The notes under the pieces: model-generated
What the model saw: the letters and a program-made list of their open reading frames with translations, nothing else
The model's database searches: none
What the model was told of the DNA's origin: nothing
Part shown: positions 1-32,140 of the stretch, piece by piece
How positions within the stretch are numbered: position 1 is the first letter of the stretch
Layout: each line of letters opens with the position of its first letter
Made by a program: the position numbers and the translations under genes
Assembly (NCBI GenBank): GCA_029239675.1
Contig: JARBUM010000023.1
Span: forward strand, 1 to 32,140
DNA: 32,140 nucleotides
Source of the DNA: Pelosinus sp.
GTDB lineage: Bacteria > Bacillota > Negativicutes > DSM-13327
Reading direction: 5' to 3'

Positions 1-274
1 TGGCCTCTCTCACTACCTTACTATTTGTGATAATTTCTACGCCTTCCCATACTTCATTACTACAGGCGGTTTTTAACTTCCGCTGCCCTTTAATTTCTAC
101 GAGACAAACGCGACAAGTAGCTCTTACTGCTAAATCTGGGTGATAACAAAGAATAGGAATCTGAATTCCAATTTTCTTAGCTGCATCTATAATTAAGGTC
201 CCTTCTGGTACCCTTACAGAAATACCATCAATTGTTAGTGTCACTTCGTTATTTGGATTGGCCACATGCTGCAT
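1..274 (-). CDS. N-terminus of NuoG/HydA/FdhA-like iron-sulfur subunit (partial, runs off the window)
   Basis: Translation from ATG at 274 begins MQHVANPNNEVTLTIDG and continues through position 1 with no stop; about 91 residues are visible. It has the plant-type [2Fe-2S] ferredoxin fold that opens NuoG, [FeFe]-hydrogenase HydA/HndD and NAD-linked formate dehydrogenase alpha chains: a CYHPDLAVRATC segment, then CRVC, then a fourth Cys in KTAC, i.e. spacing C-x11-C-x2-C-x13-C. The start lies one base after the stop of the NuoF-like gene, so the two are co-transcribed and probably translationally coupled. In such operons this subunit carries the catalytic site (H-cluster or molybdopterin) or a chain of FeS clusters. 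The catalytic part is outside the window, so hydrogenase, formate dehydrogenase and NuoG cannot be told apart here. Confidence 0.85.
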   Translation of the reverse strand, partial: MQHVANPNNEVTLTIDGISVRVPEGTLIIDAAKKIGIQIPILCYHPDLAVRATCRVCLVEIKGQRKLKTACSNEVWEGVEIITNSKVVREA

Positions 275-275
275 A

Positions 276-1577
276 TTATTCCCCCCTCTCCCTTCCTATG
301 AAACAGTGATCAGCTGGGCATTGCTTTTGAATATGTGCCTCAAACTCGTCCCTAAAATATTTTAAACAACTAGTAAGAGCTACAGCGGCTGATTGCCCTA
401 ACCCACAAAAAGACGCATTCGTCATGGTATCAGTTAAACGCTTCATCACATGAAAATCTTCTTGTACAGCAACACCCTCTTGAAACTTACGTAAAATTTT
501 ATACATTTGCCAATTCCCCTCGCGACAGGGTGTGCATTTGCCACAAGATTCATGAATAAAAAATTCAGTAACTCCTTTTAGATAATCAATGATACATACA
601 GATTCATCTACCACAACAACGGCACCAGAACCCACACTTAGTCCTACGGATCGCAGTGCTTTATAACAGTAAGGCGTATCTAACTGCTCTGGTATACCAC
701 AGGGGCCAGATTGCCCACCTAAATGAAAAAACTTAAGTTTTTTGTTATTAGCTATGCCGCCACCAATTTGAGGATCATAAATAATGTCACGTAAGGTAAC
801 ACCAAAAGGTATTTCATATACGCCACGTTTAGCGACATGACCAGATAAGCACACTAATTTTGTTCCACCACTATCCTTAGTCCCATAACTTAGATACTTT
901 TCGCCGCCCATTTGAACAATAAGCGGAATATTAGCAAAACTCTCTACATTATTCACTAAAGTCGGCATAGAAAATAATCCGACTTCCGCTAAATGAGGTG
1001 GTTTAATTCTAGGTCTTCCCGCTTTGCCTTCTATTGAATTTAAGAGTGCTGAATTTTCCCCACACACATAGGCACCTGCTCCAGTCACTATATGAATATG
1101 AAAATCAAACTTCGTACCTAGAATGTTGTTTCCCAAATATCCACTCTCTATAGCATGATCTATGGCTTTTTGAAAACTCCTTTGAATTGCTGCATATTCA
1201 CCCCGAATATAAATATAACCATCATTGGAATTAAACACATATCCAGCAATAATCATACCTTCAATGACCCCCAAAGGATCTTGACTTAATAGCAATTTAT
1301 CCTTAAAGGTGCCAGGTTCTCCCTCATCTGCATTACAGACAATATATTTCGGAAATTCAGGTATATGAAGCAAATGTTCCCATTTAGCTCCTGCCGGATA
1401 AGCCGCACCGCCACGGCCCAACAGTTTAGCAGTTTTTATTTCAGCAATAATTTCAGTAGGATCCTGTGTAAAAGCCTTCTTTAGACCTTCAAATCCACCA
1501 GCATGTACATATTCCTCTACTGATTCAGGGGTTATGTTATTGCAATTTTTAGAAATTAATCGTACTATTTTTGACAT
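276..1577 (-). CDS. NuoF/HydB-like NADH-binding flavoprotein subunit
   Basis: 433 aa, the size of a canonical NuoF core. Visible motifs are the NADH-binding glycine-rich loop GRGGAAYPAG (about residue 54), the FMN-site segment NADEGEPGTFKDK (about 82), and the [4Fe-4S] ligands ESCGKCTPCREG followed by the fourth ligand in SFCGLGQSA. It oxidises NADH, or reduces NAD+, through FMN and passes electrons to the FeS subunit encoded next. Unlike many bifurcating HydB proteins, it lacks both the N-terminal thioredoxin-like [2Fe-2S] domain and the C-terminal 2x[4Fe-4S] ferredoxin domain. It overlaps the upstream NuoE-like gene by 13 nt and is followed after one base by the next subunit. This gives a three-gene set typical of soluble NAD(P)-linked hydrogenases or formate dehydrogenases rather than full complex I. 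The family call is secure; the exact complex is inferred. Confidence 0.9.
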   Translation of the reverse strand: MSKIVRLISKNCNNITPESVEEYVHAGGFEGLKKAFTQDPTEIIAEIKTAKLLGRGGAAYPAGAKWEHLLHIPEFPKYIVCNADEGEPGTFKDKLLLSQDPLGVIEGMIIAGYVFNSNDGYIYIRGEYAAIQRSFQKAIDHAIESGYLGNNILGTKFDFHIHIVTGAGAYVCGENSALLNSIEGKAGRPRIKPPHLAEVGLFSMPTLVNNVESFANIPLIVQMGGEKYLSYGTKDSGGTKLVCLSGHVAKRGVYEIPFGVTLRDIIYDPQIGGGIANNKKLKFFHLGGQSGPCGIPEQLDTPYCYKALRSVGLSVGSGAVVVVDESVCIIDYLKGVTEFFIHESCGKCTPCREGNWQMYKILRKFQEGVAVQEDFHVMKRLTDTMTNASFCGLGQSAAVALTSCLKYFRDEFEAHIQKQCPADHCFIGRERGE

Positions 1578-2056
1578 GATAATGCCCCCTGATACTTTCT
1601 TATAATATCAATAATTTTTGTTTGGGTTAAATCCCCATATACATCCTCACCAATTTTAGCGACTGGGCCTATATCACAAGCGCCTACACAGGCAGTATAT
1701 AACAAGGTAAATTGTTGATCCTTTGTTGTTTCACCAACCTTGATACCTAATTGTTCTTCAAAGATTTTTGCGATTGCATCAGATTTATTGATATAACAGG
1801 GAGTGCTCTTGCAAATTTCAATCACATACTTACCACGAGGCTCTGTTGAAAACATCGCATAAAAAGTTAAGACATCATATACTTTGCTTAAGGGTAAATT
1901 AAGTTCTGAAGCAACAATCTTAGCCCATTCTTCCTCCACAGAATTTTTCCCTGAAGCATTTTGAATGGCAAGAAGGATCAATAATAATTTTTCCTTCGAC
2001 TTACCTATGCCTTCGATAATCGTAAGAATTTGTGACGAATTTAGTTCCCCAACCAT
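1565..2056 (-). CDS. NuoE/HydC-like [2Fe-2S] thioredoxin-fold subunit
   Basis: 163 aa, typical NuoE length. The C-terminal half has the four cluster ligands in the usual pattern: CKSTPC (Cx4C), then about 36 residues later CVGAC (Cx3C), followed by the conserved DIGPVAKIGEDVYGDL tail. The N-terminal half is the helical NuoE domain (LNLPLSKVYDVLTFYAMFSTEPRGKY). In NADH-linked hydrogenases, formate dehydrogenases and complex I, this subunit sits beside the flavoprotein and carries the N1a-type cluster. It is the first gene of the left-edge operon. ATG at 2056 is preceded by a purine-rich AAGGAGAGGAAGA stretch. Upstream lies module A (2134-2239), a promoter and leader hairpin duplicated before the response regulator. 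Confidence 0.9.
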   Translation of the reverse strand: MVGELNSSQILTIIEGIGKSKEKLLLILLAIQNASGKNSVEEEWAKIVASELNLPLSKVYDVLTFYAMFSTEPRGKYVIEICKSTPCYINKSDAIAKIFEEQLGIKVGETTKDQQFTLLYTACVGACDIGPVAKIGEDVYGDLTQTKIIDIIRKYQGALSCQK

Positions 2057-2133
2057 ATGTCTCTTCCTCTCCTTTATACTCTTATCCCTGCAAGCATAAA
2101 CCTTTAATCCACTCTTTGTATACTTCTAGAAAA

Positions 2134-2186
2134 AAGACTTGTCCTATGCTCTTAAGGCTAATTTGCCAAGCAAAAGTTCAAGTCTT
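2134..2186 (-). promoter_or_regulatory. Leader hairpin of duplicated module, copy A
   Basis: Read on the minus strand, outer arms AAGACTTG and CAAGTCTT pair perfectly. They enclose an asymmetric internal loop (AACTTTT against ATAGGA) and a variable apical stem (GCTT-GGC / GCC-AAGAGC with bulges). The first 18 nt (AAGACTTGAACTTTTGCT) and the last 18 nt (AGCATAGGACAAGTCTTT) are identical to copy B at 4258-4306. In this copy the 3' arm runs into six T, so it could also end or attenuate transcription. It lies about 77 nt before the NuoE-like start. Confidence 0.7.
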
Positions 2187-2206
2187 TTCATTTAATGGAT
2201 ATAATT

Positions 2207-2239
2207 ATTATATTATAGGATGGATTTATTGTATACTTG
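2207..2239 (-). promoter_or_regulatory. Promoter of the nuoE-like operon, module copy A
   Basis: On the minus strand, CAAGTATACAA (2229-2239), a 16-nt gap and TATAAT (2207-2212). The block and spacing are identical to copy B (4326-4358). A sigma-A reading is TATACA-17-TATAAT, a weak -35 with a perfect -10, so CAAGTATACAA may also be an activator site. A further TTGTATACTT (plus strand) lies at 2116-2125, downstream of the hairpin. A second overlapping TATAAT lies at 2212-2217. Confidence 0.6.
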
Positions 2240-2260
2240 TAACCTTCTAAATAAATGGAT

Positions 2261-3484
2261 TTATTTCAGAAGTTGAGATACAAAAACCAACTGTATACCT
2301 CCTGCCTCTAACTCAGGCACCATTTCCCTCACCGCTACGGCTGTATTCATACGAGCATGGCCAATAACCGTCACTGTACCATGTTTAGCCGCCATCTCCT
2401 GAGCAATGCGCAATTTTGCTTTTACAGCACTCACATCATCCGTATTGTCAAGAAACAATTCATTTTCTCCAGCTTGTATCCCCATTTGCCTAGCTGTCTC
2501 AGCAGCGATGGATTGACTATTGGTACGACTATCTACAAAAAACAGATTATTAGATTTTAGAACACTGAGTACATTTTTCATGACCCGTCTATCAGCTGTA
2601 GCTCTTGATCCTTGATGATTATTTACTCCCATCAGCCCTGGTACTGCTTGGATGGCCTTTTGTACCATATCTTGTATTGCTCCGTCACTCATATTTACAG
2701 TAACAGTTAATTCTTCAGATTGTGCTCCTTGGGATAATGGCTCCATTGGCAAATGCAAAATAACTTGATTCCCCGAACTTAGTCCTTTAGCTGCAGCTTC
2801 ATTGCTAAAAGGGCGGTAGGGTATTACAGCAAAGGTAATGGGCCGGGAGATAGCAGCGAAAGCATCAATTGATTCTTTATTATAGCCAAAATCATCAATG
2901 ATAATTGCCATTTGTCCCTGCACTCTTCCGCTCATTTTTTTTTCAGAATTACTTATAGTCTTCGGAAAATCGTTTTTTTCTTTGGTAACATATACCCTGT
3001 CACTAATAATGGTAATGTCCTCTTCAGCTAATTTATCTTTTAAACCAATATCAAGGCGTACCACTGCTATTCCTTGATATGTATCAGGCTGAGAAGATAA
3101 TATTTGGCCACCGGCATTCTTTACTCCATTATCCAGCATTTGTTTCATAGATTCTAGGGAGGTTTCCGGTGATACAGTGACAAGCAATTGCCGTGTATGC
3201 CAGCGAATCGTTCCTTCAATATTTTTCCGTGGCACTTCTTTTGCTATTTCTTTAGTTTCTCCTATAGAGAATTCACCTTTTCGTAAGACAGAATCAACAG
3301 CAACGTGCACTTTCTTACTCGCGTCAGTAAAATCCGCTACCGCTCCAGCTCCAGTCTTCTCAAGATTGTGCTTTGGAGGAGTTTGCTGATTTGAATCTTG
3401 GGTAAAATTCACATATAAGGCCATCATTACTAAAGCAACTATTAAGATTAGCCAGATACCTTTTCTATCCTTTCCTTTTGCCAT
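2261..3484 (-). CDS. Divergent polysaccharide deacetylase family protein (YibQ/DUF610-like)
   Basis: 407 aa. One N-terminal membrane anchor (about residues 10-26, GIWLILIVALVMMALYV) is followed by a low-complexity linker and an accessory region of about 170 residues. The C-terminal domain of about 215 residues has the hallmarks of the divergent polysaccharide deacetylase family (Pfam Polysacc_deac_2): MAIIIDDFGYN, HLPMEPL, VNNHQGSRAT, FFVDSRT and GHARMNTA. The domain is probably outside the cytoplasmic membrane and acts on an envelope glycan; the substrate is not known for the family. ATG at 3484 follows GGGAGG. Its start is 33 nt after the response-regulator stop, so the two are likely co-transcribed. 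The accessory region (residues about 40-190) is not one I recognise. Confidence 0.85.
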   Translation of the reverse strand: MAKGKDRKGIWLILIVALVMMALYVNFTQDSNQQTPPKHNLEKTGAGAVADFTDASKKVHVAVDSVLRKGEFSIGETKEIAKEVPRKNIEGTIRWHTRQLLVTVSPETSLESMKQMLDNGVKNAGGQILSSQPDTYQGIAVVRLDIGLKDKLAEEDITIISDRVYVTKEKNDFPKTISNSEKKMSGRVQGQMAIIIDDFGYNKESIDAFAAISRPITFAVIPYRPFSNEAAAKGLSSGNQVILHLPMEPLSQGAQSEELTVTVNMSDGAIQDMVQKAIQAVPGLMGVNNHQGSRATADRRVMKNVLSVLKSNNLFFVDSRTNSQSIAAETARQMGIQAGENELFLDNTDDVSAVKAKLRIAQEMAAKHGTVTVIGHARMNTAVAVREMVPELEAGGIQLVFVSQLLK

Positions 3485-3517
3485 GTATGGCCTCCCTTTT
3501 CAAAATATCGTTATCAA

Positions 3518-4210
3518 TCAACTATTATCTAATTGTCTCTCATGATTACAGCGATATCGATATACAGGTCTCCCTACAGCCCCATAACTAATTTCAACAT
3601 GTAATAAATCTACGCTTTGAAAATACTTAAGATATTTACGAATAGACACCGGGGAAAGCCCCACATAGTTTGCCATTTCTTCAGCAGTAAACTCTTCCTT
3701 TTGCTCTAGAATATGCTCCCATACCCTTTTAATTGTATTACGGTCCAATCCTTTAGGTAATTCAACATCCATTTGAGAATGTCTTACAAAAATCTGTTGG
3801 TCCAAAAGGTTTTGAGACAAATTAGAAGCATCTCTTATTAAGAGTAACCTTTTTTTAAAAGAAACTAAAGCAGTTTGCATCCGTTCAAATTCAAATGGCT
3901 TAATCAAATAGTCAACTGCCCCATTTCGAAGAGCCATTTGAATACTTTGATTATCTCGGGCTGCAGATACTACAATAACATCCACACTGTAATCTTGCTG
4001 ACGAATAGCAGATAGTAATTCTAATCCATTCATATTAGGCATGAAAATATCCAAAAGAACTAAGTCAATATTCTTTTCTTCAAGAAATTTTAATGCCTCT
4101 TCACCATTTTTTACGATCCCAATAAATAAAAAGCCTTCTACTCGCTCAACATAGCGTCGATTTAATTCAGCGACCATAGGATCATCTTCTACGATTAAAA
4201 CTTTTATCAT
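3518..4210 (-). CDS. CitB/DcuR-type response regulator
   Basis: 230 aa. Receiver domain 1-120 has the acidic pair E8/D9/D10 (IVEDDPMVAE), phosphoacceptor D54 (VLLDIFMPNMNGLELL) and K104 (YLIKPFEF). A linker is followed by a C-terminal winged HTH (about 174-197, FTAEEMANYVGLSPVSIRKYL), as in the CitB/DcuR/MalR subfamily that partners CitA/DcuS kinases sensing C4-dicarboxylates or citrate. The cognate kinase is very probably the DcuS-like protein at 5879-7495, although the ndh gene separates them. RBS AAAGGAG precedes ATG at 4210. It has its own promoter and leader hairpin (module B), the same module as that of the nuoE-like operon. This suggests that a common factor, perhaps this regulator itself, controls both. 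Confidence 0.92.
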   Translation of the reverse strand: MIKVLIVEDDPMVAELNRRYVERVEGFLFIGIVKNGEEALKFLEEKNIDLVLLDIFMPNMNGLELLSAIRQQDYSVDVIVVSAARDNQSIQMALRNGAVDYLIKPFEFERMQTALVSFKKRLLLIRDASNLSQNLLDQQIFVRHSQMDVELPKGLDRNTIKRVWEHILEQKEEFTAEEMANYVGLSPVSIRKYLKYFQSVDLLHVEISYGAVGRPVYRYRCNHERQLDNS

Positions 4211-4257
4211 TCTGATTCTCCTTTACGAAGTCTATATCCTACTCTTATCTAAACAGA

Positions 4258-4306
4258 AAGACTTGTCCTATGCTCACTTCAATCTCTGAGCAAAAGTTCA
4301 AGTCTT
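4258..4306 (-). promoter_or_regulatory. Leader hairpin of duplicated module, copy B
   Basis: Minus-strand arms AAGACTTG and CAAGTCTT enclose the same internal loop as copy A (AACTTTT / ATAGGA) and a clean apical stem GCTCA...TGAGC with a 10-nt loop. The apical sequence differs from copy A but still pairs, which is the pattern expected of a selected RNA structure. The 3' arm is followed by TTTCTGTTT, a weaker T-run than in copy A. It lies about 47 nt before the response-regulator start. Confidence 0.7.
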
Positions 4307-4325
4307 CTTAACTTATAGTGTATTT

Positions 4326-4358
4326 ATTATAATACACCCTATTCTATTTGTATACTTG
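4326..4358 (-). promoter_or_regulatory. Promoter of the response-regulator gene, module copy B
   Basis: On the minus strand, CAAGTATACAA (4348-4358), 16 nt, TATAAT (4326-4331), then 19 nt to the leader hairpin. The block, the spacing and the distance to the hairpin match copy A (20 nt there). This is a TATACA-17-TATAAT sigma-A-like reading with a conserved upstream CAAG. Confidence 0.6.
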
Positions 4359-4443
4359 CAATTTTGGTGAGTGAATACTGAAACATCCATTCCAGTGAGT
4401 AAGCCCTAGTTATAAGAATAACTAGATGCAATTTTTACTTTAC

Positions 4444-5700
4444 TTATTGTCGAGTGATGATACGTACAACTCTTTCATATACAAGATAATCCCACATCCA
4501 TTTCACAAAAACAACGGCCCGATTACGAAAATCTATGAGACGTAAAATATGCACCAAAGACCAGATGGACCAGGCAATAAAACCATGAGATTTGAATTTA
4601 CCCATATGCACTACAGCTGCATTACGACCTATGGTTGCCATATTTCCTACATCTTTGTATATGAACTTTTTAAGTTCTTTACCACGAATTAAGTTGCGTA
4701 TATTTTTTGCCGCAATTTCAGCCTGTTGTATCGCTACGGGCGCTATCATTGGCAAAGGCCGTTCCCCCTGAACATAATGAGCCGCATCACCAATTACAAA
4801 TACGTCAGGACGAGTTGGCAATTGTAAAAAATCGTTTACAATGGCTCGCCGCATACTAGCTTGTTCAACATCCAATGTATCAATCAAGGAGTTGGCTTTT
4901 ACGCCTGCTGCCCAAACAACAGTATAGGTGGGAATGACTTCGCCCCCCTTTAGACTCATTCTCTCCCCATCATAGTCTGTAACCTGCACACATAAACGTA
5001 CTTCGACATGTTTGCGAATTAGGGTTTCTACGGTAGCATCACGCAGTTCTTCCGGCATGGTTGCAAATAATTTATCAGAAGCCTCTACTAGCACAATGCG
5101 TACTTCTTTAAAGTTTAAATTATGATATTCTTTTACCATAACATGATAAATCAGTTCCGACAATGCACCTGCAGATTCTACCCCTGTAGGACCGCCGCCA
5201 ACAATCACAAAGGTTAATAAGGCCCTACGCTTATCAGCATCCTTCTCGTGGGCTGCCAATTCAAACATACGTAGTACATGATTACGAATCATAACGGATT
5301 CATCCAAGGTTTTCATGCCAAAACCATTTTTCTCCATAGATTCCATGCCAAAATAATTTGTTGTTCCCCCTGCTGCTACCACCAGATAATCATAGGCAAT
5401 TTTACCTGTATTCATACTAACCACTTTTTTATCAAAATCTACATCTGCTACTTCCGCTAAGCGAAAGTCTACATTTTTCTGATCTCTAAAGATAGCACGG
5501 ACAGGATAGGCAATATCATCTACGGATAATCCAGCCGTTGCCACTTGATAGAGCAAAGGCTGAAATAAGTGATAGTTATATTTATCGATAAGGGTAATCT
5601 TTACCTCATGTTTTGCCAAGGCTCGAGCTGTGCGTATTCCGCCAAAACCAGCACCAACAATTACAATATGAGGTGGCATTACCGCTGTTGTACTCTCCAC
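4444..5700 (-). CDS. ndh: Type II NADH dehydrogenase (NDH-2), NAD(P)/FAD oxidoreductase
   Basis: 418 aa, normal NDH-2 size. The N-terminal FAD Rossmann motif is HIVIVGAGFGGIRTARAL (about 11-28). A second dinucleotide motif for NADH, FVIVGGGPTGVESAGALSE, lies near 165-185, and the FAD-contact VFVIGDAAHY near 300. The C-terminus is amphipathic and hydrophobic (WSIWSLVHILRLIDF...VKWMWDYLVY), as in the membrane-attaching tail of NDH-2. It moves electrons from NADH to membrane quinone without pumping ions. Start GTG at 5700 follows GGAGG with a 9-nt gap. It lies between the sensor kinase (178 nt downstream of its stop) and the response regulator on the same strand, so it may be co-regulated with them. 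An NADH:rubredoxin or other acceptor role cannot be excluded in an anaerobe. Confidence 0.9.
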   Translation of the reverse strand: MESTTAVMPPHIVIVGAGFGGIRTARALAKHEVKITLIDKYNYHLFQPLLYQVATAGLSVDDIAYPVRAIFRDQKNVDFRLAEVADVDFDKKVVSMNTGKIAYDYLVVAAGGTTNYFGMESMEKNGFGMKTLDESVMIRNHVLRMFELAAHEKDADKRRALLTFVIVGGGPTGVESAGALSELIYHVMVKEYHNLNFKEVRIVLVEASDKLFATMPEELRDATVETLIRKHVEVRLCVQVTDYDGERMSLKGGEVIPTYTVVWAAGVKANSLIDTLDVEQASMRRAIVNDFLQLPTRPDVFVIGDAAHYVQGERPLPMIAPVAIQQAEIAAKNIRNLIRGKELKKFIYKDVGNMATIGRNAAVVHMGKFKSHGFIAWSIWSLVHILRLIDFRNRAVVFVKWMWDYLVYERVVRIITRQ

Positions 5701-5878
5701 GCTTACATTCCTCCACTTTAAAATCTTCCCACAAATACTAATTATATTCTAATGCAATAAAAAAATAATTGTACATTATAAATTTTTAATAACTAATAAC
5801 TAACTTAAATAACTAGAATTTCCTTTTAGATTAGCCTCACATTCACATAAACAGTACAAGAAAGACCTTCTATTTATT

Positions 5879-7495
5879 CTAACTCTTTATTTTATAAGGA
5901 ATATTCACCATAAATACTGTTCCTTCCCCTGGCCTGCTTTCAAATTCAATCGTTCCCTCTAGACGCTCTAAGCTGCGTTGAACTAAATGCAAACCAAAGC
6001 CTCTATTTTCCTCCTTACTAGAGATACCTTTTTCAAATAGTGTATTGCTTATTTCTGGCAAAATCCCCTCACCCGTATCACTTACATGGATGGTTAAGGT
6101 CCCCTTATTATAATATATATGCAGTTCTATCTCTTTATAAATACTATTGGCTACTGCATCAAAAGCATTTTCTACTAAATTACCAATAATCGTTACCAAT
6201 TCATGGACAATTTCACTGTCCCAGGGCTTAGGGACAAAGCTTTCTTCAGCCAGATGCATAATTACATTCTTTTCTCGTGACAAACTTAGTTTACTTAAAA
6301 TAAAGCCCGCAAGAACCGGCTCCTTAATACGTTTGGCTACGAAGTTGATTTCTTCTTCATGCTCAGATGCAATCTTATTAATATAGGTTGCCAATTGAGA
6401 ATAACTTTTTAATTTGACTAGGCCTAATATAACATGCAATCGGTTCATAAATTCGTGAGCCTGGGCTCTAAGAGCATCCACATAATCCTGCACACCTGTA
6501 AGCTGCTCTGCCAAGTCTTTCACCTCTGTTTTGTCCCGAAAGGTAGAAATAGCTCCCACAATTTTTCCATCCACAATCATTGGCAAACAATTAGCAATCA
6601 CGGGGGAACCATGAAAATTTTGTTCCTGATCCAATTGTGCTACCCCAGATTCAATCACATCTAGTAAATTCATATTCGGTACATAATTTGTAATGTATTT
6701 ACCTACAGGGCTGTCATCCACTCCTGCCATACCCAAGATTCTAAGTGCCTCAGCATTTGCCAAAGTAATCATTCCCTGACTATCAACGGCAAGAATCCCT
6801 TCATATACAGACTGCAACATGGCATTTCGCTCTTCCAGTCGATTGGCAATCTCCTCTGGCTCAAGGCCAAATAAAATGTTTTTTACATTTTCCGACAGCA
6901 AATACGCACCGATCATACCAATAAACATACCAATTAGTATTGCCGCAATTAATGCTTTTTGTGTCTCTTTCTCTAAGATTCTTATATTATCCATTAAGAC
7001 ACCAACCACTACCACGCCTACCTGCTTTCCCTCTGGAGTAAAGACTGGCACAAAGGCCCGCAATGCATCTCCTAAGGTTCCCTTAGCTACTGAAACATAT
7101 TCTTTACCAAAAAAGGAATCCGCTTCATCTCCCCCAACAAACTTTTGCCCGATCTTTTCGAAATTAGGATGAGACTTACGAATACCCTGCATGTCTAAAA
7201 TAACAATATATTCAACCTCAGCTGCAATCACACTCTCATTAGCATACGTCCGCATAGCACTTATATCTTTTTCTTTCGCTAATCCCTCAATTACCAGAGG
7301 AGATTTAGCAATAATATGCGCTACACTCATTGCTTTTCTCCCTGTCGCCTTCTGTGCATCTATTTCAATATTTTGGGAAATCAATACATTGGTAGCCAAT
7401 AATGCCACAACTACTACAGCAAATGTCAAAACCATTATTTTGGTTTGTAACTTAAAATTTCTATTTAAATACAAAAATACACTATTTAAGAACAA
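5879..7495 (-). CDS. DcuS/CitA-type sensor histidine kinase
   Basis: 538 aa, close to DcuS length. TM1 is about 21-40 and TM2 about 181-201, flanking an extracytoplasmic sensor domain. That domain has the CitA/DcuS signature SHPNFEKIGQKFVGGDE (108-124). A cytoplasmic PAS domain lies at about 222-325. The phosphoacceptor box AQAHEFMNRLHV has H347. The HATPase has an N-box (NLVENAFDA), G1 (SDTGEGI) and RGFGLHLV. It probably senses an extracellular organic acid such as a C4-dicarboxylate or citrate and phosphorylates the CitB-type regulator at 3518-4210. Start TTG at 7495 is chosen because AAGGTGGTG lies 5 nt upstream and the translation is in phase with TM1. No transporter for a dicarboxylate is visible nearby, so the ligand is inferred only. 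Confidence 0.92.
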   Translation of the reverse strand: MFLNSVFLYLNRNFKLQTKIMVLTFAVVVVALLATNVLISQNIEIDAQKATGRKAMSVAHIIAKSPLVIEGLAKEKDISAMRTYANESVIAAEVEYIVILDMQGIRKSHPNFEKIGQKFVGGDEADSFFGKEYVSVAKGTLGDALRAFVPVFTPEGKQVGVVVVGVLMDNIRILEKETQKALIAAILIGMFIGMIGAYLLSENVKNILFGLEPEEIANRLEERNAMLQSVYEGILAVDSQGMITLANAEALRILGMAGVDDSPVGKYITNYVPNMNLLDVIESGVAQLDQEQNFHGSPVIANCLPMIVDGKIVGAISTFRDKTEVKDLAEQLTGVQDYVDALRAQAHEFMNRLHVILGLVKLKSYSQLATYINKIASEHEEEINFVAKRIKEPVLAGFILSKLSLSREKNVIMHLAEESFVPKPWDSEIVHELVTIIGNLVENAFDAVANSIYKEIELHIYYNKGTLTIHVSDTGEGILPEISNTLFEKGISSKEENRGFGLHLVQRSLERLEGTIEFESRPGEGTVFMVNIPYKIKS

Positions 7496-7533
7496 AACTA
7501 CACCACCTTATTTTCACCTTACAAGATATCTCT

Positions 7534-7562
7534 ATTATAGGAATCTAAAGTGCAAAAGACAA
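7534..7562 (-). promoter_or_regulatory. Sigma-A-type promoter of the sensor kinase
   Basis: On the minus strand, TTGTCT (7557-7562), 17-nt spacer, TATAAT (7534-7539). The start codon is about 40 nt downstream. Confidence 0.55.
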
Positions 7563-7588
7563 GAACAATACATCTATTATTAAATGAG

Positions 7589-7638
7589 GAAGATCAAGAT
7601 TCAGGTGTAATTAAAACTCCACTTGAATCTTGATCTTC
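7589..7638. terminator. Long intergenic hairpin, probable bidirectional terminator
   Basis: A 19-bp inverted repeat with a single mismatch (left arm GAAGATCAAGATTCAGGTG, right arm 7620-7638) has a 12-nt A/T-rich loop. It sits 44 nt beyond the stop of the SagB-like gene and upstream of the kinase promoter. Neither side has a strong T-run, so termination is inferred from position and stem strength. Confidence 0.5.
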
Positions 7639-7681
7639 TGTATTTATTACATATGGCTATTCTCAAAATGGATTTTAGCGA

Positions 7682-8419
7682 TTACCTTTTGCCTAATGCA
7701 GCTACATATACAATAAACTGTTCTTCACCGTCAAGTCCTATTACAGTATTCATATATTCATCATCGAAGGCAGCAATAGCACATACTCCACAACCAACGA
7801 CCTGTGCGGATAAATATAAATTTTGACAAACATGTCCTGCATCTAGGTGTAAGTACCGGTACCCTCTTTCTCCATAACGCCATGTCATGCGATTTGCTTG
7901 TGCAGTCCAAAGAAACGTTACTGCACTCTTTCCTATAAAACTTTGATCTAAGCAAGCCTTTATTATTTCCTCGGAAATACTCTCTGACAAATTAATTTCT
8001 ATTAATTTATGTTCAAGGGCTAAAAAACGATACAAGCCAGGCTTTACCCCTTCTACATTATGAATGAGTAAATAAGTCTCAAGAGCGTGTCGCGCACCTG
8101 CCGAAGGAACTGTGCGCAGAGTAGCTTTATTCCCTAATACTTGTTTAACTCCCTGAGTACACCATAATAAATAGGATAATTCCAATAAACTAATCGGTAT
8201 ATTTTGATAATCACGCACACTGGTTCTAAGTTCAACTACCGCCATAAAATCAATTGTAATCGGCGGAATTTCTTCTGGCATAGGTAAGTCAATGATAGTT
8301 CTCGTCCCATCATAATCCATCTCCAAAGCTGGCTGAGCTACTTTATTCCCTTGATCTGACTGTTTCATATTTTCATAGCGAGTTTGCACCATAAATTCAT
8401 GTCCAATTGATTTTGACAT
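7682..8419 (-). CDS. SagB/ThcOx-type nitroreductase-family FMN oxidoreductase
   Basis: 245 aa from ATG at 8419; the adjacent ATG at 8422 is the alternative. GAGGTG lies 5 nt before 8419, and the longer reading to 8452 has no RBS. Family features are the N-terminal RTSVRDYQNIPISLLELSYLLW block, the PSAGARHALETYLLI FMN-binding block, the GLYRF turn, RYLHLDAGHVCQNLYLSA, and a C-terminal GxGVCAIAAFDD segment. SagB-type enzymes dehydrogenate azolines in peptide natural products, but many members occur singly with no precursor or cyclodehydratase and have no known substrate. No YcaO/SagD, SagC or precursor peptide is visible nearby, so a natural-product role is not supported. It is monocistronic, with a strong hairpin after it. 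Confidence 0.85.
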   Translation of the reverse strand: MSKSIGHEFMVQTRYENMKQSDQGNKVAQPALEMDYDGTRTIIDLPMPEEIPPITIDFMAVVELRTSVRDYQNIPISLLELSYLLWCTQGVKQVLGNKATLRTVPSAGARHALETYLLIHNVEGVKPGLYRFLALEHKLIEINLSESISEEIIKACLDQSFIGKSAVTFLWTAQANRMTWRYGERGYRYLHLDAGHVCQNLYLSAQVVGCGVCAIAAFDDEYMNTVIGLDGEEQFIVYVAALGKR

Positions 8420-8567
8420 CATAACACCTCTAACTTCTATAATACATTCCAAGAAAACTATAACAACATTATTCTTTCACCATTTCTTGAAAAAAATCCT
8501 TCTTCCACCTAATTCTACTAATTATAAAATACTAACGTGCTCTTGAGAACATAAAGGAAAAATCATT

Positions 8568-8660
8568 TTTAACCGCGAAGACGCGAAGGACACCAAGAAT
8601 ATGAGATCCTTGCAATATCCCTTCGTGTTCTTCGCACATCTTCGCGACTTCGCGATTAAA
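8568..8660. repeat. Palindromic CGCGAAG-type intergenic repeat element
   Basis: Left arm 8568-8588 (TTTAACCGCGAAGACGCGAAG) and right arm 8640-8660 are inverted copies matching at 19 of 21 positions. The interior (GGACACCAAG ... TTCGTGTTCTTCG) is also partly self-complementary. Tandem CGCGAAG heptamers and locally high GC stand out from the AT-rich surroundings. It lies in a 310-nt gene-free stretch (8420-8729) between the SagB-like gene and the end of the his operon. It resembles REP/MITE-like dispersed elements; no transposase is present. Only one copy is in the window. Confidence 0.6.
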
Positions 8661-8666
8661 CGTCCA

Positions 8667-8710
8667 AAAACAAGACTGCCAATCACAGGGAAGATTGACA
8701 GTCTTGTTTT
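8667..8710 (-). terminator. Terminator of the his operon
   Basis: Twelve-base arms AAAACAAGACTG and CAGTCTTGTTTT are extended inward by CAATC/GATTG across one mismatch, with an 8-nt loop. It begins 20 nt after the hisIE stop, and on the minus strand the stem ends in a T-run (CTTGTTTTTGG). Confidence 0.75.
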
Positions 8711-8729
8711 ACTAGCTGTTGCAAGTCAG

Positions 8730-9386
8730 CTATTTTCTTCTTTTTTGTAATTCTTCCAATAATTCACTTAGACTCACATCATGCTGTACTAAGAGTACTA
8801 AACAATGATACCAAAGATCTGCCATTTCATATAACAGTTCTTCCTTACTATTGTTTTTGGAAGCAATAATTGTTTCTGCTGCTTCTTCTCCCACTTTTTT
8901 CAGAATCTTATCCTGGCCCTTTTCAAATAGATAGGTAGTATAAGAACCAGTTTGAGGATTTCGTTTACGCTCATTCACTACATGATATAGTTCGTGCAAT
9001 ATGGTAGACACAGATTGTCCATAGGCAGAAGGTACACTTACTTTTTTTTCATCTTCCATTTCCTGCTGGCCTAGTATACGACTAAAACAAGACAAGGTTC
9101 CTTCATGGCATGCTACCCCTACTTGCTCTACTTTAAACAAGAGAGTGTCTCCATCACAATCGTAATACATCTGTTGTACTTTTTGCACATGACCTGAGGT
9201 TTCTCCCTTTTGCCATAAACTTTGACGACTACGGCTAAAAAACCAAGTAACTCCTGTTTCTAGTGTTTTTAGTAATGAATCTCTATTCATATAGGCCAGC
9301 ATAAGAACGATACCTGTTTGTTCCTGTTGGATAATGGCTGGAATTAAGCCATTATCATCAAATTTAATATTGTCTATATTAATCAC
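8730..9386 (-). CDS. hisIE: Phosphoribosyl-AMP cyclohydrolase / phosphoribosyl-ATP pyrophosphatase (HisIE fusion)
   Basis: 218 aa, bifunctional. The N-terminal HisI domain (about 1-110) carries [19 protein letters not shown], the [10 protein letters not shown] metal-site region and GVACHEG with its conserved Cys. The C-terminal HisE domain (about 125-218) has a MazG-like helical motif, [15 protein letters not shown] and [14 protein letters not shown]. It carries out steps 2 and 3 of histidine synthesis, removing pyrophosphate from PR-ATP and opening the adenine ring. It is the last gene of the operon, overlapping hisF by 4 nt, with a terminator 20 nt downstream. Confidence 0.97.
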
Positions 9387-10141
9387 AGCCGAACCTCCAC
9401 ACCTTTTGATTTTAGATATTGCTTTACCTGACCAACCGTAAATTGCCCAAAGTGAAAAACAGAAGCAGCTAATACAGCATCAGCTTTACCTGCAGTAAGT
9501 ACATCATAAAAATGCACTAGTTCTCCTGCACCGCCTGAAGCAATGACTGGCACACCGACCGATTCTGAAACAGCTCTCGTCAGTTTAATGTCATAGCCAT
9601 CTTTAGTTCCATCCTTATCCATACTAGTTAAGAGGATTTCTCCTGCTCCCAGTGCTGTGGCTTGCTTCACCCAATCTAATACATCCAGCCCTGTAGGAGT
9701 ACGTCCGCCGTTAATATAAACTTCCCATTGATCTTCGCCTCTTGATCTCGCATCAACAGCCAAGACAATACACTGACAACCAAAGCGTTTTGCGCCTTCG
9801 GCAATTAGCTCTGGATTTTTAATAGCTGCCGTATTGAGAGAAACCTTATCTGCCCCAGCCTTTAGCATTTTACGAATATCATCCACAGTACGAATTCCGC
9901 CCCCCACTGTAAAGGGAATAAAGACTTGGGATGCCGTTTGCTCTACCATCTGCACTATCGTATTTCTTTCCTCACAAGATGCAGTAATATCAAGAAATAT
10001 TAGTTCATCAGCAAGTTCTTTATCATATATCGCTGCCAATTCTACAGGATCACCAGCATCTCTAAGTCCAACAAAATTAGTGCCTTTAACAACTCTCCCA
10101 TCCTTCACATCAAGGCAGGGAATAATCCTTTTCGTATACAT
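9383..10141 (-). CDS. hisF: Imidazole glycerol phosphate synthase cyclase subunit
   Basis: 252 aa from ATG at 10141, a normal HisF length. The start is set by [20 protein letters not shown] and by GGGGAGAG about 8 nt upstream, which lies at the end of hisA; the longer frame to 10180 would overlap hisA and lacks family similarity. The (beta/alpha)8 barrel signatures are D11 in [21 protein letters not shown], the loop [10 protein letters not shown] with the second catalytic Asp, and VIASGGAGE. It forms the glutamine-dependent synthase with HisH, making IGP and AICAR. Confidence 0.97.
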
Positions 10142-10145
10142 ATCT

Positions 10146-10874
10146 TCACTCTCCCCGCAGCAGACGTAAGGCATCAGCAAGGTTCAGGCTACCTGTATAA
10201 ATGGCCTTACCAACAATCACCCCTTCAATACCATCACTTGCTGCTTTTTTTATAGCTTCAATGTCACTTAAATCACGGACCCCACCTGAAGCTATGACTG
10301 GGATTCCAGCAGCTTTGGCCAAGACTGCTGTGGCTGGCACATTCACTCCTGACAAGGTTCCATCACGGGAAATATCCGTATATATAATTCGCCCTACACC
10401 AACTTGAGCCATCTTCTTAGCTAATTCTTCCGCACCAATCCCACCTGCGATTCCCCAGCCTTCTACAGCCACTATACCGTCACGGGCATCAATACCCACC
10501 ACGATACGATCACCATATCTTTCACATGCTGCTGCTACTAAGTGCGGTTGTTTTACGGCAATCGACCCTAAAATGACCCTCGTTACCCCAACTTCCAAAA
10601 GTTGTGCAATCGTATCCAAATTTCGTATGCCGCCACCTAATTGCACAGGAATAGTCACATTTTTTGCTATATCAGCAATCACATCTAAATTTACAGGCTT
10701 ACCTGCTACGGCACCATCTAAATCCACCAAATGTAAATACTCAGCACCTTCATTTACCCAACGAACTGCCATATCCAAAGGATTGTCGGCAAATATTGTC
10801 TCCTTATCAAAACGCCCCTCCGTCAGACGAACACATTTCCCACCCCGAATATCAATTGCTGGAAAAACAATCAT
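10146..10874 (-). CDS. hisA: Phosphoribosylformimino-5-aminoimidazole carboxamide ribotide isomerase
   Basis: 242 aa, a beta/alpha barrel homologous to HisF. Motifs are [17 protein letters not shown] with catalytic D8, [13 protein letters not shown], the second catalytic Asp in [12 protein letters not shown], and [11 protein letters not shown]. It performs the Amadori isomerisation of ProFAR to PRFAR, the fourth step. The start codon overlaps the hisH stop by 4 nt and its stop lies 4 nt before hisF, so it is tightly coupled. Confidence 0.97.
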
Positions 10875-11479
10875 GATTTCATCTCCTTAAAGTTAGCCAG
10901 CATCGCCAAACCGATACTACCCGATTTCTCTGGATGAAACTGTACTGCCTGTATATTTTCCCGCCCAACAGCTGCGGTTACGGAACTACCATAATCCGTT
11001 GCTGCCGTAATCAGACTAGGATCTTCAGGTACAGCATGAAAACTGTGAACAAAATATACATATGATTCTTGGGGTATATTCTTAAACAAGGGACTCTTAC
11101 CCGCAAAGGATAAACTATTCCAGCCCATATGAGGGATTTTTAAAGCTGGAGCTTCTATTTTACGTACCATACCAGGAAAAATCCCCAGTCCTTTAACTTC
11201 TGGATCTTCTTCACTACCGTCAAATAAGACTTGTAATCCCAAACAGATCGAAAGAAATGGCGTCCCCTTAGCAACTACCTCTTGAATGGCATCAATCATA
11301 TGATAGGCTCTAAGATTTTCCATGCAATCACCAAAGGCACCAACACCTGGTAATACTACTTTATCCGCTGCCACAACAATCTCTGGATTGCTGGTAACTA
11401 CAACTTCAGCCCCTAACTTAACAAAAGCTTTTTCCACACTAAATAAATTACCCATACCATAATCAATAATGGCAATCAT
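10871..11479 (-). CDS. hisH: Imidazole glycerol phosphate synthase glutaminase subunit
   Basis: 202 aa from ATG at 11479 (MIAIIDYGMGNL). GGAGGG lies 7 nt upstream, whereas the in-frame GTG at 11485 overlaps that site. It is a class I glutamine amidotransferase: nucleophile Cys in FLSICLGLQVLFDGSEE, and the His/Glu of the triad in AVQFHPEKSG. It supplies ammonia through the HisF barrel. It lies between hisB and hisA, overlapping hisA by 4 nt. Confidence 0.97.
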   Translation of the reverse strand: MIAIIDYGMGNLFSVEKAFVKLGAEVVVTSNPEIVVAADKVVLPGVGAFGDCMENLRAYHMIDAIQEVVAKGTPFLSICLGLQVLFDGSEEDPEVKGLGIFPGMVRKIEAPALKIPHMGWNSLSFAGKSPLFKNIPQESYVYFVHSFHAVPEDPSLITAATDYGSSVTAAVGRENIQAVQFHPEKSGSIGLAMLANFKEMKS

Positions 11480-11490
11480 AGTCACCCCTC

Positions 11491-12078
11491 CTACAACATC
11501 CCCTTACTGGACATCACGCCAACAATCCGCTCATCAATAGAAGTAGCTTCATCAAGAGCTCTACCCAAAGCCTTAAATATAGCTTCTACAATATGGTGAG
11601 AATTTTTTCCTGATAATAAACGTACATTCAACGTCAATCCTGCATGTACGGACAGAGCCCGCAAAAATTCTTCGGTCAATTCACTATCAAAATCTCCTAT
11701 TCGTTCTGAAGGAATGGCTACGTCAAAAACGAGGAAGGGACGCCCACTAATATCTAATGACACCATAACTAATGCTTCATCCATAGGTACAAAAGCAGTA
11801 CCATATCGTTTTATACCATTCTTGTCGCCTAAAGCCTTCGCAAAGGCCTGACCTAGGACAATACCTGTATCTTCTACAGTATGATGTCCATCTACATGCA
11901 AATCCCCTTGTGTGGTGAGCTGCAAATCAAAAAAACCATGCTTCGTTAACAGCAGTAACATATGGTCAAAAAAACCAATACCTGTTGCTATTTCACTTTT
12001 TCCTGTCCCATCAATATTCAATGATGTTGAGATATTCGTCTCGGCAGTTTGCCGTTTTATTGTCGCAGTACGCATCAT
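11491..12078 (-). CDS. hisB: Imidazoleglycerol-phosphate dehydratase
   Basis: 195 aa from ATG at 12078, preceded by AAGGAAGG with an 8-nt gap; the longer frame to 12099 has no RBS. It is a monofunctional HisB without the phosphatase domain. Duplicated metal-binding motifs are visible: FFDHMLLLLTKHG and HVDGHHTVEDTGIVLGQA in the first half, SGKNSHHIVEAIFKALGRAL in the second. It dehydrates IGP to imidazole acetol phosphate. Because it lacks the phosphatase half, a separate histidinol-phosphatase is required, and the PHP protein at 22356-23126 fits. Confidence 0.96.
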   Translation of the reverse strand: MMRTATIKRQTAETNISTSLNIDGTGKSEIATGIGFFDHMLLLLTKHGFFDLQLTTQGDLHVDGHHTVEDTGIVLGQAFAKALGDKNGIKRYGTAFVPMDEALVMVSLDISGRPFLVFDVAIPSERIGDFDSELTEEFLRALSVHAGLTLNVRLLSGKNSHHIVEAIFKALGRALDEATSIDERIVGVMSSKGML

Positions 12079-12118
12079 AAGGGAAACCTTCCTTCTCATT
12101 ATTTATAGATAGCTTACA

Positions 12119-13177
12119 CTACTGGGTCATAAATTCCTTAATAGCCTTGCACAAAGTATCATTTTCAAGGGGTGTTCCCACCGTAATACGAATACAATTG
12201 ATAAGAAGTGGTGCTGTACTAAAGTCTCTAATACCAATATTTTTTTCTGACAAGTACGCACTCAACTGTTGTGCCTTTTTGGTTTTTATTAAGATAAAAT
12301 TAGTTTCAGATGGATAGACTATAATATCCTCTATTGCAGCTAGAGAGACCGCTAATCGCTTACGTTCCTCAATAATTTGTCCAATAATTGGCATAAATTC
12401 ATCTCGCATTTGATAAACGACTTGTGCTGTAATAAGAGATAAGGCATTGATATGGTAAGGCATCATCACACGATCTACCATGGATACAATTTCAGTATTA
12501 GCCAGCATGTAACCTACACGGATAGCTGCCAAACCGTAGGCCTTAGACAAAGTCCGCGCTATAATCAAGTGTTCATATTTCTTCATAAGATTGACTGCAG
12601 ATTGTCCATAGAATTCATAATAGGCTTCATCAACGACAACGGGACATTGCACTCTGCTGACAATGTATTCAATATCCTCTTTAGGAATGATCGTCCCTGT
12701 TGGGTTATTGGGATTACATAGGATAATCAACTTAGCTTTAGACTGTTCTGCTGCTTCTACAACTTTTTCTGGCGATAGAGAAAAATCTTCATTCAATGTA
12801 ACTGGAACAGCTTGGCTATCCGTTAACTGTGCGTAAGTACCATACATGGAAAAGGACGGCACGGGAAAAACAATACTTCTCCCTAATCCCCCAAAAGTCT
12901 GGCACAAAGCCAATAAAATCTCACTTGATCCATTACCAATTAGGACATTTTGAACTGTGGTCGCAAAAGCTTCTGCAATCAATGCTCGTAAATCTAGCAT
13001 TCCTATATCAGGATAACGGTTAAACGCCATATATTCAATCTGATTCATAACCCTTTCATGTACTAAGGGCGGCAAATTATTAGGACTTTCATTGGCATCA
13101 AGCTTGCTGTCCCATTCTTTTTCTTCTACTGAATAAGGCTTTATCTTTTCTAATCCTGGTCGATAATCAAACATCAT
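12119..13177 (-). CDS. hisC: Histidinol-phosphate aminotransferase
   Basis: 352 aa, a fold-type I PLP enzyme. Signatures are DANESPNNLPP at the N-terminus, GNGSSEILLALCQTFG for phosphate binding, CNPNNPTGT, VVDEAYYEF with the PLP-contacting Asp/Tyr, and the Schiff-base Lys in ARTLSKAYGLAAIRVGY. It transaminates imidazole acetol phosphate with glutamate. The start overlaps the hisD stop by 4 nt (ATGA), with GAGGGG upstream. Confidence 0.96.
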   Translation of the reverse strand: MMFDYRPGLEKIKPYSVEEKEWDSKLDANESPNNLPPLVHERVMNQIEYMAFNRYPDIGMLDLRALIAEAFATTVQNVLIGNGSSEILLALCQTFGGLGRSIVFPVPSFSMYGTYAQLTDSQAVPVTLNEDFSLSPEKVVEAAEQSKAKLIILCNPNNPTGTIIPKEDIEYIVSRVQCPVVVDEAYYEFYGQSAVNLMKKYEHLIIARTLSKAYGLAAIRVGYMLANTEIVSMVDRVMMPYHINALSLITAQVVYQMRDEFMPIIGQIIEERKRLAVSLAAIEDIIVYPSETNFILIKTKKAQQLSAYLSEKNIGIRDFSTAPLLINCIRITVGTPLENDTLCKAIKEFMTQ

Positions 13178-14517
13178 TCTTTTCCCCTCACTCTAATAGC
13201 GTTGGCGTGAGCCTCTAGTCCTTCTGCCTCCGCTAATGTAATCACTTGATTCGCTACTGCTTGCAGCGCTTTTTTGCTATATGCAATAATACTGGTTTTT
13301 TTCATAAAGGTTTCCACGTTTAACACGGAATAAAAACGGGCTGTTCCTCCTGTTGGCAATACATGATTGGGTCCAGCTAAATAGTCACCTAATGGTTCTG
13401 GCGAATAATTTCCTAAAAATACGGCACCTGCATTTTTTACATAAGGCAATAAGGTAAAAGGCTGTTCTGTTATTATTTCTAAATGCTCGGGAGCGGATAT
13501 ATTCGCTAGTTCTATGGCCTCCATAATGTTTTGCACTACAATCATCAAGCCATTTTTCTTTAGAGACGCCTCAGCAATTTCCATACGAGGCAGCTCTGCC
13601 AGCTGGCGCTGAAGCTCTATTTCCACCTTACTAACAAGAGTACTGCTATCCGTAATTAAGATACTCGATGCTAGTACATCATGCTCAGCTTGGCTTAGCA
13701 TATCAGCCGCAATATGAGAAGGATTAGCTGTTTCATCTGCAACAATTAAAATTTCACTAGGTCCAGCTAGCATATCAATATCACAATGTCCGTACACTGC
13801 TTTTTTTGCCAAGGTAACAAAGATATTACCAGGGCCAGTGATTTTATCAACCTTAGGAATCAGCTTTGTACCAAAGGCTAGGGCGGCAATGGCCTGTGCT
13901 CCTCCCGCCTTAAATACTCTCGTCACACCTGCTTCCTGGGCGGCAGCTAGTACATTAGGGTTGACGCTACCATCTTTACTTGGCGGCACCACCATAATAA
14001 TTTCCTTTACACCAGCAACAACAGCAGGGACTGCATTCATAATAACAGAAGACGGATATATAGCCGTACCACCAGGCACGTAAATTCCTACTCGTTCTAA
14101 AGGTATGCAGCTTTGTCCCAGCATTGTCCCATGTTCCCGATAAGTAAGCCAGGTTTTGGGAAGTTGCTCTGTGTGAAAAGACTTAACATTGGCAATAGCC
14201 TGTCGTATCGCTGCTAAGATCTGCCCATCCACCTGTTCCAAGGCTTCTTCAAATTCAGCTGCTGTAACTTCTAAGGTTTCTGCCGTTAAGCTTATACCAT
14301 CAATATCCTGAGTATATCTAAGTAGTGCTTCATCCCCCTGCAGTCGTATATCATGAATAATTCTCTCCACTACCTGCGGGGCAGTCAGCTCACTAGCAAA
14401 CACTTTCTTAATATGATTCTTTGCGCTGTCTCCGAGGGACACTTGGTCAAAAGGTGGTTTCTTCAATAGCTCCGCTAATGCTTCTGAAGTGGTATCCTTA
14501 GCATATACAATTTTCAT
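13174..14517 (-). CDS. hisD: Histidinol dehydrogenase
   Basis: 447 aa; somewhat longer at the N-terminus than the E. coli enzyme (434). It is a zinc-dependent NAD enzyme that oxidises histidinol to histidine in two steps. Recognisable blocks are ERVGIYVPGGTAIYPSSVIM, the ITGPGN segment, DMLAGPSEILIVAD, QAEHD, SAPEHLEI and GNYSPEPLGDYLAGPNHVLPT (in pieces), with the metal and catalytic His/Glu residues in the EHL and PNHVLPT regions. Start ATG overlaps the hisG stop (CCATGA). Confidence 0.96.
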   Translation of the reverse strand: MKIVYAKDTTSEALAELLKKPPFDQVSLGDSAKNHIKKVFASELTAPQVVERIIHDIRLQGDEALLRYTQDIDGISLTAETLEVTAAEFEEALEQVDGQILAAIRQAIANVKSFHTEQLPKTWLTYREHGTMLGQSCIPLERVGIYVPGGTAIYPSSVIMNAVPAVVAGVKEIIMVVPPSKDGSVNPNVLAAAQEAGVTRVFKAGGAQAIAALAFGTKLIPKVDKITGPGNIFVTLAKKAVYGHCDIDMLAGPSEILIVADETANPSHIAADMLSQAEHDVLASSILITDSSTLVSKVEIELQRQLAELPRMEIAEASLKKNGLMIVVQNIMEAIELANISAPEHLEIITEQPFTLLPYVKNAGAVFLGNYSPEPLGDYLAGPNHVLPTGGTARFYSVLNVETFMKKTSIIAYSKKALQAVANQVITLAEAEGLEAHANAIRVRGKE

Positions 14518-15179
14518 GGAGCCACCTCGCCTTCCAATAACGTTTTTAAGTCTTCGGCAATTTTATTAATACGGTCAAATTTCAGTTTAAAACTTACCCG
14601 ATTTGCAATAAAACGTGCCGTAACAGGCTGAATCGTAGCGACCTCCAACAAATTATTGGCCTTGAGTGTACGTCCGGTCTCTACCAAATCCACAATAATT
14701 TCTGCTAAACCGACCATGGGAGCTAATTCAATAGAGCCATTTAATTTAATAAATTCCATTTGAATGCCCATACTATGAAAAAAGCTTTCTGCTATATGAG
14801 GATATTTAGTAGCTACCCTCATATGGGCATAGTCACTTAATTTTTCTCGCTTTAAGACCTCTGGCACCGCCACCATCATTCGACATAATCCAAATTTCAA
14901 ATCTAATAATTCGTAAAGATCTTTATCTTCTTCTAGCAATACATCTTTACCGATAATTCCGATATCCGCTGCACCGTATTCAATATACGTAGGCAAATCA
15001 GCCGTTTTCGTAATAATAAAACGTAATTTCTTCTTTTCATTAGTTATTATTAATTTACGAGAGTTTTCACTCAAGTCTTCCGCTGTACATCCTACTTTTG
15101 CTAACATCTCTGCCGATGGAGCAAATAATTTACCTTTCGGTAAAGCAATTGTAAGATAATCCATATCACTTGATGTCAT
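14514..15179 (-). CDS. hisG: ATP phosphoribosyltransferase, short form (HisG-S)
   Basis: 221 aa, the short form that lacks the C-terminal regulatory domain and works as a hetero-octamer with HisZ. Motifs are TIALPKGKLFAPSAEML, GAADIGIIGKDVL, and the PRPP loop region DLVETGRTLKANNLLEV. It catalyses the first committed step, and feedback by histidine is expected to act through HisZ, encoded here at 16896-18080. It is the first gene of the his operon, with GGAGG 6 nt before ATG at 15179 and a strong promoter about 50 nt upstream. Confidence 0.97.
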   Translation of the reverse strand: MTSSDMDYLTIALPKGKLFAPSAEMLAKVGCTAEDLSENSRKLIITNEKKKLRFIITKTADLPTYIEYGAADIGIIGKDVLLEEDKDLYELLDLKFGLCRMMVAVPEVLKREKLSDYAHMRVATKYPHIAESFFHSMGIQMEFIKLNGSIELAPMVGLAEIIVDLVETGRTLKANNLLEVATIQPVTARFIANRVSFKLKFDRINKIAEDLKTLLEGEVAP

Positions 15180-15229
15180 GAAGAGCCTCCTAAGATGCTT
15201 TAGTTGTTTAAAGCGTTAATATATTGCTA

Positions 15230-15258
15230 TATTATCATTTGTTAAAATATTCGTCAAT
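15230..15258 (-). promoter_or_regulatory. his operon promoter with an overlapping palindrome
   Basis: On the minus strand, TTGACG (15253-15258), 17 nt, TAATAT (15230-15235). An inverted repeat AATATA-TTGC-TATATT (15219-15234) overlaps the -10 and the probable start site, a plausible operator position for the TrpR-like HisR. The leader is only about 45 nt and no T-box features are present. Confidence 0.65.
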
Positions 15259-15320
15259 AAGAATGTAGGATTTTTCTGTGTATATGTAGAATTCTTTGTC
15301 AGAATACTAAAACACTCATT

Positions 15321-15349
15321 TTGTAATCAATAATTTGTGAATTTTATAC
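15321..15349 (+). promoter_or_regulatory. Promoter of the D-2-hydroxyacid dehydrogenase
   Basis: TTGTAA (15321-15326), 17 nt, TTATAC (15344-15349). An imperfect inverted repeat TTGTGAA-N5-TACACAT (15335-15353) overlaps the -10. It resembles a degenerate Rex site, but with one extra spacer base. Confidence 0.45.
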
Positions 15350-15389
15350 ACATTTGGCTTTAAAATCTACAGAAAAGGGGTGTCATACT

Positions 15390-16340
15390 ATGCCCAAGTT
15401 AAATATTCTTGTTATCAATAATCTAGCAGATCGTCATATGAAAGTAATACAAAGTGTTGCTCCTAATAGCAATGTCATAACATGTAATTATGAACAGGCT
15501 GCTGAGCACATTAAAGACATTGACATTTTGGTACCTTGGGGGTCTATGGATATCAGTCCCTTATACCATAATGCTCCCAAACTGGCATGGATACATAGCC
15601 TAAGTGCTGGAGTCGAAGGTCTAATTTTCGCTGAAATTAAAAACGCCCATACTATCATAACTAACTCAAAAGGTATTCATGGTATTCCGGTGTCGGAACA
15701 TGTCTTTGCTATGATGCTGGCTTTTACGAGAGGGCTAGATGTATTTATTCGCCAACAAGTAAAGCATCAATGGAAACGTACAACTGTTGATGAAATCCAC
15801 GAAAAAACCATAGGCATCGTAGGCCTTGGTAGCATTGGACGAGAAATTGCCAAAAAAGCTAAAGGTATGGGAATGAAGGTCGTCGCCAGTAAACAAACCA
15901 TAACGAAAGAGTTATTTGTAGATGAACTCTTTCCTCCTGATAAGCTACATGAATTACTTTCTCTTTCTGATTTTGTAGTTACAGCCTTACCTTTATTAGA
16001 AGAAACCAAGCATTTGTTTTCAATAGAAGAGTTTGCAGCGATGAAACCATCAGCCTATCTAATTAACATTGCTCGTGGAGGCATCATTAAACAAGACGAT
16101 TTGATAACCGCCCTACAGCAAGGATTAATAAAAGGTGCATGTTTGGACGTATTTGATGAAGAGCCCCTCCCAGAGTCTTCTCCACTATGGGATATGCCCA
16201 ATGTAATTATTACCCCTCATGTAGCAGCCCTATCACCCAGTTATCTTGACCGAGCCATCAAGCTCTTTGCCGATAACTTGTCTAGATTCCAACAAAATAA
16301 AGAAATGCTAAATATAATTGATAAGATCAAAGGTTATTAA
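15390..16340 (+). CDS. D-2-hydroxyacid dehydrogenase family protein, NAD-binding
   Basis: 316 aa from ATG at 15390, with AAAAGGGG about 9 nt upstream; the longer frame to 15354 has no RBS. The substrate half carries WIHSLSAGVEGL. The Rossmann half has GLGSIGREIAKKAKGMGMKV (about 138-157), the catalytic Arg in NIARGGI, a Glu in the CLDVFDEEPLP region, and the catalytic His in ITPHVAALSP. Family enzymes reduce 2-keto acids such as glyoxylate, hydroxypyruvate or phenylpyruvate; the substrate cannot be read from sequence. It is divergent from hisG with 210 nt between start codons, and only 12 nt separate its stop from the convergent HD-domain gene, with no obvious terminator. Confidence 0.9.
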   Translation: MPKLNILVINNLADRHMKVIQSVAPNSNVITCNYEQAAEHIKDIDILVPWGSMDISPLYHNAPKLAWIHSLSAGVEGLIFAEIKNAHTIITNSKGIHGIPVSEHVFAMMLAFTRGLDVFIRQQVKHQWKRTTVDEIHEKTIGIVGLGSIGREIAKKAKGMGMKVVASKQTITKELFVDELFPPDKLHELLSLSDFVVTALPLLEETKHLFSIEEFAAMKPSAYLINIARGGIIKQDDLITALQQGLIKGACLDVFDEEPLPESSPLWDMPNVIITPHVAALSPSYLDRAIKLFADNLSRFQQNKEMLNIIDKIKGY

Positions 16341-16352
16341 GGTTGCTGCATT

Positions 16353-16880
16353 TTAATGTAGACTATCAGACCTTCTTAGTAGTATTAGCTCCAGCGGATC
16401 ATTCTCTGCTGGAGTTTTATGATGTTTAGCGACAATTTCAGCGACTTCATGACTTTCACCAATTTCTCTGAGCATGGCGGCACTAATCTCAGCATGATTA
16501 AAATAAATATAAAAAGCATGGCGAAGATTACTGACTTTACCTCCTCGCCCTTGCCGCCCCCATTTCATCACCCAATTGGGGAATAAATATTCTCCAATTA
16601 CAGTGATCATTTTATCAAGGGTGCTCACATCCCCCTTTACTTTCCCTACATCATGAAGCAGCGCACATTTAACTAATAATCTACTATTTATATTTTTTAT
16701 ATCTTGTGCCAAGTGTAAGGCTGTATATGCCACATTAAGAACATGCCGTTGATCCGGCACATTCATCGCCCAAAATAACTTTTGCGCATCAGAATCTAAA
16801 TACAGATCCACAAATTCTCGATCCTGCTGTGTGATAGAAGCAGTAAGTGCAGCAAACACTTGCTTTATTCGATTTAGCAT
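16353..16880 (-). CDS. HD-domain phosphohydrolase-like protein
   Basis: 175 aa from ATG at 16880, with AGGTGG 8 nt upstream; the in-frame GTG at 16892 lies inside that RBS. HD-superfamily metal residues are visible: RHVLNVAYTALHLA (first His), ALLHDVGKVKGD (the HD pair) and AEIVAKHHK (later His). The family includes hydrolases of nucleotides and phosphoesters; no substrate can be assigned. It begins 15 nt after the hisZ stop and is the last gene of the hisR-hisZ-HD unit. Similar HD genes occur near unrelated operons in Firmicutes, so a histidine role is not implied. Confidence 0.85.
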   Translation of the reverse strand: MLNRIKQVFAALTASITQQDREFVDLYLDSDAQKLFWAMNVPDQRHVLNVAYTALHLAQDIKNINSRLLVKCALLHDVGKVKGDVSTLDKMITVIGEYLFPNWVMKWGRQGRGGKVSNLRHAFYIYFNHAEISAAMLREIGESHEVAEIVAKHHKTPAENDPLELILLRRSDSLH

Positions 16881-16895
16881 ATATCTATCCACCTA

Positions 16896-18080
16896 TTATT
16901 CTACATATACTAATTTAGTATAACCTTTACTCTTTTGACTAATTTGCGCTTCCAACAGAGATTGAGGAATAAGGGCTAACTCTACACTGCAACCCGACTG
17001 GCGCAAGATCTCAGCTTGTCCAATGGCTGCCACTAACTTTTCTTTTCCCCAGCCTACATAAATATCTTTGCAATTTGGAATACCAACAATACCTTGCCGT
17101 TCTAAGGCTAACAGTACCCGTTCAATACCTAATGCGAAACCAGTAGCACCCGTATTCATTCCAAAGGAATTCAACATATTATCATATCGTCCACCACCAC
17201 ATATGGGGAATCCAAGGCCAGGTGTATAGCATTCAAATACCATCCCTGTATAATATTCGAAGTCACGTATAATTCCCAAATCAAAATCAACATATTGGGA
17301 AACACCATAGTGTTCTAATAAATGATAGATATTCGCTAAGTTGTCCAAGGCCTTACGGCTTTTATCATTAGTCACCATACTATAAGCTTGTTTTAGCATA
17401 TTCTCTTTGCCATGAAGCAGTGGAATATTTTTTAGCAGAGTCTGTTCCTCTGGGGCTAAACCGCTATCCACAAGTATTTCACTTAACCCAACTAAATCCC
17501 TTGTAACCATAGCATGTTTAATTTGCTGCCTTTGGACAAGAGAAAGTTCACTTTGTTCCATAATTCCATTGATAAAATCAACTTGTCCTAGACCAATTTG
17601 AAACTTTTGTAAACCAGATTTCAACATAGATTCTACAGCTAAAGCAATAATTTCTGCATCAGCAGTGGGCTCCGAAACACCCATAATTTCTACTCCTGCT
17701 TGATAAAACTCACACTGTCTGCCAGCTTGAGCTTGCTCGTAACGAAATACATTCGTAATATAAAATAACTTCATAGGAATCGGACTTTCCTTGAAACGCG
17801 TAGCTGCTACACGAGCCATAGGTGTTGTCATATCAGAACGAAGTGCTAATATTCGATTATTCTTATCAAAAAATTTAAACATATGCTGGTCTAAATCATT
17901 ACCAGCTCCTACTGTCATAGTTTCCAAATATTCAATCGTAGGTGTAACGACTTCATCATATCCCCAAGTAGCAAATAGATGAGCCAAGGCTCCTTCCACT
18001 GTGCGTTTCTGACTAGCCTCTTTCGGTAAAAAATCTCTGGTTCCATAAGGAACTTGTGGAACAAATTCATGCTGATTCAT
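16896..18080 (-). CDS. hisZ: ATP phosphoribosyltransferase regulatory subunit HisZ
   Basis: 394 aa from ATG at 18080 (MNQHEFVPQVPYGTRDFLP), chosen because GGAG lies about 11 nt upstream and the longer frame to 18113 has no RBS. It is a paralogue of histidyl-tRNA synthetase catalytic core: motif 1 region GTRDFLPKEA, motif 2 region FYITNVFRYEQAQAGRQCEFYQAGVEIMG, and motif 3 GGGRYDNML...GFALGIERVL. HisZ binds short HisG and mediates histidine feedback. The presence of a short HisG, and the C-terminus of only about 70 residues after motif 3, favour HisZ over HisS. It lies 68 nt after the hisR stop. Confidence 0.93.
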   Translation of the reverse strand: MNQHEFVPQVPYGTRDFLPKEASQKRTVEGALAHLFATWGYDEVVTPTIEYLETMTVGAGNDLDQHMFKFFDKNNRILALRSDMTTPMARVAATRFKESPIPMKLFYITNVFRYEQAQAGRQCEFYQAGVEIMGVSEPTADAEIIALAVESMLKSGLQKFQIGLGQVDFINGIMEQSELSLVQRQQIKHAMVTRDLVGLSEILVDSGLAPEEQTLLKNIPLLHGKENMLKQAYSMVTNDKSRKALDNLANIYHLLEHYGVSQYVDFDLGIIRDFEYYTGMVFECYTPGLGFPICGGGRYDNMLNSFGMNTGATGFALGIERVLLALERQGIVGIPNCKDIYVGWGKEKLVAAIGQAEILRQSGCSVELALIPQSLLEAQISQKSKGYTKLVYVE

Positions 18081-18148
18081 AAAGAGAAACACTCCAATCT
18101 GGTGTAAATTCATATCTGTTTAAGGCTATTATAATAGATGTCTATCTA

Positions 18149-18451
18149 TTATTCTTTTTGACTCTCCAGTCTTTCTAACATAAACTTATATCCATCAGCA
18201 CCATAATGTAAACAACGTTTGACCCGACTTATGGTTGCAGTACTAGCACCTGTCTTGTCTACAATATCATCGTAAGTATGACCAGCTTTTAGCATGCGAG
18301 CAACCTCCATACGCTGGGCAAGAGACTTCAATTCACTCACTGTACAAATATCTTCAAAAAATTGATAACATTCCTCTTCATTCTCTAATAATAAAATGGA
18401 ACGAAATAGCTGATCTGTTAGCCCATCTTTCAGTTTGGGATTTGCCGTCAT
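18149..18451 (-). CDS. yerC: TrpR-family YerC/YecD-like regulator (proposed histidine regulator HisR)
   Basis: 100 aa, the full family length. The TrpR-like fold is recognised by LLENEEECYQFFEDICTVSEL and the HTH region SLAQRMEVARMLKAGHTYDDIVDKTGASTATISRVKRCL. It has been proposed from comparative genomics that YerC-type proteins regulate histidine genes in Firmicutes; its place directly upstream of hisZ supports that here. An AGGGGGA RBS lies 7 nt upstream of ATG at 18451. It probably recognises a site in the hisG promoter and possibly its own; direct evidence is absent. Confidence 0.88.
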   Translation of the reverse strand: MTANPKLKDGLTDQLFRSILLLENEEECYQFFEDICTVSELKSLAQRMEVARMLKAGHTYDDIVDKTGASTATISRVKRCLHYGADGYKFMLERLESQKE

Positions 18452-18516
18452 TTTTGTTTCCCCCTATCATTTTGCTTTTATAAATCCTTTATTACTTTTT
18501 AACTTTACTTAGTGAA

Positions 18517-18545
18517 ATTATATCATTGTGGTTTATGATTTGCAA
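18517..18545 (-). promoter_or_regulatory. Promoter of the hisR-hisZ-HD operon
   Basis: On the minus strand, TTGCAA (18540-18545), 17 nt, TATAAT (18517-18522). It is back to back with the metN promoter; their -35 boxes are only 13 nt apart. Confidence 0.65.
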
Positions 18546-18558
18546 AGTCATTTTTTTC

Positions 18559-18587
18559 TTGACAGCACTTTTTAAAAATGATAACAT
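18559..18587 (+). promoter_or_regulatory. Promoter of the metNIQ operon
   Basis: TTGACA (18559-18564), 17 nt, TAACAT (18582-18587). The SAM-I aptamer starts about 16 nt after the predicted transcription start. Confidence 0.75.
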
Positions 18588-18609
18588 GATATTCAACAAG
18601 TTAATATTT

Positions 18610-18709
18610 TTCATCAAGAGCAGTTGAGGGAATGGCCCTATGAAACTGCGGCAACCATTCACTTTGTGAAACGGTGCCAACTCCACAGGATCTGATCCTG
18701 GTAGATGAA
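18610..18709 (+). ncRNA. SAM-I (S-box) riboswitch aptamer before metN
   Basis: S-box consensus in order: P1 TTCATC (18610-18615), AAGAGCAGTTGAGGGA, ATGGCCCTATGAAACTGC, GGCAACC, a P3 arm, GGTGCCAACTCC, a GGATCTGATCC hairpin, and P1' GATGAA (18704-18709). The P1' strand with its extension (GATGAAGCG, 18704-18712) is complementary to CGCTTCAT of the following terminator. A SAM-dependent switch between antiterminator and terminator is therefore visible in the sequence. Confidence 0.96.
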
Positions 18710-18730
18710 GCGCAATTCAGTTTGATAACA

Positions 18731-18757
18731 CGCTTCATTTGTGAAGCGGTTTTTTTG
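18731..18757 (+). terminator. Riboswitch-controlled terminator before metN
   Basis: CGCTTCA (18731-18737), loop TTTG, TGAAGCG (18742-18748), then G and seven T. Its left arm can instead pair with 18704-18712. Confidence 0.92.
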
Positions 18758-18792
18758 TTATATCAAGCAATAATAGGAAGGGAGACATTCCA

Positions 18793-19851
18793 TTGATTAG
18801 ACTTCAAGATATAGAAAAAGTATATCATAGCGATAATGGCACGATTCACGCTCTAAAAGGCGTAAATTTAACAGTTGCGCAAGGAGAAATTTTCGGGATT
18901 ATCGGAACCAGCGGTGCTGGAAAAAGTACATTAATCCGCTGCATTAATATGCTAGAAACCCCCACTAAAGGCAGCGTCATCGTAGATGGGCAAAACTTAA
19001 CCTCACTGAATGAGCAAGAATTACGAGAAGAACGTAAGAAAATTGGTATGATCTTTCAGCATTTCAATTTACTATCGTCACGAACAGTTTATCAAAATAT
19101 AGCCTTTCCTTTAGAATTGGCTAAACGTAGTAAAGAAGAAATCGATAAAGAAGTATTGCATTTACTAGAATTAGTTGGGCTAAGTGACAAAAAAGATCAA
19201 TATCCAGCCCAGCTAAGTGGCGGTCAGAAGCAACGAGTAGGTATTGCCAGAGCCTTAGCTAACCATCCTAAAGTACTATTATGCGATGAAGCAACTTCCG
19301 CTCTCGATCCCCAAACTACCAAATCCATTTTAGAACTTTTAAAGGATATTAACCGTAAATTTCAACTTACGATTGTCCTCATTACCCACGAAATGCAAGT
19401 TATTAAGGAAATCTGCAACCAAGTTGCGGTGATTGAGGGGGGTAAAATCATTGAGCAGGGTAAAGTAATTGATATTTTTACTCAGCCTCAGGCAAATACT
19501 ACTAAAGAATTTATTAGTTCTATCATTAATCACAATTTACCTGACTTTTTTAAAGATATTATACTCTCACCAACTTCTACTGCTGAGAGCAATCTAATTT
19601 TACGTCTGTCCTTTATTGGGCACTCTACAGAAGAACCTATTATTTCTAGCATGGTCCGACGTTTTAATATTGATGCTAGTATTTTATACGGAAATATTGA
19701 TCATATTCAAACCGTACCTTTTGGCACATTAATCGTAGAATTATCCGGTGAAGAAGTCGCTCTGCAACAAGCACTGAGTTATTTGAAAACACGGGAATTA
19801 GGAATTGAGGTGATTGGCTATGTCGCAAGAAATGCTCGTGTTGCTGGTTAA
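18793..19851 (+). CDS. metN: Methionine ABC transporter ATP-binding protein
   Basis: 352 aa. Walker A GTSGAGKST (about 38-46), Q-loop FQHFNLLSSRTV, ABC signature LSGGQKQRVGIARAL, Walker B VLLCDEATSALDP, and H-loop ITHEMQV. A C-terminal NIL domain (about 265-345), the methionine-binding transinhibition domain, confirms MetN. Start TTG at 18793 follows GGAAGGGAG with about 9 nt. It energises uptake of D/L-methionine with MetI and MetQ. It is controlled by the SAM-I riboswitch upstream. Confidence 0.97.
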   Translation: MIRLQDIEKVYHSDNGTIHALKGVNLTVAQGEIFGIIGTSGAGKSTLIRCINMLETPTKGSVIVDGQNLTSLNEQELREERKKIGMIFQHFNLLSSRTVYQNIAFPLELAKRSKEEIDKEVLHLLELVGLSDKKDQYPAQLSGGQKQRVGIARALANHPKVLLCDEATSALDPQTTKSILELLKDINRKFQLTIVLITHEMQVIKEICNQVAVIEGGKIIEQGKVIDIFTQPQANTTKEFISSIINHNLPDFFKDIILSPTSTAESNLILRLSFIGHSTEEPIISSMVRRFNIDASILYGNIDHIQTVPFGTLIVELSGEEVALQQALSYLKTRELGIEVIGYVARNARVAG

Positions 19852-20473
19852 ATCCTTATGGGAAACCACTTATATGGTTGCTGTTTCAGGCTTTATCTCT
19901 GCTTTACTAGGTATACCCCTAGGCATTATTTTGGTTACTACCACTAAAGGACATATTTTAGAGAATACTTCTCTTAATACAGTATTAGGAGCCATTGTAA
20001 ATGCAGCTCGCTCCACACCATTTATTATTCTGATGGTAGCAATTATCCCAGTAACTAGACTACTGGTGGGTACATCCATCGGTACCAATGCTGCCATTGT
20101 GCCATTAAGTATCGCTGCCATTCCTTTTGTTGCCCGTATCGTTGAATCGGCACTTAAAGAAGTAGATTACGGCGTTATTGAAGCGGCTCAGGCTATGGGA
20201 GCATCACCAAGAGAAATTATTACAAAAGTTCTTATTCCCGAAGCATTGCCTGCTATCGTTTTAGGACTAACGCTAACAATCATTAGTTTAATTGGCTACT
20301 CAGCCATGGCAGGAGCCATAGGCGGTGGCGGTTTAGGCGATTTAGCCATTCGTTATGGTTACCAACGTTTTCGTGCTGATATCATGCTAATTACCGTAGT
20401 CATCTTAATTGCTCAAGTTCAAATTGTTCAATCTACTGGCGATTACCTATCCAACCGTCTCAACAAAAAATAG
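19820..20473 (+). CDS. metI: Methionine ABC transporter permease
   Basis: 217 aa from ATG at 19820; GAGGTG 7 nt upstream decides it over TTG at 19814. Five hydrophobic segments are visible, with the EAA loop EAAQAMGASPREIITKVLIPEALP typical of binding-protein-dependent permeases. It overlaps metN by 32 nt, so translation is coupled. Confidence 0.96.
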   Translation: MSQEMLVLLVKSLWETTYMVAVSGFISALLGIPLGIILVTTTKGHILENTSLNTVLGAIVNAARSTPFIILMVAIIPVTRLLVGTSIGTNAAIVPLSIAAIPFVARIVESALKEVDYGVIEAAQAMGASPREIITKVLIPEALPAIVLGLTLTIISLIGYSAMAGAIGGGGLGDLAIRYGYQRFRADIMLITVVILIAQVQIVQSTGDYLSNRLNKK

Positions 20474-20541
20474 TAATAGCGCGAATTTACTGATTTGGGC
20501 TTTCTATAAAAACATAAAATAAATTTTGGGGGAATATCATT

Positions 20542-21360
20542 ATGAAAAAACTCTTTCTTGTTCTTATTGCAATTCTTAGTTTTGGCCTATTAGTGAGTGG
20601 TTGCGGACAGAAGGCAGCTCCAGCAAACCCAGCTAGCAAAACCACGGTATTAAAAGTGGGTGCCACTCCTGTTCCTCATGCAGAAATTTTAAATATAGTG
20701 AAACCGATCTTAGCGAAAGATGGCATTGACCTACAAATCGTTGAGTTTACCGATTATGTAAAACCAAATATTGCAGTAGCTGAAAAGGAATTGGATGCGA
20801 ACTTTTTCCAACACATTCCTTACTTGAATAAGTTTGCTGCAGAACGTAATTTACCATTAACCCATACTACTGCCGTGCACATTGAACCAATGGGCATTTA
20901 TTCAAAGAAAATCAAAAATTTAAATGAACTTGCTACAGGTGCTAAAGTGGCTATTCCTAATGATCCTACAAATGGAGGTCGTTCTCTAGCTCTTTTAGAA
21001 AAAGCAGGGCTTATTAAATTAAAAGACGGTGTAGGCGTTAATGCTACCGTAAGTGATATTGTAACAAACTCTAAAAATATACAAATTAGCGAACTAGAAG
21101 CCCCTCAACTTCCTCGAGTTCTTGAAGATGTGACCATTGCTGTCATCAATACCAACTATGCTCTAGAAGCAAAATTAGTACCTACTAAAGATGCATTATT
21201 TATTGAAGCAAAAGATTCCCCTTATGCCAATATTCTGGCTGTACGTAAAGGTGATGAGAATCGTCCTGAAATTCAAAAATTAACAAAAGCATTAACCTCT
21301 GATGAAGTTAAGAAATTTATTAACGAAAAATACCAAGGTGCTATAGTACCAGCATTCTAA
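20542..21360 (+). CDS. metQ: Methionine-binding lipoprotein MetQ
   Basis: 272 aa. Type II signal peptide MKKLFLVLIAILSFGLLVSGC, lipobox LVSGC with the lipidated Cys21. The NlpA/MetQ domain has KVGATPVPHAEIL, DANFFQHIPYLN, MGIYSKKI, AIPNDPTNGGRSL and a C-terminal KYQGAIVPAF. It is the extracytoplasmic receptor for the MetNI transporter. RBS GGGGGA is 8 nt before ATG. A hairpin follows the stop. Confidence 0.97.
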   Translation: MKKLFLVLIAILSFGLLVSGCGQKAAPANPASKTTVLKVGATPVPHAEILNIVKPILAKDGIDLQIVEFTDYVKPNIAVAEKELDANFFQHIPYLNKFAAERNLPLTHTTAVHIEPMGIYSKKIKNLNELATGAKVAIPNDPTNGGRSLALLEKAGLIKLKDGVGVNATVSDIVTNSKNIQISELEAPQLPRVLEDVTIAVINTNYALEAKLVPTKDALFIEAKDSPYANILAVRKGDENRPEIQKLTKALTSDEVKKFINEKYQGAIVPAF

Positions 21361-21393
21361 TCTAGCCTCTCGGAAAATCCTATTTAGGATGGC

Positions 21394-21440
21394 AAAGGAT
21401 GAGCATAACTTAACTTACGCGATAGTTATGCTCATCCTTT
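21394..21440 (+). terminator. Hairpin between metQ and the second metQ-like gene
   Basis: Perfect 17-bp arms (AAAGGATGAGCATAACT and its complement), a 13-nt loop, and a weak T-rich tail (ATTTACGT). It may end or reduce transcription into the next gene, or protect the metNIQ 3' end. Confidence 0.6.
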
Positions 21441-21499
21441 ATTTACGTCTATATCGTTATTTTCTGAGAACCTACTCTAATTTTCTGGGAGGAAATTTC

Positions 21500-22315
21500 A
21501 TGGGAAAAAGGCTACCAATTATCACTGCTTTTCTAATGCTGGTAAGTATTGCAGCACTATTGTCCTGGCATAGTTGGCTACATATGAACCGTGTATATAA
21601 ACCAGTAAAAGTAGGGGTTTCAGCCGGTCCTCATTTTGAAATTATGAGCTTAATAAAAACAATTGTGGCAAAGGATGGTATTGATCTTCAAATTGTTGTG
21701 TTTACTGATTATAGCAAGCTCAATGAGTCTCTATACTTGGGAAGTACGAGTATCAACAGTTTCCAACATCAGCCATATCTTGATAGGGTCTTAAGTGATC
21801 ACAACTACGACGTTACTCCGATTGCCAAAACCGTTCTATTCCCTATGGGTATTTATTCAAAAAAAATAAATACCCTTAACACTTTGCCAGCTGGCAGCAA
21901 AGTTGCTATTCCCCAGGATTTATTCAATGGTAGTCGAGGGTTATTGCTATTGGAGAAAGCAGGTCTTATTGTGTGCAGAAAGACGACAGGCTATCTTAGG
22001 ACCCTTGATGATATTGTGGAAAACCCCCAAAATCTTAGTTTTATTCAAGTAGATGCGATGCAAATAAACTCAATGATTGATAGTGTCGATCTTGCCCTCA
22101 TCAATGCCAACTATGTTGCAAAGATTGGCTTGATACCAACTAGAGATGCGTTAGTACTTGAGGATATACATTCACCATATATTAACCTCTTAGCGGCTCG
22201 TACTAAGGATATCCATAACGATGACCTGCAGAAAATCGTCAAAGCCTATCACTCACAAGAAGTTAAAGATTTTGTACAAGAACGCTTTCAAGGTACCATG
22301 GTAGCAGCCTGGTAA
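21500..22315 (+). CDS. MetQ-like substrate-binding protein without lipobox
   Basis: 271 aa from ATG at 21500; GGGAGGAAA lies 6 nt upstream and the frame to 21389 has no RBS and would cross the hairpin. It aligns with MetQ along its whole length: GVSAGPHFEIM, DGIDLQIVVFTDY, INSFQHQPYLDRV, FPMGIYSKKI, SKVAIPQDLFNGSRGL, and C-terminal RFQGTMVAAW. Differences are a hydrophobic N-terminus (about 5-24) with no Cys, so it would be an uncleaved anchor or an SPase I substrate rather than a lipoprotein, and changed pocket residues (DANFF to INSF, NDPTN to QDLFN). It is probably a duplicated receptor with altered ligand; it could be a decaying copy, though the frame is intact. Confidence 0.88.
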   Translation: MGKRLPIITAFLMLVSIAALLSWHSWLHMNRVYKPVKVGVSAGPHFEIMSLIKTIVAKDGIDLQIVVFTDYSKLNESLYLGSTSINSFQHQPYLDRVLSDHNYDVTPIAKTVLFPMGIYSKKINTLNTLPAGSKVAIPQDLFNGSRGLLLLEKAGLIVCRKTTGYLRTLDDIVENPQNLSFIQVDAMQINSMIDSVDLALINANYVAKIGLIPTRDALVLEDIHSPYINLLAARTKDIHNDDLQKIVKAYHSQEVKDFVQERFQGTMVAAW

Positions 22316-22357
22316 AAGCTATCCCCTCCATATTTAAATTATGGAGGGGATAGCTTT
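22315..22357. terminator. Bidirectional terminator between metQ-like and PHP phosphatase genes
   Basis: Perfect 18-bp arms (AAAGCTATCCCCTCCATA and its complement, 22340-22357) with a 7-nt loop TTTAAAT. The arms touch both stop codons, so the hairpin serves the two convergent genes. Confidence 0.85.
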
Positions 22358-23126
22358 ATCTTTGATATTGAGGCTTTCCCTTTTTAAAATATACAACATC
22401 TAGTTTCGCGCGTTCTGCAATCTCCACTCCAACCTGTAGCCCTCTACCAATATCTTTTACATGATGAGCATCTGATCCAATCGTTACTAAACGTCCCCCT
22501 AATTCATAGAAGCGTTTGTATATGGGCATAATGTTTTCAACGACTTCTTTATTATTGAAGCGTCTAGTATTAATCTCTAGGGCTTTATCTTTCTGAGCTA
22601 ATATCGTTAATATATCATCTATACAGTCCCCAAATTCATTATAATAGATCTCTGGGTCAGCAAAACGTGCATACCTAGCAATATAATCAATATGGCCTAA
22701 ACTATGAATACCATCATAACAGGTTACACATTGCTTCATAGCTTGAAAATACTGTTTATATACCTCTTCTTTACTTCTTCCCTCATAGAATTGCGCCGTA
22801 TATAGATCAATGTTATCAATTACGTGTACCGAACCAATAACATAATCAAAGGGATAGGCCCCTACCAGACGGCAATTTTCTTCTAGACAATCGGAACGCA
22901 TACCGATCTCTATACCCAACAAAATATTTTCATTACGATACTTATGGTAATCAGCAAAATATTTTTCTACATCAAAAATAAATGCCTTAGGTTCAGGATA
23001 TGCGAAATCCATGTGTTCTGTAATAGTAATACCAATATTTAATTGCTTTGCCATCGCTACAGCTTCATCCATTTTCATCTTTGAATCTGTAGAGAAACAG
23101 GTATGCATGTGACTATCAAATAACAT
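22356..23126 (-). CDS. hisJ: PHP-family histidinol-phosphatase (HisJ/HisK type)
   Basis: 256 aa. PHP metal motifs in order: DSHMHTCFSTDS (H6, H8), ITEHMD, GIEIGM, IGSVHVID, SLGHIDYIARY and TIGSDAHHVKDIG. The length and motif set fit the HisJ/HisK group that dephosphorylates histidinol phosphate, and the his operon here has a monofunctional HisB and so lacks this activity. Another phosphoesterase role is possible since PHP proteins are diverse. TAGGAG lies 6 nt before ATG. It is monocistronic, away from the other his genes. Confidence 0.8.
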   Translation of the reverse strand: MLFDSHMHTCFSTDSKMKMDEAVAMAKQLNIGITITEHMDFAYPEPKAFIFDVEKYFADYHKYRNENILLGIEIGMRSDCLEENCRLVGAYPFDYVIGSVHVIDNIDLYTAQFYEGRSKEEVYKQYFQAMKQCVTCYDGIHSLGHIDYIARYARFADPEIYYNEFGDCIDDILTILAQKDKALEINTRRFNNKEVVENIMPIYKRFYELGGRLVTIGSDAHHVKDIGRGLQVGVEIAERAKLDVVYFKKGKPQYQR

Positions 23127-23313
23127 TTTTTATCTCCTAACTTTTTGTTTTTGCCAATGGATTCTTATATATCTTTGTTATACAAAAACATATAAATTCC
23201 TGCTTATTGTGCATGTTATTCCGCCTTCACCCTTCATGGAAATACAGCAACAATGTACAGCCTCGTCTTTTTATATAGTACTAAAATATTTTTCATGTAT
23301 ACAGAGAAAAGTG

Positions 23314-23342
23314 TTGAATAATGTTATTTATTGTATTATACT
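23314..23342 (+). promoter_or_regulatory. Promoter of the small membrane-protein unit
   Basis: TTGAAT (23314-23319), 17 nt, TATACT (23337-23342), giving a leader of about 230 nt before the gene at 23578. Confidence 0.5.
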
Positions 23343-23407
23343 TAAGACAAGCCTAATAAATACAATACCTTTTGGGACATTGTAAAGTAATATAGGGGGT
23401 GATTCCA

Positions 23408-23497
23408 TTGAACAATGATGAAGTTCTACCGAAGTGTAATACTAGGGGGATGATTCCAATGTACAAAGTAATGGGAGTCACAATTTCATATAGATAA
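23408..23497 (+). CDS. Possible 29-codon leader peptide
   Basis: TTG at 23408 preceded by AGGGGG, reading NNDEVLPKCNTRGMIPMYK and ending TAA at 23495. A second in-frame ATG at 23459 has its own AGGGGG, and the two regions (23393-23410, 23443-23461) are near-repeats: TAGGGGG(A)TGATTCCA(A/T)TG. It could be a short translated leader or an artefact of duplicated ribosome-binding sites. No family is recognised. Confidence 0.25.
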   Translation: MNNDEVLPKCNTRGMIPMYKVMGVTISYR

Positions 23498-23577
23498 CAT
23501 CACTCAATGTGCTAGTCACATTGAATAGTACAATTAAAGATTGTACAGCTACTATATCACAGCAGGGGGTTTTCGCT

Positions 23578-23769
23578 ATGGCCAGAGAAACTATGAGCGA
23601 TCTCTTTTCCACCTTCTGTATTCGAATGGTTATTCCCTTATTAGCGGTTAGTTTATTGTATCTTTTAATTAAAAGCGAAAACCCGCTGCTATTAGTTGGC
23701 TTACCTTTATTAGCAGTTGTGTTTTTCATAAAGAAGCAGATCATCAAAGCTAAAGCACCACAACATTAA
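23578..23769 (+). CDS. Small two-helix membrane protein, unknown function
   Basis: 63 aa from ATG at 23578, with GCAGGGGG 9 nt upstream; the longer frame to 23509 lacks an RBS. Two hydrophobic segments (about 13-31, CIRMVIPLLAVSLLYLLIK, and 36-51, PLLLVGLPLLAVVFF) are joined by a short KSEN turn. A basic tail (KKQIIKAKAPQH) is probably cytoplasmic, with both ends inside. No family recognised. It has its own promoter, a long leader and a shared terminator 20 nt downstream, so it is a genuine small transcription unit. Confidence 0.7.
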   Translation: MARETMSDLFSTFCIRMVIPLLAVSLLYLLIKSENPLLLVGLPLLAVVFFIKKQIIKAKAPQH

Positions 23770-23790
23770 AATTTCATATAACAATAACAC

Positions 23791-23819
23791 AAAGGACTTG
23801 ACCTATGGTCAAGTCCTTT
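23791..23819. terminator. Bidirectional terminator
   Basis: Perfect 13-bp arms AAAGGACTTGACC / GGTCAAGTCCTTT with a 3-nt loop TAT; T-rich on the plus side (ATTTTTA). It lies between the small membrane protein and the convergent emrB-like gene. Confidence 0.9.
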
Positions 23820-23823
23820 ATTT

Positions 23824-25386
23824 TTACTCTATCACCACTGTTGTACTACCCTTATGTGCCTTTACCGACTTAAGAAGCATAGCTGGGATTACACCTACAA
23901 GACAAAGTAATGATAAGACAAAGAAAGCATCATCAAATGAAAAAATGGAAGACTGCCGTAATGCCATGGTGCTCATAAGAGCTAAGGATTTAATATGAGC
24001 AATCCACGCTGTATCACCAAGATGCATAAACATTTTTTGCTCTGTTGTTAGCATATTTTGTACTGTTAGAGAGTTCATAGTTATATTTTCTGCAATATGA
24101 CTTAAATGAAAAATTTGCCTATTCTGTATAACAGTGGTGAGTATAGCAATCCCCATAGAACCGCTAACTTGACGCAATGCATTATTAATAGATGAAGCGC
24201 GACTTACATTAGCTAAAGGAATATTCGCCATCCCCATAACAGTCACAGGCATCATAAATAAGCCTAATCCTAAACCGCGTAATACCATAATACCCATTAC
24301 ATATTCATAGCTAGTATCCATATTGATATACATCAAAGGCATCGTCCCTATTCCCAATAGAAAGATTCCTGACACAACTACTGGCTTGGCACCAAAACGA
24401 TCCGCTAACTTAGCAGCGATGGGCATTAACAATCCTGCTGTTGCTGCCGATGGGAATAACAATACTCCTGTTTGCATAGCCGTATAGCCTCGTAAATTTT
24501 CCATAAATAAAGGCACCAAAAAAATAGCACCATACAACCCCATGGTTCCAATAAAAGTAGTAATCATACTAAATGTAAAATTCCAATCCTTGAATATCCG
24601 CAAATCCAATATAGGATTCTCATGATTTAGTTCAATAAATATAAATAAAATCAAACTTGCCAATGATACATAGAATAAAGCTGTGATATAGGCTGAAGTC
24701 CACCCTTCTTCTGTTCCTTTGCTCAAAGCTAACAACAAACAAAATAGTCCCAAAGCAGATGTGATAAAACCAGCGCCATCAAATTTTTGGTCGCGAGAGA
24801 ATGGCATTTCACGAAGAACAAGGGCTGCTACTGCATATCCAATTAAACCAATGGGGATATTGATTGTAAATATCAATCGCCAGTCCCAGTACTCTACCAA
24901 ATATCCACTTAGCGTAGGTCCAATTGCAGGAGCCACCATTGCCGATATCCCCCATACTCCCATTGCCATATTACGCTGTTCTATGGGAAATACTTTATAT
25001 ACAATCGTCATGGTTACAGGGATAATCAAGCCACCGCCAATGGCTTGCATAACCCGAAATATGATCATACTATCATTACTCCAAGCTATGCCACATAAGA
25101 ATGATCCAGCCGTAAAAATAGCTAAACTTAATAAATACATGCGACGAGTGCCATAGGCCTCACATAAATAGCCTGTAGCAGGTTGTATAACCCCCATCGT
25201 TAACATATAAGCTGTCAATATCCATTGAGCATCGTCAGTGCCTACGGAAAAAACCGCCATCATCTTAGGTATTGCAATATTCACAATACTGGTGTCAAGA
25301 ATACTCATAAAGCTACCAATGATAGTAACTCCTAAGGCCCACCACCGATAATGTTCCTCTTTTATTTTCAAATTAGAGATGAACAT
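23824..25386 (-). CDS. emrB: DHA2-family multidrug efflux MFS transporter (EmrB/QacA type)
   Basis: 520 aa, 14 hydrophobic segments expected for the DHA2 family. Motifs visible: SFMSILDTSIVNIAIPKM in TM1, the motif A-like loop GYLCEAYGTRRMYLLSL, and motif C VAPAIGPTLSGYLVEYWDWRLIF (shown as a family hallmark spanning TM5). It works with the EmrA-like adaptor encoded 13 nt upstream, and the substrate is probably hydrophobic or weakly acidic drugs; specificity is not readable. AGGAGAGGTG precedes ATG at 25386. The gene after emrA in the tetR-emrA-emrB locus. Confidence 0.93.
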   Translation of the reverse strand: MFISNLKIKEEHYRWWALGVTIIGSFMSILDTSIVNIAIPKMMAVFSVGTDDAQWILTAYMLTMGVIQPATGYLCEAYGTRRMYLLSLAIFTAGSFLCGIAWSNDSMIIFRVMQAIGGGLIIPVTMTIVYKVFPIEQRNMAMGVWGISAMVAPAIGPTLSGYLVEYWDWRLIFTINIPIGLIGYAVAALVLREMPFSRDQKFDGAGFITSALGLFCLLLALSKGTEEGWTSAYITALFYVSLASLILFIFIELNHENPILDLRIFKDWNFTFSMITTFIGTMGLYGAIFLVPLFMENLRGYTAMQTGVLLFPSAATAGLLMPIAAKLADRFGAKPVVVSGIFLLGIGTMPLMYINMDTSYEYVMGIMVLRGLGLGLFMMPVTVMGMANIPLANVSRASSINNALRQVSGSMGIAILTTVIQNRQIFHLSHIAENITMNSLTVQNMLTTEQKMFMHLGDTAWIAHIKSLALMSTMALRQSSIFSFDDAFFVLSLLCLVGVIPAMLLKSVKAHKGSTTVVIE

Positions 25387-25399
25387 TTAATCACCTCTC

Positions 25400-26470
25400 C
25401 TACTCCACATGAATTTTTACAATAGCCGACATGCCTGGTCTGAAAATTAGCTCACCATCTTTAGGCAATGATATTTTTACAGGAACACGCTGAGTTACTT
25501 TGGTAAAGTTACCAGATGCATTTTCTGTAGGAATTAAAGCAAATACAGAATTAGCTGCTGTACCGATCTCATAAACTTCACCTTCGAAAGTACGGGATGG
25601 ATATCCATCTATCGTATATTCTACCTTTTCTCCTAATCGTATCTTAGCTAACTTTGTTTCCTCAATACGCGCATTTACCCATACATCACTAAGGTCTGCA
25701 ATAGAGAATAAAGGTTGCCCAGCAGCAACTACCTCGCCTGGATTGACGGATTTAAGTGCTATCGTTCCAGCCACCGGTGAAATAATACTAGTATACTCAT
25801 CTGCTACTCTAACAACTTCTAAAGCAGCTTCCGCCTGTTTAACTAAAGCTGCCGCTGCCGAAATCGTTTCTTCACGATTACCAGCCATTGACAAACCAAA
25901 CTTTTCTCCAGCCGCATGTACAGCTTCCTGAGATGCCCTTACAGCTTCTCTTGCTACAGTATAATCCGCTTGTACTTTATCCATCTGGGAAGAACTAATT
26001 GCTCCCTGATGATATAACGCTTGCATACGTTCATAGTTTTTTGCCAGATTATTCAAGTTAGCACGAGCCTGATCTACTCCTGCCTGGGCTTGATCTACGC
26101 CAGCACGAGCCTGTCCAATTTCTTGAGGTCGAGAACCGGCCACTAACTCTTCATATTTTGCTTTTGCCGCTGCTAATGCTGCTTGTGCTTGCAACTTTTG
26201 AGCTGCGACTTCACGAGCATCTATCCTTGCTACTACCTGTCCGCTTTTTACCTGTTCGCCTTCTTTTACAAGAACTTCCGTAATTTTCCCAGGAATTTTA
26301 GCACTGACACTAACAATGGTACCACCAATTCTAGCATCGTCTGTGCTTACATATTTAGTACTCAAATAATACCAATAACCGCCTCCAAGAGCACCCACCA
26401 CTAAGAAAAAAAACAACAGCCCCATAATGAGCTTTTGTTTTTTATTATTATCCTTCTCATTTTCTTGCAC
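25400..26470 (-). CDS. emrA: EmrA/HlyD-family membrane fusion protein
   Basis: 356 aa. One N-terminal TM (about 14-31, LIMGLLFFFLVVGALGGGYWYY), the EmrA signature YVSTDDARIGG, a lipoyl half-motif (GKITEVLVKEGEQVKSGQVVA), a long alpha-helical hairpin of about 100 residues rich in Ala/Gln/Lys (GVDQAQAGVDQARANL repeats), the second lipoyl half (VAGTIALKSVNPGEVVAAGQ), and a C-terminal beta-barrel domain (LSDVWVNARIEETKLAKI). It bridges the inner-membrane EmrB to the periplasm and an outer-membrane channel, consistent with a diderm envelope. Start GTG at 26470 with GGAGG 9 nt upstream. A palindrome at 26497-26510 is a candidate TetR site. Confidence 0.93.
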   Translation of the reverse strand: MQENEKDNNKKQKLIMGLLFFFLVVGALGGGYWYYLSTKYVSTDDARIGGTIVSVSAKIPGKITEVLVKEGEQVKSGQVVARIDAREVAAQKLQAQAALAAAKAKYEELVAGSRPQEIGQARAGVDQAQAGVDQARANLNNLAKNYERMQALYHQGAISSSQMDKVQADYTVAREAVRASQEAVHAAGEKFGLSMAGNREETISAAAALVKQAEAALEVVRVADEYTSIISPVAGTIALKSVNPGEVVAAGQPLFSIADLSDVWVNARIEETKLAKIRLGEKVEYTIDGYPSRTFEGEVYEIGTAANSVFALIPTENASGNFTKVTQRVPVKISLPKDGELIFRPGMSAIVKIHVE

Positions 26471-26496
26471 AGCAAATTTCCTCCACTTAAAATCTT

Positions 26497-26510
26497 TGAC
26501 TACAAAGTCA
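26497..26510. promoter_or_regulatory. Candidate TetR operator before emrA
   Basis: TGACT-ACAA-AGTCA, perfect 5-bp arms in a 14-bp site, 27 nt before the emrA start. The other TGAC-N6-GTCA site (27332-27345) lies upstream of the tetR gene. Confidence 0.45.
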
Positions 26511-26598
26511 CTTTTAATTAAATTTTTTATCCGCTGACTATGCTATAAGGATAAGCAGGACTTGGACTCATATGAATTCACATTCCACCTGAATCAAG

Positions 26599-27228
26599 TT
26601 ATGATTGCGCAGCAGCTCCATATAAGAAAAGTTCAGTAATCGTATGTGCCGTTTCTCCAGTATCTCCATTTACAAAATCACGAAATACAAAAGTAACTAT
26701 AACACTAAACAAAGCATGAGCAGCTTTAGTAGCATCACAATTTTCACGTATAAAACCCTTTTCGCATGCTTCCAATAACACTTTTTCAATCATACCAATG
26801 GTCTGACAGAAACATGCCTGATATTTGTCTAACTGTTCTTGGCTAAAATTTGATGACCCAGCAACACCAAACCCACGCACTTCATGCATCATAACTCGCC
26901 ATAAGTCAGCGTTTTTTACATAAAACTCTAAAAAAGCTTTAATAATCGTCTCTATCTTTTGTCGAGGCGGCTCAGAGGAATTCACAATCCCCTCTAAAAT
27001 TACTTGAAAAGGCATACTACATTCTTTAATCAAAGTATAAAAAAGTTGTTCCTTATTAACGAAATAATTATATACCGTACCTTTACCTGTATCTGCCAAA
27101 GCGATAATTTCATCCACGGTAGCTCGGTGGTAACCTTTACGGGAAAATATAGTATAGGCTGCCTCAAGTATCTGTTGGCGTTTATTTTGTGAATCATGAA
27201 AACTGACTGGTTGACGACTTTGCTTCAT
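26599..27228 (-). CDS. TetR/AcrR-family repressor
   Basis: 209 aa from ATG at 27228; GGAGG 6 nt upstream sets it, while the in-frame TTG at 27240 overlaps that site. N-terminal HTH (about 17-62): QILEAAYTIFSRKGYHRATVDEIIALADTGKGTVYNYFVNKEQLF. The C-terminal ligand domain is helical and without specific similarity I can name. It likely represses itself and the emrAB pair downstream on the same strand, the ligand being a pump substrate. Intergenic gap to emrA is 128 nt. Confidence 0.93.
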   Translation of the reverse strand: MKQSRQPVSFHDSQNKRQQILEAAYTIFSRKGYHRATVDEIIALADTGKGTVYNYFVNKEQLFYTLIKECSMPFQVILEGIVNSSEPPRQKIETIIKAFLEFYVKNADLWRVMMHEVRGFGVAGSSNFSQEQLDKYQACFCQTIGMIEKVLLEACEKGFIRENCDATKAAHALFSVIVTFVFRDFVNGDTGETAHTITELFLYGAAAQS

Positions 27229-27331
27229 CTTTACCTCCAAAATAAAATCTTCTTAACATACATTTTTCTCTCGTTGTCTTTGCATTTTTATAGCAAAACT
27301 CCATGTTAATATGTATCTTTTTTTCACACTC

Positions 27332-27345
27332 TGACTATATGGTCA
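27332..27345. promoter_or_regulatory. Candidate TetR operator upstream of tetR
   Basis: TGACTATATGGTCA, palindromic at 12 of 14 positions. Lies 104 nt upstream of the tetR start. It matches the TGAC-N6-GTCA arrangement of the site before emrA. Confidence 0.45.
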
Positions 27346-27363
27346 AATTATTAACTAAAATAA

Positions 27364-27389
27364 AGCCCTGCTGTGTATAAGGCAGGGCT
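27364..27389 (-). terminator. Terminator of crcB
   Basis: AGCCCTGC and GCAGGGCT with a 10-nt loop; on the minus strand it is followed by TTATTTTAG. It lies 72 nt after the crcB stop. Confidence 0.8.
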
Positions 27390-27460
27390 ACTTTCATCAG
27401 ATTCATTATACCATTCCAAATCATACCTGACAATGACAAGAAAAGATATTATTTTCATCT

Positions 27461-27835
27461 TTAAAATAGCCTTGCTGTAACCATCCCTAACCAGGTAGCA
27501 AAAAAGCCAAAAACAAGGTTTGACAGTATGTTATACATCGCCAATGTTAAACTACTATCTTCCATTAGTTGAAATGTTTCATAACTAAATGAAGAAAAAG
27601 TCGTCAATCCCCCAATGAAGCCTACTGTAACAATCAATCGCCAATAGGGATTAATTATAAATTTTTCGGTTGTTGCTACCATAAAAAAACCAATAATGAA
27701 ACATCCAACTACATTCACAACCAATGTCCCATAAGGAAACCCTGTACCAAAGCGTTCAGCTGCCCATGTAGACACTAGATAACGAGTAGTTGCTCCAATA
27801 CTGCCCCCAACTGCTACTGCCAATAATTTTAGCAT
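27461..27835 (-). CDS. crcB: CrcB/Fluc fluoride channel
   Basis: 124 aa with four hydrophobic segments. Family signatures: GGSIGATTRYLVSTW (about 10-24), PYGTLVVNVVGCFIIGFF with the conserved Asn, and the GFIGGLTTFSSFSYE break in TM3 containing the Phe residues of the fluoride path. Fluc proteins work as antiparallel homodimers to expel fluoride. It is a single gene with its own terminator; no fluoride riboswitch consensus is seen in the 125 nt upstream. GGGG lies close before ATG (GGGGTGATAAAATG). Confidence 0.95.
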   Translation of the reverse strand: MLKLLAVAVGGSIGATTRYLVSTWAAERFGTGFPYGTLVVNVVGCFIIGFFMVATTEKFIINPYWRLIVTVGFIGGLTTFSSFSYETFQLMEDSSLTLAMYNILSNLVFGFFATWLGMVTARLF

Positions 27836-27960
27836 TTTATCACCCCAATTACTGCCTTACTATTTAGGTTCTTTATTTTAGAAAGAAAGGCTAATAGTTA
27901 TTATTGTATCATATTTATTCCTATTTTTGCCTCTAAACCATGCTAGAGATGAAAATATAA

Positions 27961-28034
27961 AATACCACAGTTCTATGACTATCCCAAAAAGCTAATACAA
28001 ACAAAATGGGATAAAAATCAAAAACCGTGGTATT
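27961..28034 (-). terminator. Probable cysK terminator (long imperfect hairpin)
   Basis: Outer arms AATACCAC and GTGGTATT and inner arms ATCCCA (27981-27986) and TGGGAT (28007-28012); minus-strand tail TTTTATATTTT. It begins about 45 nt after the cysK stop. Confidence 0.55.
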
Positions 28035-28079
28035 TTTTACTTCTTTATAAGCAGATAATACAGGTACTTATCCTGCTAT

Positions 28080-29018
28080 TTATGGTTCTTGTTGAAAAAG
28101 AGCGGTAGACAAGTAACGTTCTCCTGAATCAGGCAATAATACAACAATATTTTTTCCTTTATTTTCAGGACGAGCTGCAAGTTGTGTAGCTGCATAAGCT
28201 GCTGCGCCACTTGAAATACCTACTAACAATCCCTCTGTTTTAGCAAGTTCCCTAGCAGTCACAAAAGCATCTTCATTATGAACACCAATAATCTCATCCA
28301 CTACACTTAAATTAATCACAGCAGGAACAAATCCAGCACCAATCCCTTGTATCTTATGAGGACCTGGTTTACCACCTGCTAAGACAGGTGAATCAAAAGG
28401 TTCAACAGCAACAATTTTAACTCCTGGTTTCTTTTGTTTTAAGATTTCTGCTACACCTGTAATGGTACCACCAGTACCTACACCAGCAACAAAAATATCC
28501 ACTTCCCCGTCCGTATCTCTCCAGATTTCTTCAGCAGTAGTTCGTCTATGCACTTCTGGGTTAGAAAGGTTCTTAAATTGTTGCAAAATGATTGAGTTAC
28601 TATTTTCAGCAGCTAATTGTTCCGCCTTACCAATAGCCCCTTTCATGCCTTCTGCTCCTGGAGTTAATACTAATTCAGCACCTAAGGCTTTCAACAAATT
28701 TCGTCTTTCTATACTCATAGTGTCTGGCATGCATAGTACCAATCTGTAGCCGCGTGCTGCCGCCACAAAAGCCAATGCTACACCAGTATTACCGCTGGTA
28801 GGCTCAATAATAGTAGTATCTTTGTTAATTAATCCTTGCTTTTCAGCATCTGCAATCATAGCATAACCAATACGATCCTTTACACTGCTGAGCGGGTTAA
28901 AATACTCTAATTTAGCAATAACCTTTGCTTCTAATGATCTTCCCTTATTATAATTAGTAAGTTCCAATAGCGGCGTATTGCCAATAAGGTCTGTCAACTG
29001 TTTTGCAATCTTTGCCAT
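28080..29018 (-). CDS. cysK: Cysteine synthase A (O-acetylserine sulfhydrylase)
   Basis: 312 aa from ATG at 29018; GGAGG lies 11 nt upstream, and GTG at 29027 is the alternative. PLP-fold II: Schiff-base Lys K47 in [10 protein letters not shown], substrate loop [10 protein letters not shown], phosphate loop GTGGTITG, and the C-terminal SSGAAAYAA. It joins O-acetylserine and sulfide to cysteine, feeding the transsulfuration enzymes encoded upstream on the same strand. It has its own promoter (29147-29175) and a leader with alternative hairpins, so it appears to be regulated apart from the metB-metC operon. Confidence 0.96.
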
Positions 29019-29065
29019 GTTACACACTACCTCCGTTAATTTTTTATTTTTAAACAGAAACGAAA

Positions 29066-29107
29066 AAGGCTAAGGAAGTTCCCATGAAGAAACAATTCCT
29101 TAGCCTT
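29066..29107 (-). promoter_or_regulatory. Terminator/attenuator hairpin in the cysK leader
   Basis: Twelve-base arms AAGGCTAAGGAA (minus strand, 29096-29107) and TTCCTTAGCCTT (29066-29077), loop 18 nt, then T-rich TTTCGTTTCTG. It lies between the predicted cysK promoter and the cysK start. The first arm can alternatively pair with GGTTAGCC (minus strand, 29121-29128), which would prevent the terminator. Confidence 0.65.
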
Positions 29108-29146
29108 CAGTTTTCTGATCGGCTAACCAATACAATTTATGATTCC

Positions 29147-29175
29147 ATTAAAACACAAATAACATACTTTGTCAA
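29147..29175 (-). promoter_or_regulatory. cysK promoter
   Basis: On the minus strand, TTGACA (29170-29175), 17 nt, TTTAAT (29147-29152). It lies just past the DUF2292 gene stop and gives a leader of about 120 nt. Confidence 0.65.
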
Positions 29176-29203
29176 TTATTTTTATCCAATTCCAAAATCT
29201 TCT

Positions 29204-29545
29204 TTATATACCATCGCCATAAACGCCTTCAACTTCGGGGAAGCGCCGTTTCTCTGTTTTTTCAATTTGAACTGCTTTTCCAGCTTTGATTTTTACAACT
29301 AACTGCCCATATTGTAAATGAGACAGTTCCCCTAAGATTTTCTTTCTAAGAAGGTTAATTTCCTCTATCTTTTTTTTCTCCTGTTCTGAGTTTCTCTGGC
29401 TAGAAATAATAATTTTTTCTGTACGTTCGATCTGCACAATCTTTCCATCTTGAACAATTAAAACAATCTCACCAAAACTAATGTTTTGTATACTCTGATC
29501 AATTACTGCTAACGCTTTAGCAGGAAATGAGCATATCTCTTGCAT
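29204..29545 (-). CDS. Tandem DUF2292 (YezD-like) protein
   Basis: 113 aa, about twice the usual length of this family (about 55-60). Two copies of the motif are visible: FGEIVLIVQDGKIVQIERTE (24-43) and YGQLVVKIKAGKAVQIEKTE (79-98); 11 of 21 positions match including the following Lys. A charged helical linker (about 50-65) joins them. Each unit looks like a small beta-rich domain. The molecular function of DUF2292 is not known; it often travels with sulfur-assimilation genes. Start ATG at 29545 overlaps the metC 3' end (GGAGGAGTAAGAATG), so it is the last gene of the S-box operon. Confidence 0.8.
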   Translation of the reverse strand: MQEICSFPAKALAVIDQSIQNISFGEIVLIVQDGKIVQIERTEKIIISSQRNSEQEKKKIEEINLLRKKILGELSHLQYGQLVVKIKAGKAVQIEKTEKRRFPEVEGVYGDGI

Positions 29546-29547
29546 TC

Positions 29548-30693
29548 TTACTCCTCCATTGCTGATGTTAAATCTGCCAGAAGATCATCTGCATCTTCTA
29601 AACCTACTGATAGTCGTAGCAAACCATCACTGATACCCAATGCTTTTCTTAAATGCGGCTCAATCGCCGCATGGGACATAGTAACCGGATAGGACAAGAT
29701 CGATTCTACACCACCAAGACTGACGGCGACTGCGGAAAGCTTAACTTTTCGCATAATCTGTTTCGCCAATGCGGCCGATTCCACTTCAAATGATAATACA
29801 GCACCAAATCCAGCAGCCTGCCCTTTTAATAACTCATGTCCCGGATCTTCTGGTAAACCAGGATAGTGAACAGCCTTCACCTTTGGGTGAGAAGCAAGCT
29901 GCTTGGCGATTTTCAATGCGGCCTGCTCAGAATGATCCATTCTGACTTTCAATGTTTTAATCCCTCTCATGGTTAGCCAACAATCTTGCGGCCCTAAAAC
30001 AGCCCCTAATGCATTCTGCAGAAAGTATAATTCATCAGCAAGCTTTTTATTATTAGTTACTACCAATCCAGCCACGACATCACTATGCCCAGCTAGAAAC
30101 TTAGTAGCACTATGCACTACAATATCTGCGCCAAAGGTTAATGGTTTTTGCAAATAAGGAGTCATAAAGGTATTGTCCACGATGGTAATAATGCCCCGTT
30201 CCTTAGCCCATGTACAAATTCTTGGCAAGTCACTTACCTTTAGTAAGGGATTTGACGGACTTTCCAAAACGATGGCTTTTGTATTTACTTTCACAGCCTT
30301 AGCAATCTGTTCCAAATCTGTAGTATCTACAAAAGAATGCTCAATGCCCCACTTACCGCATACTTTACTTAATAGACGATAAGTACCGCCATACACATCT
30401 TTTGGCGCTAAGATATGATCGCCTTGGGCAAATAATAATAATGCCGTTGAAACAGCAGCAATACCTGATGCAAAAGCAAAGCCAGCAATGCCGTCCTCTA
30501 ATTCAGCAATAATGGTTTCCAGTGCTTTACGTGTAGGATTACCCGACCTTGAATATTCATACTCTTGTGCTTGATCAATATTCTGATGAAAAGTTGAAAC
30601 TTGGTAGATAGGTGTACTCACCGCTCCCGTATATTGATCGGTTTCCACTCCAACATGTAATAATTTTGTAGCAAAATCTAATTCTTTACTCAC
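29548..30693 (-). CDS. metC: Cystathionine beta-lyase (MetC type)
   Basis: 381 aa from GTG at 30693, chosen because AAAGGG lies 8 nt upstream; GTG at 30702 is the alternative. Cys/Met-metabolism PLP family: YSRSGNPTRKALE, YGGTYRL, Schiff-base Lys in VVHSATKFLAGHSDV (K198), AVSLGGVESILSYPVTMSHA, and LRLSVGLED. It resembles Bacillus MetC (TFHQ, ATKFLxGHSDV, PATMSHA) more than the gamma-synthases. It cleaves cystathionine to homocysteine. It is preceded by metB with 56 nt between and followed directly by the DUF2292 gene. Confidence 0.92.
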   Translation of the reverse strand: MSKELDFATKLLHVGVETDQYTGAVSTPIYQVSTFHQNIDQAQEYEYSRSGNPTRKALETIIAELEDGIAGFAFASGIAAVSTALLLFAQGDHILAPKDVYGGTYRLLSKVCGKWGIEHSFVDTTDLEQIAKAVKVNTKAIVLESPSNPLLKVSDLPRICTWAKERGIITIVDNTFMTPYLQKPLTFGADIVVHSATKFLAGHSDVVAGLVVTNNKKLADELYFLQNALGAVLGPQDCWLTMRGIKTLKVRMDHSEQAALKIAKQLASHPKVKAVHYPGLPEDPGHELLKGQAAGFGAVLSFEVESAALAKQIMRKVKLSAVAVSLGGVESILSYPVTMSHAAIEPHLRKALGISDGLLRLSVGLEDADDLLADLTSAMEE

Positions 30694-30749
30694 TCTATTC
30701 ACCCTTTACTGATAGTATGTCAACACTAATACAATTTTCAAGACTCATT

Positions 30750-31886
30750 TTAATCAGCGAGGGCCTGTTCTAAGTCACTGATAATATCATTGGCATCCTC
30801 AATACCTACTGATAACCTTAGCAAGCAGTCTGATATTCCCAATCGTTTACGAACTTCAATAGGTACATCTGCATGGGTCTGAACAGCTGGCAAAGTAATA
30901 AGAGACTCTACTCCCCCAAGGCTCTCGGCAAACCGAATCAACTGAACCTTCCGCAAGACTCGTTTAACTAATTCAGGATTATCAACAACGAAAGATAGCA
31001 TTCCGCCATAACCAGCTGACTGACTATCATGTATATCCTTTCCCTGATGATCCGCGAGCCCTGGATAATATACCTTAACAACTTTTGAATGACCCGTTAG
31101 CCATTGAGCTATCTTTTGGGCATTTTCATTATGCTTTTCCATTCGCAGTGCCAAGGTTTTAATACTACGAATTAATAACCAACTATCATTAGGTCCGAGA
31201 ATTCCGCCTGTGGAATTTTGAATATAACGTATAGCAGCTCCTAATTCAGCATCCCGCGCAACAACAAGACCACATACTAGATCATTATGACCTGCTAAAT
31301 ATTTACTACCACTGTGTATTACCACATCGGCTCCCAACTCCAAGGGACGTTGAAAGTAAGGTGTTAAAAAGGTATTATCCACTATAACATGAATTTTTTT
31401 TTCTTTGGCTACATTCACAATGGCACGTATGTCAACAATTTTCATTAGAGGATTCGTAGGTGTCTCTACTAAGATCGCCTTAGTGGCAGGTATGATAGCC
31501 TTTTCTACTTCCTCCACGTTACTGCCATCAACAAAACTTACTGTTAAGCCAAAATTACTAAATACTTTATCAATAACTCGATAAGTACCGCCATAACAAT
31601 CTTCTACAACTACCAAATGATCTCCTGTTTTATACACCATTAATATAGCAGTAATAGCCGCCATACCTGAGGCAAATGCTAAACCTACTGCACCGCTTTC
31701 CAAGGCAGCAATTCCTTCTTCTAATACTTTCCTAGTTGGATTCTGGCTACGTGTATAATCAAATCCTGTACTCTCACCAAGGGCAGGATGACGGAAAGTT
31801 GCTGATTGATATACAGGAGTGCTTATCGCTCCTGTTTTTCCATCCGTACAGACCCCAATATGCACAATTTTCGAATCTAGTTTCAT
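30750..31886 (-). CDS. metB: Cystathionine gamma-synthase (MetB; called MetI in Bacillus)
   Basis: 378 aa, PLP family with Schiff-base K195 in VIHSGSKYLAGHNDLV. GESTGFDYTRSQNPTRK and IRFAESLGGVESLITLPAVQTHAD match Bacillus MetI; the paralogue downstream matches MetC. It couples an activated homoserine (O-acetyl or O-succinyl) with cysteine to give cystathionine, though O-acetylhomoserine sulfhydrylation is possible in this family. AGGAGG is 4 nt before ATG. First gene of the SAM-riboswitch-controlled operon metB-metC-DUF2292. Confidence 0.92.
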   Translation of the reverse strand: MKLDSKIVHIGVCTDGKTGAISTPVYQSATFRHPALGESTGFDYTRSQNPTRKVLEEGIAALESGAVGLAFASGMAAITAILMVYKTGDHLVVVEDCYGGTYRVIDKVFSNFGLTVSFVDGSNVEEVEKAIIPATKAILVETPTNPLMKIVDIRAIVNVAKEKKIHVIVDNTFLTPYFQRPLELGADVVIHSGSKYLAGHNDLVCGLVVARDAELGAAIRYIQNSTGGILGPNDSWLLIRSIKTLALRMEKHNENAQKIAQWLTGHSKVVKVYYPGLADHQGKDIHDSQSAGYGGMLSFVVDNPELVKRVLRKVQLIRFAESLGGVESLITLPAVQTHADVPIEVRKRLGISDCLLRLSVGIEDANDIISDLEQALAD

Positions 31887-31918
31887 AAGTCCTCCTAAAT
31901 GCTTATTCTTAAAAATAA

Positions 31919-31950
31919 AATAAACCCCTTTCCGAGGAAAGAGGTTTATT
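31919..31950 (-). terminator. Riboswitch-controlled terminator before metB
   Basis: Minus-strand arms AATAAACCTCTTTCC and GGAAAGGGGTTTATT with a 2-nt GA/TC core and one G.U pair, then TTATTTTT. Follows the SAM-I aptamer by 16 nt. Confidence 0.9.
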
Positions 31951-31966
31951 CAATGCAACCGTCTTC

Positions 31967-32069
31967 CTCTTATCTGTCAGGATTTTCATCCTGCTGGAAT
32001 TAGCACCACTGCATTTCTGCCGGTTGCCGGGTGTCATAGGGCCAGTCCCTCGACCACTCTCGATAAGAG
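31967..32069 (-). ncRNA. SAM-I (S-box) riboswitch aptamer before metB
   Basis: Minus-strand S-box consensus: P1 CTCTTATCG, GAGAGTGGTCGAGGGA, CTGGCCCTATGACACCC, GGCAACC, a P3 arm, GTGGTGCTAATTCC, a GGATGAAAATCC hairpin, and P1' GATAAGAG. The conserved blocks match the aptamer at 18610-18709 while the P1 and P3 stems differ. High SAM should favour the downstream terminator and stop metB expression. Confidence 0.96.
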
Positions 32070-32086
32070 TTTATTTATTTTTTCCA

Positions 32087-32116
32087 ATTATACCATATGT
32101 AAATCCACATGGTCAA
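32087..32116 (-). promoter_or_regulatory. Promoter of the metB operon
   Basis: On the minus strand, TTGACC (32111-32116), 18 nt, TATAAT (32087-32092), about 17 nt before the aptamer. Confidence 0.7.
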
Positions 32117-32140
32117 TTTTTTTTTACATTTCTGCTATAT

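Follow-up and report, generated by a model that had tools for sequence, protein, structure and literature searches.

The window, a 32,140-nucleotide stretch of contig from Pelosinus sp., contains two copies of a conserved Pelosinus promoter-hairpin module that is probably an on/off gate for the adjacent genes or else the source of a small RNA. We narrowly prefer to read it as a promoter-proximal terminator, that is, an attenuation leader, a tentative choice made from sequence and held at somewhat less than even confidence, over an intergenic small RNA gene, a plain 3' terminator of the upstream gene and, last, a ligand-sensing aptamer. Legible in the sequence are the module itself, its conservation, its fixed geometry, the pairing of its tip and the lack of any other evident promoter before nuoE and the regulator gene.

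Two modules in the window

Both modules lie on the minus strand (A, 2122-2248; B, 4246-4368) and have a common layout: TATACA, a 17-nt spacer, TATAAT, 19-20 nt and a hairpin. This bears out the earlier note on this DNA, which had described a duplicated promoter-plus-hairpin module before two operons. The features are as follows, with transcription starts here and throughout assumed to lie 7 nt after the -10 element:

276..1577, minus strand: NuoF-like subunit gene, after nuoE
1565..2056, minus strand: NuoE-like subunit gene, the first gene past hairpin A, its ATG 77 nt beyond the end of the hairpin
2116..2125, minus strand: third exact copy of AAGTATACAA, directly 3' of hairpin A
2122-2248, minus strand: module A, between deacetylase and nuoE-nuoF
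2128..2133, minus strand: T-run TTTTCT behind hairpin A
2134..2186, minus strand: hairpin A, outer stem and inner sequence as in B, tip 4 nt longer
from about 2200, minus strand: predicted RNA A, 76 nt
2207..2235, minus strand: promoter A, -35 TATACA (2230-2235), 17-nt spacer, -10 TATAAT (2207-2212), with 5 of 200 shuffles scoring at least as high
2261..3484, minus strand: divergent polysaccharide deacetylase gene, upstream of module A
3518..4210, minus strand: DcuR/CitB-type response regulator gene, the first gene past hairpin B, 47 nt away
4246-4368, minus strand: module B, between the NDH-2-like gene and the DcuR/CitB-type regulator
4251..4257, minus strand: weak U-tract TCTGTTT behind hairpin B, where the conserved block ends
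4258..4306, minus strand: hairpin B, outer stem AAGACTTG/CAAGTCTT, inner AACTTTT/ATAGGA, apical stem GCTCA/TGAGC
about 4319 to 4249, minus strand: predicted RNA B, 71 nt
4326..4354, minus strand: promoter B, -35 TATACA (4349-4354), 17-nt spacer, -10 TATAAT (4326-4331), score reached by 6 of 200 shuffles
4344-4358, minus strand: box CAAGTATACAAATAG, part of the promoter B region
4444..5700, minus strand: NDH-2-like pyridine nucleotide-disulphide oxidoreductase gene (ndh), upstream of module B
5879..7495, minus strand: DcuS/MalK-type sensor kinase gene; ndh and module B lie between sensor and regulator

The genes downstream are those named before, encoding NuoE, NuoF and the DcuR/CitB-type regulator; in this genome the contig breaks off 91 aa into the gene behind nuoF. 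The placement of CAAGTATACAA 16 nt before TATAAT was likewise correct, and both promoters score 10/12 as TATACA-17-TATAAT (2235..2207 and 4354..4326). A score of 10 is also reached at one further site of the 2.4-kb region, whose 12 promoter-like sites are not clearly above the shuffles (mean 8.2, s.d. 3.2). The -10 element and the hairpin are separated by 20 nt in A and 19 nt in B, the 19-20 nt given earlier, and the identical flanks that had been noticed measure 19 nt (2133-2151 = 4257-4275) and 18 nt (2169-2186 = 4289-4306).

Hairpin A has a predicted folding energy of -23.0 kcal/mol (z -4.0, matched by 0 of 200 dinucleotide shuffles) and hairpin B of -20.5 kcal/mol (z -2.6, matched by 3 of 200). 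A simple terminator scan with a loop limit of 8 nt flagged neither. The two hairpins are the sole matches to the exact arm pattern in the genome's own assembly, a 3.88-Mb draft of 271 contigs estimated to be 89% complete. The third AAGTATACAA (2116-2125), which the earlier note missed, is absent as such in two relatives (G007 and G008).

Distribution in Pelosinus and the outer stem

Within the searched genomes the module family is confined to one genus. It occurs in 11 copies in 8/8 Pelosinus genomes and was not found in the 372 other genomes of the class (covariance models, E<=0.01); of the recurrence that was to be looked for in Sporomusaceae and other Negativicutes, these searches recovered the Pelosinus part. 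The hairpin was first recovered in all eight genomes with a two-sequence covariance model built from A and B. An 11-copy model run against 300 class genomes matched ten at E<=0.003, the eight Pelosinus genomes and two with ordinary hairpins, and a promoter-including model run against 380 genomes gave matches confined to the eight, in 11 copies; these class-wide runs used stricter filters, under which weak matches can be lost, and the 'order' search set comprised the same 10 genomes as the 'family' set. The exact arm pattern was found in four stretches among 84,980 species' genomes, all of them Pelosinus, in a collection that may lack genomes closely related to the window. It had 0 matches in viral contigs, and a blastn search with module B against plasmids and phages (E up to 1) matched nothing.

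The nine copies in the seven other genomes lie, as the search for further copies had hoped, in front of genes for redox metabolism, fermentation or regulation and keep the loop. Three contexts recur, the module being co-directional with the next gene in 11/11 copies. Six copies lie between ndh and the regulator (module B and those of G003, G004, G005, G006 and G009), three between the deacetylase and nuoE (module A, G007 and G008), and the remaining two (G007 and G008) have a 2HCT-type symporter gene upstream and 4-hydroxyphenylacetate decarboxylase (hpd) downstream. The regulator lies directly behind the sensor, without a module, in G007 and G008, a gene order also seen in the sister-genus genome G001, and ndh plus module B separate the two in the other six genomes. 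The promoter motif CAAGTATACAAATAGAATAGAGTGTATTATAAT, searched for by itself with up to 3 mismatches allowed, occurs solely at the six B modules, with 0-1 mismatch there. In G007 and G008 nuoF is followed by an [FeFe]-hydrogenase gene. Since all three nuoE loci were located via the module, co-occurrence with nuoE is no test. A decarboxylase search of the eight genomes identified close homologues (98-100%) in no genome but G007 and G008; both of these homologues carry the module, and G006 has a 54% relative.

The outer stem is more widespread than the module, an observation missed by the earlier note. The eight genomes contain 9, 10, 10, 9, 5, 15, 17 and 7 occurrences of the pattern AAGACTTG-N(3,33)-CAAGTCTT, a total of 82 with one nested pair counted twice, of which nine are module copies by spacer length, all these counts being among the matches listed; a backward-read control gave 0, as against 5-17 per genome forward. 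We examined 14 of the loci (L089-L102). Apart from a single module copy, all are found at distances of 6-116 nt from a flanking stop codon, 12 of these 13 at 6-39 nt (flanking ORFs of at least 100 aa were counted). From this recurrence and this position, the stem can be recognized by its sequence as a common, or stock, terminator stem of Pelosinus; a similar stem is also present at L058, which belongs to a different family of the class. The DNA uptake sequence terminators of Neisseria are a comparable case of a genus reusing one terminator stem sequence, with the stem reused 5-17 times per genome in Pelosinus.

The identity of the outer stem between A and B is thus weak evidence for a special fold, and to argue for a new RNA class from the exact repeat by itself would be to claim too much. 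More generally, a stem repeated exactly at two sites can be merely a genus's stock terminator stem. Of the earlier argument for selected structure, the part about tips that change yet stay paired finds some support, and the part that took the invariant 8-bp outer stem to be special is weakened. Three traits of the sequence set the family apart: the inner segment, in which AmCTTTT faces GCATrGGA, a promoter that includes a box resembling CAAGTATACAA, and the distance kept between promoter and hairpin.

We also looked for members with another outer stem. CTTTTGC-N(4,34)-GCATrGGA gave 22 matches in the eight Pelosinus genomes, eight of them module copies (module A matches; copies G007A, G008A and G008H fall outside the pattern). 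The flanks of 12 of the 14 non-module matches were read and had no flanking stem; two from this genome, C160 and C196, resemble L079 and L064. Inspection of weak model matches covered 15 loci: 14 are terminator-like and lack the inner segment (L011, L012, L016, L017, L038, L043, L048, L049, L050, L057, L058, L129, L130 and L135), and L018 has no such stem. We compared the inner segment by eye with kink-turn and CsrA-type (GGA) motifs and dropped both readings.

Conservation and tip pairing

Module B is 0.84-0.90 identical to its counterparts in five relatives (gaps scored as differences, here and below), as against 0.46-0.55 at fourfold sites of ndh and 0.43-0.51 at those of the regulator gene. 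Module A is 0.72-0.74 identical to the G007 and G008 copies, with 0.43-0.51 at fourfold sites of the deacetylase and nuoE. The hpd copies of G007 and G008 are not more conserved than fourfold sites (module 0.83, fourfold sites 0.86), which speaks against a uniform constraint on the modules. Profiled across the six B loci, the conserved block starts upstream of the -35 element, reaches as far as TCTGTTT and then ends; conservation is limited to a unit with its own putative promoter and terminator. The inner sequence is common to the three contexts, and the tips and 5' tail diverge.

Covariation in the tip is thin: 10 of the 16 hairpin pairs are invariant among eight distinct sequences, a number too small to test covariation firmly. 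Over these eight rows, three of the 16 pairs changed on both sides (reached by 160/500 shuffles), seven tip cells did so (5/500), the tip covariation score was reached by 8/500 shuffles and the number of pair types by 229/500. The RNAalifold covariation term is merely -0.51. The tip of G008A is shorter than that of G007A by one whole base pair, with a 4-nt loop kept in both.

A proposed promoter-proximal terminator and its alternatives

If the module is an attenuation leader, the transcript from its promoter would meet an intrinsic terminator within the first ~70 nt. Polymerase would either stop at the hairpin, releasing a ~70-nt RNA, or read through into the operon, be it that of the response regulator, nuoEF or hpd, and AmCUUUU opposite GCAUrGGA would be the likely site at which a protein or ligand on the nascent hairpin sets read-through. 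Promoter activity, termination, read-through control and the effector are all things that we infer.

Several features argue for such a leader. The spacing from -10 to hairpin is 18-21 nt and a T-rich tail lies behind the stem in all 11 copies, the outer stem is of terminator type, and the tip pairing is kept. By sequence, the order of promoter, terminator and co-directional gene is present in 11/11 copies, those at hpd with weak promoters. In the nine regulator and nuo copies just 3-11 of 200 shuffles attain the score of the promoter upstream of the hairpin, while the stretch from hairpin to ATG holds no promoter above background (77-193 of 200 shuffles reach its score). No evident promoter lies nearer than that of the module to nuoE (hairpin to ATG, 76-78 nt) or to the window's regulator gene (47 nt), which makes read-through of the hairpin the simplest route to their expression, unless transcription arrives from further upstream. 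The B module is also more conserved than the fourfold sites, and both close hpd homologues carry the module.

The earlier note had considered attenuation possible from the T-run behind hairpin A. That run is real, and B has the weaker TTTCTGTTT; attenuation through an upstream antiterminator is a misfit. We rejected this classical riboswitch or attenuation scheme because the hairpin is itself terminator-like and is preceded by only about 12-15 nt of RNA with the assumed start, in keeping with the ~13 nt proposed before; we saw no antiterminator partner for the hairpin. Protein-controlled attenuators, for example of the PyrR or LicT type, place a terminator in an operon leader as the module does, and differ from it in that the module has no upstream antiterminator, with about 12-15 nt before its hairpin.

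Against a leader, the module is tied in position to the gene before it and not to the one behind it: in 10/11 copies 69-77 nt separate the upstream stop codon from the hairpin (137 nt at module B), and the distance from hairpin to ATG varies in the six B loci (47, 221, 140, 309, 138 and 163 nt). The spacer before the regulator in G005 holds a repeat-like insertion. Conservation ends at the terminator, and the regulator has no module in G007 and G008. At hpd the module promoters are weaker (26 and 43 of 200 shuffles reach the score) and the module is no more conserved than fourfold sites; a putative separate hpd promoter lies past the hairpin in G007 (12/200 shuffles), and the corresponding site in G008 is unsupported (84/200).

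The main rival, somewhat less probable than the leader, is a small family of intergenic, 3'-UTR-placed small RNA genes, one or two per genome, each with its own promoter and terminator. The ~70-nt hairpin RNA would act in trans on mRNAs or via protein binding, like multicopy sibling small RNAs. The near-constant position after the upstream stop codon, the variable and in G005 interrupted spacer before the regulator, a conserved block that runs from promoter to U-tract and then ends, the possible promoter before hpd in G007, the predicted RNA length of 70-76 nt in 11/11 copies and the presence of the module beside three unrelated genes all suit it. It would, however, leave nuoE and the regulator without an evident near promoter in nine copies and does not account for the co-directional arrangement in 11/11, and we saw no unpaired seed conserved across the paralogues, whose tip and 5' tail differ. 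The CiaR-dependent csRNAs of Streptococcus, according to the consulted part of PMC3091779, are likewise intergenic, with a regulated promoter and then a terminator, are 51-202 nt long and are encoded by two to six genes per genome; the module differs in having 1-2 copies per genome and no seed conserved across copies.

Less probable, and in our judgement unlikely, is that the hairpin is just the ordinary 3' terminator of the upstream ndh, deacetylase or symporter gene, with an incidental AT-rich promoter-like stretch and an inner sequence spread by region copying. The common Pelosinus outer stem and the steady distance from the upstream stop would be expected of such a terminator, which the end of conservation behind the hairpin and the varying distance to the ATG also suit. 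By eye there is no T-tailed hairpin between stop and module; in the gap before module B we saw an inverted repeat CTAGTTAT/ATAACTAG without a T-run. But the box, -35 and -10 are conserved too, above synonymous sites in A and B, the promoter geometry is held in 11 copies, the inner sequence is common to three contexts despite diverged tips, and the ordinary terminators we examined lie closer to the stop codon (6-39 nt in 12/13). Because of its position after the upstream stop in 10/11 copies, the hairpin may terminate the upstream gene as well.

The module matches no Rfam family; the earlier note, too, had recognized no known riboswitch or leader in it. Rfam 15 at gathering score finds only two SAM riboswitches in the whole window (18608-18711 and 31967-32069), and at E up to 10 the region 2050-4450 gives four chance matches (mir-87, mir-499 twice and sn2417; best E 1.5). 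The HMP-PP (thiS) riboswitch, a family we take to be included in the Rfam library, has no match at the modules, and the genes downstream are not thiamin genes. That riboswitch, in the consulted part of PMC6478431, exerts control inside an intrinsic terminator stem, and the module resembles it in having a conserved segment embedded in such a stem. A terminator-embedded aptamer of this build for a different ligand would fit the conserved inner asymmetric segment in a terminator-like stem near the 5' end and has that precedent, but it is highly unlikely: the module is found in a single genus in 11 copies, next to regulator, nuoEF and hpd genes that share no evident pathway, and an imperfect helix, nothing more, is another way to draw the inner region. 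We consider it quite improbable, too, that AmCUUUU/GCAUrGGA is a new terminator-embedded sensor of redox or dicarboxylate state, responding to a small molecule or protein and gating the DcuR-type regulator, the nuoEF-hydrogenase operon and the glycyl radical enzyme.

In the consulted portions of the literature on Pelosinus small RNAs, transcriptomes and riboswitches and on Negativicutes noncoding RNA motifs, nothing like the module is named, and a term search of PMC6429828 finds 'Pelosinus' 0 times. If the leader reading is true, the module would be an undescribed, genus-specific regulatory RNA element that connects a C4-dicarboxylate-type two-component system with a nuoEF-hydrogenase operon and, in two of the genomes, also with a glycyl radical decarboxylase.

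Surroundings of module B

In six of the eight Pelosinus genomes, the ndh gene and module B, the promoter and terminator-like hairpin preceding the regulator gene, separate a DcuS/DcuR-type sensor from its regulator (window 3518-7495); sensor and regulator are contiguous in the Pelosinus genomes G007 and G008, as they also are in G001, a genome from the sister genus. The interval between module B and the regulator (loci L021 and L019) carries a repeat-like insert in G005 (CACAAAGG ... CCTTTGTGTCC), and part of this insert occupies the same interval in G003.

SAM riboswitches and putative regulatory boxes

The palindrome GTGTATTATAATAAATACAC spans the -10 element of promoter B (window 4318-4337) in this genome and in G006, with an imperfect form at the orthologous positions of the remaining B loci. 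It is a possible operator. The window also contains:

2116-2125, minus strand: third exact AAGTATACAA, directly after hairpin A
18608-18711, plus strand: SAM riboswitch, above gathering score
31967-32069, minus strand: SAM riboswitch, above gathering score

The AAGTATACAA following hairpin A, which as such is absent from G007 and G008, is possibly a second regulator box before nuoE.

A predicted terminator stem of the genus

Each of the eight Pelosinus genomes, this one included, contains 5-17 AAGACTTG...CAAGTCTT hairpins, while a reversed control of the pattern returned 0 matches in these eight genomes. Outside the module, the hairpins occupy gene-end positions in the 13 loci examined. One similar hairpin (L058) comes from another family of the class. 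Judged by sequence, AAGACTTG...CAAGTCTT is a predicted terminator stem preferred by the genus Pelosinus.
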